Assembly: GCF_038006205.1 (NCBI RefSeq)
Contig: NZ_JBBOUU010000001.1
Coordinates: 932,001 to 996,000, forward strand
DNA from: Solibacillus sp. FSL R7-0668
Lineage (GTDB): Bacteria > Bacillota > Bacilli > Bacillales_A > Planococcaceae
Direction: 5' to 3'
Length of the DNA: 64,000 nt
This document shows, in pieces, positions 1 to 64,000 of this stretch; within the stretch, counting starts at the first letter, position 1, and each line of letters begins with the position of its first letter. The position numbers were made by a program, and so were the translations under genes. The notes below the pieces were generated by a model. That model did not search any database and was not told the origin of the DNA. It was given only the letters and a program-made list of their open reading frames with translations.

Positions 1-1
1 A

Positions 2-580
2 GAAGCTTTTATGAATGGGGACTTACACGCGCGAGATATGCTGATCGAACGTAATTTACGTTTAGTTGTTTATATTGCTAGACGCTTTGATAATACGACG
101 ACGCCAATCGAGGATTTAATCAGTATTGGTTCAATCGGGCTTATTAAAGCAATTGAAACTTTTAATTTAGACAAAAATATTAAATTGGCGACTTACGCAT
201 CACGTTGCATTGAAAATGAAATTTTAATGCATTTACGCAAGACAAGCCGCATGAAGGGTGAAGTGTCTTTTGACGAACCACTCAATGCTGATGCAGATGG
301 CAATGAATTATTACTGTCCGATATTTTAGGGACAGAAGAGCATATTATTACGATGGATGTTGAACGAAAAATTGAGCGTCAGCATATGTTTATGGCAATC
401 AACCAATTAACACCACGTGAAAAGTATATTATGGAATGTCGATTTGGTTTAAATGGTAAAGAAGAAATGACACAAAAGGAAGTGGCAGATCACTTAGGCA
501 TTTCTCAGTCCTATATTTCACGTTTAGAAAAGAAGATTATTTTAGATTTGCGTGAATATTTAAATGAACCGATTGCGTAA
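2..580 (+). CDS. sigE: RNA polymerase sporulation sigma factor sigma-E, 5'-truncated by window edge
   Basis: This is the C-terminal four fifths of the mother-cell sporulation sigma factor; the family is about 239 residues and only about 190 are visible. The frame is open to the window edge, so the ATG at 11 is internal. Region 2 is clear ([42 protein letters not shown]), and region 4 ends in a helix-turn-helix with [14 protein letters not shown]. The pro-peptide removed by SpoIIGA would lie upstream of the window. It sits next to sigG, as in Bacillus. In the family it directs early mother-cell transcription after septation. Confidence 0.96.
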
Positions 581-599
581 TACTGGCTAATTTTGGCGC

Positions 600-627
600 G
601 CATAGTGTCACTAAATCCGGACAAACT
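600..627 (+). promoter_or_regulatory. Putative sigma-F-type promoter of sigG
   Basis: GCATA at 600-604 and GGACAAACT at 619-627 resemble the forespore sigma-F consensus (GYATA, then GGNRANANTR). The spacer is 14 nt, one or two short of usual, and one -10 position mismatches. In B. subtilis sigG is first transcribed by sigma-F, so the site is biologically expected, but the match is only moderate. Confidence 0.4.
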
Positions 628-661
628 GATGTTAATCATGAAGTTCGAAAGGTGAAATGCT

Positions 662-1432
662 ATGCGGACGAAAGTAGAACTATGTGGAGTAGATACTTCC
701 ACATTACCAGTATTAAAACCAGAGGAAATGAAACAATTATTTATTCGCTTACAACAAGGTGAGGTATATGTACGTGATGAGCTTGTCTATTGTAATTTAC
801 GACTTGTGCTTAGTATTGTAGGTCGTTATGCGTATCGTGGGGAACAGGCAGATGACTTGTTCCAAGTGGGCTGTATTGGCTTACTAAAGGCGATAGATAA
901 TTTTGATTTGAAGCATAATGTACGATTTTCCACATATGCCGTGCCGATGATTATGGGGGAAATCCGTCGTCATTTACGTGATCACCATGCGCTGCGTGTG
1001 TCGCGTTCACTACGAGACATTGCATATAAGGCAATGCAAGCAAAGGAACGCTATATTGCCGAGCATTTACGAGAGCCGACAATTGAGCAATTAGCACAGG
1101 AAATTGAAATGAAAAAAGAGGATGTACTGTTTGCGCTCGATGCCATCCAAGATCCGATGTCGTTGCATGAGCCGATTTATTCAGATGGTGGCGATGCAAT
1201 CTATATGATGGATCAAATTAGAGATAAAGTAACGGAAGAGCAGTGGGTAGGGACGATTTCGCTACAAGAGAGTATGAAGCGCTTGAATAGTCGCCAAAAG
1301 ATGATTATTGAAAAGCGATTCTTTTTCGGTGAAACACAAACTGAAATTGCTCAAAGCTTAGGGATCTCACAAGCACAAATTTCTAGATTGGAAAAAAGCG
1401 CGGTTGAATTATTACAGCGTGATTTCCGTTAG
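662..1432 (+). CDS. sigG: RNA polymerase sporulation sigma factor sigma-G
   Basis: Late forespore sigma factor of 256 residues, close to the family length of about 260. It begins with the family-typical KVELCGVDTSTLPVLK. It then carries region 2 (NLRLVLSIVGRYAYRG, DDLFQVGCIGLLKAIDNFDL, VRFSTYAVPMIMGEIRRHLRD), region 3 with the AIQDP segment, and region 4 with GISQAQISRLEKSA. The ATG at 662 follows a GAAAGGTG ribosome binding site. It is 81 nt downstream of sigE and separately promoted (possible sigma-F site at 600-627). SigG switches on late forespore genes. Confidence 0.97.
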   Translation: MRTKVELCGVDTSTLPVLKPEEMKQLFIRLQQGEVYVRDELVYCNLRLVLSIVGRYAYRGEQADDLFQVGCIGLLKAIDNFDLKHNVRFSTYAVPMIMGEIRRHLRDHHALRVSRSLRDIAYKAMQAKERYIAEHLREPTIEQLAQEIEMKKEDVLFALDAIQDPMSLHEPIYSDGGDAIYMMDQIRDKVTEEQWVGTISLQESMKRLNSRQKMIIEKRFFFGETQTEIAQSLGISQAQISRLEKSAVELLQRDFR

Positions 1433-1446
1433 CGTATGTTAAACTG

Positions 1447-1478
1447 AGGGACTGTCCGTGATGAGGGCTGTCCCTTTT
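1447..1478 (+). terminator. Putative terminator after sigG
   Basis: AGGGAC (1447-1452) pairs with GTCCCT (1470-1475), with a further GTCC/GGGC inner pairing around a 7-nt loop. Only a short T run (1475-1478) follows, so it may be leaky into the ylmC-like gene. Confidence 0.5.
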
Positions 1479-1500
1479 AGTTCATAGAAAGGATGGGAAA

Positions 1501-1740
1501 ATGCGTTTTTCTTCTGTACAGGAAAAGGAGATTATTGATTCGGTTAGTGGGAGATTTATTGGGTATATTGTCGATGCAGAAATTGATGAGGCCCGTGGAG
1601 AAATCGTAGCATTAATTATTTCCGCTCCGAAAAAGTTTTACCACTTATTTCAAGGGGAAGAGACCGTTAAGAAGATTGCCTTTAGTCATATTCTCACAGT
1701 AGGGAAAGATGTAATATTGGTGAAAACACAGGAGGAATAG
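1501..1740 (+). CDS. ylmC: YlmC/YmxH family sporulation-associated PRC-barrel protein
   Basis: Small 79-residue protein of the YlmC/YmxH family, whose fold is a PRC-barrel-like beta domain. The N-terminus MRFSSVQEKEIIDSVSGRFIGYIVDAEID matches the family pattern of a conserved 'ID..SG..G...D.EID' stretch. The ATG follows GAAAGGATG. It sits between sigG and ylmE, as in Bacillus, except that B. subtilis has ylmD between ylmC and ylmE and that gene is absent here. The biochemical function of the family is not established; placement suggests a sporulation link. Confidence 0.85.
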   Translation: MRFSSVQEKEIIDSVSGRFIGYIVDAEIDEARGEIVALIISAPKKFYHLFQGEETVKKIAFSHILTVGKDVILVKTQEE

Positions 1741-1753
1741 GTCAGCCTATTCA

Positions 1754-1782
1754 TTGATAATTACTACTCCCCTTGTTACAAT
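1754..1782 (+). promoter_or_regulatory. Sigma-A-type promoter upstream of ylmE
   Basis: TTGATA (1754-1759), a 17-nt spacer and TACAAT (1777-1782) give a near-consensus vegetative promoter. It would start the ylmE-sepF-ylmG run about 27 nt before the GTG start of ylmE. Confidence 0.65.
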
Positions 1783-1815
1783 GAAAGAAACTATTGTAGT
1801 AAAGTTGGGAAAAAA

Positions 1816-2484
1816 GTGGCGAAAATCGAAAATAATTTAGAAGTTATTCAACATCATATAGAACAGGCGAAGCAACGTGCCAATACACAACAGCAAGTGA
1901 ACATTATTGCAGTAACAAAACAAGTGGATGTCGCGCGTACAGAAGAAGCGATTGCTGCTGGGATACTTCATTTAGGAGAAAATCGTCCAGAAGGTCTCGA
2001 AAATAAATTACAAGCAATTGATTCAAAGGTTTCATGGCACTATATCGGTTCATTACAAACTAGAAAAGTGAAGCAAGTAATTGACCGAATTGATTACTTA
2101 CATTCGTTAGATCGTTTAAGCCTGGCTCAAGAAATTGAAAAAAGAGCAACCAAAACAGTAAAATGCTTTGTACAAGTAAATGTTTCGGGTGAGGATTCAA
2201 AACACGGCTTAACGAACGAGCAAGCAGTAGAATTTATAAAACAATTAGAGCAATTTTCGAAAATTGAAGTAGTAGGTTTAATGACAATGGCTCCTTTTAC
2301 TGAAGATGATACCGTGATTCGTAATGTGTTCAAACAATTAAAACAATTGCAACAACAAGTGACCGAGTTAAGCATTCCGAACGTACCTTGTACAGAGCTT
2401 TCGATGGGGATGTCCAATGACTATGAAATTGCCGTCGAGGAGGGCGCAACATTTGTCAGAATAGGAACGGCTCTTGTTGGCTAA
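1816..2484 (+). CDS. ylmE: PLP homeostasis protein (YggS/PLPBP family)
   Basis: Pyridoxal-phosphate-binding protein of the YggS/PROSC family, 222 residues, single TIM-barrel domain. The PLP lysine is in NIIAVTKQV (about residue 35). LGENRPEG, WHYIGSLQTRK, LMTMAPF and LSMGMSNDYEIAVEEGAT are family signatures, the last forming the phosphate-binding region. The start is GTG, with a weak ribosome binding site (GGGA at 1807-1810). In this family the protein buffers PLP and influences amino-acid metabolism; no enzymatic activity is established. It is followed 12 nt later by sepF. Confidence 0.95.
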   Translation: MAKIENNLEVIQHHIEQAKQRANTQQQVNIIAVTKQVDVARTEEAIAAGILHLGENRPEGLENKLQAIDSKVSWHYIGSLQTRKVKQVIDRIDYLHSLDRLSLAQEIEKRATKTVKCFVQVNVSGEDSKHGLTNEQAVEFIKQLEQFSKIEVVGLMTMAPFTEDDTVIRNVFKQLKQLQQQVTELSIPNVPCTELSMGMSNDYEIAVEEGATFVRIGTALVG

Positions 2485-2496
2485 GGAGGATTTAAA

Positions 2497-3039
2497 ATGA
2501 GCATCAAAAATATTTTTGATAAATTCTTTTATTTAGAAGACATCGAAGACGATCAAGCTCCGGCTCAAGCACAGGCAATGCCATCAAAGCAAGCACCAAA
2601 AACAACACCACAGGAAGCTTATTATCAAGAGGCCGTTCAAAAGCAACAAACCCAAGTTATTCAAAATCGCATGAAGAAGGAACGAAAAATGCCACAACAG
2701 CAACGCAATGACATGATTGTGCAGAACAATCAGCAAACGAGTAATAATGTTGTAAGCCTTCAAGCGGCAGCATCATCGAAAAATTCCAAGCTCGTATTAA
2801 TCGAGCCGCGTGTATATGCAGAGGCACAGGACATTGCCGAGCATTTAAAGCAAAGACGTGCAACTGTTGTAAATTTACAGCGTATTGACCGTGATCAAGG
2901 GAAGCGAATTATCGACTTTTTGAGCGGAACAGTATACGCTTTAGGTGGAGATATTCAACGTATCGGGAATGACATTTTCTTATGCACACCAGAAAACGTA
3001 GAAGTATCAGGGGAAATCTCGAATTTAACATTCGAGTAA
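2497..3039 (+). CDS. sepF: Cell division protein SepF
   Basis: SepF links FtsZ filaments to the membrane and bundles them. The 180-residue protein has an N-terminal amphipathic membrane-targeting segment ([15 protein letters not shown]), a Gln- and Ala-rich linker from about 28 to 90, and a C-terminal globular SepF domain ([48 protein letters not shown]) that dimerises and binds the FtsZ tail. A strong AAGGAGG site precedes the ATG. It lies in the classic ylmE-sepF-ylmG-ylmH-divIVA division cluster. Confidence 0.96.
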
Positions 3040-3062
3040 TTTAGTAATAGAGAGGTAATCAA

Positions 3063-3323
3063 ATGATCATTTTTGGAGTTATACAAACAGCATTTCTAGT
3101 ATACCGATATATGCTGATTGGTTACATACTAATGTCTTGGGTGCCAGCACTGCAAGAATCAGCAGTTGGACGTTTCCTAGAAAAAGTATGTGAACCATAT
3201 TTAGGCTTTTTCCGTAAGTTTATTCCACCAATTGGTATGATTGATATTTCACCAATCGTTGGTTTATTCGTACTCTATTTCATTGAGCGCGGTGTATACA
3301 ACGTTCTAATCTTCTTCCTATAA
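3063..3323 (+). CDS. ylmG: YggT family membrane protein YlmG
   Basis: 86-residue integral membrane protein of the YggT family with two hydrophobic segments (about residues 2-25 and 60-85) and the family loop SWVPALQESAVGRFLEKVCEPYLGFFRKFIPP. It follows sepF by 23 nt and is closed by a terminator. Homologues are implicated in division-site or nucleoid organisation and in plastid division, but the molecular role is not settled. Confidence 0.92.
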   Translation: MIIFGVIQTAFLVYRYMLIGYILMSWVPALQESAVGRFLEKVCEPYLGFFRKFIPPIGMIDISPIVGLFVLYFIERGVYNVLIFFL

Positions 3324-3330
3324 AGCACGT

Positions 3331-3366
3331 AAAACCCCATCACATCCAAATATGTTGGGGTTTTCT
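3331..3366 (+). terminator. Terminator after ylmG
   Basis: AAAACCCCA (3331-3339) pairs perfectly with TGGGGTTTT (3356-3364) and a short T stretch follows. It separates ylmG from ylmH. Confidence 0.8.
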
Positions 3367-3412
3367 TTATGGATGTGAAAAACAAAGCATATATTTAATA
3401 GAAAGTAGGCTT

Positions 3413-4204
3413 ATGATGGAGCATTTAATACAGCATTTTCGTAAAGATGAGCAGCCCTTTATCGAACAAGTTGTCGGCTGGCAACGTGAGGTAGAGGATC
3501 GTTATGCCCCAAAGCTAACGGATTTTTTAGACCCAAGACAGCGTTTCATTGTTGAATCAATCATTGGTCAAAATGACGACCTTCGTATATTTACAGCGGG
3601 TGTTTTTGAAGAAGCTGAGCGCATGCGTATGCTTATTGCCCCTTCTTATTTTGAGCCGACAGTAGATGATTTTCAAATAGGCATCTATACCATTAACTAT
3701 CCGGCAAAATTTGTACAATTACGCCATCCAGATGTGCTCGGTGCCCTATTGTCCATTGGATTAGACCGTAGCAAATTCGGGGATATTCGCCTCGCAGAAA
3801 GTAGCGTGCAATTTGCATTAGCTTCTGAAATTGCCGACTATGTGCGTGCCAATCTTTCGGGTATTGGCAAGGTGAAAGTGCATGTTGAACCAATCAATGA
3901 AACAGACCCACTTATACAAAATGAAGAACAATGGGTTGAAAGCTCTTACACGGCGTCATCTATGCGCTTAGATGTTGTATTAGCAACTGTTGCCAATATA
4001 TCACGTCAAAAATCACAAAGCTTGATCAATGCAGGAAAAGTTAAAGTGAATTGGACTGTCCGTGAAGCTGTCGCATATGAGCTGCAAGAGGGTGATATTG
4101 TTTCGGCAAGAGGATTTGGCCGTTTGAAGGTCATTATGACAGAAGGCCGAACAAAAAAAGATAAAATACGCTTACAAATAGGACGTTTAGAGCAAAAAGC
4201 ATAA
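3413..4204 (+). CDS. ylmH: S4-domain RNA-binding protein YlmH
   Basis: 263-residue RNA-binding protein of the division cluster. The N-terminal part carries the YlmH domain (FLDPRQRFIVESIIG, LIAPSYFEP, RSKFGDIRL). The C-terminal part from about 185 is an S4 domain (MRLDVVLATVANISRQKSQSLINAGKVKVNW). Two ATG codons stand together at 3413 and 3416 after a weak site (AAAGTAGG). YlmH/RqcP-type proteins bind stalled 50S subunits and assist RqcH in C-terminal alanine tailing; rqcH itself is present at 33-34.8 kb. Confidence 0.92.
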   Translation: MMEHLIQHFRKDEQPFIEQVVGWQREVEDRYAPKLTDFLDPRQRFIVESIIGQNDDLRIFTAGVFEEAERMRMLIAPSYFEPTVDDFQIGIYTINYPAKFVQLRHPDVLGALLSIGLDRSKFGDIRLAESSVQFALASEIADYVRANLSGIGKVKVHVEPINETDPLIQNEEQWVESSYTASSMRLDVVLATVANISRQKSQSLINAGKVKVNWTVREAVAYELQEGDIVSARGFGRLKVIMTEGRTKKDKIRLQIGRLEQKA

Positions 4205-4254
4205 AATTCAAGGATTTTTTATGAAAACATGATGTTATCCGATTAAGAAACGTA

Positions 4255-4260
4255 TATAAT
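4255..4260 (+). promoter_or_regulatory. Putative -10 element of a divIVA promoter
   Basis: A perfect TATAAT lies 38 nt before the divIVA ATG, with no good -35 hexamer 17 nt upstream (ATGTTA). It is plausible as a separate start for divIVA. Confidence 0.4.
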
Positions 4261-4298
4261 ATTTGTAACAATATAGATGTAAAGGAGAGTAGAACGAT

Positions 4299-4844
4299 AT
4301 GCCATTATCACCTCTTGATATACATAATAAAGAATTTACACGCGGCTTCCGTGGCTATGCAGAGGACGAGGTAAATGAATTTTTAGATCAAGTAATCAAA
4401 GACTATGAGATTATTTTGCGTGAAAAAAAAGAGCTAGAAGCAGAAGTGCAATCAATGATTGAAAAAATGAATCATTACAATTCATTGGAAGATACATTGC
4501 AAAAATCTATTGTTGTCGCGCAAGAGGCTGCTGATGAAGTACGCCGCAACTCTCAAAAAGAAGCAAAATTAATTGTTAAAGAGGCAGAGAAAAACGCGGA
4601 CCGTATTATTAATGATGCATTAACAAAGGCTCGAAAAGTAACAATTGAAATTGACGAGCTAAAAAAGCAATCAAAAGTATTCCGCAATCGCTTCAAAATG
4701 CTAGTAGAGGCACAGCTTGACCTGTTAAATACAGGGGACTGGGATCATCTGTTAGAATATGATGTGAATTTAACGGACATTCAAGACCAGCACCGTCAAG
4801 AAGAAGATGAGGCTGCTTCGACAGATAGTAAACCAATATATTAA
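4299..4844 (+). CDS. divIVA: Cell-division and polarity protein DivIVA
   Basis: 181-residue coiled-coil protein that recognises negatively curved membrane at septa and poles and positions MinCD and other factors. The N-terminal lipid-binding domain is typical (LSPLDIHNKEFTRGFRGYAEDEVNEFLDQVIKDYE). A long coiled coil from about 40 to 150 and an acidic tail follow. A good AAAGGAGAG site precedes the ATG. It closes the division cluster just before the ileS T-box. Confidence 0.97.
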   Translation: MPLSPLDIHNKEFTRGFRGYAEDEVNEFLDQVIKDYEIILREKKELEAEVQSMIEKMNHYNSLEDTLQKSIVVAQEAADEVRRNSQKEAKLIVKEAEKNADRIINDALTKARKVTIEIDELKKQSKVFRNRFKMLVEAQLDLLNTGDWDHLLEYDVNLTDIQDQHRQEEDEAASTDSKPIY

Positions 4845-4854
4845 GGGAACGTAC

Positions 4855-4883
4855 TTGACTTTTCGGAGTACGATTTCTATACT
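4855..4883 (+). promoter_or_regulatory. Sigma-A promoter of the ileS leader
   Basis: TTGACT (4855-4860), a 17-nt spacer and TATACT (4878-4883). This is a near-consensus vegetative promoter, and transcription would begin near 4890 at the start of the T-box leader. Confidence 0.8.
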
Positions 4884-4889
4884 GAAAAA

Positions 4890-5158
4890 TAATGAAATAG
4901 TATGCACAACGCATAAAGCTTTGATGGAGACAGTATATTTAGATTGCCGCATAGCGATTCGAGGATGGTGAGAGCTCGAACAAAACAAGCTAAATGGAAA
5001 ATCACTCCTGAGCTAAATAGCTGAAATTCAAGTAAGCTATTTCGTGTCACACGACGTTACAGTGTCTAATGAGGCGAATATTTCGCGAAATTAGGGTGGT
5101 ACCACGAGACAAATGCTCCTCGTCCCTTTTACTGGGATGCAGGGGCTTTTTATTTTGA
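4890..5158 (+). promoter_or_regulatory. T-box leader (Ile specifier) controlling ileS
   Basis: The diagnostic T-box AGGGTGGTACCACG is at 5093-5106. Stem I ends with a specifier loop in which ATC, an isoleucine codon, is at 5001-5003, followed by the usual purine. A stem III-like hairpin GCGAA/TTCGC lies just before the T-box. The rho-independent terminator runs from 5115 (GCTCCT pairing with AGGGGC) to a T tract at 5147-5158. Uncharged tRNA-Ile should pair with ATC and stabilise the antiterminator, raising ileS expression when charging is low. Confidence 0.93.
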
Positions 5159-5216
5159 AAAGGCAGCTCTCCCTAGTTTGAGCATACAACTTCAATCATT
5201 TTAGGAGGCTATTTAC

Positions 5217-7982
5217 ATGGTAGAGTACAAAGATACATTATTAATGCCAAAAACAGATTTCCCGATGCGCGGTGGCTTACCAACGAAAGAACCGCAAATT
5301 CAAGCACAATGGGATGAAATGGACATCAACAAATTAGTGATGGATCGCACAAAGGGGCGCCCAGAATTTTTATTACATGACGGACCTCCATATGCCAATG
5401 GGAATATCCACGTAGGTCATGCTTTAAACAAAGTAATTAAAGATATGATCAACCGCCATAAATCAATGGCTGGATTCCATGTGAACTATGTACCGGGCTG
5501 GGATACACATGGTTTACCAATCGAGCAGGCATTAACAAATAAAGGGGTAAAGCGTAAAGAAATGTCAGTTGCTGAATTCCGTGAGCTTTGCGAAAAGTAC
5601 GCCTATGAGCAAATTGACATGCAAAAAGATCAATTCCGTCGTTTAGGTGTACGTGGTGACTGGAAAAATCCATACATTACATTAAAGCCTGAATTTGAAG
5701 CGCGTCAAATCGAAGTATTCGGTAAAATGGCTGAAAAAGGTTATATCTACAAAGGCTTAAAACCAGTTTATTGGTCACCATCTTCTGAATCAGCATTAGC
5801 AGAAGCAGAAATCGAATATAAAGATGTAGAATCGTATTCAATCTATGTTGCTTTCGGCATTAAAGATGCAAAAGGGGTTGTACCTCAAGATGCCAAATTC
5901 ATCATCTGGACAACGACGCCTTGGACAATTCCAGCAAACTTAGGAATCTCAGTGAACCCTGAATTTACGTATGTTGTAGCTGAAGTGGCGGGAGCAAAAT
6001 ACATCGTAGCAAAAGAGTTACTAGAAAAATTAACAGTAACATTTGGCTGGGAAGATGTACAAATCGTTCAAGAAGTAAAAGGGCAAGAGCTTGACTTAAT
6101 CGTGGCAGAGCACCCAATTTACAAGCGTGATTCATTAGTGATGGTTGGGGAGCACGTAACTGCTGATGCGGGTACTGGCTGTGTTCACACGGCACCAGGT
6201 CATGGTGAAGATGACTATAATATTGGTAAACAATACGGTTTAGATATTTTATCACCAGTAGATAATGGTGGTTGCTATACAGCTGAAGCACCAGGATTTG
6301 AAGGCTTATTCTATGAAAAAGCAAATCCAATCGTAATTGAAAAGTTAAAAGAAGAAGGCGCATTATTAAATGTTTCAAAATTCACGCATTCATATCCACA
6401 TGACTGGCGTACGAAAAAACCAGTTATTTACCGTGCAACACCACAATGGTTTGCATCAGTGGAAATGTTCCGTGGTGAATTATTAGATGCTGTAACAGCA
6501 ACAGAATTCACACCGGCATGGGGTGAAACGCGCCTGTACAATATGATTCGTGACCGTGGCGACTGGGTCATCTCTCGTCAACGTGCATGGGGTGTACCGA
6601 TTCCAATTTTCTATGCAGAAAACGAAGAACCAATCATTACACCAGAAACAATCGCACATATTTCGAAATTATTCCGTGAGCATGGTTCAAATATCTGGTT
6701 CCAAAAAGAAGCAAAAGATTTATTACCAGAAGGCTTTACTCATGAAGGAAGCCCGAATGGTAAATTCACAAAAGAAAATGACATCATGGACGTTTGGTTC
6801 GATTCAGGCTCAACGCACCAAGGTGTACTTGCTGAACGTGGCATGAAATATCCAGCAGACCTTTATTTAGAGGGCTCTGACCAACACCGTGGCTGGTTCA
6901 ACTCGTCATTAATTACATCGGTTGCGATTAATGGTCACGCACCATACGAAGGTTTATTAACACATGGTTTCGTTCTTGATGGTGAAGGCCGTAAAATGTC
7001 GAAATCATTAGGCAACACAATCGATCCGTTAAAAGTGATGCAACAATACGGTGCAGATATCCTCCGTATGTGGGTAGCATCTGTTGACTACACAGGTGAC
7101 GTTCGTATTTCTATGGATATGTTAAAGCAAGTTTCAGAAACATACCGTAAAGTGCGTAACACATTACGTTTCCTACATGGTAACGTAACAGACTTCAATG
7201 AAGCAACAGACCGTGTAGCTTATGAAGACTTACGTGAAATGGATCAATACATGTATATGCGCCTACAGGATGTGGTGAAAACGATTCGTGCAGCGTATGA
7301 TCGTTATGACTTCTCGACAGTCTATACAACAGTGAATAACTTCGTTGCAATCGAGCTTTCTTCATTCTACTTAGATATCGCAAAAGATGTTGTGTACATT
7401 GAAGGCAAAGACAACAAAGACCGTCGCGCAATGCAAACGGTGATGTATGATACGTTAATGGCTTTATTAAAAGTATTAACACCAATTATCCCGCATACAA
7501 CTGAAGAGTTATGGGGCTATGTGGAGTTCGAAGGAAAAGCTGCATCTGTTCAATTAACGGACTTCCCAGAAGTTGATGAGCAAGCAAACTTCGAGCAATT
7601 ACGTCCAAAATGGGCAAAAATTATCGCGGTGCGCAATGAAGTGCTAAAAGCATTAGAAGAAGCACGAAACGCGAAAACAATTGGTAAATCATTAGAGGCA
7701 AAAATCTCAGTTTATGCAGATGCAGAAACAGTTGAACTATTAAATGATGCAACGATTAACTTTGCGCAGCTTTCAATTGTGTCGCAATTTATTGTTGCGG
7801 GTAGCAAAGAAACAGCTCCTGCTGAAAGTCTACAATTAGATAAAACCGCTTTAGTAGTTGAAAAAGCAGATGGCGAAAAATGTGAACGTTGCTGGACGAT
7901 TTCTGAAACAGTTGGATCAGATGAAAAACATGAGACATTATGTAAACGCTGTGCGGATGTTGTAGAAAACTATTACGTATAA
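5217..7982 (+). CDS. ileS: Isoleucyl-tRNA synthetase
   Basis: 921-residue class I aminoacyl-tRNA synthetase charging tRNA-Ile, of normal length for bacterial-type IleRS. Visible motifs are the HIGH signature HVGH in [11 protein letters not shown] (about 65-68), the editing domain with TTPWTIPAN and [12 protein letters not shown], and the KMSKS loop (about 593). A C-terminal zinc knuckle (CERCW then CKRC) begins at about 886. The ATG at 5217 follows AGGAGG. Expression is controlled by the T-box leader directly upstream. Downstream order differs from B. subtilis, where ylyA and lspA follow. Confidence 0.98.
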
Positions 7983-7992
7983 TTTTATAGGG

Positions 7993-8156
7993 CTGTGCGA
8001 AAAGTAAATCTTTCTCGCGCAGTGCTTCTGCGGTGGATGAACTAGGAACGAATGCTAAAACCGTCACATCGTGTGACAACGCATTCATGACCAGCATCGT
8101 ACTGGCCTCCATCCTCGGCGCAAGAGAGTGTCTAAAAAGTCTCGACTTTTTAGACA
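7993..8156 (+). ncRNA. Structured leader-like element, copy 1 (unrecognised family)
   Basis: A structured segment between ileS and azlC. Parts in order: a hairpin (CTGTGCG 7993-7999 with CGCGCAG 8016-8022); box A GTGCTTCTGCGGTGG (8022-8036); a stem GGTGGA/TCCATC (8032-8037, 8108-8113) enclosing inner hairpins (GAATGC/GCATTC and GTCACA/TGTGAC); box B CTCGGCGCAAGAGAGTG (8114-8130); and a perfect 12-bp hairpin TGTCTAAAAAGT/ACTTTTTAGACA (8129-8156). Copy 2 follows with the same end boxes. I do not recognise the family. It could be a leader RNA or a small dispersed repeat. Confidence 0.55.
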
Positions 8157-8180
8157 GATGTCACCTCATGTATTAGTTAT

Positions 8181-8277
8181 CCGCTTGAGGCGGTGCTTCT
8201 GCGGTGGTCAGAATAAATTCTCACCATCCTCGGCGCAAGAGAGTGCCCAAGAGATACTTCTTGGGCACTCTCTTTAT
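8181..8277 (+). ncRNA. Structured leader-like element, copy 2, ending in a terminator before azlC
   Basis: Second, shorter copy of the element. It has a hairpin CCGC/GCGG (8181-8193), box A GTGCTTCTGCGGTGG (8193-8207), a stem GGTGGT/ACCATC (8203-8208, 8223-8228) continuing as AGAAT/ATTCT, and box B CTCGGCGCAAGAGAGTG (8229-8245). The last eight bases of box B form part of the left arm of a perfect 15-bp hairpin, AGAGAGTGCCCAAGA (8238-8252) with TCTTGGGCACTCTCT (8259-8273), followed by TTATA. Overlap of a conserved box with a terminator arm is the layout of an attenuator. The azlC ATG is 49 nt downstream of the hairpin. Confidence 0.55.
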
Positions 8278-8322
8278 ACCATTTTATATTTTCAGAAAAG
8301 AAAGATTTTTAGAGGTGTTGTA

Positions 8323-9039
8323 ATGGAGCGTATTGAGCAGAAATCGTATACACCCGATACCTTTATACAGGGCGTGAAGGATTGTATTCCAACATTGCTT
8401 GGCTATATTAGTATTGGTGTTGCATTTGGCGTTGTGGGCATTGCATCGGGGATTTCTGTATTCGAAGTATTTTTACTTTCGGTCCTTGTTTATGCTGGCT
8501 CGGCCCAATTTATTTTTTGTGGATTATATTTAGCTGGCGCGCCTGTAACGGCTGTTATATTGACGATTTTCATTGTGAACTTAAGGCATTTATTAATGTC
8601 GCTAACGATTGCACCATATTTTACAAAGTATTCAACACTACGCAATATTGGCTTTGGAACATTACTGACAGATGAAACGTTTGGTGTATCTGTTGTAACG
8701 GCTGGTAAGGAGGGGCGTTTAGGCGGGAAATGGATGGATGGCCTCAATGTTACCGCATATACAACGTGGATTGCTGCTTGTACGATTGGTGGCATTATTG
8801 GGCAATGGCTGCCTAACCCCGAAAAGTGGGGCTTAGACTATGCACTTGTGGCGATGTTTGTGGCTTTACTTGTGTTAACGTTACATAGTATACCTAAAGA
8901 AAAGTTAATGCATTACCTAAAGTTAATTGCCGTCATGGGTGTGAGCATGTACGGTATGCTGTATTTCATGCCGGGGCATTTAGCGGTACTCCTTTCAACA
9001 ATAGTTGTAGCAATGATTGGGGTGGCAACTGAAAAATGA
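8323..9039 (+). CDS. azlC: AzlC family branched-chain amino acid exporter subunit
   Basis: 238-residue membrane protein, the large subunit of the AzlCD branched-chain amino acid (and azaleucine) efflux system. AzlC features include FIQGVKDCIPTLLGYISIGVAFG, LVYAGSAQFIF and the loop NLRHLLMSLTIAPYF; several hydrophobic segments span the chain. I place the start at the ATG at 8323, after AGAGGTG at 8311-8317. A longer open frame reaches back to 8128, but that part lies in the structured leader and looks non-coding. The stop overlaps the azlD start (ATGA). The pair replaces ylyA relative to B. subtilis. Confidence 0.93.
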   Translation: MERIEQKSYTPDTFIQGVKDCIPTLLGYISIGVAFGVVGIASGISVFEVFLLSVLVYAGSAQFIFCGLYLAGAPVTAVILTIFIVNLRHLLMSLTIAPYFTKYSTLRNIGFGTLLTDETFGVSVVTAGKEGRLGGKWMDGLNVTAYTTWIAACTIGGIIGQWLPNPEKWGLDYALVAMFVALLVLTLHSIPKEKLMHYLKLIAVMGVSMYGMLYFMPGHLAVLLSTIVVAMIGVATEK

Positions 9040-9362
9040 CGACAACAATTGCGATGGTATTAGTAATCGTTGGCTGTGCACTTGTCACATGGATTCCGCG
9101 TATTTTGCCATTTGTGTTCGTGAAAAAGATGAAAATGCCAGACATCGTACTGCGTTGGCTAGCCTACATACCGGTTTGTATTTTATCCGCGCTTGTCATG
9201 GAAGGCTTTTTTCATAAAGAGCAATCTTTTGTAGTAGTGGATTGGTTAAATGTAGGCGTGTTTATTCCGACATTACTAGTAGCACTGCTGACAAAAAGCC
9301 TATCAAAAACGGTCATAGTAGGTGTTGTCACAATGGCGGTACTGCGCTGGCTCCTTGTATAA
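9036..9362 (+). CDS. azlD: AzlD family branched-chain amino acid transport subunit
   Basis: 108-residue small subunit of the AzlCD exporter with four hydrophobic segments (about 4-24, 38-60, 65-85 and 88-107). The family motif TWIPRILPFVFVKKMKMPDIVLRWLAYIPVCILSAL is present. The ATG overlaps the stop of azlC by four bases, indicating translational coupling. A terminator follows. Confidence 0.92.
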   Translation: MTTTIAMVLVIVGCALVTWIPRILPFVFVKKMKMPDIVLRWLAYIPVCILSALVMEGFFHKEQSFVVVDWLNVGVFIPTLLVALLTKSLSKTVIVGVVTMAVLRWLLV

Positions 9363-9371
9363 AATTCTTTG

Positions 9372-9407
9372 ACTTACTTAGCAAATTTGTTAGGTAAGTT
9401 TTTTTGT
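9372..9407 (+). terminator. Terminator after azlD
   Basis: ACTTACTTA (9372-9380) pairs with TAGGTAAGT (9391-9399, one G-T pair), followed by a run of seven or more T. Confidence 0.8.
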
Positions 9408-9442
9408 TTCAAATGGTAAAAATTTTATAGATTACTCATTTA

Positions 9443-9451
9443 TGCTATAAT
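9443..9451 (+). promoter_or_regulatory. Extended -10 promoter of the FIST/MCP pair
   Basis: TGCTATAAT is an extended -10 (TGN plus TATAAT) 63 nt before the FIST gene. The -35 region (TTTTAT) is poor, as is typical for extended -10 promoters. No sigma-D motility consensus is seen. Confidence 0.5.
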
Positions 9452-9513
9452 GTCTTGAAGTTTAATCGTAGGATATGATCGATAGTTAATGTTAACGAAA
9501 AGGGAGTATTGAT

Positions 9514-10656
9514 ATGGATTTAATTTGTTCTGCTATAACGAAAACAAAACAAGCAAAGCAGGCCGTTGATGAGCTTGCGTTAACGATACATAAAGAACCA
9601 GCGTTTGTGTTATTCTTTGCGAGCACAGCCTATCCTTTTGAGGAATTGGTGGCATGCTTTACAAACAAATATCCGAATAGCCAAATTGTCGGGGTAACGA
9701 CAACGGGTGAAATAGGACCAACAGGATTTGATGAATTCAGCCTAAGTGTACAAACTTATGCAGCACCATTTGGTCAATTTCAAGCGACGCTCATGACAGA
9801 CATTGCCAAGTATCCGATATTTGAGCGCCAAAAGCTTGTGACTGCAGCAAAGCAGCTAGGGATTCCATTGCAATCTCGAAATATCGAACGAGAAGGACTA
9901 GCATTTGTTTTTCCTGTAGGCTTGCAGGCTGGGGAGGAAAAAATGCTATCTGTTGTAAATTCGATTTTTGAACAGGATGGATTTCCAATCTTCGGTGGAA
10001 CAGCAGGAGATGATGCGAAATTTGAAGCAACCTATGTCAGTGTAAATGGCGAAATTACTTCGACAGGAGGGGCGATCATTTTTATCAAGCCAACTGTTGA
10101 TTTTTATATTATTAAAGAAAATAACTTTGAAAGTATGGGCAAGCGAGTGAAAATTACAAAGGCTGACCCAGAAAAGCGCATTGTATATGAAATGGATGGA
10201 AGACCAGCAGCAGATGTATACGCACAAGCGCTAGGTGTACCAGTAACCGCATTAGATAAGCACTGGTCACTCTATCCTTTAGGCAGAAAGTTTAATAACG
10301 AATTTTACAATGCATCGCCCTTTATGCTGAGGGAATCAGGGGCTATTGAGTTTTATTGCCAAGTATATGAGGGCGCAACATTAGAAATCTTGCAACCACG
10401 TGATGTGATTATCGAACTCGAAAAAACGATTGAGCATTTTACAAAACGCTTTACGCAATTAGAAGGTGTTTTAGCCTGTAACTGTATTTTACGCAAGCTC
10501 CAATTCCAGCAGGAGCGCTTGATAGAAAAGATGAATGACCGCCTCGAACAATTGCCAAATTTATGTGGGTTTTCGAGTTATGGGGAGCAATTAAATAAAT
10601 CACAGCTAAATCAAACGATGGTATTAATTGGCTTTGGAAAACGTAGAGCGGAGTGA
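9514..10656 (+). CDS. FIST domain sensory protein
   Basis: 380-residue cytoplasmic protein with the FIST_N and FIST_C pair, a predicted small-ligand sensory module often tied to chemotaxis or signalling proteins. The N-terminal part has [25 protein letters not shown] and [15 protein letters not shown] followed by [14 protein letters not shown]. The C-terminal part (about 215-375) has [60 protein letters not shown], a cysteine pair in [10 protein letters not shown] and [11 protein letters not shown] near the end. The ATG follows AAAGGGAG. The MCP gene starts at its stop codon, so the two probably act together. The ligand is unknown. Confidence 0.88.
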
Positions 10657-10661
10657 ACGAA

Positions 10662-11642
10662 ATGTTAAAAAGATGGTTCGATAAAGGACAAGTTGTAGAG
10701 CAAATAAATGAGGAAATAGATAGTCTGACAGAGGCGGAGCGTACACAAGTAATTGAGGGCGTTGAGCTACTATTGCAATTATTAAAAAAGGCAAATGCCA
10801 AAAATACAGAAGACGATAGCTTATTTATGGAGCATATTGCCGTTATTTCGGAATCGCTCCAGCAGGATCAAACAATGCTTGATTCTACCTATGAAAGCGC
10901 GCAAATAATTGTTCAAGATACAGAAGAAATTCAACAGATTACGACCTCAGTGGAATCACAGGTGGAGCAAAATAATCAGTTGATTCAAGAGGGACGTAAT
11001 CAGATGGACGCCCTATCTAGCCAGATGGAAAAGGTACGCGAAATTTTCACAAATGTCGGTGTATCCATTGATGATTTACAGCAGGATACGCGAGAAATTC
11101 AAGATTTTGCGAAGCTGATTGGAGCGATTGCAGACCAAACGAATTTATTAGCTTTAAATGCCTCGATTGAAGCAGCACGAGCTGGGGAGCATGGCAAGGG
11201 CTTTGCTGTGGTGGCAGCAGAGGTCCGTAAATTAGCAGAGCAAAGTAAACAAGCGCTTGAACAGATCAATGGTAAAGTGACAGAAATTGTCCAACATATG
11301 GAGCGTGTTGCGGCTAGCGTTTTGGAAGAACAAAAAACAGTCGATTATACACAACAAATGTCTGCAGAAACACAGCAATATTTTGTGCGGATTGAACAGT
11401 CGGAGCGCCAATTAGCGGATTATATGCAAAAAATTCAGCAAACAACCGAGCAAACATTCAACCAAGTAATGACTTTACAAAATGTATTAGAGCAAGTTGT
11501 CGTATCATCACAAGGCTCTATGCAGCAAATTGAACAGCTATATGGTTTTTCTGAAATTAAATCGTATAACGCAAATGATATGATTTCCTATATTATTCAG
11601 CTAAAAGACTTAGTCGACGCGCTTGATAAAAATCGACTGTAA
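10662..11642 (+). CDS. Soluble methyl-accepting chemotaxis protein
   Basis: Cytoplasmic chemoreceptor of about 326 residues with no membrane segment and no sensory domain of its own. It is almost entirely coiled coil, with the invariant MCP hairpin tip ([20 protein letters not shown], then [18 protein letters not shown]) that contacts CheW and CheA. I prefer the ATG at 10662, because GGAG at 10650-10653 is eight bases before it. A GTG at 10653 would overlap the FIST stop and leave no room for a binding site. It is coupled to the upstream FIST protein, which probably supplies the input. Confidence 0.9.
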
Positions 11643-11730
11643 TGCGCGTAGATTTCTCGTGCTAATATTATCATTTCATCGTGGAATTATGTTAAGATAG
11701 GAAAGATATAGCGTAAACGGAGGACTTGCT

Positions 11731-12207
11731 GTGTATAAATATTACGGATTAGCAGTGTTTGCAGTCATTTTGGATCAATGGACAAAGTGGCTAATCGTTC
11801 AAAATATGGAGCTTGGGGAACGTATTAGTGTATGGGACCCGTGGCTTGGCATTTTATCGCATCGTAATCGTGGAGCGGCTTGGGGTATGCTAGAAGGGCA
11901 AATGTGGCTGTTTACGATTGTGACGGTGGCAGTAATTATCGCGATTATTTACTTTAATCATACAGAAGCAAAAGGGAAACCGATGTATCATGTGAGCTTA
12001 ATGCTACTTTTAGGTGGGGCTGTTGGGAACTTTATTGACCGATTATTCCGTGGTGAAGTTGTCGACTTTGTAGATGTGCTGATTCCGGGCATTAACTATC
12101 ACTTCCCGATCTTTAATGTGGCAGATGCCGCGTTAACAATTGCGGTTGTCATGCTCTTTATTACGATGATTTTTGAGGAAAAAATGAATAAGAAAAAGGT
12201 GAAATAA
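11731..12207 (+). CDS. lspA: Lipoprotein signal peptidase (signal peptidase II)
   Basis: 158-residue inner-membrane aspartyl protease that cleaves lipoprotein signal peptides after diacylglyceryl modification. Four membrane segments are visible. Catalytic aspartates lie in [18 protein letters not shown] and FNVADAALT, and NRGAAWGML is the conserved first loop. The start is GTG after CGGAGGA. The stop overlaps the next gene's ATG by one base (TAATG). It could process the OppA-like lipoprotein at 29.5 kb. Confidence 0.97.
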
Positions 12208-13112
12208 TGGCAGTAGTCACGTTAACAATGGAGGATTTTGCTGGAGAGCGTATTGATAAAGCCCTTTCTTCAATGGAAGCATCATGGTCACGTTCGCAAA
12301 TTTCGAACTGGTTAGATGAAGAGCGCATTTTAGTAAACGGCGTAAACGTCAAAGCAAAATACAAAGTGAAATTAGGGGACGTTGTAGAAGTAGATGTTCC
12401 TGAAGTGGAAGATTTAGAAATCGTTCCAGAAGATTTAAATTTAGAAATCGTGTATGAAGATGCGGATGTATTAGTAGTCAATAAACCGCGTGGCATGGTC
12501 GTACACCCTGCACCTGGTCATGCAACAGGTACATTAGTGAACGGTTTAATGCATCATTGTAATGATTTATCAGGCATTAATGGGGTCGCACGCCCAGGAA
12601 TTGTACACCGTATTGATAAGGATACATCTGGTTTATTAATGGTCGCAAAAAATGATGTCGCGCATGAGGGCTTAGTGAATCAATTAGTCGAAAAGTCTGT
12701 TACGCGTAAATATACAGCACTTGTACATGGGCATATCGCACATGAAAAGGGCACAATTGATGCACCAATTGGACGTGACCAAAAAGACCGTCAGAAGCAA
12801 GCGGTTGTGGATAACGGCAAGCATGCAGTGACACACTTCCAAGTGATGGAACACTTCGGCGGTGAATTTACATTAGTGGAATGCCGTCTTGAAACAGGTC
12901 GTACACACCAAATTCGCGTGCATATGAACTATATTGGCTATCCATTAGTCGGCGATCCAAAATATGGTCCGAAGAAAACGATTGATTTTGGCGGACAAGT
13001 ATTACATGCAGGTGTATTAGGCTTTGTGCACCCTGTAACAAAAGAATACCTAGAATTTAGTACACCGTTACCAGCCGACTTCCAAGAGCTATTAGCGGAA
13101 TTACGCCAATAA
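12207..13112 (+). CDS. rluD: RluD-family 23S rRNA pseudouridine synthase
   Basis: 301-residue pseudouridine synthase, equivalent to B. subtilis YlyB. It has an N-terminal S4 RNA-binding domain (about 14-75, RSQISNWLDEERILVNG) and a catalytic domain. That domain contains the aspartate motif GIVHRIDKDTSGLLMVAKND (around residue 135), NKPRGMVVHPAPGH and GRTHQIRVHMNYIGYPLVGDPKYG. It is expected to modify helix 69 of 23S rRNA; exact positions are inferred from the family. It is translationally linked to lspA and ends at a strong terminator. Confidence 0.94.
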   Translation: MAVVTLTMEDFAGERIDKALSSMEASWSRSQISNWLDEERILVNGVNVKAKYKVKLGDVVEVDVPEVEDLEIVPEDLNLEIVYEDADVLVVNKPRGMVVHPAPGHATGTLVNGLMHHCNDLSGINGVARPGIVHRIDKDTSGLLMVAKNDVAHEGLVNQLVEKSVTRKYTALVHGHIAHEKGTIDAPIGRDQKDRQKQAVVDNGKHAVTHFQVMEHFGGEFTLVECRLETGRTHQIRVHMNYIGYPLVGDPKYGPKKTIDFGGQVLHAGVLGFVHPVTKEYLEFSTPLPADFQELLAELRQ

Positions 13113-13115
13113 TCG

Positions 13116-13158
13116 AAACACCGAAATTTTATCCTAATGTAAAGTTTCGGTGTTTTCT
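13116..13158 (+). terminator. Terminator between the rluD-like gene and pyr
   Basis: AAACACCGAAA (13116-13126) pairs perfectly with TTTCGGTGTTT (13145-13155), followed by T-rich sequence. Confidence 0.85.
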
Positions 13159-13254
13159 TACTATTTGAATGGATAAACTTCACGAAATTGTCCAAGCTAA
13201 ACAATCAGACAATTAAAACTTTTAATTTCTGTTGTCCGACCTCTCTATTGTCGG

Positions 13255-13283
13255 TTGACTTGTCCTAAAAAGAAGCATATACT
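13255..13283 (+). promoter_or_regulatory. Sigma-A promoter of the pyr operon
   Basis: TTGACT (13255-13260), a 17-nt spacer and TATACT (13278-13283). Start of transcription is expected near 13290, giving an untranslated leader of about 250 nt before pyrR. Confidence 0.8.
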
Positions 13284-13362
13284 GACAACAGTGAACGAAA
13301 GAGCTTGACGAGAGCAAGCAAGTAGTCGCGAAACTAATTACATAGTGTTCACCTTTAATGGC

Positions 13363-14083
<721 letters not shown>

Positions 14084-14111
14084 ACAGAATATAGAGAAAA
14101 GAGGAATTGGA

Positions 14112-15413
14112 ATGTCTTCCAAGGCAGTATTAGATATCAATGATAAACCGAGTGCTGGTCAATTAATTACGTTTAGTTTCCAACATATGTTTGCGATGTT
14201 CGGTTCAACAATTTTAGTACCTAAATTAGTTGGGTTAAGCCCAGCTATTGCATTATTAACAAGTGGGATTGCAACAATTATTTTCTTATTTGTTACACAA
14301 TTTAAAGTACCTGCATACTTAGGATCTTCATTTGCATTTATTTCACCGATTATTTTAGTTGCGGGGTTATCGGAAGCAGGGGTATCGGTAAATCCAGGAA
14401 ATGCGATGATCGGGGCTATGCTCGTCGGTTTGGTTTATGCGATTGTCGCGTTAATCATTTGGAAAACAGGTTACAAGTGGTTAATGAATATATTACCTCC
14501 AATCGTTGTAGCACCAGTTATTATCGTCATTGGATTAGGCTTATCATCAACAGCAGTAAATATGGCGATGAACGTCAATGGAGAATACAGCGGCAAGCAT
14601 TTCTCGGCGGCAATGGTAACATTAATTGCAGCGATTATCTTTAATGTCTATTTTAAAAACATTTTAAGTGCGATGCCAATTTTACTTGGTATTATTGTTG
14701 GATACATTTACTCCATATTCATAGGAATTATTGATTTCACAGCAGTTAAGGAAGCAGAATTCTTCCAGCTACCAGATTTCTTAATTCCGGGTGTGCATTA
14801 TGATTTCAATATTACAGGGGCGATTTTCCTTGGTATGGTACCGATTGTAATTGTGACGATTTCAGAGCACATCGGTCACCAACTAGTGTTGGGGAAAGTT
14901 GTCAATCGCAACTATATTAAAAGCCCTGGTTTACACCGATCATTATTAGGAGATGGGTTAGGGACATTCGCTTCAGCAATTATCGGTGGTCCACCAAAAA
15001 CTACATATGGAGAAAATATCGGCGTACTAGCAATTACTCGTGTATATTCTGTCTATGTTATTTTAGGTGCTGCGGTTGTAGCCATTATTGTATCCTTCTC
15101 AGGTCAGTTAATGGCCATTATCGAAACAATTCCAACAGCTGTTCTTGGCGGGATTTCAATTTTATTATTCGGTATTATCGCATCAAGTGGTTTACGTATG
15201 CTAGTAGAGAACAATGTAGACTTCGGTAATAATCGTAACATGGTTATTTCTTCCGTAATCTTAGTAATCGGAATTGGCGGAGCGGCATTACGCTTTACAG
15301 AGAGCTTTGCCATTGAAGGAATGGCGTTAGCCGCTATCATCGGGGTAATTTTAAACTTAGTGTTACCTGGTCGTGAAGTGGTCCAACAAGATATTTATGA
15401 AACAGAAGAATAG
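14112..15413 (+). CDS. pyrP: Uracil permease PyrP
   Basis: 433-residue integral membrane transporter of the NCS2 nucleobase family, importing uracil. QLITFSFQHMFAMFGSTILVP is the N-terminal family signature, and SEHIGHQLVLGKV and GGPPKTTYGENIGVLAITRVYSV are the conserved substrate-site motifs. About 12 to 14 hydrophobic segments are visible. The ATG follows AAAAGAGGAAT. B. subtilis has a PyrR attenuator between pyrR and pyrP; here the gap is only 28 nt and holds none. Confidence 0.96.
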   Translation: MSSKAVLDINDKPSAGQLITFSFQHMFAMFGSTILVPKLVGLSPAIALLTSGIATIIFLFVTQFKVPAYLGSSFAFISPIILVAGLSEAGVSVNPGNAMIGAMLVGLVYAIVALIIWKTGYKWLMNILPPIVVAPVIIVIGLGLSSTAVNMAMNVNGEYSGKHFSAAMVTLIAAIIFNVYFKNILSAMPILLGIIVGYIYSIFIGIIDFTAVKEAEFFQLPDFLIPGVHYDFNITGAIFLGMVPIVIVTISEHIGHQLVLGKVVNRNYIKSPGLHRSLLGDGLGTFASAIIGGPPKTTYGENIGVLAITRVYSVYVILGAAVVAIIVSFSGQLMAIIETIPTAVLGGISILLFGIIASSGLRMLVENNVDFGNNRNMVISSVILVIGIGGAALRFTESFAIEGMALAAIIGVILNLVLPGREVVQQDIYETEE

Positions 15414-15427
15414 TACCTTTTAACTTT

Positions 15428-15535
15428 GTCCAGAGAGGCAATAAAGGGGATGGCAGGTAAAGGCGTGTGGGAAAAAACCAACATGCTTAGCTTGTCACAC
15501 CTTTAAAGCCTCGCAAATTGCTGCGAGGCTTTTAT
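15428..15535 (+). promoter_or_regulatory. PyrR attenuator 2 (pyrP-pyrB)
   Basis: GTCCAGAGAGGC (15428-15439) is a second PyrR-binding loop. The terminator stem is AAAGCCTCGCA (15505-15515) with TGCGAGGCTTT (15522-15532), followed by a T-rich tail. It controls the biosynthetic genes from pyrB onwards. Confidence 0.92.
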
Positions 15536-15659
15536 TCATAAAATGGACATGAATGTCTTACAATAGGCAAGCATAACTAAAATATTCACAATATAATGGA
15601 ATTAACCAAAATACATGCAATTCGAACTGTTATGTATTTTCAAAATCGGAGGCGCGAGC

Positions 15660-16538
15660 ATGAAAAATTTATTGTCGATGGAATATTTATCGAACGAGGA
15701 AATCCTAGCGATTTTAGATCGAGCACAAGACTTCGAAAATGGAATGGAGCCACAGCTTAAGCGCTCGTATAATGTAGCCAATCTTTTCTTTGAACCAAGT
15801 ACACGTACAAAAACAAGCTTTGAAATGGCTGAACGACGCGTAGGTTGTACGGTTATCCCATTTGACGCAGGATTTTCAAGTACGACAAAGGGCGAAACGA
15901 TGTACGACACGGTCAAAACATTAGAAATGATTGGGATCGATGCGGTAGTCATTCGCGATAAGGAAGATGAATACTACAACGAATTATTAGAAGGTATTAC
16001 TTGTGCAGTCATTAATGCGGGAGATGGTGCGGGTCAACATCCATCACAAAGTTTGCTAGACCTCTATACGATTCGCAAAGAGTTTGGCAAGTTCGAAGGT
16101 TTAAATATTACAATTGTCGGTGATATTTCACATAGTCGTGTCGCAAAATCAAATGCGACTGCACTAAAGCGTTTAGGGGCAAATATTCGATTCTTATGTC
16201 CTCCAGCATGGGCAGGCGATTTTGAAGCAGCACATAGTTGGGATGAAGTGTTAACAGATAGCGATGTCATCATGCTGTTGCGTATTCAGCACGAACGTCA
16301 TTCAGTAAGTAAAAACTTCTCAAAAGAAAGTTATCATGAAGAATTTGGCTTAACTCCAGCACGTGAAAAGCGAATGAAGGACGGTGCCATCATTATGCAC
16401 CCTGCACCGGTAAATCGTGATGTAGAAATCGCGGACGAGCTAGTTGAATGTGAACGATCAAGAATTTTTGAACAAGTTCGAAATGGCGTGTTCACACGAA
16501 TGGCGATTGTAGAAACAATTTTGAAAGGAAGAGAATAA
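15660..16538 (+). CDS. pyrB: Aspartate carbamoyltransferase catalytic subunit
   Basis: 292-residue enzyme condensing carbamoyl phosphate with aspartate, the second step of de novo pyrimidine synthesis. FFEPSTRTKTSFEMAERR holds the carbamoyl phosphate STRT motif, GAGQHPSQSLLDLYTI the HPxQ motif, and PAPVNRDVEIAD the C-terminal aspartate site. I use ATG 15660 after CGGAGGCG; the frame is open upstream to 15615 but without a binding site. No pyrI regulatory subunit is present, as usual in Bacillales. The next gene begins at once. Confidence 0.97.
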   Translation: MKNLLSMEYLSNEEILAILDRAQDFENGMEPQLKRSYNVANLFFEPSTRTKTSFEMAERRVGCTVIPFDAGFSSTTKGETMYDTVKTLEMIGIDAVVIRDKEDEYYNELLEGITCAVINAGDGAGQHPSQSLLDLYTIRKEFGKFEGLNITIVGDISHSRVAKSNATALKRLGANIRFLCPPAWAGDFEAAHSWDEVLTDSDVIMLLRIQHERHSVSKNFSKESYHEEFGLTPAREKRMKDGAIIMHPAPVNRDVEIADELVECERSRIFEQVRNGVFTRMAIVETILKGRE

Positions 16539-17813
16539 ATGACAACAGTACTTCAAAACGTAAAGCTATTAAACGAACAAGGTGAATTAGTAGTTTCTTC
16601 TATTATAATGGAGAACGGTAAAATTGTTTCAATCGGTGGGGATATTCCGAATGGAGCTGAAGTAATTGACGGAAAAGGTCACTTTGCTTCACCAGGCTTT
16701 GTCGATGTGCATACGCATTTACGTGAGCCGGGCTTTGAGCATAAGGAAACGATTGCAACAGGGACCGCTTCCGCAGCAAAGGGTGGCTTTACTACAATCT
16801 GCGCGATGCCAAATACGAAACCTGTACCAGATTCAATCGAAAACATGCAACTAATTAATGGACTCATTAAAGACAGCGCGGTTATTCGCGTATTACCATA
16901 TGGCTCGCTAACTAAGGATATTTCAGGAGAAGTGCGCACAGATATGGCAGAGCTAAAAGCAAATGGTGCAGTAGCATTCTCAGATGATGGGGTTGGTATT
17001 CAGCTTGCGTCAACAATGTATGAGCAAATGCAACAAGCGGCAAAACTAGACGCAGTAGTTGTCGCGCACTGTGAAGATAACTCATTAATTTATGATGGCG
17101 TCATGCATGAAGGGACGCGTAATAAAGAGCTGGGCTTACCAGGGATTCCATCAATCTGTGAATCTGTGCAAATCGCACGTGACGTTTTATTAGCAGAGGC
17201 AGCAGGTGCTCGCTACCATGTCTGTCACGTATCAACAAAAGAATCGGTTCGTGCGGTGCGTGATGCCAAGGCAGCCGGTATTAAAGTGACAGCTGAGGTT
17301 TGTCCACACCATTTATTATTAGAAGAAATGGATATTCCATCAGATGATGCAAACTGGAAAATGAACCCACCATTACGTGCACTAGATGATAAAGATTCAT
17401 TACACGCAGCATTATTAGACGGAACAATTGACTGCATCGCAACAGATCATGCACCACATACAGTAGAAGAAAAATGCTGTGGCATGGTGGGCGCACCATT
17501 CGGTATTGTTGGCTTTGAAACGGCCTTCCCATTACTATATACAAGCTTTGTAGAAACAGGGAAGTGGACATTAAAGCAATTAGTGGATTGGATGAGTGTG
17601 AAGGCAGCTGAAATTTTTGACTTACCCTATGGTACATTAGCAGAAGGCGCTTCAGCGGACATCGTATTAATCGACCTTGAAAAAGAACAAACAGTTGATG
17701 CAGAAGGCTTCGTATCAAAAGGACGCAACACACCATTCAACGGTTGGGTAGCAAAAGGCTGGCCAGTAGTAACGATTTTTGAAGGCAACATCGTATATCA
17801 GGAGGCGGAATAA
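16539..17813 (+). CDS. pyrC: Dihydroorotase PyrC
   Basis: 424-residue amidohydrolase (type I dihydroorotase) cyclising carbamoyl aspartate. Metal-binding motifs are [17 protein letters not shown] (about 57-74), a lone histidine in [23 protein letters not shown], and [12 protein letters not shown] with the catalytic aspartate. The ATG directly follows the pyrB stop, and the stop overlaps carA by one base. Confidence 0.97.
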
Positions 17814-18913
17814 TGAAGAAGCGTTTATTAATTTTAGAAGACGGTACTGTATTTACAGGAACAGCATTTGGTAGCGACGAGGCGAGCCAAGGGGAAGTAG
17901 TATTCACAACAGGTATGACAGGATATCAAGAAACATTGTCTGACCCTTCTTTCTATGGTCAAATCGTAACATTAACATACCCATTAATCGGGAACTACGG
18001 GATTAACCGTGACGATTTTGAAGCGATTGCACCAGCGATTCGTGGCTTCGTAGTTCGTGAATTAGCAGATCAACCTTCGAACTGGCGCTCAGATATGACA
18101 TTAAACGAATATTTAACATCACAAAATATTCCGGGTATCGAGGGCATTGACACGCGTAAATTAACACGTATTATCCGTGCAAAAGGTGCGGTGCGTGCAA
18201 TTTTAACAGCAGCAGATGCAGAGGTAAATGTAGATCAAATCGTAGCAGAGCTTCAAGATACGCCTTTCATTACACATCATGTGCGTGAAGTATCTCCAAA
18301 AGCAGCATACCCATCACCAGGTCGCGGTAAGCGTGTTGTACTACTAGACTTCGGTATGAAGCACGGAATTTTACGCGAATTAAACAAGCGTGATTGTGAC
18401 GTAATCGTTGTACCTTACAACACAACAGCAGATCAAATTTTAGCGTTGCATCCAGATGGCATTATGCTTTCAAACGGGCCAGGGAACCCAATGGACGTAA
18501 CAGAAGGAATTGAAACGATTAAAGGATTAGTCGGAAAAGTACCGATGTTCGGTATTTGCTTAGGCCACCAATTGTTCTCATTAGCTTGTGGTGCAAAATC
18601 ATTCAAATTGCCATTCGGACACCGTGGCGGCAATCACCCTGTAAAGGATTTACGTACAGGTCGCACAGATTTAACATCGCAAAACCATGGCTATGCAATT
18701 GATATTGAATCATTAAAGGATACAGATTTAGAATTAACGCATGTCGCATTAAACGACGGAACATGTGAAGGGGTACGTCATAAAAAGTTCCCAATCTTCA
18801 CAGTACAATACCATCCAGAAGCTTCACCTGGTCCAGAAGATTCAAATCACTTATTTGACGAGTTTATTGAAATGATGGAAAAAGAAGCAGCAAAGGAGAA
18901 TCAACATGCCTAA
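17813..18913 (+). CDS. carA: Carbamoyl phosphate synthase small (glutaminase) subunit
   Basis: 366-residue class I glutamine amidotransferase subunit (pyrAA in B. subtilis). An N-terminal small-subunit domain contains [30 protein letters not shown]. The glutaminase half has the nucleophile cysteine in [15 protein letters not shown], and the His/Glu pair in [13 protein letters not shown]. Ammonia is passed to CarB for carbamoyl phosphate. It overlaps carB by eight bases, so the two subunits are coupled. No second arginine-specific carbamoyl phosphate synthase is in view. Confidence 0.97.
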
Positions 18914-21900
18914 ACGTACAGATATAAATACAATTTTAGTAATCGGATCAGGTCCAATTGTTATCGGACAAGCCGCAGAGTTTGACTATGCAGGAACACA
19001 AGCATGTCTTTCATTAAAAGAGGAAGGCTACCGTGTTATTTTAATTAACTCAAACCCAGCGACAATTATGACAGATACAGAAATCGCGGATAAAGTATAC
19101 ATCGAGCCAATTTCTTTAGAATTCGTTTCACGTATTTTACGTAAAGAGCGCCCAGATGCTATCCTTTCTACATTAGGTGGTCAAACAGGCTTAAACATGG
19201 CAATCGAGCTGGATGAATCAGGTATTTTAGATGAGCTAGGCATCGAAATTTTAGGGACGAAGCTAGATGCAATTCATAAAGCGGAGGACCGTGATTTATT
19301 CCGTAACTTAATGTACGAATTAGGTGCACCAGTTCCTGAGTCTGACATCATTCACAATATGGAAGAAGCGAAAAACTTCGTTGCTAAAATCGGTTATCCA
19401 GTAATCGTACGTCCAGCATTCACGCTTGGTGGTACAGGCGGCGGTATTTGCTACAACGACCAAGACTTACAAGAAATCGTAACATCCGGCTTAAAATATT
19501 CACCAGTAACACAATGCTTACTTGAAAAATCAATTGCAGGCTTTAAAGAAATTGAGTATGAAGTAATGCGTGACGCAGCGGATAATGCCATCGTTGTTTG
19601 TAACATGGAAAACTTCGACCCAGTAGGTATTCACACAGGGGACTCCATCGTAGTAGCACCAACACAAACATTATCGGACCGTGAAAATCAAATGCTACGT
19701 AATATCTCACTAGATATTATCCGTGCATTAAAAATCGAGGGTGGCTGTAACGTACAATTAGCGTTAGACCCGTACTCATTCCAATACTATGTAATCGAAG
19801 TAAACCCACGTGTATCTCGTTCTTCAGCATTAGCGTCAAAAGCAACGGGTTACCCAATCGCAAAATTAGCGGCGAAAATTGCAGTCGGTTTAACATTAGA
19901 TGAAATCAAAAACCCAGTGACAGGTTCAACATTCGCATGCTTCGAGCCAGCACTTGACTATATCGTAGCGAAAATTCCACGCTGGCCGTTCGATAAATTC
20001 GAATCAGCAAAGCGTAACTTAGGCACACAAATGAAGGCAACAGGTGAAGTAATGGCACTTGGCCGTACATTTGAAGAAGCGTTATTAAAGGCAGTTCGTT
20101 CATTAGAAACGGGTCATGTACACATCGAAATGAAGCATGCAGAAGATTTAACAGATGCGTGGATCGAAAAGCGTATTAAAAAAGCTGGTGATGAGCGCTT
20201 ATTCTTCATCGGAGAAGCCCTACGTCGCGGCGTAACAGTAGAGCAAATTCATGAATGGTCAGCAATCGACTTATTCTTCTTAACAAAATTAAAGAAAATC
20301 GTCGATATGGAAACGACTTTAACAGAAAACAAAGGCAACAAAGACGTATTACGCACAGCAAAACGTTTAGGTTTTGCTGATAAAAAAGTAGCACAGCTTT
20401 GGGAAATGACAGAAGCAGAAGTATACGCATTCCGTAAAGAAAACGGCATTATCCCAGTGTACAAAATGGTCGATACATGTGCAGCAGAATTCGAATCAAA
20501 CACACCATACTTCTATGGTACATACGAAGAGGAAAATGAATCAATCAAAACAGACAAACCATCTGTTGTTGTACTAGGTTCAGGTCCAATCCGTATCGGA
20601 CAAGGGGTAGAGTTCGACTATGCAACAGTACACTCTGTATGGGCAATACAAGAGGCAGGCTATGAAGCAATTATTATTAACTCAAATCCAGAAACAGTAT
20701 CTACAGACTTCTCGATTTCAGATAAGTTATACTTCGAGCCATTAACAATTGAAGACGTCATGCACATTATCGATTTAGAGCAACCAATCGGTGTCGTAGT
20801 CCAATTTGGTGGTCAAACAGCGATTAACTTAGCAGATAAACTAGAAGCAAATGGCGTGAAAATTTTAGGGACATCTTTAGAAGATATCGATCGTGCAGAA
20901 AACCGCGACAAATTCGAAGCAGCATTACAGCAATTAGAGATTCCACAACCACCAGGAGATACAGCGACTTCAGTACAAGGTGCCGTTGCCATTGCTGAAA
21001 AATTAGGCTTCCCAGTATTAGTTCGCCCATCTTATGTACTAGGTGGACGTGCGATGGAAATTGTCTATAATATGGATGAATTAGTGCACTATATGGAGCA
21101 CGCAGTAGAAGCATCTCCAGATCACCCGGTACTAGTTGACCGCTATTTAACTGGACAAGAAATCGAAGTAGATGCGATCTGTGATGGTGAAAACGTGTTA
21201 ATCCCAGGTATTATGGAACACGTAGAACGCGCAGGGGTTCACTCAGGTGACTCAATCTCTGTCTACCCACCACAAAAATTAACGGATGCACAAAAAGAAA
21301 CACTTGTTGACTACACAACACGTTTAGCAAAAGGCCTTGGCATTATCGGCTTAATGAACATCCAATATGTAATGAGCGAGGGCAATATTTACGTGATCGA
21401 AGTCAACCCACGATCTTCACGTACAGTACCGTTCTTAAGTAAAATTACGAATATCCCAATGGCCAACATCGCAACAAAAGCGATTTTAGGACAATCGATC
21501 TTAGAGCAAGGATACCAAGCTGGTTTAGCGCCTGAAAAACAAGGTGTATTCGTAAAAGTACCTGTATTCTCATTTGCAAAATTACGTCGCGTAGACATTA
21601 CATTAGGGCCTGAAATGAAATCTACAGGTGAGGTAATGGGGAAAGATGCGACTTACGAAAAAGCGTTATATAAAGGCTTCGTAGCTGCAGGTATGGAAAT
21701 TAAAACACATGGCACAATCCTGTTCACAGTATCTGACAAAGATAAAGAAGAAGCAGTAAGCCTAGCAAAACGCTTCTCTACAGTTGGTTACCGTATTGTT
21801 GCAACAGAAGGTACGGCAAAACTATTTGAAGCAAACGGTGTGAAAACAGATGTTGTCGATAAAATCGGCGGCAAAGGCAAAACATTATTAGATATGATCC

Positions 21901-22103
21901 AAAACGGAGAAGCACAATTCGTTGTCAACACATTAACAAAAGGTAAGCAGCCAGCGCGTGATGGCTTCCGTATCCGTCGTGAATCAGTAGAAAATGGCGT
22001 GCCTTGCTTAACATCACTAGATACAGCAGAAGCGATGTTACGTGTAATTGAATCAATGACATTTACAGCAGAAGAAATGCCAAAAGCGGAGGTAGTACAC
22101 TAA
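18906..22103 (+). CDS. carB: Carbamoyl phosphate synthase large subunit
   Basis: 1065-residue synthetase (pyrAB) with the family's internal duplication. The first half starts [25 protein letters not shown] and has an ATP-grasp domain ([12 protein letters not shown]). The second starts [25 protein letters not shown], with ATP-grasp motif [12 protein letters not shown]. The C-terminal MGS-like allosteric domain follows (about 930-1050, [22 protein letters not shown]). Length is normal. Activity is typically activated by PRPP and inhibited by UMP through the C-terminal domain. Confidence 0.98.
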
Positions 22104-22104
22104 T

Positions 22105-23785
<1,681 letters not shown>

Positions 23786-23786
<1 letters not shown>

Positions 23787-24496
23787 TGTTAAATACAAAA
23801 CCGATTATTGCTTTAGACTTTCCTGGGGAACAGGATGTCATGAACTTTTTAGCGCAATTTGATGAGAAGTTATTCGTTAAAATTGGGATGGAGTTATATA
23901 TGCAGGAAGGTCCATCAATCGTAGAGAAAGTCAAAGAACAAGGGCATGATATTTTCCTTGATTTAAAATTACATGATATTCCAAATACAGTGAAATCGGC
24001 AATGAAGGGCTTAGCTCGCTTAGGTGTAGATTTAGTCAACGTACATGCTGCAGGTGGACGACCAATGATGGAGGGCGCGCTTGAAGGCTTAGAGGCAGGA
24101 ACGCCAGCGGGTAAATCACGTGCTGCGTTAATTGCGGTTACACAATTAACATCAACAACAGAGCAGCAAATGCAACAAGAGCAAAAAATTGCGTTAACGC
24201 TTAATGAATCGGTTTTACATTATGCACAGTTAACGAAACAGGCCGGTCTTAATGGGGTTGTGTGCTCTGTACATGAAGCAAATGCGATTCGTGAAATTTG
24301 CGGAGAAGACTTTTTACGTGTCACACCGGGTATTCGTATGCTGGGTGGAGAAGCGCATGATCAAAAGCGTATTGCAACGCCAGATGGAGCCAAAAAAGAT
24401 GGCTCATCATTAATTGTTGTAGGGCGTGCGATTACAGGTGCACCTAACCCTGTTACTGCATATAAAGAAGTTTGTAAATTATGGGAGGCAAAATAA
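23786..24496 (+). CDS. pyrF: Orotidine 5'-phosphate decarboxylase
   Basis: 236-residue TIM-barrel decarboxylase producing UMP. The catalytic Asp-Lys-x-x-Asp array is in [18 protein letters not shown], with [18 protein letters not shown] and [14 protein letters not shown] forming the phosphate site. A one-base overlap (TAATG) joins it to pyrD. An AAGGAG site lies inside the pyrD end. Confidence 0.97.
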
Positions 24497-24497
24497 A

Positions 24498-25130
24498 ATG
24501 TCATTACAAAAAGAAATTGCACATGCTATGTTACAAGTAGGAGCTGTTGAATTAAACCCAACGGATCTTTTCACATGGGCTTCAGGAATTCAATCACCAA
24601 TTTATTGTGATACACGATTAACGATTTCGGATCCAAAAATCCGTAAGCAATTAGCAAGTGGTCTAGCATCTTTAATTCAAGAAAATTTTGCAGAGTGTGA
24701 GGTTGTAGCGGGTACAGCAACAGCTGGTATACCACATGCAGCTTGGGTGTCGGATATTTTAGAATTACCAATGGTATATGTGCGTTCAAAGGCAAAGGAA
24801 CATGGCCGTGGGAACCAAATCGAAGGGAAATATGCAGCTGGTCAAAAGGTTGTAGTAGTTGAAGATATTGTTTCGACAGGTGGTTCTTCGATTACAGCGG
24901 TAGAAGCATTGCGCGCAGCAGGCTGTGAAGTACTTGGTGTTGTATGTGTATACACGTACAATTTACCAAAAGCAGAAGAAGCCTTTGAAGCTGCGGGCGT
25001 GAAATATGTTTCATTAACAAATTTTGATTATTTAATTGAAGCAGCAAATGAATCTGGTACCATTTCAGAAAATCAAATTCCTTTCCTAAAAAATTGGCAT
25101 AAAGATTTAAAAGAAGGTAAATTAAACTAA
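24498..25130 (+). CDS. pyrE: Orotate phosphoribosyltransferase
   Basis: 210-residue enzyme joining orotate to PRPP. WASGIQSPIYCDTRLTIS is the orotate-site region, VYVRSKAKEHGRGNQIEG the catalytic loop, and VVVVEDIVSTGGSSITAVEALR the PRPP-binding motif. I use ATG 24498, preceded by GGGAGG; an upstream frame from 24426 overlaps pyrF and is discounted. It is the last gene of the operon, followed by a strong terminator. Confidence 0.97.
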   Translation: MSLQKEIAHAMLQVGAVELNPTDLFTWASGIQSPIYCDTRLTISDPKIRKQLASGLASLIQENFAECEVVAGTATAGIPHAAWVSDILELPMVYVRSKAKEHGRGNQIEGKYAAGQKVVVVEDIVSTGGSSITAVEALRAAGCEVLGVVCVYTYNLPKAEEAFEAAGVKYVSLTNFDYLIEAANESGTISENQIPFLKNWHKDLKEGKLN

Positions 25131-25149
25131 ATAAATATTAAAAATATTC

Positions 25150-25192
25150 AAAAACGTGTGAAGTATAAAAAAATATACTTTACACGTTTTTA
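25150..25192 (+). terminator. Terminator of the pyr operon
   Basis: A 17-position stem (25150-25166 with 25175-25191) built on AAAAACGTGT/ACACGTTTTT with one G-T pair, a short A-rich loop and a T-rich right arm. Confidence 0.88.
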
Positions 25193-25346
25193 TTATAGTT
25201 ATATAATTCCCTTATAAAAATATTCAGTTTTTTTAAAACTGAAGTTTAATATTTTAACTCGATTTTAAACTTTCTTGAAAAAATGCTAGTTGATTTTATT
25301 CACTTAATTGAGCAAAACTGCGTATTTAAGCCTAATTTTTAGATTA

Positions 25347-25361
25347 AATTATCGGAAAATT
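25347..25361 (+). promoter_or_regulatory. Candidate CodY box
   Basis: AATTATCGGAAAATT matches 13 of 15 positions of the CodY consensus AATTTTCWGAAAATT. It lies about 72 bp upstream of the -35 of the peptide-transporter promoter. Peptide permeases are common CodY targets. In such A+T-rich DNA a chance match cannot be excluded. Confidence 0.4.
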
Positions 25362-25432
25362 TAAATTTTAAAGAATAGTTTGCTATTAGTGAGAGAAAAA
25401 TGTTAAATTAGAATAGTTAGAAAGTTTAATGA

Positions 25433-25460
25433 TTGACATTAAAAAAGATTTATGGATAAT
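25433..25460 (+). promoter_or_regulatory. Sigma-A promoter of the peptide transporter operon
   Basis: A perfect TTGACA (25433-25438), a 16-nt spacer and GATAAT (25455-25460), about 125 nt before the first gene. Confidence 0.6.
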
Positions 25461-25584
25461 TTATATTTAGAAACCATAATTTACATATTATTCATAAAAT
25501 TGAGTTTGAGCTTTAGAGAAGTCTAAATAATAGATCGAGATTAGCAGAGTTGGTTAGGTGAATAAAGAAAGGAGCGATTATTTA

Positions 25585-26598
25585 ATGTCTACGACGAATG
25601 AATTATTAACAATTCGTAATTTACGTACGAGCTTCAGAATTAAAGATACTTACTATCCAGCAGTAGACAATGTTTCATTAACGCTTCGCAAAAATGAGAT
25701 TTTGGCTATCGTGGGAGAATCTGGTTGTGGCAAAAGTACGTTAGCGACATCGATTGTTGGTTTACACAATTCGATTTCAACAAAAGTGGAAGGCGAAATT
25801 TTATACAACAATCAAAACTTAGTAAATTTAACGGAAGACCAATTTAACAAACTACGAGGAAATGATATCGGTTTCATTTTCCAAGATCCGTTATCAGCAT
25901 TAAACCCATTAATGCGCATCGGTGAGCAAATTGAGGAAGGGTTAGTTTATCATACGAAACTAACGAAGCAAGAACGTGGGAAACGCGTACTCGAGTTATT
26001 AGATCAGGTAGGTATTCCGCATGTAGAACGCGTTGCTCGTCAATTCCCTCACCAATTATCTGGTGGTATGCGTCAACGTGTCATGATTGCCATAGCTTTA
26101 TCGGGTAAGCCAGCAATCATCATTGCCGATGAACCAACAACAGCACTTGACGTAACGATTCAAGCACAAATTTTAGATTTACTAAAATCGCTCCAAGATG
26201 AAATTCAATCAGGCATTATTTTAATTACGCATGACTTAGGGGTCGTTGCTGAAGTAGCGGACCGAGTAGCTGTAATGTATGCTGGCCAAGTAATCGAGGA
26301 AGCACCGGTAGTAGAATTATTTAGAAATCCGAAGCATCCATATACAAGATCATTACTGAATTCGATTCCGCAATCCCATAGTGAAAGTGAGAAATTAGAA
26401 GTCATTAAAGGTATGGTTCCTTCGTTAACGAAATTAGATCGTGAAGGGTGTCGCTTTTCACCACGTATTCCGTGGATTCCAGCATCAGCACATGAAGCAA
26501 ACCCACAGCTTCATGAAATTGCACCGGGGCATCTTGTACGCTGCACTTGCTGGAAAGAATTCCACTTTGAGGATGAGGAAGGGAGCATAAATCGATGA
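25585..26598 (+). CDS. Oligopeptide ABC transporter ATP-binding protein (OppD/AppD type)
   Basis: 337-residue ATPase of a peptide/nickel-type importer. Walker A is GESGCGKST, the Q-loop is in FIFQDPLSALNPL, the signature is QLSGGMRQRVMIA, Walker B is IIIADEPTTALDV and the H-loop is ITHDLG. The OppD-type C-terminal extension is present, but the usual cysteine cluster is incomplete. GCRFSPR continues IPWIPAS, where relatives have cysteines, and only CTCW remains near the end. I use ATG 25585 after AAAGGAG. First of five genes in the order D-F-B-C-A. Confidence 0.93.
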   Translation: MSTTNELLTIRNLRTSFRIKDTYYPAVDNVSLTLRKNEILAIVGESGCGKSTLATSIVGLHNSISTKVEGEILYNNQNLVNLTEDQFNKLRGNDIGFIFQDPLSALNPLMRIGEQIEEGLVYHTKLTKQERGKRVLELLDQVGIPHVERVARQFPHQLSGGMRQRVMIAIALSGKPAIIIADEPTTALDVTIQAQILDLLKSLQDEIQSGIILITHDLGVVAEVADRVAVMYAGQVIEEAPVVELFRNPKHPYTRSLLNSIPQSHSESEKLEVIKGMVPSLTKLDREGCRFSPRIPWIPASAHEANPQLHEIAPGHLVRCTCWKEFHFEDEEGSINR

Positions 26599-27542
26599 GT
26601 TTCATGCAAGTAAAAGATTTAAAGGTTCACTATCCTATCCGAGGTGGCTTTTTCAATACAGTAGTTGACCATGTATACGCTGTTGACGGTGTCACAATGG
26701 AATTTGAACGTGGTAAAACATACGGTTTAGTTGGAGAGTCTGGTTCAGGTAAATCGACAACAGGTAAAGCGATTATTGGTTTAGAGAAAATTACAAATGG
26801 TAGCATCATTTATGAAGGACAAGATGTAACGAACTCTCGCCGTAAACGTGATTCAGCTTATAACCGCGATATCCAAATGATTTTCCAAGATTCACATTCT
26901 AGTATGAATCCGCGTAAACGTGTATTAGATATTTTAGCAGAGCCAATTCGTAACTTTATGAAATTGTCTCCGCAAGAAGAGCGTAAACGCATTAATGAAT
27001 TACTGGCGATTGTCGGGATGTCTGAAGAGGTATTATTAAAATATCCACATGAATTCTCTGGTGGTCAAAAGCAACGATTAGGGATTGCGCGTGCCGTAGC
27101 ATGTAATCCGAAAATGATTATTGCCGATGAGCCAGTATCGGCACTTGATTTATCCGTTCAAGCACAAGTTTTAAACTTTATGAAGGATATTCAAGAGCAA
27201 TATGGAATTAGTTACTTATTCATCTCACATGATTTAGGGGTAGTGCGTCATATGTGTGACCACATTTCAATCATGTATAAAGGTCGATTTGTTGAAACGG
27301 GTAAACGTGAAGATATTTACGATAATCCACAGCATATTTATACGAACCGTCTCTTATCTGCTATACCTGATATTGAGCCAGAAACACGAATTGAGCGTAA
27401 ATTAGAGCGCCAAAAGGTGGAGGCGGCTTATCGTGAAGAGCAGCATAAATATTATGATAAGGATGGCAAAGTATATCCTTTAAAAGCAGTTTCAGATACG
27501 CATAAAGTAGCCATGTCTGAAAATGAAAAGGAGCGTGTCTAG
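26595..27542 (+). CDS. Oligopeptide ABC transporter ATP-binding protein (OppF/AppF type)
   Basis: 315-residue second ATPase of the importer. Walker A is GESGSGKST, the Q-loop in MIFQDSHSSMNPRKRV is of the OppF type, the signature is FSGGQKQRLGIARAV and Walker B is MIIADEPVSALD. It overlaps the OppD-like gene by ATGA, so the two ATPases are coupled and presumably form a heterodimer. A charged tail (about 275-315) follows the nucleotide-binding domain. Confidence 0.93.
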   Translation: MSFMQVKDLKVHYPIRGGFFNTVVDHVYAVDGVTMEFERGKTYGLVGESGSGKSTTGKAIIGLEKITNGSIIYEGQDVTNSRRKRDSAYNRDIQMIFQDSHSSMNPRKRVLDILAEPIRNFMKLSPQEERKRINELLAIVGMSEEVLLKYPHEFSGGQKQRLGIARAVACNPKMIIADEPVSALDLSVQAQVLNFMKDIQEQYGISYLFISHDLGVVRHMCDHISIMYKGRFVETGKREDIYDNPQHIYTNRLLSAIPDIEPETRIERKLERQKVEAAYREEQHKYYDKDGKVYPLKAVSDTHKVAMSENEKERV

Positions 27543-27543
27543 T

Positions 27544-28506
27544 ATGTGGAAAACAATCGTCCGTCGTGTGTTAATCATGATTCCGCAGCTATTTATTTTA
27601 AGTCTCCTAATCTTCATATTAGCGAAGCAAATGCCTGGGGATCCATTTACAGGTTTAATTACACCGGAAACGGACCCGAACGTAATTGAAGAATTACGTA
27701 TTAAAGCGGGATTCTATGATCCGTGGTATGTACAGTACTACAACTGGATTGCCAATGCAGCACAAGGCGACTTTGGTCAGTCTTATACATTTAAAAAACC
27801 GGTTGCAGATATTATTGGTGACCGTGCAATGAACACGCTATTACTATCATTACTTAGTGTTATTTTCTTATATGCATTAGCAATTCCACTAGGTGTATTA
27901 GCGGGACGTTACCAAGATTCGTTTTTAGATAAATCAATCGTACTATACAGCTTTATTTCTTATGCGATTCCGACGTTCGTATTATCATTAATCTTTGTTT
28001 ATGTTTTTGGTTATCGTTTAATGTGGTTCCCAACAAATGGTACGGTTGATGTTGGTGTCGACCCAGGGACTTTAGAATATTACTGGAATAGATTCTATCA
28101 TTTACTATTGCCCGCAGGAACTTACGCATTATTAGGTACGACAGGCGTTATCCAATATTTACGTACAGAAATTATCGATTCAAAAACGATGGATTACGTA
28201 AAAACAGCTCGTAGTAAAGGGATTCCGATGAAGAAAGTGTACTCACGTCATATCTTCCGTAACTCATTGTTACCAATTGCAGCCTTTTTAGGATTCACAA
28301 TTACTGGATTACTTGGTGGCTCGATTTTCATCGAAACGGTATTCGCCTATCCGGGTATGGGGAAATTATTTATCGAATCAATTTCTGCCCGTGACTATAG
28401 TGTAATTACAGCATTAGTAATGTTATATGGCTTCTTAGCATTATTAGGTAGTCTATTATCCGATATTATTTTAAGTATTGTCGATCCGCGAATTCGCATA
28501 GACTAA
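27544..28506 (+). CDS. Peptide ABC transporter permease (OppB/AppB type)
   Basis: 320-residue membrane permease with an N-terminal signal-anchor segment (IVRRVLIMIPQLFILSLLIFILA) and five further hydrophobic stretches. The EAA-type cytoplasmic loop is VKTARSKGIPMKKVYSRHIFRNSLLPI, which docks onto an ATPase. GLLGGSIFIETVFAYPGMGKL is conserved in OppB/DppB. I use ATG 27544, one base after the previous stop; AAAAGGAG at 27526-27533 serves as its binding site. Confidence 0.94.
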   Translation: MWKTIVRRVLIMIPQLFILSLLIFILAKQMPGDPFTGLITPETDPNVIEELRIKAGFYDPWYVQYYNWIANAAQGDFGQSYTFKKPVADIIGDRAMNTLLLSLLSVIFLYALAIPLGVLAGRYQDSFLDKSIVLYSFISYAIPTFVLSLIFVYVFGYRLMWFPTNGTVDVGVDPGTLEYYWNRFYHLLLPAGTYALLGTTGVIQYLRTEIIDSKTMDYVKTARSKGIPMKKVYSRHIFRNSLLPIAAFLGFTITGLLGGSIFIETVFAYPGMGKLFIESISARDYSVITALVMLYGFLALLGSLLSDIILSIVDPRIRID

Positions 28507-28542
28507 TTAATTAATAATGACTAAGGAGAGGTGATTTTAATC

Positions 28543-29454
28543 ATGGAAAATAAAAAAGATCAAACTGTAGAAAAATTAGAATCTCAAAGCTCTCCGCCAA
28601 CTGGTATTCAAGTTATTTTGCGAGAGTTTAAGAAGGATAAATTAGCACTAGGCTCATTTATATTCATCGTATTATTAATGGTAGCCGTTCTAGTATTATC
28701 ATTTGTGATTGATCAAGCAGCTGTAATGAAAATTCAATTATTAGAGCGTTTCACTGAGCCGGGAGTTAATGGTTATGTACTCGGGGCTGATGAGGCTGGA
28801 CGAGATATGTTTGGTCAGTTAATCATCGGTGCGAAAAACTCCATTTTAATTGCGGTGGCCATTACAATTATTGCAAACTTTGTAGGGATTGCCCTTGGGA
28901 TTATCATGGGCTATTATGGTGGATTTATCGATAACTTCTTCATGCGTATTATTGATTTCTTCATCACATTACCAACAACAATGATCATTATCGTAGTTGT
29001 AACAATCATTCCGTCATATGGCATTATGGATTTGATTTTTATTATCGCAGCATTTCAATGGATGGGGACGGCCCGACTTGTGCGTTCAAAAGCGCTGTCG
29101 GAAGCACGTCGTGACTATATTAGTGCCTCTAAAACAATGGGTACAAGTGATTTCGCGATCATGTTTAAAGGGCTATTACCAAACTTAAGTTCTCTACTAA
29201 TCGTTGAAGTGACACTTAGCTTCGCGGGTAACGTAGGGATTGAAACAGGTCTTTCATTCTTAGGTTTCGGATTACCACCATCAACACCAAGTTTAGGAAC
29301 TTTAGTAAGTTATGCCATGAACCCGATTATTTTATCGAGTAAATGGTGGGTATGGTTGCCTGCATCGATCTTAATTTTAGTGATGATGCTTGGTATAAAT
29401 TATGTCGGTCAAGCGTTACGACGTGCAGCTGACGCAAAACAACGTTTAGGATAA
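28543..29454 (+). CDS. Peptide ABC transporter permease (OppC/AppC type)
   Basis: 303-residue second permease, with the OppC-family N-terminal cytoplasmic segment (VILREFKKDKLALGSF) before the first membrane helix. VLGADEAGRDMFGQLIIGAKNSI is the family motif, and SEARRDYISASKTMGTSDFAIMF is the EAA loop. GLSFLGFGLPPSTPSLGTL is near the end. I use ATG 28543 because AAGGAGAGGTGAT at 28523-28535 is a near-perfect anti-16S match just upstream; the frame is also open from a GTG at 28531. Confidence 0.94.
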   Translation: MENKKDQTVEKLESQSSPPTGIQVILREFKKDKLALGSFIFIVLLMVAVLVLSFVIDQAAVMKIQLLERFTEPGVNGYVLGADEAGRDMFGQLIIGAKNSILIAVAITIIANFVGIALGIIMGYYGGFIDNFFMRIIDFFITLPTTMIIIVVVTIIPSYGIMDLIFIIAAFQWMGTARLVRSKALSEARRDYISASKTMGTSDFAIMFKGLLPNLSSLLIVEVTLSFAGNVGIETGLSFLGFGLPPSTPSLGTLVSYAMNPIILSSKWWVWLPASILILVMMLGINYVGQALRRAADAKQRLG

Positions 29455-29471
29455 AAAGGGAGGAAAAACGA

Positions 29472-31310
29472 ATGATGAAAAAGAAAGGCTTAATGCTTAC
29501 AACAGTATTCGCATCTGCTTTAGCACTTGCTGCATGTGGTGGAGACGACAAAGAGACAACAGAAAAACCTACAGGTGGTACTACTGACACAGGTACTGAA
29601 GAAAACACAACGGACAAAGGCGGTTCTACTGCTGAATCACCAACATTACCAATGAGTGTTGAAAATGAAGGGGAAGCAATCGATGGTGGTACATTACAAT
29701 TCGCTTTAGTAACAGATTCTCCATTCTCGGGCGTTTTATTAGCTGAATTATATGAAAACGCATATGATGCAGATGTTATGGACTTCATGACAAACTCAAT
29801 TTTCGATACAGATGGTGACTTCTTAATCACAGATGAAGGTATCGCAAAATTAGATGTTGATGCGGATAATAACAAAGTAACCGTAACAATCCAACATGAT
29901 GTGAAGTGGTCTGATGGTACACCATTAACTGCTGATGACATCATTTATTCTTATGAAATCATTGGTCACAAAGATTATACGGGTATCCGTTATGATGGCG
30001 ACTTCCAAAACATCATCGGTGCTAAGGAATATAAAGCAGGTACTGCAGATTCAATCTCTGGTATTAAAAAAATCGATGATAAAACAGTAGAAATCTCAAT
30101 GACAAAAGTATCACCAGCAATTTATTCTGGTGGTGACGGTTTATGGGGCTATGCTGCACCTAAACATCAATTAAAGGATATTCCAGTTAAGGATTTAATT
30201 TCTTCTGAAGCAGTTCGTAAAAATCCTGTAACTTTAGGGCCATTCAAATTAGATAAATTAGTAGATGGTGAGTCTGTACAGTATGTTGCCAATGAAAACT
30301 ACTGGAGAGGCGCTCCAAAATTAGATAAAGTCGTATTACAAGTAGTACCATCTACTTCAATTGGTGAAGCATTACGTACAGGTCAATATGATATGGTATC
30401 TTCTTACCAAACAACGCAATACGACGGGATTAAAGATTTAGAAAACATTTCAATTTTAGCGCGTCCTGAATTAGCATACTCTTACCTTGGCTTCAAAGTA
30501 GGTAAATGGGATTCTGCTGCAGGCGATACTGGCTTAAACGTAACTGACGAAAATGCAAAAATGAATAATAAACAATTACGTCAAGCAATCGCTTATGCGA
30601 TGGACGTTGAATCGGTAACAGAGAAGTTCTACCAAGGCTTACGTTCTCGTGCAACTTCTTTAATTCCACCAGCATTCTCGACATTCCATGACAACACGTT
30701 ATCTGGGTATAACTATGATCCAGAAAAAGCAAAAGCTTTATTAGATGAAGCTGGCTATAAAGACGTTGATGGTGATGGCATTCGTGAAGACGCAAAAGGT
30801 GAGAAATTCTCAATCAAGATGGCAGGTATGTCTGGTTCAGATACAGACGAAGCAATCGTAGAATACTACCGTCAAAACTGGAAAGAGGTAGGCTTAGATG
30901 TACAGTTAACAACTGGCCGTTTAATCGAGTTCAACAGCTTCTACGATAAAGTAAAAGCAGATGATCCAGAAATCGATATGTTCATGGCTGCTTGGGGTAC
31001 TGGTACAAACCCATCTCCACTTGGCTTATACGGTGAAGCATCTGCATTCAACTATAGCCGTTATGTAACACCAGAATTACAAACATTATTAGCTGCAATC
31101 GATTCGAAAGATGCGATTGACCCAGCTGTACGTGCGGATGCATTCCGTGCTTGGGAAGAGTATATGTTCGACGAAGCAACAACAGTTCCAACATACTTCC
31201 GTACAGAAATCTTACCAGTCAACAAGCGTGTTAAAAACTTTGACGCTTCGTATGATGGTGGTACGAAATGGCATGAAATTGAGTTAACAGCTGACGCACC
31301 AATTAAATAA
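29472..31310 (+). CDS. Peptide ABC transporter substrate-binding lipoprotein (OppA/AppA type)
   Basis: 612-residue extracellular binding protein of the SBP_bac_5 family. It begins with a lipoprotein signal (MMKKKGLMLTTVFASALALAACGG; lipobox LAAC), so it should be processed by LspA and anchored to the membrane. A Thr/Gly/Glu-rich linker runs to about residue 55. Family features include VKWSDGTPLTADDIIYSYEII, GPFKLDKLVDGESVQYVANENYWRG and NYDPEKAKALLDEAGY. A strong terminator follows. Substrate is probably oligopeptides; it cannot be fixed from sequence. Confidence 0.94.
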   Translation: MMKKKGLMLTTVFASALALAACGGDDKETTEKPTGGTTDTGTEENTTDKGGSTAESPTLPMSVENEGEAIDGGTLQFALVTDSPFSGVLLAELYENAYDADVMDFMTNSIFDTDGDFLITDEGIAKLDVDADNNKVTVTIQHDVKWSDGTPLTADDIIYSYEIIGHKDYTGIRYDGDFQNIIGAKEYKAGTADSISGIKKIDDKTVEISMTKVSPAIYSGGDGLWGYAAPKHQLKDIPVKDLISSEAVRKNPVTLGPFKLDKLVDGESVQYVANENYWRGAPKLDKVVLQVVPSTSIGEALRTGQYDMVSSYQTTQYDGIKDLENISILARPELAYSYLGFKVGKWDSAAGDTGLNVTDENAKMNNKQLRQAIAYAMDVESVTEKFYQGLRSRATSLIPPAFSTFHDNTLSGYNYDPEKAKALLDEAGYKDVDGDGIREDAKGEKFSIKMAGMSGSDTDEAIVEYYRQNWKEVGLDVQLTTGRLIEFNSFYDKVKADDPEIDMFMAAWGTGTNPSPLGLYGEASAFNYSRYVTPELQTLLAAIDSKDAIDPAVRADAFRAWEEYMFDEATTVPTYFRTEILPVNKRVKNFDASYDGGTKWHEIELTADAPIK

Positions 31311-31323
31311 TATGTGAACATCG

Positions 31324-31356
31324 AAACCACCTAGGTTGATCTTAGGTGGTTTTTTT
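31324..31356 (+). terminator. Terminator of the peptide transporter operon
   Basis: AAACCACCTA (31324-31333) pairs perfectly with TAGGTGGTTT (31343-31352), followed by a T run. Confidence 0.9.
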
Positions 31357-31556
31357 CTGTTAATTGCTTTCTATTATTATCCGATTTTAGAATGTTGTAA
31401 CTTTATTTTCTCTCTAAAGAAGGTATTTTCTCTATTGATGTAGAATATTGTTATGTCTACAAAAATGATACGTACATACAAGTTATTTCGTTTTTGAGGC
31501 AGTGCTCTAAGTTGGGAGTATACATCACAAAGGGAATAATAAAGGAGGAAAATGGA

Positions 31557-33059
31557 ATGGATGCGACATTAAATGCAAGAATTCGTCACAGCGGGCTAGA
31601 GGGGAAAATTGTATCAGCTGAAACAGCAGCTTCATGGATTCAAGATGGTATGATTGTTGGGATGAGTGGCTTTACACGTGCAGGGGATGCAAAAACCGTG
31701 CCATTAGCGCTTGTTGAAAAGGCAAAGCAAGAAAAATTCCAAATTGATGTTTATACAGGGGCATCACTTGGACCAGAAGTGGACCAATTAATGGCCGAAG
31801 CAGGTATTATTCGCAAGCGTGCACCTTATCAAGGCGATGCAGCAATCCGAAAATTAATTAATACTGGACAAGTATTGTATTCTGATATGCATTTATCACA
31901 TAATGCTGAATTATTTCGTCAAGGCATTCTTGGACCAATTGATTTCGCGATTGTCGAAGCGACTGCAATTACCGAGGATGGCATGATTATTCCAACAACT
32001 TCAATTGGAAATACGCCAATTATTGTGCAAATGGCAAAGGAAGTCATTATCGAATTAAACCCAGAACAGCCGAATTTAGAAGGCATTCATGATATTTATT
32101 TACCAGGACCACAGGGCGAGCGTGATCCAATCCCATTATTAACAGCAAGTGATCGTATTGGTACGACAGGGATTCCGGTCGATATCAATAAAATTAAGGG
32201 CATTGTTCATTCAACGATTAAGGATGCGCCGTCATTAATTGTGCAGCCCGATGAAGAAACAGAGCAAATCGCACAGCATTTATTAACGTTTTTACGTGAT
32301 GAAATTAAAGCTGGACGCTTACCGAAAAACTTATTACCTTTACAGTCAGGGGTAGGTTCCGTAGCCAATGCGGTATTGAACGGCTTCTTAAATTCAGAGT
32401 TTGAAGAGCTAGAAATTTATTCAGAAGTGTTACAAGATGCGGTATTCCATTTACTTGATGCCAACAAAGTAAAAATCGCTTCTGGTACTTCGATAACATT
32501 AAGTGAAGAGTGTGGCAATAAAGTTTATGGCAATATCGATCATTATAAGGACCGTTTAGTATTGCGCCCGCAAGAAATTTCAAACCACCCTGAAGTAATT
32601 CGTCGTATCGGTATTATTGCGATTAATACAGCACTTGAAGTGGATATTTATGGTAATGTGAACTCAACACATGTCAATGGAACACATATGATGAACGGGT
32701 TAGGCGGTTCAGGAGATTTCACGCGTAATGCACGTATCGGAATTTTTGTCACAAAATCCTATGCAAAAGGTGGCGATATTTCTTCTATCGTGCCAATGGT
32801 TGCCCATCATGACCATACAGAGCATGATGTTGATGTTATTGCGACAGAGCAGGGGATTGCGGATTTACGCGGAATGGCTCCCAAAGAGCGCGTAAAAGCT
32901 ATTATCGAAAACTGTGTGCATCCAGACTTTAAAGAAGCGTTGTGGGAGTATTACAATAGCGCGGTTGAAAAAACAGGAAATGCCCATACGCCACATGATT
33001 TAGAAAAAGCATTGTCGTGGCATGTAAACTACCAAAAAAATAAAACGATGAAGCAATAA
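31557..33059 (+). CDS. Acetyl-CoA hydrolase/transferase family protein (probable acetate/succinate CoA-transferase)
   Basis: 500-residue class I CoA-transferase related to Cat1, Ach1 and AarC, which move CoA between succinate, acetate or propionate. Family motifs are ASWIQDGMIVGMSGFTRAGDAK, VYTGASLGPEVD, YSDMHLSH, the likely catalytic glutamate in EIYSEVLQDAVFHLLD, NVNSTHVNGTHMMNGLGGSGDFTRNA and TEQGIADLRGMAPKERV. I use ATG 31557 after AAAGGAGG; a longer frame from 31494 lacks a binding site. It stands alone between terminators. Acetyl-CoA:succinate transfer is the most likely reaction, but hydrolase annotation is equally common. Confidence 0.88.
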   Translation: MDATLNARIRHSGLEGKIVSAETAASWIQDGMIVGMSGFTRAGDAKTVPLALVEKAKQEKFQIDVYTGASLGPEVDQLMAEAGIIRKRAPYQGDAAIRKLINTGQVLYSDMHLSHNAELFRQGILGPIDFAIVEATAITEDGMIIPTTSIGNTPIIVQMAKEVIIELNPEQPNLEGIHDIYLPGPQGERDPIPLLTASDRIGTTGIPVDINKIKGIVHSTIKDAPSLIVQPDEETEQIAQHLLTFLRDEIKAGRLPKNLLPLQSGVGSVANAVLNGFLNSEFEELEIYSEVLQDAVFHLLDANKVKIASGTSITLSEECGNKVYGNIDHYKDRLVLRPQEISNHPEVIRRIGIIAINTALEVDIYGNVNSTHVNGTHMMNGLGGSGDFTRNARIGIFVTKSYAKGGDISSIVPMVAHHDHTEHDVDVIATEQGIADLRGMAPKERVKAIIENCVHPDFKEALWEYYNSAVEKTGNAHTPHDLEKALSWHVNYQKNKTMKQ

Positions 33060-33062
33060 GGG

Positions 33063-33101
33063 AACGAGCGCACTCAATGGAACTGAGTGCGCTCGTTTTA
33101 T
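33063..33101 (+). terminator. Terminator after the CoA-transferase gene
   Basis: AACGAGCGCACTCA (33063-33076) pairs perfectly with TGAGTGCGCTCGTT (33084-33097) around a 7-nt loop and is followed by TTTATT. It sits between convergent genes; the T tract favours the + strand. Confidence 0.9.
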
Positions 33102-34783
33102 TACTTTTTAAGCTGCATGACAACGGCTTCATCAGGTGTGACAAATAGAGTTTTTTGTTCAAAATAAATGACAAATCCAGGTTTTGAACCATTGGGCTTT
33201 TTCACATGACGGATTTCTGTGTAGTCTACTGGAACAGAGGCCGATTCACGAGCCTTACTGAAATAGGCACTTAACATCGCTGCTTCATTGAGTGTTGTCT
33301 CATCCGGATTTTCGGAATGGATGACAACATGGGAGCCAGGAATATCCTTTGTGTGGAGCCAAATTTCGTTGCGCTTGCCGATTTTAAATGTTAAATAATC
33401 ATTTTGCTTATTGTTTTTCCCGACCGAAATGGCTGTACCGGTAGAAGAAATAAACTTTTCAGGCTCAGGCTTTGTCGGTTTCTTTTTGCGTTTTGCATGG
33501 CGTAAACGGAGTAGCCCCTGCTCTGCAAGTTCTTCACGAATTTCTTCAATATCAGCTGGAGAGGCTTGTTGTACTTGCTGCGCGAGCATTTCTAAATAGT
33601 TGATATCATCCGTTGTTTTTGCCTGCTGCTCTTCAATCATGATAAGGGCTGTTTTGGCTTTATTGTATTTCGTATAGTAGCTTTGCGCATTTTCAATCGG
33701 TGTTTTACGCGGGCTAATCGGAATACGTACTTTTTCGGCTGTTTCACTGTAATAGTTTTCGACATCTACATATTCCGCGCCCTTTGCAAAATTGTAAAGA
33801 TTGGCCATTAGGAGTTCCCCATACAGTTGGTATTGCTCTAAATTTTGTGCGCGTTCGAAATCCTTTTGTAATTTCTTTTGTTTCAGCTTTAATTTATTTA
33901 ACTCGTTTTGTAGCCAACGCTCTAAATCACCCGCCTGTTGTTTGACACGGTCACGCGCTGCACGTGCAAAGAAGACACGATCGAGCAGTTCGCCTAGTGT
34001 ATTGTAATGTGTCACTGTGCCCTGTAGATGCGTTAGATGGGTTGGGGAGAAGTAGCTTTTGCCGTCTTGCTCCACATATGTTGGTTGAGCGGTTGTGACG
34101 ATTTCATTCATCAATTGGCGCACAGCTGTCACAGGCGCTTCTGTCGTTAAGCGATGTAAAAGCTCGTTGGCATGTAATGGTGAAAAGCCAGCGAATTTTT
34201 CAATTAGCTCCTTTGCTGTTAGCTGTTGCGTAAATGTTTGGTTTAGTTCTTCATCGGATAAACTCGTTAATGATAATTTGTCCTGCTTAGGTGGCTCAAT
34301 ATACGTTTGGCCGGGCAATACCGTACGATAGCTATTTACCGATGGCGGTAGATGCTTCAAGCTATCAATAATCGTATGAGTCTCGGCATCAATTAATAGG
34401 AGGTTACTATGACGCCCCATAATTTCAATCACAAGCTTGCGTTTTACTGCATCCCCGATTTCGTTTTTACTGTCGATATCAAATGTAATAACACGCTCAA
34501 AGCCTTGCTGTGTGATGTCCGAAATAAAGCCACCCTCGATATGCTTACGTAAGAGCATGCAAAACATCGGAGGGTCTGCTGGGTTTTCGATTGTTTGCTC
34601 GGTCATGTGTACGCGAGAATAAGAAGGATGAATCGAAAATAATAGTTTTTTATTTGCCCCAGCAGCGCGGATTTGTAAGACTACTTCAAGCGCGTTTGGT
34701 TGGTAAATTTTGGTGATACGTCCAGATATGAGTGTTTGTAATTCTTTGCTTATTGAACGTGTAAATAATCCGTCAAATGCCAT
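33101..34783 (-). CDS. rqcH: Ribosome quality control protein RqcH (NFACT family; YloA, fibronectin-binding A)
   Basis: 560-residue NFACT protein that binds obstructed 50S subunits with tRNA-Ala and adds C-terminal alanine tails marking stalled chains for degradation. NFACT-N is at 1-200 (FDGLFTRSISKEL, SIHPSYSRVHMT, PPMFCMLLRKHIEGGF, EIMGRHSNLLLID). A helix-hairpin and coiled-coil middle follow (about 260-430), then NFACT-R (about 440-555, WLHTKDIPGSHVVI). The family's DR motif (D97-R98 in B. subtilis) reads E96-R97 here. The ATG follows AAAGAGGA. Transcribed against its neighbours. The neighbouring B. subtilis gene yloB is absent. Confidence 0.95.
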   Translation of the reverse strand: MAFDGLFTRSISKELQTLISGRITKIYQPNALEVVLQIRAAGANKKLLFSIHPSYSRVHMTEQTIENPADPPMFCMLLRKHIEGGFISDITQQGFERVITFDIDSKNEIGDAVKRKLVIEIMGRHSNLLLIDAETHTIIDSLKHLPPSVNSYRTVLPGQTYIEPPKQDKLSLTSLSDEELNQTFTQQLTAKELIEKFAGFSPLHANELLHRLTTEAPVTAVRQLMNEIVTTAQPTYVEQDGKSYFSPTHLTHLQGTVTHYNTLGELLDRVFFARAARDRVKQQAGDLERWLQNELNKLKLKQKKLQKDFERAQNLEQYQLYGELLMANLYNFAKGAEYVDVENYYSETAEKVRIPISPRKTPIENAQSYYTKYNKAKTALIMIEEQQAKTTDDINYLEMLAQQVQQASPADIEEIREELAEQGLLRLRHAKRKKKPTKPEPEKFISSTGTAISVGKNNKQNDYLTFKIGKRNEIWLHTKDIPGSHVVIHSENPDETTLNEAAMLSAYFSKARESASVPVDYTEIRHVKKPNGSKPGFVIYFEQKTLFVTPDEAVVMQLKK

Positions 34784-34824
34784 TATTGATTCCTCTTTCG
34801 TTTCGTTAAATTCATTGTGTATTT

Positions 34825-34833
34825 ATCATACCA
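34825..34833 (-). promoter_or_regulatory. Putative extended -10 of the rqcH promoter
   Basis: Read on the minus strand this is TGGTATGAT, an extended -10-like element 41 nt before the rqcH ATG. No good -35 is evident. Confidence 0.3.
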
Positions 34834-34977
34834 TTTTTTAGCGTCCATGCTGTAACTATAAGAAGTGTCAATTCTTTTCGGTGCAAAATTGAAATGGACT
34901 GAAAAATACCATTTTCTCTCTATTCATGCAAAATGTATGGATGATATATAATCGATAACGAAAAGTGAAAGAACATA

Positions 34978-34986
34978 TGCTATAAT
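34978..34986 (+). promoter_or_regulatory. Extended -10 promoter of yicC
   Basis: TGCTATAAT (TGN plus a perfect TATAAT) lies 33 nt before the yicC TTG start, with a weak -35 region. It probably drives yicC-gmk-rpoZ. Confidence 0.5.
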
Positions 34987-35019
34987 TGTTTCAATATGCA
35001 AAGAAGGATGTGACGAACC

Positions 35020-35895
35020 TTGGTACGTAGTATGACCGGTTTCGGCAGGGGGGTCACAACAACGAAAAGCTTTCAACTAACGGTTGAAATTCGTGCTGTG
35101 AATCATCGTTTTTTAGAGTTGAACACTAAGTTTCCGAAAGAATGGATGGAAGCGGAAGTACTTGCAAAAAAAATGTTGTCGGATGCAGTTTCTCGTGGGA
35201 AAATAGATGTTATCGTTTTTCTAAAAGAACTTAAGGATGCCGAGCAAACAATTCAAATAAATTGGTCGCTACTGAATGCCTTTTTACGCGCAAAAGAGGA
35301 GCTGGCACAGTCCGTTGCAATGGAAGAGAAATGGACAATGCAAGAAATCGTTAGCCTCGAGCAAGTGCTTCAAATTGAAAAGCTGGAACTTGAACAAGCG
35401 CAAATTATAGAAGCTGTGCAATCTGCATTAACAGAGGCCATTTCCAACTTACTTGCGATGCGAGAGCGTGAAGGCAAGCAATTACAACAAGTAATGCTCC
35501 AATATAAAACGGAGCTAGAAATGGAAATTGCCCAAATTCGGACGCATGCACCAGCGGCGGTAGTGAAATATCGTGAACGTTTAACTAATCGTTTACAAGA
35601 GCTTGCAAGTGGGCAAATAATAGAAGAACGATTATTAACGGAAGTGGCGATTTTCGCAGAGCGTATTGACATTACAGAAGAGCTGGATCGTCTTGAGAGC
35701 CATTTTGGTCAATTAGTCGAAACATTAAATGAAGCAAATGCAATCGGTCGGAAATTAGACTTCATCATGCAAGAGATGAATCGTGAAATCAACACAATCG
35801 GTTCAAAAAATCAGTCGACGGTTTGTTCTGCAGCAGTTGTCCAAGCAAAAACCATTTTAGAAAAAATGCGAGAACAAGTTCAAAATATTGAATAA
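35020..35895 (+). CDS. yicC: YicC family endoribonuclease (YloC)
   Basis: 291-residue YicC/YloC protein; family members are endoribonucleases. The N-terminal signature VRSMTGFGRG and the C-terminal block GRKLDFIMQEMNREINTIGSKN (with QAKTILEKMREQVQNIE) are typical. I take the start as TTG at 35020 after AAGGATG, which retains the conserved VRS before MTGFG; an ATG at 35032 is the alternative. It is followed by gmk after only 15 nt. In B. subtilis remA (ylzA) lies between them and is missing here. Confidence 0.92.
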   Translation: MVRSMTGFGRGVTTTKSFQLTVEIRAVNHRFLELNTKFPKEWMEAEVLAKKMLSDAVSRGKIDVIVFLKELKDAEQTIQINWSLLNAFLRAKEELAQSVAMEEKWTMQEIVSLEQVLQIEKLELEQAQIIEAVQSALTEAISNLLAMREREGKQLQQVMLQYKTELEMEIAQIRTHAPAAVVKYRERLTNRLQELASGQIIEERLLTEVAIFAERIDITEELDRLESHFGQLVETLNEANAIGRKLDFIMQEMNREINTIGSKNQSTVCSAAVVQAKTILEKMREQVQNIE

Positions 35896-35898
35896 TAA

Positions 35899-36528
<630 letters not shown>

Positions 36529-36532
36529 AACT

Positions 36533-36757
36533 ATGTTATACCCATCAGTAGATAAATTAAAAAAACAAATCGATTCTAAATACTCATTAGTGAGCTTAGC
36601 ATCCAAGCGTGCGCGTCAAATGCAAGAAGAAGGCGGCGAACAGTTAGACAAATACGTTTCGTACAAACCAGTAGGGAAAGCGTTAGAAGAAGTGGCGGCT
36701 GGTAAATTACGCAAAGTACAGCAAGATGCTTCAACAGTTTACGAAGACGAAATCTAA
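36533..36757 (+). CDS. rpoZ: RNA polymerase omega subunit
   Basis: 74-residue omega subunit, which helps fold and assemble the beta-prime subunit. LYPSVDKLKKQIDSKYSLVSLASKRARQMQEE carries the conserved SKY and A.KRAR motifs, and VGKALEEVAAGKL the second helix. It lies 4 nt after gmk, with the binding site in the gmk end (GAGAGGAG). Confidence 0.96.
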   Translation: MLYPSVDKLKKQIDSKYSLVSLASKRARQMQEEGGEQLDKYVSYKPVGKALEEVAAGKLRKVQQDASTVYEDEI

Positions 36758-36783
36758 CGAACAATCCAAATATGTTTGAGTTG

Positions 36784-36814
36784 AAGCTCCCTTAGAATCT
36801 TTCTTTGGGAGCTT
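36784..36814 (+). terminator. Possible weak terminator between rpoZ and coaC
   Basis: AAGCTCCC (36784-36791) pairs with GGGAGCTT (36807-36814) but no strong T run follows, so read-through into coaC is likely. Confidence 0.4.
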
Positions 36815-36833
36815 ATCCTTTGAAAGGGCGGTT

Positions 36834-37400
36834 ATGATGATGAAAAAAAACAATGTTTTATTGTGCGTTTCAGGGGGCATTGCCGTTTATAAAGCAGTGG
36901 CACTCGTGAGTAAATTATCGCAAGCTGGGTTGAACGTAAAGGTAATCATGACCGAATCGGCTCGGAAATTCGTGACACCACTCAGCTTTCAAGTGATGTC
37001 AAAAAATGATGTGTTTTTTGATACATTCGATGAAAAAGACTCGAATGTAATTGCGCATATCGATTTAGCGGATTGGGCGGATTTAATGATTGTAGCACCA
37101 GCGACTGCCAATATGATTGCAAAAATGGCGCACGGGATGGCGGATGATATGGTAACAACGACCTTGCTTGCGACAACGGCACCTGTTTGGGTCGCACCTG
37201 CTATGAATGTGCATATGTATGAGCATCCAGCAGTGTTACGAAATATTCAGCAGCTACATGAAGATGGCATTCGCTTTATCGAACCGTCTGAAGGATTTTT
37301 AGCATGTGGCTATGTCGGTAAAGGGCGCTTAGAGGAGCCGGAAAAAATTACTGCGCTCGTTGTGCAGCATTTTAATGAGCAACGAAGTGATGGGCAATGA
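36834..37400 (+). CDS. coaC: Phosphopantothenoylcysteine decarboxylase (CoaC only; no CoaB domain)
   Basis: 188-residue flavoprotein decarboxylating phosphopantothenoylcysteine in coenzyme A synthesis. The active-site histidine is in VIAHIDLADWADLMIVAPATANMIAK, the PAMN motif is in VWVAPAMNVHMYEHP, and the substrate clamp cysteine is in LACGYVGKGRLEEP. The usual Bacillus CoaBC is about 400 residues, with a C-terminal CoaB ligase domain. Here the protein stops right after the decarboxylase, and priA starts within the stop (ATGA) with no remnant. CoaB must come from elsewhere if the pathway works. Three ATG/ATG/ATG-AAA starts are close together at 36834-36842. Confidence 0.93.
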   Translation: MMMKKNNVLLCVSGGIAVYKAVALVSKLSQAGLNVKVIMTESARKFVTPLSFQVMSKNDVFFDTFDEKDSNVIAHIDLADWADLMIVAPATANMIAKMAHGMADDMVTTTLLATTAPVWVAPAMNVHMYEHPAVLRNIQQLHEDGIRFIEPSEGFLACGYVGKGRLEEPEKITALVVQHFNEQRSDGQ

Positions 37401-39805
37401 AGTTTGCACAAGTCATTGTCGATGTATCGGCCTACCCGGTAGATCGCCCATTTGATTATGCTATTCCAACTGAGTGGGAAGAACTGATTGATATTGGCTG
37501 TCGAGTAAAAGTGCCATTCGGACCGCGTAATGTCCTTGGCTTTGTGGTCGGTCTTTCGGAGCAATCGGACGTACCCGTGGAAAAAATGAAAGCAATTGCC
37601 CAAATATTGGACATTGAAGCCATTTTAACGCCGGAAATGCTTGAGTTAGCAAAATGGCTCAAACATCAAACTATTTGCTACGAAATTGATGCCTTACAAG
37701 TCATGTTACCAGGAGCGCTGCGTGCCAAGTATGAAAAGTATGCGCTCTTACAAGGTGATGTTACACAATTAGCGCCGTCCTTACAGCCGTTTTTTGAAAA
37801 AACAGCAAAAGTCAATGTCACACAATTTGAAAAGGCAGATTTATTAAAGCCTTTAAAATATGCGGTGAAAGATGGAATGATTGTCATTGAAAATGAGGTA
37901 AAGCAAAAGGGACGAGTCAAGCAAGTCCGTAAAGTGCAAATTGCTTCTAATGAGCAATTAGAAAGCGTTCAACAACAAATGGGTAAGCGTTCAGCAAAGC
38001 AACTCACGCTCATTGAATGGATGAAATCTTATGCGGGTGCCATTTTAATGCCCGACATGATTTGTGAAGCGGCAAACGTATCAATGGCGGTGTTAAAGGG
38101 TGTCATCGACAAGGGTGCAGCACAGTTCATTCAAGAGGAAGTGTACCGCGATCCGTATACGAAAGAGATTGTGCACACAGACTTTTTACAATTAACAGAG
38201 GAACAGCACCAAGCATTAGCAAAAATCAAACAGGCGATGGATGAGAAGCGTCAGGAAACCTTTTTACTGCACGGCGTTACGGGTAGTGGGAAAACTGAAA
38301 TTTATTTACAGGCGATTCAACGTGCTATTGCAGACGAGAAAGAAGCCATTGTCCTTGTACCTGAAATATCATTGACCCCACAAATGACTGAGCGCTTTAA
38401 GTCACGCTTTGGTGATGAGGTTGCGGTGATGCATAGTGGCTTGTCGGTCGGTGAAAAATACGATGAATGGCGTAAAGTGCAGCAGGGCAAAGTAAAGGTC
38501 GTTGTTGGTGCGCGTTCAGCTATTTTTGCCCCGTTTAAAAATTTAGGGCTAATCATTTTAGATGAGGAGCATGAATCGACCTATAAGCAAGAAGATTCAC
38601 CACGCTATCATGCACGGGATGTGGCCATTTGGCGTGGCAATTATTACAATTGTCCCGTTATTCTAGGCAGTGCCACACCGGCATTAGAATCCTTTGCGCG
38701 TGCGAAAAAAGGGGTTTATACGTTATTAACCTTGCAAAATCGTGCCAAAAAACAAGCGTTACCAACTGTACACATTGTTGATATGCGCGAGCAATTACAG
38801 GCGGGCAATCGTTCGATGTTTTCAGAGCCATTAATGGAGGCATTACAAGCGAGACTTGAACACGGTGAGCAAACGGTATTATTTTTAAATCGCCGTGGTT
38901 ATTCGTCCTTTGTCCTTTGCAGGGATTGCGGTACAAGCGTGCAATGTCCCAACTGCGATATTTCCCTCACGTATCACCGCTATCAAGAAAAATTGAAGTG
39001 TCATTACTGTGGACATGAGGAGTACATCCCGCAAACTTGTCCGGAATGCCAAAGTGAAAATATTCGCTATTTTGGAACGGGGACGCAAAAAGTCGAAGAG
39101 GAAATTTTTAAGTTGTTCCCACAGGCACGTGTACTACGAATGGATGTCGATACAACGAAGCAAAAAGGCTCCCATGAAAAAATGCTCGATGCGTTTGGAC
39201 GTGGCGAGGCTGATATATTACTGGGCACGCAAATGATTGCCAAAGGGCTAGATTTCCCCAATATTACGTTAGTTGGCGTATTAAGTGCCGATACAAGCTT
39301 GCATTTACCAGATTATCGCGCGGCAGAAAAGACCTTTCAGCTGATGACACAAGTAAGTGGACGTGCAGGGCGCCATGAAAAGCCGGGGGAAGTATTTATC
39401 CAAACGTACACACCGGAGCATTATGCGATTGAATTATCAAAAGAACAGCTATACACACCGTTTTATGAACGCGAAATGCATGCGCGTCATCTGGCAGGGT
39501 ATCCACCCTATTATTATTTAGCGCTTGTGCAAGTTTCGCATGAGGATGTTGTGATGGCTGCGGAATATGCGGGGCGTGTGGCGGAATACTTGCGTTCGAA
39601 TTTGTCCTTTCAAGTTTCGGTTATTGGTCCAACGACGGCTAGTATCGCTCGTCTCCAAAATAGATATCGCTATCAATGTTTGATAAAATATAAAGTAGAG
39701 CCTAATTTAATTCCTACATTATTGCAGCTTATTAAGTTGTATCGTTCGGAGTGGATTAAAAAAGGTATTGTGTTAACGATTGATTTAGATCCACAGATGA
39801 TCTAA
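37397..39805 (+). CDS. priA: Primosomal protein N' (replication restart helicase PriA)
   Basis: 802-residue 3'-5' helicase that reloads the replisome at stalled forks. It has an N-terminal DNA-binding domain (FAQVIVDVSAYPVDRPFDYAIP) and Walker A in LLHGVTGSGKTEIYLQ. The DEEH box is LIILDEEHEST. A zinc-binding insert has paired cysteines (CRDCGTSVQCPNC, CHYCGHEEYIPQTCPEC, from about residue 508), and QVSGRAGRH is motif VI. It overlaps coaC by four bases. Confidence 0.97.
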   Translation: MKFAQVIVDVSAYPVDRPFDYAIPTEWEELIDIGCRVKVPFGPRNVLGFVVGLSEQSDVPVEKMKAIAQILDIEAILTPEMLELAKWLKHQTICYEIDALQVMLPGALRAKYEKYALLQGDVTQLAPSLQPFFEKTAKVNVTQFEKADLLKPLKYAVKDGMIVIENEVKQKGRVKQVRKVQIASNEQLESVQQQMGKRSAKQLTLIEWMKSYAGAILMPDMICEAANVSMAVLKGVIDKGAAQFIQEEVYRDPYTKEIVHTDFLQLTEEQHQALAKIKQAMDEKRQETFLLHGVTGSGKTEIYLQAIQRAIADEKEAIVLVPEISLTPQMTERFKSRFGDEVAVMHSGLSVGEKYDEWRKVQQGKVKVVVGARSAIFAPFKNLGLIILDEEHESTYKQEDSPRYHARDVAIWRGNYYNCPVILGSATPALESFARAKKGVYTLLTLQNRAKKQALPTVHIVDMREQLQAGNRSMFSEPLMEALQARLEHGEQTVLFLNRRGYSSFVLCRDCGTSVQCPNCDISLTYHRYQEKLKCHYCGHEEYIPQTCPECQSENIRYFGTGTQKVEEEIFKLFPQARVLRMDVDTTKQKGSHEKMLDAFGRGEADILLGTQMIAKGLDFPNITLVGVLSADTSLHLPDYRAAEKTFQLMTQVSGRAGRHEKPGEVFIQTYTPEHYAIELSKEQLYTPFYEREMHARHLAGYPPYYYLALVQVSHEDVVMAAEYAGRVAEYLRSNLSFQVSVIGPTTASIARLQNRYRYQCLIKYKVEPNLIPTLLQLIKLYRSEWIKKGIVLTIDLDPQMI

Positions 39806-39830
39806 TGCATATAGAAAGAGGTAAAACATT

Positions 39831-40322
39831 ATGGCGATTAAAGAAGTTATAAAAAATCCGGCAGCGGTATTAAATACGCGAACAAAAGAAGTTGAAGTAA
39901 TCGATGAAACGATTATTGAATTATTAGATGATTTGTATGAAACGATGGTTGAACATGACGGTGTCGGCATTGCGGCGCCACAAATTAATGTCGGCTTGCG
40001 TGTTGCCATTGTTGAGCTCGGAGAAGACATTTTAGAAATGATCAATCCTGAAGTTATCGAAACACGTGGTGAAGAAGAAGATGTAGAAGGTTGCTTAAGC
40101 TTCCCTGACCTTTTTGGAATGGTCAAACGCCCAACGTATGTAAAAATCGAGGCAGCCGATCGTGAAGGCCGTATTTACGAATTAGAAGCTGAAGATTTCG
40201 AAGCGCGTTGCATTTTACACGAAATCGATCATTTAGATGGTGTATTATTTGATTCGAAAATGACACGCGTATTAACAGAACAAGAGTTAGAAGAGCTATA
40301 CGCTGACGCTGAGGAGGAATAA
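39831..40322 (+). CDS. def: Peptide deformylase
   Basis: 163-residue Fe/Zn hydrolase removing the formyl group from nascent chains. All three motifs are present: GVGIAAPQI (motif 1), EGCLSFP (motif 2, metal cysteine) and HEIDHLDG (motif 3, two metal histidines and the catalytic glutamate). The ATG follows AAAGAGG. It is 3 nt before fmt, the opposing enzyme for the initiator tRNA. Confidence 0.97.
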   Translation: MAIKEVIKNPAAVLNTRTKEVEVIDETIIELLDDLYETMVEHDGVGIAAPQINVGLRVAIVELGEDILEMINPEVIETRGEEEDVEGCLSFPDLFGMVKRPTYVKIEAADREGRIYELEAEDFEARCILHEIDHLDGVLFDSKMTRVLTEQELEELYADAEEE

Positions 40323-40325
40323 TCG

Positions 40326-41267
40326 ATGACAAAAATCGTTTTCATGGGAACGCCAGCATTTTCAGCGCCAATATTACGCATGCTACATGAGGAAGGTTAT
40401 GAAATTTTAGCGGTTGTGACACAGCCCGACCGTCCAGTAGGGCGTAAAAAAGTATTAACACCACCTCCAGTAAAGGAAGAAGCGTTAGTATTAGGCTTAC
40501 CTATTATTCAGCCCGAAAAACTACGAGGCTCAGAGGAATTGCAGCAAATTCTGGCATTAAATCCGGATTTGGTCGTAACGGCGGCGTTTGGGCAAATTTT
40601 ACCAAAGGAATTATTAGATGCCCCACGTTTAGGCTGTATTAATGTACATGCCTCGCTATTACCGGCATACCGCGGGGGTGCACCAATTCACCAAGCAATT
40701 ATTGATGGTCAAGCCCAAACAGGTGTGACGATTATGTACATGGCCGAAAAGCTAGATGCGGGCGATATTATTTCACAGCGCGCAATTGCCATTGAAGAGA
40801 CAGATCATACTGGTGGCATGTTTGATAAATTAAGTGCTGTTGGTCGTGAGTTATTAAAAGAAACATTGCCTTCCATTATCGATGGTACAAATGCGCGTAC
40901 CGTTCAGGATGAAACACTTGTTACATTTGCCAGCAATATTAGCCGTGAGCAGGAGTTAATTGATTGGAATAAAGACGCACGTACATTATATAATCAATTG
41001 CGCGGATTACATCCTTGGCCCGTTGCCTATACAAGATTGGAAGAGGCAAACTTCAAAATTTGGTGGGCACAAGTTGGGAAGACCTCGACAACGGCTGCAC
41101 CGGGTGAAGTTGTAAAGATTGAAAAAGACCATTTCGAAGTCGCAACAGGTGATGGCTCGACTTTAGCTTTATACGATGTACAGCCAGCGGGTAAAAAACG
41201 TATGACTGCAGAAGAATATTTACGTGGTACGGGCTCGAAATTACAGATTGGGGACCGTTTTCAATGA
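40326..41267 (+). CDS. fmt: Methionyl-tRNA formyltransferase
   Basis: 313-residue enzyme formylating Met-tRNA(fMet) with 10-formyl-tetrahydrofolate. Family motifs are [27 protein letters not shown], the folate-site [22 protein letters not shown] and a C-terminal tRNA-binding OB-like domain (from about 205, [14 protein letters not shown]). GAGGAGG at the def end is its binding site. It overlaps rsmB by four bases. Confidence 0.97.
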
Positions 41268-42625
41268 GTAAGAAAAAACAAGTCATTTGGGATGGAAATG
41301 TGCGTGACGCGGCACTAACAATATTATTAACGGTCGACAAAAGCCAAGCGTACAGCAATTTACTCTTACACCAAACGATTGAAAAATATAAAATTGACGC
41401 CAAAGACCGTGGCCTCTTAACCGAATTAACATATGGTACATTGCAGCATAAATACACGCTCGATTATTATTTAGAGCCGTTTATTCGAGGGAAAGTCGAT
41501 ATTTGGGTGCGCTGGCTACTACGCATGTCGCTTTACCAAATGCATTATTTAACACGTATACCAGCACATGCCGCCGTAAATGAGGCAGTAGAAATTGCAA
41601 AACGTCGTGGTCATAAAGGCATTGCGTCAATGGTCAATGGGATTTTACGTTCAATTTTACGTGAAGGTGTGCGTTCGACGGATTTAATTGAGGATGCGAA
41701 TGAGCGCTTAGCAATTGAAACAAGTCATCCACAGTGGCTCGTCAATCGTTGGGTAGAAAGCTATGGCTATGAGCATACGCGCGAAATGCTACTAGAAAAC
41801 AATATCGCGCCCTTACAAACCGTGCGCGTAAATACAACAAAAGCGACGGTAGAGCAGGTATTAACGACATTAGAGCGAGAAGGTATTAAAGCGCGTCGTA
41901 GTGAATTTATGCCACAGTGCTTATATATTGAAAGTGGTCAAGCAGCTCGTACAGGTGCATTCCGTAATGGGTTAATTACCATTCAAGATGAAAGCTCGAT
42001 GTTACCCGCTACGGTGCTAAATCCACAGCCTGGGATGAAAGTGCTAGATATGTGTGCAGCACCAGGTGGAAAAACTACGCACTTAGCGGAAATCATGAAC
42101 AACGAAGGCTCGATTTTAGCGACCGATTTACATCCGAAAAAACTCGATTTAATCGAAGAAAATGTGACGCGTTTAGGGTTAGATATTGTAGAAACAGCAC
42201 CACTTGATGGCCGAAAAGCTGCGGCCTTTTTACAAAAGGAAGGCTATGATGCGATTTTAGTCGATGCACCGTGCTCAGGCTTAGGGGTGATGCGTCGTAA
42301 GCCAGATATTAAATATACGAAGCGCGAAGAGGATTTAGCGAGCTTACAAACAATCCAATTAGCTATTTTAGAAAATGCCGTTCAGCTATTAAAAGACGGT
42401 GGACGATTAGTGTACTCGACATGTACAGTTGATCGTCATGAAAACGAAGGTACGGTACAAGCCTTCTTACAAGCACATCCTGATATGCAGGCTATGCCTT
42501 TAGAAAATTTACCAGCACAACTCAATGCGAAACAACAAGACGGGATGCTACAAGTATTCCCTCAAGATATTGGCAGTGACGGATTTTTCGTTGCAGCATT
42601 CGTAAAAAAAGGAGCGTCCAATTAA
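41264..42625 (+). CDS. rsmB: 16S rRNA (cytosine-5) methyltransferase RsmB
   Basis: 453-residue SAM-dependent methyltransferase (Sun/Fmu family) predicted to modify C967 of 16S rRNA. An N-terminal NusB-like RNA-binding domain covers about 1-140 ([40 protein letters not shown]). The Rossmann catalytic domain has [17 protein letters not shown] for [21 protein letters not shown] with the PC motif, and [13 protein letters not shown] with the TC motif. Confidence 0.96.
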
Positions 42626-42629
42626 ACTA

Positions 42630-43778
42630 ATGGAGCAGGAACAATTAAAGCAATTTGATGAACGAATTCAGGATTTAGTGGAAGAAGCGGTAGACAAGCC
42701 AGTGCGCCGTGTGAAAAAAGAAAAGCCACAATTAAAACCTTCTATCTACTCATTACGTCTAGATGAAATGAAGGAATGGTTAACAACGAATGGGGAAAAA
42801 GCATTCCGCGCGGGCCAGATTTTTGAGTGGTTATATGAAAAACGAGTGAAAACATTTGAAGAAATGTCGAACTTATCAAAAGGCTTACGTGAAAAGCTAG
42901 AAGCAGAGTTCGCATTAACAACACTTTCAACGATTATTAAACAGGAATCAAAGGACGGCACGATTAAGTTTTTATTCCAATTACAAGATGGCTATTCAAT
43001 CGAAACGGTATTGATGCGTCACGATTATGGGAACTCTATTTGTGTCACAACACAGGTCGGCTGTCGCATCGGTTGTACGTTCTGTGCCTCTACATTAGGT
43101 GGACTCAAACGTCACTTAATGGCTGGGGAAATTGTCGAGCAAGTGGTGAAAGTACAGCAGCAGCTTGATCAAACAAATGAACGTGTTTCTTCGATCGTGA
43201 TTATGGGAATCGGTGAGCCATTCGATAACTATGACGCGATGATGAACTTCTTAAAAATTATGAACGATGACAAAGGCTTAAATATCGGCGCGCGTCATAT
43301 AACAGTATCAACATCCGGAATTGTACCAAAAATTTATCAATTCGCCGATGAAGGCATGCAAATTAACTTCGCGGTATCGTTGCACGCACCAAATCAAGAG
43401 GCACGTCAAAAACTAATGCCGATTGCCAAAGCATATAAATTAGAAGAGCTGATGGAAGCGGTCAACTACTATACGAAGAAAACAGGCCGCCGTGTGACAT
43501 TCGAATACGGTTTAATGTCTGGTGAAAACGATACAGAAGAAGTGGCGTTAGAATTAGCTAAACTTATTAAAAACATTAAATGTCACGTCAACTTAATTCC
43601 AATCAACTACGTGCCAGAGCGCGATTATGTGCGTACATCACGTAGTAAAATCTTTGCTTTTGAAAAGACGTTAAAGGACCAAGGCATTAACGTAACAATC
43701 CGTCGTGAGCAAGGTGCGGACATCGCAGCGGCTTGTGGCCAGTTACGTGCACAGGAACGATCACAAGAAACAAAGTAG
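42630..43778 (+). CDS. rlmN: Dual-specificity RNA methyltransferase RlmN
   Basis: 382-residue radical SAM enzyme methylating C2 of A2503 in 23S rRNA and A37 in some tRNAs. The [4Fe-4S] motif CxxxCxxC is in [15 protein letters not shown]. The other two catalytic features are the methyl-carrier cysteine near the C-terminus (AAACGQLR) and [14 protein letters not shown]. The first 40 residues (basic, Gln- and Lys-rich) extend beyond the usual start. The GGAG binding site in the rsmB end is rather far (about 15 nt), so the true start could be slightly different. Confidence 0.95.
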
Positions 43779-43788
43779 GTGGACAATC

Positions 43789-44535
43789 GTGAACTTTACA
43801 GTGGAAAGTGATATTGGGTTAAAACGAACAATCAATGAAGATCGGGCGGCGTTTTTTGAGCGCCCCGATCGTTTTAAGCTTGCGATTTTAGCAGATGGCA
43901 TGGGTGGACATAATGCAGGCGATGTAGCGAGTGAAATGGCGATTACTGAAATGAAACAGCTTTTCGAACAGTTCGACGAATCACAGTTTGCAACAAAACA
44001 AGCGCAATTGGAATGGTTGCGTGATGCGGTTTCACATATTAATCAGCAAATTTACCAATATTCCTTAGCAAATGAAAATTGCCAAGGGATGGGGACGACG
44101 ATGATTGCAATATTAGTTGACCAAAATCATTGTATCATTAGTCATGTCGGCGATAGTCGCGTATATCATTTTACAAATGAATCCGTAGAGTTAGTAACAA
44201 GTGACCATTCATACGTAAATATTTTATTGAAAAATGGAGAAATTAGTGAAGAAGAGGCGAAAACTCATCCGAAGCGCAATTTCATTTTAAAAGCGTTAGG
44301 CACAGAAGTATCCATTGAACCGGATTTTTATGAAATGACTTTAACCGATGAGGCGCATTTACTCATTTGCTCAGATGGTTTAAGTAATAAGCTAACAACA
44401 GAGGAAATGGCAGAAGTGGTAGCCATGGACATGTCAATCCAGGAAAAAGGTAGGAAGTTAGTTCAATTTGCCAATGATCGTGGCGGAGAAGATAATATTT
44501 CCCTTATTTTAATGACGACGAAGCAGGAGGTGTAG
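43789..44535 (+). CDS. prpC: Protein serine/threonine phosphatase PrpC (PP2C family)
   Basis: 248-residue manganese-dependent PP2C phosphatase opposing PrkC. Metal-binding motifs are SDIGLKRTINEDR (about 7-19), LAILADGMGGHNAGDVAS, CIISHVGDSRVYHF, LLICSDGLSN and DRGGEDNISLI. I place the start at GTG 43789 after TAGGTGG, which retains the standard N-terminus; the open frame reaches back into rlmN. It lies 3 nt before prkC. Confidence 0.96.
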   Translation: MNFTVESDIGLKRTINEDRAAFFERPDRFKLAILADGMGGHNAGDVASEMAITEMKQLFEQFDESQFATKQAQLEWLRDAVSHINQQIYQYSLANENCQGMGTTMIAILVDQNHCIISHVGDSRVYHFTNESVELVTSDHSYVNILLKNGEISEEEAKTHPKRNFILKALGTEVSIEPDFYEMTLTDEAHLLICSDGLSNKLTTEEMAEVVAMDMSIQEKGRKLVQFANDRGGEDNISLILMTTKQEV

Positions 44536-44538
44536 TCA

Positions 44539-46506
44539 ATGCTAGTAGGAAAACATATTAGTGGCCGTTATAAAATTTTACAATTAATTGGCGGCGGTGG
44601 TATGTCCAATGTGTATTTAGCACATGACATTATTTTAAATCGTGATGTCGCCATTAAAATTTTGCGATATGACTTATCAAATGAAGAAGAATTACATCGT
44701 CGTTTCCAACGTGAGGCATTGTCTGCAACAAGTTTGACCCATCCGAATATCGTCAGCATTTATGATGTTGGTGAAGATGAGGATATGCATTATATCGTCA
44801 TGGAATACATTAAGGGGAAAACATTGAAACAATACATACAAGAGTTTTCGCCTTTAGCATCTGCGCGTAGTGTGCACATTATGAAGCAATTAACTTCAGC
44901 AATGGCACATGCCCATGACAACGGGATTATTCACCGTGATATTAAGCCACAAAATATTTTAATGGACGAAGCCGGAAATGTAAAAATTACGGATTTTGGG
45001 ATCGCAACCACTTTGAATGCGACAAGCTATACCCAAACTAATTCTGTTATTGGAACGGTGCATTATTTATCACCCGAGCAGGCACGTGGTGGGATTGCCA
45101 CAATGAAGTCTGATATTTATGCGCTAGGTATTGTGCTATATGAATTATTAACTGGGGAATTACCGTTTTCAGGAGAATCTGCGGTATCGATTGCTTTAAA
45201 GCATTTGCAAACAGAAACGCCCTCTGTGCGAGAATTCGATGCGACAATTCCGCAAAGCGTTGAAAATATCGTGTTAAAGGCAACGGCAAAAGATGCCAAT
45301 CATCGATACGCTAATGCGGAAGAGATGGAAGCAGATTTAGATACATGCTTATCGTTACAGCGTGTCAATGAGCCAAAATTTGCCCTGCCGATAGATGATG
45401 GTGCGACGAAGCTAATTCCGGTTATTAAAGAGCCAAAGCCAGTGCAACCACATATCCAACAGCCTTCTACTGGGGTGACGGAGCAAACGGTGTTGTTAGA
45501 AAAAATGTCGACGCCACCACCAAGTCAGCCAGATGGAAAAAAGAAGCCAAAGAAAAAATGGCCGATTTTTGTTGGGGTGATCGCATTGTTAGCGGTTATA
45601 GGAATTGCCGTAGCCATTGCGCTAACGCCAAATAAATACACAATTCCAGACGTTACGAATATGCCACTTGAAGAAGCTATTGCTGAAATTGAAGCTGCTG
45701 GCTTTGCTGTTGGCAAGCAAGAGGAGCTAAATCACGAAGAGGTTGAGAAAGGTCATATTATCGAAACCACACCGGCGGCAGGATTAGAAAAGATTGAAGG
45801 TACAGAAGTCGATTTAGCTGTAAGCATGGGGAAGGCCACATCGACAATGCCTGATTTTGTAGGCAAACAAAGAGCTCAAGTCGAGTTGATGGGCGACGAC
45901 TATAAAAGCTTTAAATTTGAAGAAGTGCACTCAGATAAAGTTGAAGGCGAAATTATTGAGCAATCGCCATTGCCAGATACGGAAATGATTGCTGAAGAAA
46001 CGGATGTCGTGCTTAAAGTAAGTAAAGGGAAGAAAATGGAGACAATTATTAGTTTAATTAATTTTAGTGCAGCAGAACGAAAAGAATACGCACGTACATC
46101 GGGCTTTAATGTTCGTGTTACGGAGGAAAGACATTCAAATACAGTGGCAGCAGGTCTTGTCATCGAGCAAAAACCAAAAGCAGGCAAAACCGTTGAGGCG
46201 GGAAGCACAATTGATGTGGTCATTTCAAAGGGACCAGCAGCGAAACAAGAACAGCTGTATACGAACACGATTAAGATTCCTTATGAGCCTTTAGAAGAAG
46301 GGGTAGCGCAAACGGTATCTATTTTTGTTCAAGATAAGCGACATACGATGATTGAACCGTATGAAGTATTAACAATTACGGAAGATACTGACTATTTACT
46401 ACAGCTAACTATTGTTGAAGGGGAAACGGCAGCATATCAAGTTGTACGTGATAATAATGTCATTATAAGTGAAACGATTAAATATGAAGACCTCGTAAAT
46501 GAGTAA
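44539..46506 (+). CDS. prkC: Serine/threonine protein kinase PrkC with PASTA repeats
   Basis: 655-residue membrane kinase that senses peptidoglycan fragments. The cytoplasmic kinase domain (about 11-265) has GGGGMSNVYLA, the lysine in VAIKIL, the HRD motif in IIHRDIKPQNILMD, DFGIA, and GTVHYLSPEQARGG. A proline-rich linker and one membrane helix follow (about 333-354, IFVGVIALLAVIGIAVAIAL). Three extracellular PASTA repeats begin near 358, 427 and 495. In Bacillus it controls germination on muropeptides and stationary-phase survival; PrpC dephosphorylates it. Confidence 0.96.
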   Translation: MLVGKHISGRYKILQLIGGGGMSNVYLAHDIILNRDVAIKILRYDLSNEEELHRRFQREALSATSLTHPNIVSIYDVGEDEDMHYIVMEYIKGKTLKQYIQEFSPLASARSVHIMKQLTSAMAHAHDNGIIHRDIKPQNILMDEAGNVKITDFGIATTLNATSYTQTNSVIGTVHYLSPEQARGGIATMKSDIYALGIVLYELLTGELPFSGESAVSIALKHLQTETPSVREFDATIPQSVENIVLKATAKDANHRYANAEEMEADLDTCLSLQRVNEPKFALPIDDGATKLIPVIKEPKPVQPHIQQPSTGVTEQTVLLEKMSTPPPSQPDGKKKPKKKWPIFVGVIALLAVIGIAVAIALTPNKYTIPDVTNMPLEEAIAEIEAAGFAVGKQEELNHEEVEKGHIIETTPAAGLEKIEGTEVDLAVSMGKATSTMPDFVGKQRAQVELMGDDYKSFKFEEVHSDKVEGEIIEQSPLPDTEMIAEETDVVLKVSKGKKMETIISLINFSAAERKEYARTSGFNVRVTEERHSNTVAAGLVIEQKPKAGKTVEAGSTIDVVISKGPAAKQEQLYTNTIKIPYEPLEEGVAQTVSIFVQDKRHTMIEPYEVLTITEDTDYLLQLTIVEGETAAYQVVRDNNVIISETIKYEDLVNE

Positions 46507-46517
46507 GGAGGAATTGG

Positions 46518-47399
46518 ATGGCGCAAGCCCAAATTCGAAAAGCATTAAGCGGTTATTATTATGTTGAAAAAGAGGGCGAATTAATTCAATGCCGTGCGCG
46601 TGGGATTTTCCGTAATCGCGGAGAATCTCCGCTTGTGGGTGATTTTGTGGAATATTCGTACGATGGAGAATCAGATGGCTCGATTGAAAAAATTTTAGCG
46701 CGTCAAAATGCATTAGTACGTCCACCCATTGCCAATGTTGATCAGGCATTGCTTGTATTTTCAGCGAAAGAACCCGATTTTAATACGATTTTATTGGACC
46801 GTTTTTTAGTTGTCTTGGAGTCCTTCCATGTCCAGCCGATCATTATTTTAACAAAGCTGGATTTAGTAAGTGATGATGAGCGTGCCAATTTACAGCACTA
46901 TATTAATGATTACAAAGAAATAGGCTATGAAATTATCGAAACCTTTATAGATGATGAGTCGCTAATGGCTAAATTAGAGCCGATTTTAAAAGATAAGACG
47001 TCGGTATTAGCGGGTCAGTCAGGTGTTGGCAAATCAACATTACTGAATACGCTGTTGCCCGATTTAGATTTAAAAACAGGCATTATTTCTAAAAGCTTAG
47101 GGCGCGGTAAGCATACAACACGCCATGTAGAATTGATTGAAGTTGGTGGCGGATTACTTGCAGATACGCCGGGCTTTAGTTCGTTTGATTTTGATACAAT
47201 CGAAAAAGAGGAGCTAACGGCATGTTTGCCCGAAATTTTACGTATGAGCGAGGATTGCAAATTCCGTGGCTGCTTACATATGAAGGAGCCAAAATGTGCA
47301 GTCAAGCAAGCAGTAGAGGTGGGGGAAATTCGTACCTACCGCTATGAGCATTATCAACAATTTTTACAAGAAATTATCGATCGAAAGCCGAGGTACTAA
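46518..47399 (+). CDS. rsgA: Ribosome small-subunit-dependent GTPase RsgA (CpgA)
   Basis: 293-residue circularly permuted GTPase acting in late 30S maturation. An N-terminal OB fold covers about 1-65. The permuted G motifs come in the order G4 (LTKLD), G1 (AGQSGVGKSTLLN) and G3 (DTPGFSSF). A C-terminal zinc finger has CKFRGCLHMKEPKCAV. AAGGAGG is well placed. It directly follows prkC; CpgA is a known PrkC substrate in B. subtilis. Confidence 0.96.
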   Translation: MAQAQIRKALSGYYYVEKEGELIQCRARGIFRNRGESPLVGDFVEYSYDGESDGSIEKILARQNALVRPPIANVDQALLVFSAKEPDFNTILLDRFLVVLESFHVQPIIILTKLDLVSDDERANLQHYINDYKEIGYEIIETFIDDESLMAKLEPILKDKTSVLAGQSGVGKSTLLNTLLPDLDLKTGIISKSLGRGKHTTRHVELIEVGGGLLADTPGFSSFDFDTIEKEELTACLPEILRMSEDCKFRGCLHMKEPKCAVKQAVEVGEIRTYRYEHYQQFLQEIIDRKPRY

Positions 47400-47401
47400 A
47401 C

Positions 47402-48067
47402 ATGATAAAAATTGCACCATCGATTTTAGCAGCAGATTTTGCAAAGCTAGGACAAGAAGTTAAGGAAGTTGAAGCAGCAGGAGCAGAACTTATTCATATC
47501 GACGTTATGGATGGCCATTTTGTACCGAATATTTCATTTGGTGCAATTGCATTAGAGGCAATTCGTCCGCTTTCTACATTGCCAATGGATGTGCATTTAA
47601 TGATTGAAAATCCAGATCAATACATTGAGCAGTTTGCAAAGGCTGGCGCAGATTATATTACGGTTCACGTGGAAGCGTGTCGTCATCTACACCGTACGAT
47701 CCAATTAATTCGCTCATTTGGTGTAAAGCCAGGTGTTGTATTAAACCCACATACGCCGATAGAATCGATTCAGCATGTGTTAGAAGATGTGGATATGGTG
47801 TTATTTATGACGGTCAACCCAGGTTTTGGTGGGCAAAAATTCATTGAATCAGTTGTACCGAAAGTGGCAGCATTATCAAAAATAATTAAAGAGCGCGGCT
47901 TAGATATCGCCATCGAAATTGATGGGGGCATTAATGCGGAAACGATTGTACCTTGTGCAAAAGCAGGAGCAACGATTTTCGTAGCAGGCTCAGCTATTTA
48001 TGGAAAAGAAGATCGCGCACAAGCTTTACAAGAAATTAAACAAGCTGGACTTTTAGCGATTCAGTGA
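47402..48067 (+). CDS. rpe: Ribulose-phosphate 3-epimerase
   Basis: 221-residue TIM-barrel pentose-phosphate enzyme interconverting ribulose-5-phosphate and xylulose-5-phosphate. APSILAADFAKLGQE, HIDVMDGHFVPNISFG, MDVHLMIENPD, FMTVNPGFGGQKFI and IEIDGGINAETI provide the metal site and phosphate site. It starts 2 nt after rsgA and overlaps thiN by four bases. Confidence 0.97.
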   Translation: MIKIAPSILAADFAKLGQEVKEVEAAGAELIHIDVMDGHFVPNISFGAIALEAIRPLSTLPMDVHLMIENPDQYIEQFAKAGADYITVHVEACRHLHRTIQLIRSFGVKPGVVLNPHTPIESIQHVLEDVDMVLFMTVNPGFGGQKFIESVVPKVAALSKIIKERGLDIAIEIDGGINAETIVPCAKAGATIFVAGSAIYGKEDRAQALQEIKQAGLLAIQ

Positions 48068-48693
48068 TTGTAGCGATTTGTTCAGGCGGCCCCTTAAATG
48101 AGGTCGCCTTTTCTTTAAAGCCTGACAAATGGATTGGTGTTGATCGAGGCGCCTTGTATTTAGTGGATGAGGCGATTGTGCCCGATGCGATTGTCGGTGA
48201 TTTTGATTCGGTATCTGCCGAGGAATTTGCGCGAATTTCGAAAGCGGTCCCGCATATAGATCAATTTCAGTCGGAGAAGGATGAAACCGATACTGACTTA
48301 GCGCTTGAAAAGGCGTTACACTATGCACCTACAGAAGTTTGGGTGACAGGGGTGACAGGCGGGCGTTTAGATCATTATGAGGCTGTATTGCGCTCGGTCT
48401 ATCATTTACAGCAGCAATATCCCGGAATTATCTTTAAAATCATCAATCCTTCTAATGAAATTCAGTTTTTAATGCCAAAACAGCATGTGCTACATAAAGG
48501 CATCTATTCGTATGTTTCGTTTTTTGCCTATGGTCAAACGCTGACAAATGTGACATTACGTGGCGTGAAATACGAAACGACGGATGAAGTGATTGAACAA
48601 GGAACAACACGCTTTACAAGCAATGAAATCCTATCTGAGGGGTCTATTTCTTTTCAAGGTGGCATATGTTTAATGATAAAGAGTAGAGACTAG
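48064..48693 (+). CDS. thiN: Thiamine pyrophosphokinase
   Basis: 209-residue kinase (YloS) making thiamine diphosphate from thiamine and ATP. It has IGVDRGALYLVDE, PDAIVGDFDSVS and SEKDETDTDLALEKAL, which bind ATP and magnesium, and VTGVTGGRLDHYEAVL for thiamine. It starts with GTG overlapping the rpe stop (GTGA). spoVM follows, as in Bacillus. Confidence 0.95.
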   Translation: MIVAICSGGPLNEVAFSLKPDKWIGVDRGALYLVDEAIVPDAIVGDFDSVSAEEFARISKAVPHIDQFQSEKDETDTDLALEKALHYAPTEVWVTGVTGGRLDHYEAVLRSVYHLQQQYPGIIFKIINPSNEIQFLMPKQHVLHKGIYSYVSFFAYGQTLTNVTLRGVKYETTDEVIEQGTTRFTSNEILSEGSISFQGGICLMIKSRD

Positions 48694-48703
48694 GAGGGGC
48701 TTT

Positions 48704-48799
48704 TTGAAGGTATATACATTTCAATTACCAAAATGGGTGAGCGGGATGGCAAGAGGCTGTGTGAAACTGTTTCGAAGAGATAAAAAAGAGAAAAAATAA
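48704..48799 (+). CDS. spoVM: Stage V sporulation protein SpoVM (TTG start)
   Basis: A 31-residue peptide too short for standard gene calling, reading MKVYTFQLPKWVSGMARG then CVKLFRRDKKEKK from a TTG start. An AGGAGGGG site lies at 48692-48699. It matches B. subtilis SpoVM in position (between thiN and rpmB), in the start MKxYTxxLPK, and in Pro9, the residue that sets its curvature sensing. It is an amphipathic helix that marks the forespore's outer membrane and recruits SpoIVA for coat assembly. The C-terminal KKEKK tail is longer than in the 26-residue B. subtilis peptide. Confidence 0.88.
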   Translation: MKVYTFQLPKWVSGMARGCVKLFRRDKKEKK

Positions 48800-48804
48800 T
48801 CGGC

Positions 48805-48841
48805 AGCTATCGTTCGCTACTATGCGGGCGGTAGCTTTTTC
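48805..48841 (+). terminator. Terminator after spoVM
   Basis: AGCTATCGTTCGC (48805-48817) pairs with GCGGGCGGTAGCT (48824-48836) using three G-T pairs, followed by TTTT. Confidence 0.85.
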
Positions 48842-48888
48842 TTTTGGTGGGCCATGTAATTTTTGATGAATAATGGGTTTTTGTGTGT

Positions 48889-48977
48889 TCGCAAATATAT
48901 GTTGAAAATCGCAAATAACTTCTAGAAATCGCAAATATCCGCGCAGTTTCGCAAATAAAATCAAAAAGTCGCAACTA
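48889..48977. repeat. Five TCGCAAATA repeats at an exact 20-nt period
   Basis: TCGCAAATA starts at 48889, 48909, 48929 and 48949, and TCGCAACTA at 48969. Each copy is followed by a different 11-nt spacer. The array lies between the spoVM terminator and the rpmB terminator, where no gene is expected. The period is about two helical turns. The pattern resembles a set of protein-binding iterons, but nothing here identifies a binding protein. Confidence 0.8.
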
Positions 48978-49020
48978 TCTCGCCTGTACAGCACATCAAA
49001 TTTCGGGTATACATCTATAA

Positions 49021-49051
49021 TAAAAAAGAGCACCAGCTTAAGCTGATGCTC
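49021..49051 (-). terminator. Terminator of rpmB
   Basis: Read on the minus strand, GAGCATCAGCTT pairs with AAGCTGGTGCTC (49028-49051, one mismatch pair) and is followed by a T run (49022-49027). Confidence 0.88.
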
Positions 49052-49060
49052 CGTACGCGA

Positions 49061-49249
49061 TTATACGCGCTCGATTTTACCTGATTTTAAAGCACGAGCA
49101 GAAACCCATACACGTTTTGGCTTACCGTCAACTAAAATACGAACTTTTTGTAAGTTAGCACCCCAAGAACGTTTAGAAGCGTTCATTGCGTGTGAACGGT
49201 TGTTGCCTGTACGAGCTTTACGGCCAGTAATTACGCATTGTTTTGGCAT
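49061..49249 (-). CDS. rpmB: Large subunit ribosomal protein L28
   Basis: 62-residue L28 with the typical start [22 protein letters not shown], then [31 protein letters not shown]. The four-cysteine zinc version is absent: only one Cys is seen near the start. TAAGGAGGA precedes the ATG. It is transcribed convergently with spoVM, as in Bacillus. Confidence 0.97.
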
Positions 49250-49577
49250 TGTAAAATTCCTCCTTACAGCTGAATCTGAAATCTATATTTCAGTTCGATA
49301 TTTCACATACCATAATAATTTAACATACGATCCGAATGAGTGCAAGACATTTTGCACAACCTTTCAAGAAAAAAACCTTTACACCTTACTTTCCTTGAAA
49401 GCTTGCTTCTTTTTAAAGGTAAAGATAAGTAACTTATCAATATTTTTCTTCATTGCACGTGTCGGAATTTGTCATAAAAACAAGTTCAAACTAGACGAAT
49501 ACGAACGTTTTCTTTTATAATCGACTTTTGTGTAGTACAATATAATTTAGTCAAATAGAGCCAAGGGGGCATACACT
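49250..49577. other. Divergent intergenic region rpmB / yloU
   Basis: 328 bases containing the 5' regions of both flanking genes. Two inverted repeats lie on the rpmB side: GTGCAA/TTGCAC (49340-49357) and CTTTCAAG/CTTGAAAG (49361-49368, 49394-49401). A TATAAT at 49541-49546, overlapped by a TACAAT at 49536, is the likely -10 for yloU; no good -35 is visible. No gene is seen. Confidence 0.55.
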
Positions 49578-49940
49578 ATGTCAGTTGAATTAAATAATGA
49601 ATTCGGCCATATTGATATTTCCAATGATGTAATTGCACAAATTGCTGGTGGCGCAGCAATCGAATGCTACGGAATCGTGGGCATGGCTTCAAAACATCAA
49701 ATTCGTGATGGATTAACAGATATTTTACGAAAAGAAAATTTTGCAAAAGGCGTACTCATTCGCCAAGAGGGTGAAGACTTACATATTGATATGTATATTG
49801 TTGTAAGCTATGGCACAAAAATTTCTGAAATCGCATATCAAGTTCAATCAAAAGTAAAATACACAGTAAATAAAACATTAGGCATGAGCGTGAAGTCAGT
49901 TAACATTTTTGTTCAAGGCGTTCGTGTGGCGAACGTGTAA
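49578..49940 (+). CDS. yloU: Asp23/YloU family protein
   Basis: 120-residue Asp23-family protein. Matches include HIDISNDVIAQIAGGAAIECYGIVGMASK, DLHIDMYIVVSYGTKISEIAYQVQSKVKYTVNKTLGM and VNIFVQGVRV. The family's molecular role is unclear; relatives are linked to envelope stress and in some cases sit beside fatty-acid kinase genes, as here with yloV 18 nt downstream. AAGGGGGC precedes the ATG. Confidence 0.92.
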   Translation: MSVELNNEFGHIDISNDVIAQIAGGAAIECYGIVGMASKHQIRDGLTDILRKENFAKGVLIRQEGEDLHIDMYIVVSYGTKISEIAYQVQSKVKYTVNKTLGMSVKSVNIFVQGVRVANV

Positions 49941-49958
49941 GAGGAGGAAATGAATCGG

Positions 49959-51605
49959 ATGAAGTCTTTAGACGGAATTAAATTTGCTGAAATGGTACAA
50001 ATGGGTGCACACCATCTTTACCAAAATGCAGCATATGTAGATTCACTAAATGTATTCCCTGTACCAGACGGGGATACGGGGACAAATATGAATTTGTCAA
50101 TGACATCTGGTGCAAACGAAACAGAAGCAAACGTAAATGAACATATTGGGAAAGTAGCACAAAGCTTGTCGAAAGGGTTACTGATGGGTGCACGCGGAAA
50201 CTCAGGTGTTATTTTGTCGCAATTATTCCGTGGTTTCGGCAAAGCCATCGAAAAAGAGGCAACAATCGACGCGCAAGGTTTAGCAAAAGCATTCCAAGCG
50301 GGTGTTGATACAGCGTACAAAGCAGTTATGAAGCCGGTGGAAGGGACAATCCTAACGGTAGCACGTGAAGCAGCAGCAAAGGCGGTAGAAGTTGCAGAAG
50401 CTGAGCAAGATATGATTGCTGTGATGGAAGCGTTCACGACAGAAGCAAAGGCGTCATTAAACCGCACACCAGATCTTCTACCAGTGTTGAAAGAAGTTGG
50501 TGTAGTTGATAGTGGTGGTCAAGGTTTATTATTCGTTTATGAAGGCTTCCTTGCTTCTATGAAGGGCGAGCCATTACCAGAGAAAAATGAATCTTCTTTA
50601 GATGATTTAATTAATGCAGAACACCATCGTGTACAAGACTTCATGGATACATCAGATATCGAGTTTGGCTATTGTACAGAAATCATGGTTCGCTTTGAAG
50701 AGGATAAAGCACCATTTGACGAAGATCAATTCCGCCAAGAACTTAATCCAATGGGTGATTCCTTATTAGTTATTTCTGATGATGAAATTGCAAAAGTACA
50801 TATTCACTCGGAAACTCCAGGTGCTGTACTTGCTGCAGGTCAAAAATATGGTAGCCTAATTAAAATCAAAGTAGATAATATGCGAGAGCAACATTCTGCG
50901 ATTGTAGGGGATGCGCCAAAAGCACCTACAGCAAAAGCGCAACCAAAAGTACCGTACGCGATTGTAACGATTGCAATGGGTGAAGGTGTGGCAAACTTAT
51001 TACGTTCAATCGGTGCTTCTTATGTCATTGAAGGTGGTCAAACAATGAACCCTTCAACAGAAGACATCGTCAAAGCGGTCCAAGAAATTGGTGCTGAGCG
51101 CGTGTTAATTTTACCGAATAACAAAAATATTATTATGGCAGCAGAACAAGCAGCAGAGCTATTAGAAATTGAAGCAGCGGTTGTACCGACAAAAACGATT
51201 CCTCAAGGGATGGCGGCCATTTTAGCGTTCAACCCAGAAGAGTCTGTTGAAAACAATCAAAACAATATGACAACTGGCTTTGCACACGTAAAAACTGGAC
51301 AAGTAACATACGCTGTTCGTGATACATCAATCGATGGTGTTGAAATCCATAAAGACGACTACATGGCCCTAGCAGAAGGGAAAATCATTTTATCGACAAA
51401 AGAAATGATGGACGCTGCAAAGCAAGTGTTAGAAAACTTAATGGATGAAGAGGCAGAAATCGTAACCGTGATTTATGGTGAGGATGCTACAGCAGCGCAA
51501 GCCGAGGAATTACAAAGCTATATCGAAGAAAATTATTCAGATGCAGAAGTAGAAATTGTGGAAGGGAAACAATCCCTTTACCCATTCATCTTGTCTGTAG
51601 AATAA
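49959..51605 (+). CDS. yloV: DAK2 domain fatty acid kinase-like protein YloV (FakA type)
   Basis: About 548 residues. The N-terminal DAK2 (DhaL-like) ATP-binding domain covers about 10-195 and contains NVFPVPDGDTGTNMNLSM, whose aspartates bind magnesium, and GARGNSGVILSQLFRG. The C-terminal FakA domain (about 220-545) has EFGYCTEIMVRF and VLILPNNKNIIMAAEQA. FakA works with a FakB fatty-acid carrier to phosphorylate fatty acids. The start is uncertain: GAGGAGG at 49941-49947 suits ATG 49959 better than ATG 49950, which is only 2 nt away. Confidence 0.9.
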   Translation: MKSLDGIKFAEMVQMGAHHLYQNAAYVDSLNVFPVPDGDTGTNMNLSMTSGANETEANVNEHIGKVAQSLSKGLLMGARGNSGVILSQLFRGFGKAIEKEATIDAQGLAKAFQAGVDTAYKAVMKPVEGTILTVAREAAAKAVEVAEAEQDMIAVMEAFTTEAKASLNRTPDLLPVLKEVGVVDSGGQGLLFVYEGFLASMKGEPLPEKNESSLDDLINAEHHRVQDFMDTSDIEFGYCTEIMVRFEEDKAPFDEDQFRQELNPMGDSLLVISDDEIAKVHIHSETPGAVLAAGQKYGSLIKIKVDNMREQHSAIVGDAPKAPTAKAQPKVPYAIVTIAMGEGVANLLRSIGASYVIEGGQTMNPSTEDIVKAVQEIGAERVLILPNNKNIIMAAEQAAELLEIEAAVVPTKTIPQGMAAILAFNPEESVENNQNNMTTGFAHVKTGQVTYAVRDTSIDGVEIHKDDYMALAEGKIILSTKEMMDAAKQVLENLMDEEAEIVTVIYGEDATAAQAEELQSYIEENYSDAEVEIVEGKQSLYPFILSVE

Positions 51606-51651
51606 TGGCTTTTGATTCTTAAGTATCTAAATAGTTGTTTTTTTAAACATT

Positions 51652-51685
51652 CGACTCTCGTGAAATAGCGAGGGTCGTCTTTTCG
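51652..51685 (+). terminator. Terminator after yloV
   Basis: CGACTCTCG (51652-51660) pairs with CGAGGGTCG (51669-51677, one G-T pair), followed by TCTTTT. Confidence 0.8.
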
Positions 51686-51700
51686 TTTTTAACAAGAAAT

Positions 51701-51729
51701 TTGTTAATTATAGAAAAAATGGTTAAAAT
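51701..51729 (+). promoter_or_regulatory. Sigma-A promoter of sdaAB
   Basis: TTGTTA (51701-51706), a 17-nt spacer and TAAAAT (51724-51729), about 40 nt before sdaAB. A small inverted repeat AACAA/TTGTT overlaps the -35. Confidence 0.6.
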
Positions 51730-51770
51730 AGTAGTGAATAGAAGCATGAAAGAAAACGGAGGGGCCTCTT

Positions 51771-52433
51771 ATGAAATTTACATCAGTTTTTGATATTATC
51801 GGACCTGTGATGATCGGTCCTTCTTCATCGCATACAGCGGGTGCAGCGCGAATTGGGCGAGTAGCACGTGATTTATTTGGCCGTCAGCCGAAATGGGTGA
51901 AAATTTACCTATATGGCTCGTTTGCAGAGACTTATCGTGGTCACGGAACAGACGTTGCACTTGTCGGTGGCTTATTGGATTATGATACGGATGACGAGCG
52001 TATTAAAACAGCCTTTACAGAAGCAGAAAAAGCAGGCTTGCAATTTGAATTTATCCCCGAAACGGCCAATAAAGAACATCCAAACACAGCACGTTTACTG
52101 ATGGGTGATGATGCAGGCGAAATGAGTGTGGAAGGGATTTCAATTGGTGGCGGTAAAATCGAAATTAGCGAAGTAAACGGTTTCAAACTACGTCTAACTG
52201 GTGGAATGCCAGCTATTTTAGTTGTCCATGACGACCGCGCAGGCTGTATCGCAAATGTTGCCAACTGTTTAGCAATGCATCATGTTAACATCGGTCATAT
52301 GGAAGTATCTCGCATTGAGCGTGGTTTAACGGCGTTAATGGTGATTGAGGTGGATCAAAATATCGATGCGCGCATTATCGAGCAAATTTCTTACATCCCA
52401 CATATAACAAAAGTTTCAAAAATTAATAACTAA
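51771..52433 (+). CDS. sdaAB: L-serine dehydratase, beta subunit
   Basis: 220-residue small subunit of the iron-sulfur L-serine deaminase (serine to pyruvate and ammonia). SVFDIIGPVMIGPSSSHTAGAARIG is the conserved start. The C-terminal part (about 145-220) is an ACT domain (AILVVHDDRAGCIANVANCLAMHHVNIGHMEVSR). It is followed by the alpha subunit 11 nt later. Confidence 0.96.
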   Translation: MKFTSVFDIIGPVMIGPSSSHTAGAARIGRVARDLFGRQPKWVKIYLYGSFAETYRGHGTDVALVGGLLDYDTDDERIKTAFTEAEKAGLQFEFIPETANKEHPNTARLLMGDDAGEMSVEGISIGGGKIEISEVNGFKLRLTGGMPAILVVHDDRAGCIANVANCLAMHHVNIGHMEVSRIERGLTALMVIEVDQNIDARIIEQISYIPHITKVSKINN

Positions 52434-52444
52434 GGGGTGGTCAT

Positions 52445-53365
52445 ATGGATGTATTATTTCGTAGTGTTCGAGAATTAGTAGAGCTTGCTGAAAATGAAGG
52501 GAAGCTTATTTCAGAATTAATGATTGAGCAGGAAATGTTAATAAGTGGTCGTTCGCGTGAAGAAATTTTCGCGCAAATGGATCGTAACTTAACCGTGATG
52601 GAAGAAGCGGTTGAGCGTGGGCTTCGCGGGGTGCAATCCGTAACAGGCTTAACAGGCGGTGATGCGGTATTATTACAAAACTATATCGCACAGGGCAATT
52701 CACTTGCAGGTGATTTATTATTAGATGCCGTTAGTAAAGCAGTAGCGACGAATGAGGTTAATGCGGCAATGGGGACGATTTGTGCGACACCAACTGCGGG
52801 TTCTGCAGGCGTTGTTCCGGGCACATTATTTGCGGTTAAAAATAAATTAAACCCAACACGTGAGCAAATGATTCGTTATTTATTCACTTCAGGTGCATTT
52901 GGCTTTATCGTAGCGAACAATGCGTCGATCTCAGGGGCTGAAGGAGGCTGTCAAGCAGAGGTCGGAAGTGCATCGGCAATGGCAGCAGCGGCAATCGTCG
53001 AAATGGCGGGCGGTTCACCGCAACAAAGTTCAGATGCATTTGCCATTACATTAAAAAATATGCTCGGCCTTGTATGTGACCCGGTAGCCGGTCTTGTTGA
53101 AGTACCTTGTGTGAAGCGTAATGCAATGGGTGCGTCCAATTCACTCGTAGCAGCGGATATGGCGTTGGCGGGCGTAACGAGCCGTATTCCATGCGATGAA
53201 GTAATTGGCGCGATGTATCGAATCGGTCAAGCGATGAGTCCGAATTTAAAAGAAACGGCACGCGGCGGATTGGCAGCAACACCTACAGGAAGAGCTATTA
53301 CGCATGCGATTTTTGAAGGCGGTAATCTAAAAGAAATTTTAAAATCACGCACAATTAATCATTAG
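52445..53365 (+). CDS. sdaAA: L-serine dehydratase, alpha subunit
   Basis: 306-residue catalytic subunit carrying the [4Fe-4S] cluster. Cluster cysteines are expected in MGTICATPTAGSAGVVPG, EGGCQAEVGSASAMA and LVCDPVAGLVEVPCVKRNAMGA, all present. AAGGGGTGG precedes the ATG. A terminator separates the sda pair from recG. Confidence 0.96.
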   Translation: MDVLFRSVRELVELAENEGKLISELMIEQEMLISGRSREEIFAQMDRNLTVMEEAVERGLRGVQSVTGLTGGDAVLLQNYIAQGNSLAGDLLLDAVSKAVATNEVNAAMGTICATPTAGSAGVVPGTLFAVKNKLNPTREQMIRYLFTSGAFGFIVANNASISGAEGGCQAEVGSASAMAAAAIVEMAGGSPQQSSDAFAITLKNMLGLVCDPVAGLVEVPCVKRNAMGASNSLVAADMALAGVTSRIPCDEVIGAMYRIGQAMSPNLKETARGGLAATPTGRAITHAIFEGGNLKEILKSRTINH

Positions 53366-53374
53366 CTATAATTT

Positions 53375-53408
53375 GAATGTGTCCCTCTTTGGATGCATTC
53401 ATTTTTTT
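53375..53408 (+). terminator. Terminator after sdaAA
   Basis: GAATGTGTCC (53375-53384) pairs with GGATGCATTC (53391-53400) using two G-T pairs, followed by ATTTTTTT. Confidence 0.85.
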
Positions 53409-53482
53409 ATTTCAAATAGAACGTATGCACCCATTTTATGCTATGCTAAGTACAAACATTAAAATAAAGGAAGTGTCAAACG

Positions 53483-55522
53483 ATGATTCATGAACCGGTT
53501 TCGAATTTAAAAGGTATCGGAAAAGAAACAGCAGAACAGTTAGCAAAAATCGGCATCGATACCGTACATGATTTAATTTGGACATTTCCCTATCGTCATG
53601 AAGATTTTAGATTAAAAGATCTAGCCGAAACACCGCATAATGAACGGGTTACGATTGAGGCACGTGTAGAAAGTGAACCAACGGCATTATTTTTAGGGAA
53701 AAATAAATCACGCTTACAATTTACAGCATTAGCGGGAAGACATTTGATTAAAGTAGTATTCTTTAACCAAAACTATTTACGTCAAAAAATTTCAATAGGC
53801 ATGACGATTACCGTTACAGGGAAATGGGATCGCGGTCGTCAAGTGCTCGTCGGTAGCTCGGTAACATTCGGACCAAAAACTGAGCAAGTGGATTTTGAAC
53901 CCGTCTATAGTTTAAAAGGGGGCTTGCAGCAAAAGCGCTTTCGCAAATACATGCGCCAAGCCCTTGATACAGCAAAAGAAGAATTACGCGAAACCTTGCC
54001 ACAGACGATTCGTGAAAACTACCAATTATTAGCGTTACAAGATGCGCTAGAGGGCGTGCATTTTCCGACAGATGCCGACCATGCAAAACAAGCGCGACGT
54101 CGTTTTGTTTATGAGGAGCTACTTGAATTTCAGCTGCGCATTCAAGCGTTACGAAAAACGAATAAAGAGCTCGAAAAGGGAATTTCTATTCGCTATGATT
54201 TAGAAAAATTAAAAGCATTTATCGCTACATTACCTTATGAACTGACTGGTGCCCAAAAACGTGTAGTCAATGAAATATGCAAAGATTTATTAATTCCACA
54301 GCGCATGAACCGCTTACTACAAGGGGATGTTGGTTCTGGGAAGACGGTTGTCGCGGCAATTGGCTTATACGCAGCAGTTACGGCTGGCTATCAAGGGGCA
54401 TTAATGGCACCAACTGAAATTTTAGCCGAGCAGCATGCGGAAAACTTACATGCGTGGTTTGACCCCATTGGCATTAAGGTGGCGCTCTTATCAGGTTCAA
54501 CAAAAGCAAAGGTACGTCGGGAGCTATTAGCGCAACTTGCCGCGGGAGAAATTGATATTTTAATCGGGACGCATGCGCTTATACAGCCGGATGTGGAATT
54601 TAACCAATTAGGCTTTGTCATTACCGACGAGCAGCACCGTTTTGGCGTAGAGCAACGGCGAGTATTGCGTGAAAAAGGTGAAAATCCAGATGTCTTATTT
54701 ATGACAGCTACGCCTATTCCGCGAACATTGGCCATTACGGTATTTGGTGAAATGGATGTATCCATTATCGATGAGCTACCAGCAGGGCGAAAAGAAATCG
54801 AAACACATTGGCTAAAAAAAGAACAGCTAAATAGTGTATTAATGCGAATGGCGCAAGAGCTGGAGGCGGGGCGCCAAGCATATGTCATTACACCACTGAT
54901 AGAAGAATCAGACAAGCTTGATGTACAAAATGCCGTCGATGCATATGAACATTTAGCGCTGTACTTTGGCAATCGTTTTAAAGTAGGATTAATGCACGGA
55001 AAATTACATCCAGATGAAAAGGATGCGGTTATGCGCGCATTTAATGATGGGGAGATTCATGTGTTGGTATCGACAACGGTTGTCGAAGTAGGGGTAAATG
55101 TTCCGAATGCGACGTTTATGACTATTTATGATGCCGAGCGCTTTGGTTTAGCGCAGCTCCATCAATTACGAGGACGTGTTGGGCGTGGAGAGCATCAGTC
55201 GTATTGTGTATTAATTGCTGATCCGAAAACCGATGAGGGTAAAGAGCGCATGATGAGTATGACCGAAACGAATGACGGCTTCCGATTAGCCGAAAAGGAT
55301 TTAGAGCTACGTGGCTCCGGTGATTTTTTCGGGAAGCGTCAAAGTGGGTTACCAGAATTTAAAATGGCGGATTTAGTACATGATTATCGAGCGCTTGAAA
55401 CAGCAAGACAGGATGCGGCGAAAATGCTGTACGAGGATGCGTTCTGGCAAGATGCGGAGTACGAGGGGCTACGTGAAAAACTGGTAGCATCGGGTGTACT
55501 TGAAGGAGATCGTATGGATTAA
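53483..55522 (+). CDS. recG: ATP-dependent DNA helicase RecG
   Basis: 679-residue fork-reversal helicase. The N-terminal wedge domain begins with LKGIGKETAEQLAKIGIDTVHDLIWTFPYRHED and includes an OB fold. The helicase core has LLQGDVGSGKTVVAAIG (Walker A), MAPTEILAEQHA, VITDEQHRFGVEQR (DEQH box), MTATPIPRTLA and QLRGRVGRGEHQSYC. AAGGAAGTG precedes the ATG. In B. subtilis fapR follows directly; here a VOC-fold gene intervenes. Confidence 0.97.
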   Translation: MIHEPVSNLKGIGKETAEQLAKIGIDTVHDLIWTFPYRHEDFRLKDLAETPHNERVTIEARVESEPTALFLGKNKSRLQFTALAGRHLIKVVFFNQNYLRQKISIGMTITVTGKWDRGRQVLVGSSVTFGPKTEQVDFEPVYSLKGGLQQKRFRKYMRQALDTAKEELRETLPQTIRENYQLLALQDALEGVHFPTDADHAKQARRRFVYEELLEFQLRIQALRKTNKELEKGISIRYDLEKLKAFIATLPYELTGAQKRVVNEICKDLLIPQRMNRLLQGDVGSGKTVVAAIGLYAAVTAGYQGALMAPTEILAEQHAENLHAWFDPIGIKVALLSGSTKAKVRRELLAQLAAGEIDILIGTHALIQPDVEFNQLGFVITDEQHRFGVEQRRVLREKGENPDVLFMTATPIPRTLAITVFGEMDVSIIDELPAGRKEIETHWLKKEQLNSVLMRMAQELEAGRQAYVITPLIEESDKLDVQNAVDAYEHLALYFGNRFKVGLMHGKLHPDEKDAVMRAFNDGEIHVLVSTTVVEVGVNVPNATFMTIYDAERFGLAQLHQLRGRVGRGEHQSYCVLIADPKTDEGKERMMSMTETNDGFRLAEKDLELRGSGDFFGKRQSGLPEFKMADLVHDYRALETARQDAAKMLYEDAFWQDAEYEGLREKLVASGVLEGDRMD

Positions 55523-55588
55523 AGGTTTGAAAATTTGAAATGGTGGAATAATAAAAAGCTAATAAAAAATAGAAATGAGGAATAATTG

Positions 55589-56011
55589 ATGGCGAAAATG
55601 CATCCGTATTTTGTATTTAAAGGGGAAACGAAAGAAGCAGTCGCACTGTATGCCAAGCTGTTTAATGCAAAAAATGTAAACGTATTAACATTTGGCGAAA
55701 TGCCAGAAGACCCAGCACATCCCGTACCGGAGGAAGCTAAGCATTTAGTCATGCATGCTTTCATCGAATTAGAAGGGGATATGAAAATGATGTTCTCGGA
55801 TACATTCCCAGGCTCACCACAAGTAACGGTAGGGGATAATATTACAATTGCCTATATGTCAGAGGATGAAAATCAAATTCGCTCAATCTTTGAAGGGTTA
55901 GCGGAGGGCGGCACAGTAACAATGCCTTTACAAGAAACATTTTGGAGCAAATGCTATGGACAAGTGACAGATAAGTTCGGCGTTTTATGGCAATTAAGCT
56001 ACGAGCAATAA
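55589..56011 (+). CDS. VOC superfamily protein (PhnB/YjdN-type glyoxalase fold)
   Basis: 140-residue protein of the vicinal-oxygen-chelate superfamily, PhnB/YjdN-like branch. Features include the start MHPYFVFKGETKEAVALYAKLF, HLVMHAFIELEGDMKMMFSDTFPG, NITIAYMSEDENQIRSIFEGLAEGG and the end WSKCYGQVTDKFGVLWQLSYE. The proteins fold as paired beta-alpha-beta-beta-beta units; substrates are mostly unknown and no function is assigned. I use ATG 55589 after GAGG; TTG 55586 is the frame's first codon. It sits between recG and fapR, which are adjacent in B. subtilis. Confidence 0.85.
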   Translation: MAKMHPYFVFKGETKEAVALYAKLFNAKNVNVLTFGEMPEDPAHPVPEEAKHLVMHAFIELEGDMKMMFSDTFPGSPQVTVGDNITIAYMSEDENQIRSIFEGLAEGGTVTMPLQETFWSKCYGQVTDKFGVLWQLSYEQ

Positions 56012-56022
56012 TGGATTTATGT

Positions 56023-56056
56023 AGAACGCGACAAAAAAGTTGTTGCGTTCTTTTTT
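56023..56056 (+). terminator. Terminator after the VOC gene
   Basis: AGAACGCGACAA (56023-56034) pairs with TTGTTGCGTTCT (56040-56051, one G-T pair), followed by TTTTT. Confidence 0.88.
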
Positions 56057-56075
56057 AGTACCATGTATATTGATA

Positions 56076-56092
56076 TTAGTACCAAGTGCTAA
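56076..56092 (+). promoter_or_regulatory. FapR operator at the fap operon promoter
   Basis: TTAGTACCAAGTGCTAA is a 17-bp near-palindrome matching the FapR box TTAGTACCTRGTACTAA at about 15 positions. A TTGATA -35-like hexamer (56070-56075) directly precedes it, so the box fills the -35/-10 spacer. FapR bound here would block RNA polymerase; malonyl-CoA or malonyl-ACP releases it. Confidence 0.78.
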
Positions 56093-56133
56093 TACTAATC
56101 TTATAGAAAATTAAAGGCAGGTAACAAATACGT

Positions 56134-56706
56134 ATGAAGCGTTCAAAAAAAGAGCGTCAGTCGTTATTGACGGAAAAAATAGCCGACAATCCTTTCATAA
56201 CAGATGAACAATTAGCAACAGAATTTAATGTCAGTGTTCAAACGATTCGTCTGGATCGCATGGAGTTAGCTATTCCGGAATTGCGTGAACGTATAAAGGA
56301 TGTTGCTGCGAAAAAATATGATGAAGTAAAATCACTGCCTCTGGATGAAGTGATTGGAGAAATTATTGATATAGAGCTAGACAATCGTGCTATTTCAATT
56401 TTTGATGTTGGAGAAGAACATGTTTTCCAACGTAATGGGATTGCACGAGGGCATCATTTATTTGCACAGGCTAATTCATTGGCGGTAGCGGTAATTGATG
56501 ACGAACTGGCGCTAACAGTAAAATCAAATGTTGCTTTTGTGAAACCTGTTAAAGCAGGGGATCGTGTTGTAACAAAAGCGATTGTAAAAGGAAGACACAC
56601 TGAAAAAAATCGGACATTAATTGACGTGATTTCAACGGTGGACAATGAAGTCGTTTTTAAAGGTGAATTTGAAATGTACCGCACGAAAGGTGAAGAAGTA
56701 ATATGA
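56134..56706 (+). CDS. fapR: Transcription factor FapR (fatty acid and phospholipid repressor)
   Basis: 190-residue repressor that senses malonyl-CoA. The N-terminal winged helix-turn-helix (about 1-60) contains [33 protein letters not shown]. The C-terminal hotdog-fold effector domain (about 75-185) contains [23 protein letters not shown] and [19 protein letters not shown]. It overlaps plsX by four bases and heads the fatty-acid operon, as in B. subtilis. An operator for its own product lies upstream at 56076. The binding site before the ATG is weak (GGCAGG). Confidence 0.96.
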
Positions 56707-57698
56707 AGTTAGCAGTAGACGGTATGGGTGGAGACAATGCACCTCAAGCAATTGTCGAAGGCGTATTACTGGCCCTTGATGATTTTCCGAACTTAGAAAT
56801 TGATTTGTATGGTGACGAACAAAAGATGGCACCATATTTAAAGCAGCATAGCCGTTTAAACGTCGTACATTGTACAGAAGTTGTTGAAGCAGAGGATGAT
56901 CCAGCACGTGCGGTTCGTCGTAAAAAGGATTCTTCTATGACACGTATGCTTGATGCGGTAGCAGAAGGTAGAGCCGAGGCTTGTTTATCAGCGGGGAATA
57001 CCGGGGCATTAATGGCAGGCGGCTTGTTTAAAGTAGGGCGTATTGATGGGGTATCGCGTCCAGCGCTGGCAACAACATTACCAACAATGAATGGTGACGG
57101 CTTCTTAATGTTAGATTTAGGCGCGAATGCGGATGCTAAGCCTGAAAACTTATTGCAATACGCAATTATGGGGGATATTTATGTCAGACAAGTGCGTGGT
57201 CTTGCATCACCACGTGTCGGATTATTAAATATCGGTACCGAAGATAAAAAAGGTAACGAATTAACGAAATCGGCCTTTACATTATTAAAAGAAGCAGATT
57301 TTAATTTTGAAGGTAATGTGGAATCACGTGAGTTATTAAACGGGGTCGCGGATGTCGTAGTGACGGACGGCTTCACAGGAAATATGGTATTGAAGACACT
57401 TGAAGGAACAGCAGGCACGATTTTTAAAATGTTAAAAGAGGCATTATTCGCAACAACGAAAACAAAAATCGCAGCAGCGCTCGTAAAAAATGATTTAAAA
57501 CAATTAAAAGATAAGATGGATTACACCGAGTATGGTGGGGCGGCGTTATTCGGTTTAAAAGCACCTGTCATTAAAGCGCATGGTTCTTCCAATCCGCGTG
57601 CCATCTATAGTGCAATTCGACAAGCATCCATTATGGTGGAACATAAGGTATGTGAAACCATTACCGAAAAGATCGAACAATTGCCAAAATCAGAATAA
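56703..57698 (+). CDS. plsX: Phosphate acyltransferase PlsX
   Basis: 331-residue enzyme transferring acyl groups from acyl-ACP to phosphate, giving acyl-phosphate for Pls[22 protein letters not shown] is the conserved start, with [35 protein letters not shown] and [23 protein letters not shown]. It is translationally coupled to fapR (ATGA). Confidence 0.97.
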
Positions 57699-57722
57699 GT
57701 TTTTCACAAAGGGGAATTCGAT

Positions 57723-58676
57723 ATGACAAAAATTGCGTTTATTTTTCCGGGGCAAGGTTCGCAATCCGTGGGGATGGGTGCGGAGCTTGTAGCAAGCGAC
57801 GAAAAAAGTAACCAATATTATGTACGTGCAGACGAAGTGTTAAATTTACCATTGTCGGACTATATGTTAAATGGTCCACAGGAGACATTAACGCTGACGT
57901 ATCATGCACAGCCAGCACTTTTAACAACAGGTGTCATGATTGCGAAAAAGTTATTAGCTGCGGGGATTCAGCCACATTTTACGGCGGGTCATTCATTAGG
58001 AGAATATAGTGCATTCGTTATTTCAGAAGTAGTAACTTTTGAAGATGCGGTGAAAACAGTTCATCAGCGTGGGGTGTATATGGACGAGGCAGTGCCAGCA
58101 GGTCAAGGGGCAATGGCGGCAATTTTAGCATTGGACGGGGAACAGCTAAATGCCATTTGCGAACAAGTATCAGCTACTGGCGAAGTGGTGCAAGTGGCCA
58201 ACTTCAACTGCCCAGGCCAAATTGTGATTTCGGGGACGAAACAAGGTGTCGATGAGGCATGTAAACGTGCGAAGGAAGCTGGCGCAAAACGAGCGCTTCC
58301 ATTAGTAGTAAGTGGACCCTTCCATAGTGCGTTAATGCAAAAAGCGGCAGACAACTTAGCAACATCTATTTCAACATTAGCGATTCAAAGTCCGAAAATT
58401 CCGGTTGTGAGTAATGTAACCTCACAATTGTTAACAACACCTGAGCAAATTCAGCAAGAAATGGTTGCACAGGTAACGAGCTCAGTACAATGGGAGCAAA
58501 ATGTGCAAACACTGATTGCACAGGGGGTTACGGTATTTATCGAATGTGGTCCAGGCAAGGTGTTATCTGGGCTCGTGAAGAAAATTGATCGCAACGTGCA
58601 AACATATTGTGTCTATGATGAGGCAAGCTTTGCACAAGTTATGGAAGCATCAAAGGAGTGGACACAATGGGTTTAA
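57723..58676 (+). CDS. fabD: Malonyl CoA-acyl carrier protein transacylase
   Basis: 317-residue alpha/beta hydrolase-like transferase loading malonyl groups onto [22 protein letters not shown] is the oxyanion glutamine motif, [11 protein letters not shown] holds the active-site serine (about 91), and SGPFHSALM the active-site histidine. AAAGGGG precedes the ATG. It overlaps fabG by ten bases. Confidence 0.97.
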
Positions 58677-59413
58677 CGGGGAAATGTGCCATTGTAACGG
58701 GCGCGTCACGTGGTATCGGTCGTGCAATTGCGTTAGAATTAGCAAGCCAAGGCGCGCGGGTTGTAGTCAATTACAGCGGTAGCGTGGAAAAAGCAAAGCA
58801 AGTTGTAGAAGAAATTCAAACAAATGGCGGCGAGGCAATTGCTGTACAAGCAGATGTAGCGAATGGAGAATCGGTACAACAATTAATGCAAACAGCGCTT
58901 GAAACATATGGTTCGATTGATATTTTAGTGAATAACGCCGGCATTACGCGCGATAATTTGATAATGCGTATGAAAGATGATGAATGGGATGATGTCATCA
59001 ACACCAATTTAAAAGGTGTGTTCCTTTGTACAAAAGCGGTAACGCGTCAAATGATGAAGCAGCGTGCGGGACGTATCATTAATATTTCGTCCATTGTTGG
59101 TGTTGCCGGGAACCCTGGTCAGGCAAATTACGTTGCAGCAAAGGCGGGGGTCATTGGGTTAACGAAAACAACGGCTCAAGAACTTGCATCACGAAATATT
59201 TTAGTTAATGCAATTGCACCGGGCTTTATTACAACAGAAATGACAGAGGGCTTACCTGAGGATTTAAAACAAGCCATGCTAAAGCAAATTCCGCTAGCAA
59301 AGCTTGGACAGCCAGAGGATATCGCAAAAGCCGTAACATTTTTCGCGTCCGACAGTGCTAATTACATTACGGGTCAAACCTTGCAAATCGATGGCGGTAT
59401 GGTAATGGCTTAG
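58667..59413 (+). CDS. fabG: 3-oxoacyl-[ACP] reductase FabG
   Basis: 248-residue short-chain dehydrogenase reducing 3-oxoacyl-ACP with NADPH. It has the nucleotide loop [36 protein letters not shown], the catalytic Ser and Tyr-Lys pair in [22 protein letters not shown], and [15 protein letters not shown] at the end. I use ATG 58667 ([11 protein letters not shown]) after AAAGGAGTGG. The open frame begins at a GTG at 58658. Confidence 0.97.
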
Positions 59414-59444
59414 TTTTTTAGCTTATTTGAGGGGAGGTGACATT

Positions 59445-59681
59445 ATGTCTACAGTATTTGAACGTGTATCAAAAGTAGTAGTTGACCGCTTAGGCGTTGA
59501 CGAAAGTGAAGTAAAATTAGAAGCATCATTCCGTGATGATTTAGGTGCCGATTCATTAGACGTTGTTGAGCTAGTAATGGAACTAGAAGACGAGTTCGAT
59601 ATGGAAATTTCTGATGAAGATGCAGAAAAAATCGGTACAGTTGGTGATGCTATCTCATACATCGAAAGCAAAGTTAGCTAA
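59445..59681 (+). CDS. acpP: Acyl carrier protein
   Basis: 78-residue acidic carrier with the phosphopantetheine serine in [23 protein letters not shown] (about 37). It is the fatty-acid intermediate carrier. ATG 59445 follows GGGGAGGTGA; the frame is open from 59427. It ends the fap operon at a terminator. Confidence 0.97.
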
Positions 59682-59692
59682 TAACTGAATGG

Positions 59693-59736
59693 AAAGGGTG
59701 CTCTGTTGAATTAATCTAACAGAACATCCTTTTTTT
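59693..59736 (+). terminator. Terminator after acpP
   Basis: AAAGGGTG then TCTGTT (59693-59707) pairs with AACAGA then CATCCTTT (59718-59732), with one C-A mismatch and a G-T pair, followed by a T run. Confidence 0.85.
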
Positions 59737-59906
59737 CTTAGGGGAAAATCAGAGGCGAACGCAAAATGATTGTCAAAGTATTTGCCATACGATTCACATT
59801 TGTCAAAATCCTTGACTTTACGCCTTTTTTTAGCGACTACCCTTTGCACAATAGTATAGAACAATGTAAACTAAACGATAGAAACTAGAAGGAAGGCAGA
59901 AAGTCC

Positions 59907-60668
59907 ATGATGCAAAGAAGAAAAGGTAGTAACCAAAAAGCAGGTGTACTCCCTGAAAAAGTAAGAGCACAATTTCAATTATTACAAGAAGAAATGAATA
60001 TTCATTTCACAAATAAGGCGTTATTATATCAAGCCTTTACACATTCATCTTATGTGAATGAGCATCGCCGCAAACAATTTACGGACAATGAACGATTAGA
60101 ATTTTTAGGGGACGCAGTATTAGAATTATCGGTATCAAAATATTTATTTGAAAAATTCCAGAACATGAGTGAAGGGCAATTAACGAAATTACGTGCGTCT
60201 ATCGTATGTGAGCCTTCATTAGTCGTGTTTGCCAACGAATTGAATTTTGGTCATTTTGTGTTATTAGGTAAAGGCGAAGAATTAACAGGTGGTCGAGAAC
60301 GTCCAGCATTGCTTGCAGATGTCTTTGAATCCTTTGTAGGCGCACTTTATTTGGATCAAGGTTTAGACGTCGTTGTCGCGTTTTTAGAACGTATCGTATT
60401 CCCTAAAGTAGAAGTCGGTGCTTTTTCGCATGTGATGGATTTTAAAAGTCAATTGCAGGAAATCATACAACAAACAAATAACGGTCTGTTACATTATGAA
60501 ATTATCGATGAAAAAGGACCGGCGCATAACAGAATCTTTGTTTCGCGCGTCTTACTAAACAGTCAAGAATTAGGTCTTGGTCGCGGTAAATCGAAGAAAG
60601 AAGCTGAGCAGCAAGCAGCGCAAAGTGCGATGGTTATGCTTAAGCAGTCAAAGCTAGAGGGGGAATAA
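59907..60668 (+). CDS. rnc: Ribonuclease III
   Basis: 253-residue double-strand-specific RNase processing rRNA and mRNA. The catalytic signature [21 protein letters not shown] and the downstream [15 protein letters not shown] metal site are intact. A C-terminal dsRNA-binding domain (about 175-250) ends with [23 protein letters not shown] codons stand at 59907 and 59910. smc follows 1 nt after the stop. Confidence 0.97.
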
Positions 60669-60669
60669 T

Positions 60670-63600
60670 ATGTTCCTTAAACGACTTGAAGTAGTAGGTT
60701 TCAAATCATTTGCTGAACGAATTGGCATTGATTTTGTTCCTGGAGTAACAGCAGTAGTAGGCCCAAATGGTAGTGGTAAAAGTAATGTCACAGATGCCAT
60801 TCGCTGGGTTTTAGGAGAGCAATCCGCAAAAAGTCTACGCGGTGCGAAAATGGAGGATGTCATCTTCGCCGGTAGTGAATCACGTAAAGCATTGAACTTT
60901 GCAGAAGTAACACTTGTTTTGGACAATACAGATGAGCAAATTGCCATTCCATATACAGAAATAAATGTCACAAGACGTGTGTATCGTTCAGGTGATAGCG
61001 AATATTTGCTGAATAATCAGCAATGTCGCCTGAAGGATATTACGGACTTGTTTATGGATTCAGGTCTTGGAAAAGAAGCGTTTTCCATTATTTCACAGGG
61101 ACGCGTGGATGAAATATTAAACAGCCGTCCAGATGATCGTCGTAGTATTTTTGAAGAGGCAGCGGGCGTTTTAAAATATAAATTACGCAAGAAAAAAGCC
61201 GAGCACAAATTAGTCGAAACCGATGAAAACTTAAATCGTGTACTCGATATTTTACATGAAATCGAAACGCGTTTAGAGCCATTAAAAATTCAGGCTTCCA
61301 GCGCAAAAGACTATATTCGAATGACGACAGAATTGAAGGATTTTGACATTGCGTTAATGGTTCATGACATTGTCGCACATGAAACGACATTAAGAGCCTT
61401 TGATGTCGAGCATGGGACGCTTGCAATTGCGGAAAAAGAGCATGCAACTAAAATGGCACAGTTTGAGACGCATTTACGTAAAGTGCGTAGCGAGTTAAAA
61501 ACGATTGATGAAGTGCTCGATATTTCACAAGAGCAGCTTGTCGAAGCGAGTGCAGAGGTAGAACGTTGGGAAGGACGCAAAGCATTATTTAATGAAAAGC
61601 GTTCGAATGCCGAAAAGCAAATCCAACATTTGAAACATTCGCTTCTTCAGGCGAATGACACCGTAGCAGAGCTAATGGCGCAAGAGCAAGAAAAGCGCCA
61701 GCAATTTACTGAAAAGCAAAAAAATGTACAACAGGTGCGTTCGTCATTAAAGCAAGTTGAACAAGCACTGACACGTACAGCTTCTGAAATTGAACAAGAA
61801 ATCGAACAGGCGAAAAATATGTTCATTAACTTATTAAATGAAGAAGCCACTGTCAAAAATGAATTGAAGCATCTCGACCAGCAACTTTCACAGGAGCAGG
61901 CTTCTTCAGAGCGTATGACAGGTCGTTCATCTGAAATGCAAAAAGAGCTTGCACAAGCAGTTGTCGAGCAGCAAACAATCACACAAGTACTGGAACAATC
62001 AGAGCTCGCTGTAAAAGAACAGCTTGATCGCTATGATGTATTACAAATTCAGCTAAAAACAGCGACAGCAGATCTAGATGAGAAGCAGGCGCTATTATAT
62101 AAAGCCTATCAGCACCATCAACAGTTAAAAGCGCGTAAAGAAACATTAGCTGAGTTAGAGGCTGATTTTTCAGGCTTTTTCCATGGTGTAAAGGAAGTGT
62201 TGCTTGCTCGTGATCGTGGCCAGCTACAGGGGATTGAAGGTGCCGTAGCAGAACTCATTCAAGTGGAGGCAAAATATTCACAAGCACTTGAAACGGCATT
62301 AGGGGCAGCTTCCCAGCATATTGTGACAGCAAATGAACAACATGCACAAAAGGCAATTGGCTGGTTAAAGCAAAAGCGTGCGGGCCGTGCAACATTTTTA
62401 CCGAAAACCGTTATGCGTTCACGTAAAATTCAGCCGCATCAATTGCAAGAGATTCAGTCACATCCTGCCTATATTGCATTGGCATACGAATTAGTAAGCT
62501 ATGCACCTGAAAATACGAATATTATCGAAAACCTTTTAGGGAATGTCCTAGTAGCCGCAAATTTAGAGGGCGCGGGTCAAATTGCACGAATTTTAGGCTT
62601 TAAGTATCGTATTGTGACGCTTGATGGTGATATCGTTAACGCGGGTGGTTCATTAACGGGTGGTGCCTTAAAGCAACAAAGTTCACTGTTTTCACGAAAA
62701 GCTGAGCTCGATCAACTTGTGACGACATTAGCGGAGATGGAAGCGACAATTCAATCAGCGGAGCAAATTGTTTCAACAAAGAAGTCTGAAATAGCCGCGT
62801 TACGTCATACGTTAGAAGAGATGAAGCTACAGGGAGAAACACTGCGTGAGCAAGAACAGATCCATCGTTCAAAGCTATTAGAGCTGGATATGACGGTGAA
62901 GAGCTTACAAACAACGGTTTCGTTAACGCAGTCTGAACAATCAACCGTAACAACACGTAAAGAATCATTAGCTGAACAGCAGCAGCATTCGACAACCCGT
63001 CTAGCACAATTGCAAGAGGAATTACAGCAAGTGCAGCAAACAGTAGACGAGTTGACAAAGGCAAAAGAGCAGAGTGAAACACAAAAAGATGTGTTGCGCG
63101 AACAATTGGCACAGCTACGCTCAGAACAAGCTGTCGCACAGGAACAGTTAACACAAGTACAAGCAGCCATCGCAGGTATTGAGCTAAATTTAACGAAGGC
63201 AAAAGACCAAGCCCTAAAGATTTCCCAGGAAATAGAATGGATTGAATCAGAAGATGGTGTGAATGGCCCTTCTTCGGAAGAATTAGCGCAAACGATTGCA
63301 GATTGGACGCTGAAGAAAGAGGTATTAACGGAAACGATTTTAAAAAATCGTCAGTCCCGAGATTCCTTGCATGAACAAACGACAGAAATCGAAATTCAAC
63401 TACAAGAAGTACAACGGGTACATAAAAGCTATGTCGACGCAATTCGCGCATTAGAATTAAAACGTAGTCGTATTGAATTTGAAAAAACAAACTTGCAACA
63501 GCAATTACTCGAGCAGTATGAACTCGATATTATTACTGCACAAGATGAAGCGATTCAAATTGAAGAAGTCGAGCAAGTGCGTCGTAAAGTAAAACTATTA

Positions 63601-64000
63601 AAGCAATCGATCGAAGAACTAGGGCCGGTGAATGTGTCGGCAATCGAAGAATTTGATCGCGTACAGGAGCGCTATGCCTTTTTAAGTGAACAACGTGAAG
63701 ATTTAGTTGCTGCCAAAGATACATTGCATCTAGCCATTGGTGAAATGGATGAAGAAATGACCGAACGCTTTGGTGAAACGTTTAAGCAAATTCGCCAGCA
63801 GTTTGTTGTGTCATTCCGTGAATTATTTGGTGGTGGTACAGCCGATTTAGTACTGCTAGACCCAGATAATTTATTGGAAACGGGCATTGAAATTATTGCG
63901 CAACCACCAGGGAAAAAGCTACAAAGTTTAAGCCTTTTATCGGGGGGCGAACGTGCATTAACAGCAATTGCTTTATTGTTTGCGATTTTGAATACTCGCC
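60670..64000 (+). CDS. smc: Chromosome partition protein SMC, 3'-truncated by window edge
   Basis: The first 1110 codons of SMC (family about 1186), open to the window end with no frameshift. The N-terminal ATPase half has KRLEVVGFKSFAERI, Walker A VVGPNGSGKSNVTDAIRW and SIISQGRVDEILNSRPDDRR. Long coiled-coil arms flank the hinge (about 517-665, GAVAELIQVEAKYSQALETALG through AGGSLTGGALKQQSSLFSRK). The C-terminal signature SLLSGGERALTAIALLFAIL lies just before the cut. With ScpA and ScpB it compacts and segregates the chromosome. Confidence 0.98.
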   Translation, partial: MFLKRLEVVGFKSFAERIGIDFVPGVTAVVGPNGSGKSNVTDAIRWVLGEQSAKSLRGAKMEDVIFAGSESRKALNFAEVTLVLDNTDEQIAIPYTEINVTRRVYRSGDSEYLLNNQQCRLKDITDLFMDSGLGKEAFSIISQGRVDEILNSRPDDRRSIFEEAAGVLKYKLRKKKAEHKLVETDENLNRVLDILHEIETRLEPLKIQASSAKDYIRMTTELKDFDIALMVHDIVAHETTLRAFDVEHGTLAIAEKEHATKMAQFETHLRKVRSELKTIDEVLDISQEQLVEASAEVERWEGRKALFNEKRSNAEKQIQHLKHSLLQANDTVAELMAQEQEKRQQFTEKQKNVQQVRSSLKQVEQALTRTASEIEQEIEQAKNMFINLLNEEATVKNELKHLDQQLSQEQASSERMTGRSSEMQKELAQAVVEQQTITQVLEQSELAVKEQLDRYDVLQIQLKTATADLDEKQALLYKAYQHHQQLKARKETLAELEADFSGFFHGVKEVLLARDRGQLQGIEGAVAELIQVEAKYSQALETALGAASQHIVTANEQHAQKAIGWLKQKRAGRATFLPKTVMRSRKIQPHQLQEIQSHPAYIALAYELVSYAPENTNIIENLLGNVLVAANLEGAGQIARILGFKYRIVTLDGDIVNAGGSLTGGALKQQSSLFSRKAELDQLVTTLAEMEATIQSAEQIVSTKKSEIAALRHTLEEMKLQGETLREQEQIHRSKLLELDMTVKSLQTTVSLTQSEQSTVTTRKESLAEQQQHSTTRLAQLQEELQQVQQTVDELTKAKEQSETQKDVLREQLAQLRSEQAVAQEQLTQVQAAIAGIELNLTKAKDQALKISQEIEWIESEDGVNGPSSEELAQTIADWTLKKEVLTETILKNRQSRDSLHEQTTEIEIQLQEVQRVHKSYVDAIRALELKRSRIEFEKTNLQQQLLEQYELDIITAQDEAIQIEEVEQVRRKVKLLKQSIEELGPVNVSAIEEFDRVQERYAFLSEQREDLVAAKDTLHLAIGEMDEEMTERFGETFKQIRQQFVVSFRELFGGGTADLVLLDPDNLLETGIEIIAQPPGKKLQSLSLLSGGERALTAIALLFAILNTR

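Follow-up and report, generated by a model that had tools for sequence, protein, structure and literature searches.

A dispersed modular repeat of Solibacillus and related Planococcaceae that probably replaces intrinsic terminators

In Solibacillus sp. FSL R7-0668, the ileS gene (5217–7982) lies upstream of azlC and azlD, and the gap between ileS and azlC contains a tandem structured element (7985–8277; all parts described below are on the + strand). Positions refer to the window, i.e. the whole 64,000-nucleotide stretch that was analysed. Copy 1 begins with a 5′ hairpin (GCTGTGCGAAAAG...CTCGCGCAGT; 7992–8023), which was identified by folding and is the first module of the repeat, preceding copies genus-wide. 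It is followed by box A (8022–8036), an interior corresponding to a Bacillaceae-1 RNA (8039–8105), and box B (CCATCCTCGGCGCAA plus GAGAGTG; 8109–8130). Directly after copy 1, the 5′ hairpin of copy 2 (TGTCTAAAAAGTC/GACTTTTTAGACA; 8129–8156, by folding) stands where the 3′ hairpin of copy 1 would be expected. Copy 2 continues with a CCGC/GCGG core hairpin (8181–8193), box A (8193–8207), a core stem-loop with a short interior (GGTGGT-C-AGAA..TTCT-C-ACCATC; 8203–8228), and box B (8224–8245), and ends in a terminator-like 3′ hairpin (AGAGAGTGCCCAAGAG..CTTCTTGGGCACTCTCT; 8238–8273). The same hairpin-core-hairpin-core-hairpin layout was found at locus L119 and, three times over, at L156. Within the window, the box A sequence GTGCTTCTGCGGTGG and the sequence CCATCCTCGGCGCAAGAGAGTG (8109–8130 and 8224–8245) each occur only at their two positions in the tandem. 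Ordinary Rfam matches elsewhere in the window are a T-box leader (RF00230) preceding ileS (4912–5130) and two PyrR binding sites (13348–13486 and 15412–15539).

The original prediction had described two copies with shared boxes A and B, and every coordinate that it gave was reproduced, those of the boxes by exact matching; the hairpins at 8129–8156 and 8238–8273 are both perfect. The joining stem is likewise as claimed, pairing GGTGGA (8032–8037) with TCCATC (8108–8113) in copy 1 and GGTGGT (8203–8208) with ACCATC (8223–8228) in copy 2. The A-T to T-A exchange between the copies is real, and GGTGGC/GCCATC also occurs in relatives; at the sixth position of the core stem, the pair is U-A, C-G, or (in copy 1) A-U. 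The predicted fold of 7985–8285 is far more stable than dinucleotide shuffles of it (z = −7.3; 0 of 100 shuffles as stable), and that of 8233–8281 reaches −29.4 kcal/mol. The terminator-like nature of the 3′ hairpin is supported both by the comparison of folds with shuffles and by the covariation described below, and this hairpin probably ends ileS transcription. In the window copy, the hairpin is followed by a short T-tract (CTCTCTTTATACC), and a simple terminator scan made no call there.

The original prediction recognized no known riboswitch in the element. The interior of copy 1, however, belongs to RF01690 (Bacillaceae-1), with a cmscan score of 60.6 bits against a gathering cut-off of 35 (Rfam release 15), whereas copy 2 yielded only chance matches to its hairpin. 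Since copy 2 goes unmatched, RF01690 does not account for the element as a whole. Matches of the hairpins to mir-1271 and other weak Rfam matches were dismissed as chance, leaving RF01690 as the sole Rfam identity. RF01690 has been described as an RNA of unknown function and is not listed as an exchangeable repeat core (PMC2864571); it is typed as an sRNA in Rfam, and CsrA binding has been proposed for its reverse complement (PMC4333381). In the genome containing the window, 7 copies of Bacillaceae-1 score above the cut-off, and the congeners contain 3 to 107 copies each. In other Solibacillus genomes, Bacillaceae-1 also resides inside at least two further distinct repeat frames, namely beta (L048, L049, L050, L060, L061, and L062) and gamma (L047, L052, L054, L067, L069, and L071), some of which begin directly after a stop codon.

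Searching the genome containing the window at the DNA level located the repeat frame at many further sites. A full unit starts with a 5′ hairpin, of which there are two main kinds, and continues through TTCRTnTATTAATTATCCGCTKnAGGCGG and TGCTTCTGCGGTGG to an interior; CCATCCTCGGCGCAA comes next, and the unit closes with a 3′ hairpin that mostly precedes a run of T's. Hairpins and T-tracts are present in most copies. The interior is either a hairpin of 15–18 nt or Bacillaceae-1, giving units of about 150 and 210 nt, respectively, and 34 short and 31 long forms were extracted. In copies elsewhere, box A is preceded by a segment of ~33 nt (TTCGTTCGTGTATTAATTATCCGCTGCAGGCGG) that is missing from copy 1 of the window and corresponds to the stretch between two TGCTTC repeats of those copies. 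A structure alignment of 27 short-form units supports five helices, in which 96.3% of the cells pair; the proportion is 96% for helix 2 (the CCGC/GCGG hairpin) and 98.7% for helix 4 (the core stem-loop), where 5 of the 11 pairs show two-sided changes. Covariation was also seen in helix 5, the 3′ hairpin. Changes on both sides were found in 22 of the 45 pairs, and no measure was matched in 500 shuffles or by sliding partners, which bears out the conserved pairing originally proposed. The core sequence, in which box A forms a near-invariant block, hardly varies among these units, whereas variation in the terminal hairpins is compensatory. Orthologous copies carry different versions of box A (L126/L140 and L124/L147), and one orthologous site contains Bacillaceae-1 at L123 and the short form at L161. 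Modules therefore appear to have been exchanged between copies in place.

A covariance model of the repeat (R1) gave 30 matches in the genome containing the window, 85 in G002, 92 in G015, 19 in G012, 1 in G010, and 0 in G003 at E ≤ 1e-6, the weakest of which may be lone hairpins. Within the family, 14 of 19 genera contain some match at E ≤ 1e-4, many of these being single weak matches that may be ordinary terminators. A pattern scan across genome contigs also detected the repeat in Solibacillus palustris and Lysinibacillus odysseyi, and the scattered single matches in unrelated taxa are at about chance expectation; no match was found in the plasmids and phages searched. Among 60 sampled copies, for which the longest open frames were taken as genes, none lies in a divergent gap, and most are in convergent gaps or directly after a stop codon. 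The neighbouring genes are functionally unrelated. Lone terminators that have no core but resemble one of the repeat's end hairpins, 3′ or 5′, were also noticed (L178, L183, L186, L192, and G000 C1:2568737), and these may be either remnants or sources of the repeat.

The gap between ileS and azlC lacks the element in all 15 congeners. Exactly at its site, 14 of them contain a homologous plain hairpin (GAACGCTRTTGYC..GRYAAYGGCGTTC) followed by T's, and the remaining one (G010) contains a plain hairpin of another sort; an azlC-proximal TTTTCAGAAAAG-like sequence is retained downstream in most. The tandem of the window thus occupies the site of what would be the ancestral ileS terminator. What precedes azlC is a tandem pair of copies of a repeat that looks mobile, almost certainly not a switch for azlC, and neither the congener gaps nor the neighbours of the copies revealed a conserved association with a branched-chain amino-acid transport gene.

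Other element loci were compared with the orthologous gaps of relatives, by inspection, then by script, and then in a second sample drawn from R1 hits, with orthology taken from flanking alignments. With few exceptions, the aligned gap of the relative contains one hairpin, with flanking alignments that stop only a few bases short of it. Replacement was seen by inspection at L018 and L020 (compared with G002/G015) and by script at ~25 loci. The closest comparisons come from 11 filled/empty pairs between G002 and G015, the flanks of which (about 1 kb on each side) are 95.1–98.6% identical. In 10 of these pairs, an element of 147–211 nt is present where the relative has a hairpin of 20–42 nt, with no target-site duplication or hairpin remnant. 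The exception (L150/L178) is a 172-nt difference beside a common 3′ hairpin, which may represent an insertion or a deletion; its empty site is a lone 3′ hairpin of the repeat's kind. At none of about 40 loci was an intermediate seen that has the element as well as the hairpin it replaced. On the left, the junction often preserves the A-tract together with the initial bases of the former stem (AAAAAAGTG|GCTGC in L149 and L284), other retained feet being AAAGAG (L270) and AAAGG (L271), and the right junction of the close pairs falls within a C/T-tract. At one locus (L282/L295/L304), the element is forward in G002 and reversed in G015, and a plain terminator is present in the genome containing the window. 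Since several species share homologous plain hairpins at L141, L132, L138, and L153, the plain hairpin is, by parsimony, the ancestral state there. Longer or less clear stretches have been replaced at a few loci (L144, L289, L272, and L143). As a separate observation, the ortholog of G000 C1:3302751, where the genome containing the window carries the repeat, is occupied in G015 (S. palustris; L101) by a different large structured element (GAAAAGCGCTATAGCGCC...GGCTGGCGCTTTAGCC).

At the level of sequence comparison, these data show dispersal, modular interiors, covarying pairing, placement at gene 3′ ends, and exact replacement of hairpins. We consider it very likely that the element is a non-autonomous, non-coding modular repeat of Solibacillus and related Planococcaceae that spreads through one-for-one replacement of intrinsic terminators and would then serve as a terminator itself. 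The original prediction had proposed a possible undescribed leader RNA before azlC, and the element's position 49 nt upstream of azlC, its stable conserved structure, and its terminator-like hairpin would all suit an attenuator or riboswitch sensing branched-chain amino acids. We regard this reading as extremely improbable, given that the element is missing at azlC in all congeners and elsewhere follows unrelated genes in either orientation, mostly in convergent gaps or directly past stop codons; a genome-wide distribution unlinked to gene function and a match to a family already in Rfam, both of which were found, are outcomes that the prediction itself had named as refuting it. Its own alternative, a small dispersed repeat placed by chance, was right as to the dispersed repeat but not as to chance, as the copies sit at terminators and replace them. 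The sRNA type of RF01690 and the conserved structure might instead point to a family of paralogous trans-acting sRNA genes. That explanation is improbable, since many copies begin directly after a stop codon, the RF01690 interior is missing from roughly half of the frames, and 3–107 dispersed copies are present per genome. A classical MITE, inserted with terminal inverted repeats and a target-site duplication beside a terminator that decayed later, would also be short, non-coding, dispersed, and intergenic, and would be similar in size to bcr1, RUP, and NEMIS (PMC3733652, PMC2229807). However, 10 of the 11 near-identical pairs show neither a remnant of the native hairpin nor a duplication, and none of the approximately 40 loci retains it next to the element, making a classical MITE highly improbable.

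According to the favoured explanation, i.e. terminator replacement, an arriving repeat would take the place of an existing terminator hairpin, and its terminal hairpins would act as intrinsic terminators upon arrival in either orientation, so that the swap would be nearly neutral. Because the left junctions fall in the A-tract or stem foot and the right ones in the C/T-tract, the swap would be either hairpin-targeted, by an enzyme acting in trans, or a microhomology-based template switch between terminator hairpins. In the window, the element would now terminate ileS and have no azlC-specific role. In another account, terminator hairpins undergo host-driven gene conversion or template switching among themselves with no dedicated mover, and the repeat arises as a side effect of recombination among terminators. 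This account is a rival solely to the enzyme-driven form of the favoured explanation, and we give it serious though less than even weight. The junction microhomology fits this account, as do the lone 5′ or 3′ hairpins of the repeat's kinds that serve as stand-alone terminators (L178, L183, and L186) and the orthologous copies that differ in box A version or interior (L126/L140, L124/L147, and L123/L161). On the other hand, conservation is far higher in the core than in the hairpins and the copy number varies from 0 to ~90 among congeners, as would be expected of a self-spreading element, and these two features lead us to lean towards a hairpin-directed enzyme. It is possible, though doubtful, that dedicated machinery recognizes the invariant core as DNA or RNA and swaps it for terminator hairpins of any kind, which would make terminators the true attachment sites, and that the Bacillaceae-1 'sRNA' is an exchangeable core of several terminator-swapping repeat families across Planococcaceae and Bacillaceae.

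Literature searches on Lysinibacillus/Solibacillus repeats and on terminator-replacing repeats returned nothing relevant; they yielded neither a description of the Solibacillus repeats nor any account of Bacillaceae-1 forming a repeat core. The closest parallel appears to be the EFAR repeats of Enterococcus faecalis, which Venditti et al. in 2007 reportedly described as modular, mostly ~170 bp in length, and foldable. Their empty sites are reportedly unrelated stem-loops of 24–37 bp, lost upon integration except for part of the target stem, which persists at the ends. The Solibacillus repeat would then behave similarly, in that a stem-loop target is deleted (in 10 of the 11 close pairs and at many further loci) and part of the target stem is kept at the ends (L149, L284, L270, and L271), and the hairpin-deleting behaviour itself would be of an already known kind. 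The likeness is one of behaviour. EFAR belong to another bacterial order, and the Solibacillus repeat contains a Bacillaceae-1 RNA core as well as a conserved core of its own. EFAR have been counted among MITEs (PMC3733652). The repeats bcr1–bcr18 of the Bacillus cereus group are, like the Solibacillus repeat, intergenic, dispersed, structured, and often located in UTRs, but bcr1–3 are MITE-like, and terminator replacement is not described for bcr1–bcr18 in the portion of the source consulted (PMC3446304). YPAL of Yersinia is similar in size (~168 bp) and in having targets that span or adjoin dyad symmetry, but it duplicates 3–26 bp of its target (PMC2229807), whereas no target-site duplication was seen in the close pairs of the Solibacillus repeat. 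REP/BIME sequences with RAYT are also dispersed extragenic palindromes, but consist of units of 20–40 bp with GTAG/CGTC tags (PMC3733652), in contrast to the Solibacillus units of 150–210 nt with a conserved core. Bacillaceae-1 (PMC2864571) fills the long interior of the repeat and is absent from short-form copies; its link to a dispersed repeat appears to be new.

These close genomes with many filled/empty pairs provide an unusually clean data set for hairpin-targeting bacterial repeats, which are poorly understood, and indicate that terminators can turn over through wholesale replacement. They also offer a new reading of RF01690, a function-unknown Rfam family, as the core of a dispersed repeat, and caution that a structured repeat lying at the end of one gene may pass for a leader RNA of the gene that follows. 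An IS200/IS605 parent was considered for the repeat. The genome containing the window has an IS200-like element in two near-identical copies with a Y1 transposase (L256 and L257), but its ends differ from those of the repeat (best match 15 nt, E 0.13) and it does not suggest itself as the parent. Each of these two copies lies just downstream of a terminator-like hairpin, and the flanks of L257 contain fragments resembling Bacillaceae-1 and the 5′ hairpin of the repeat.
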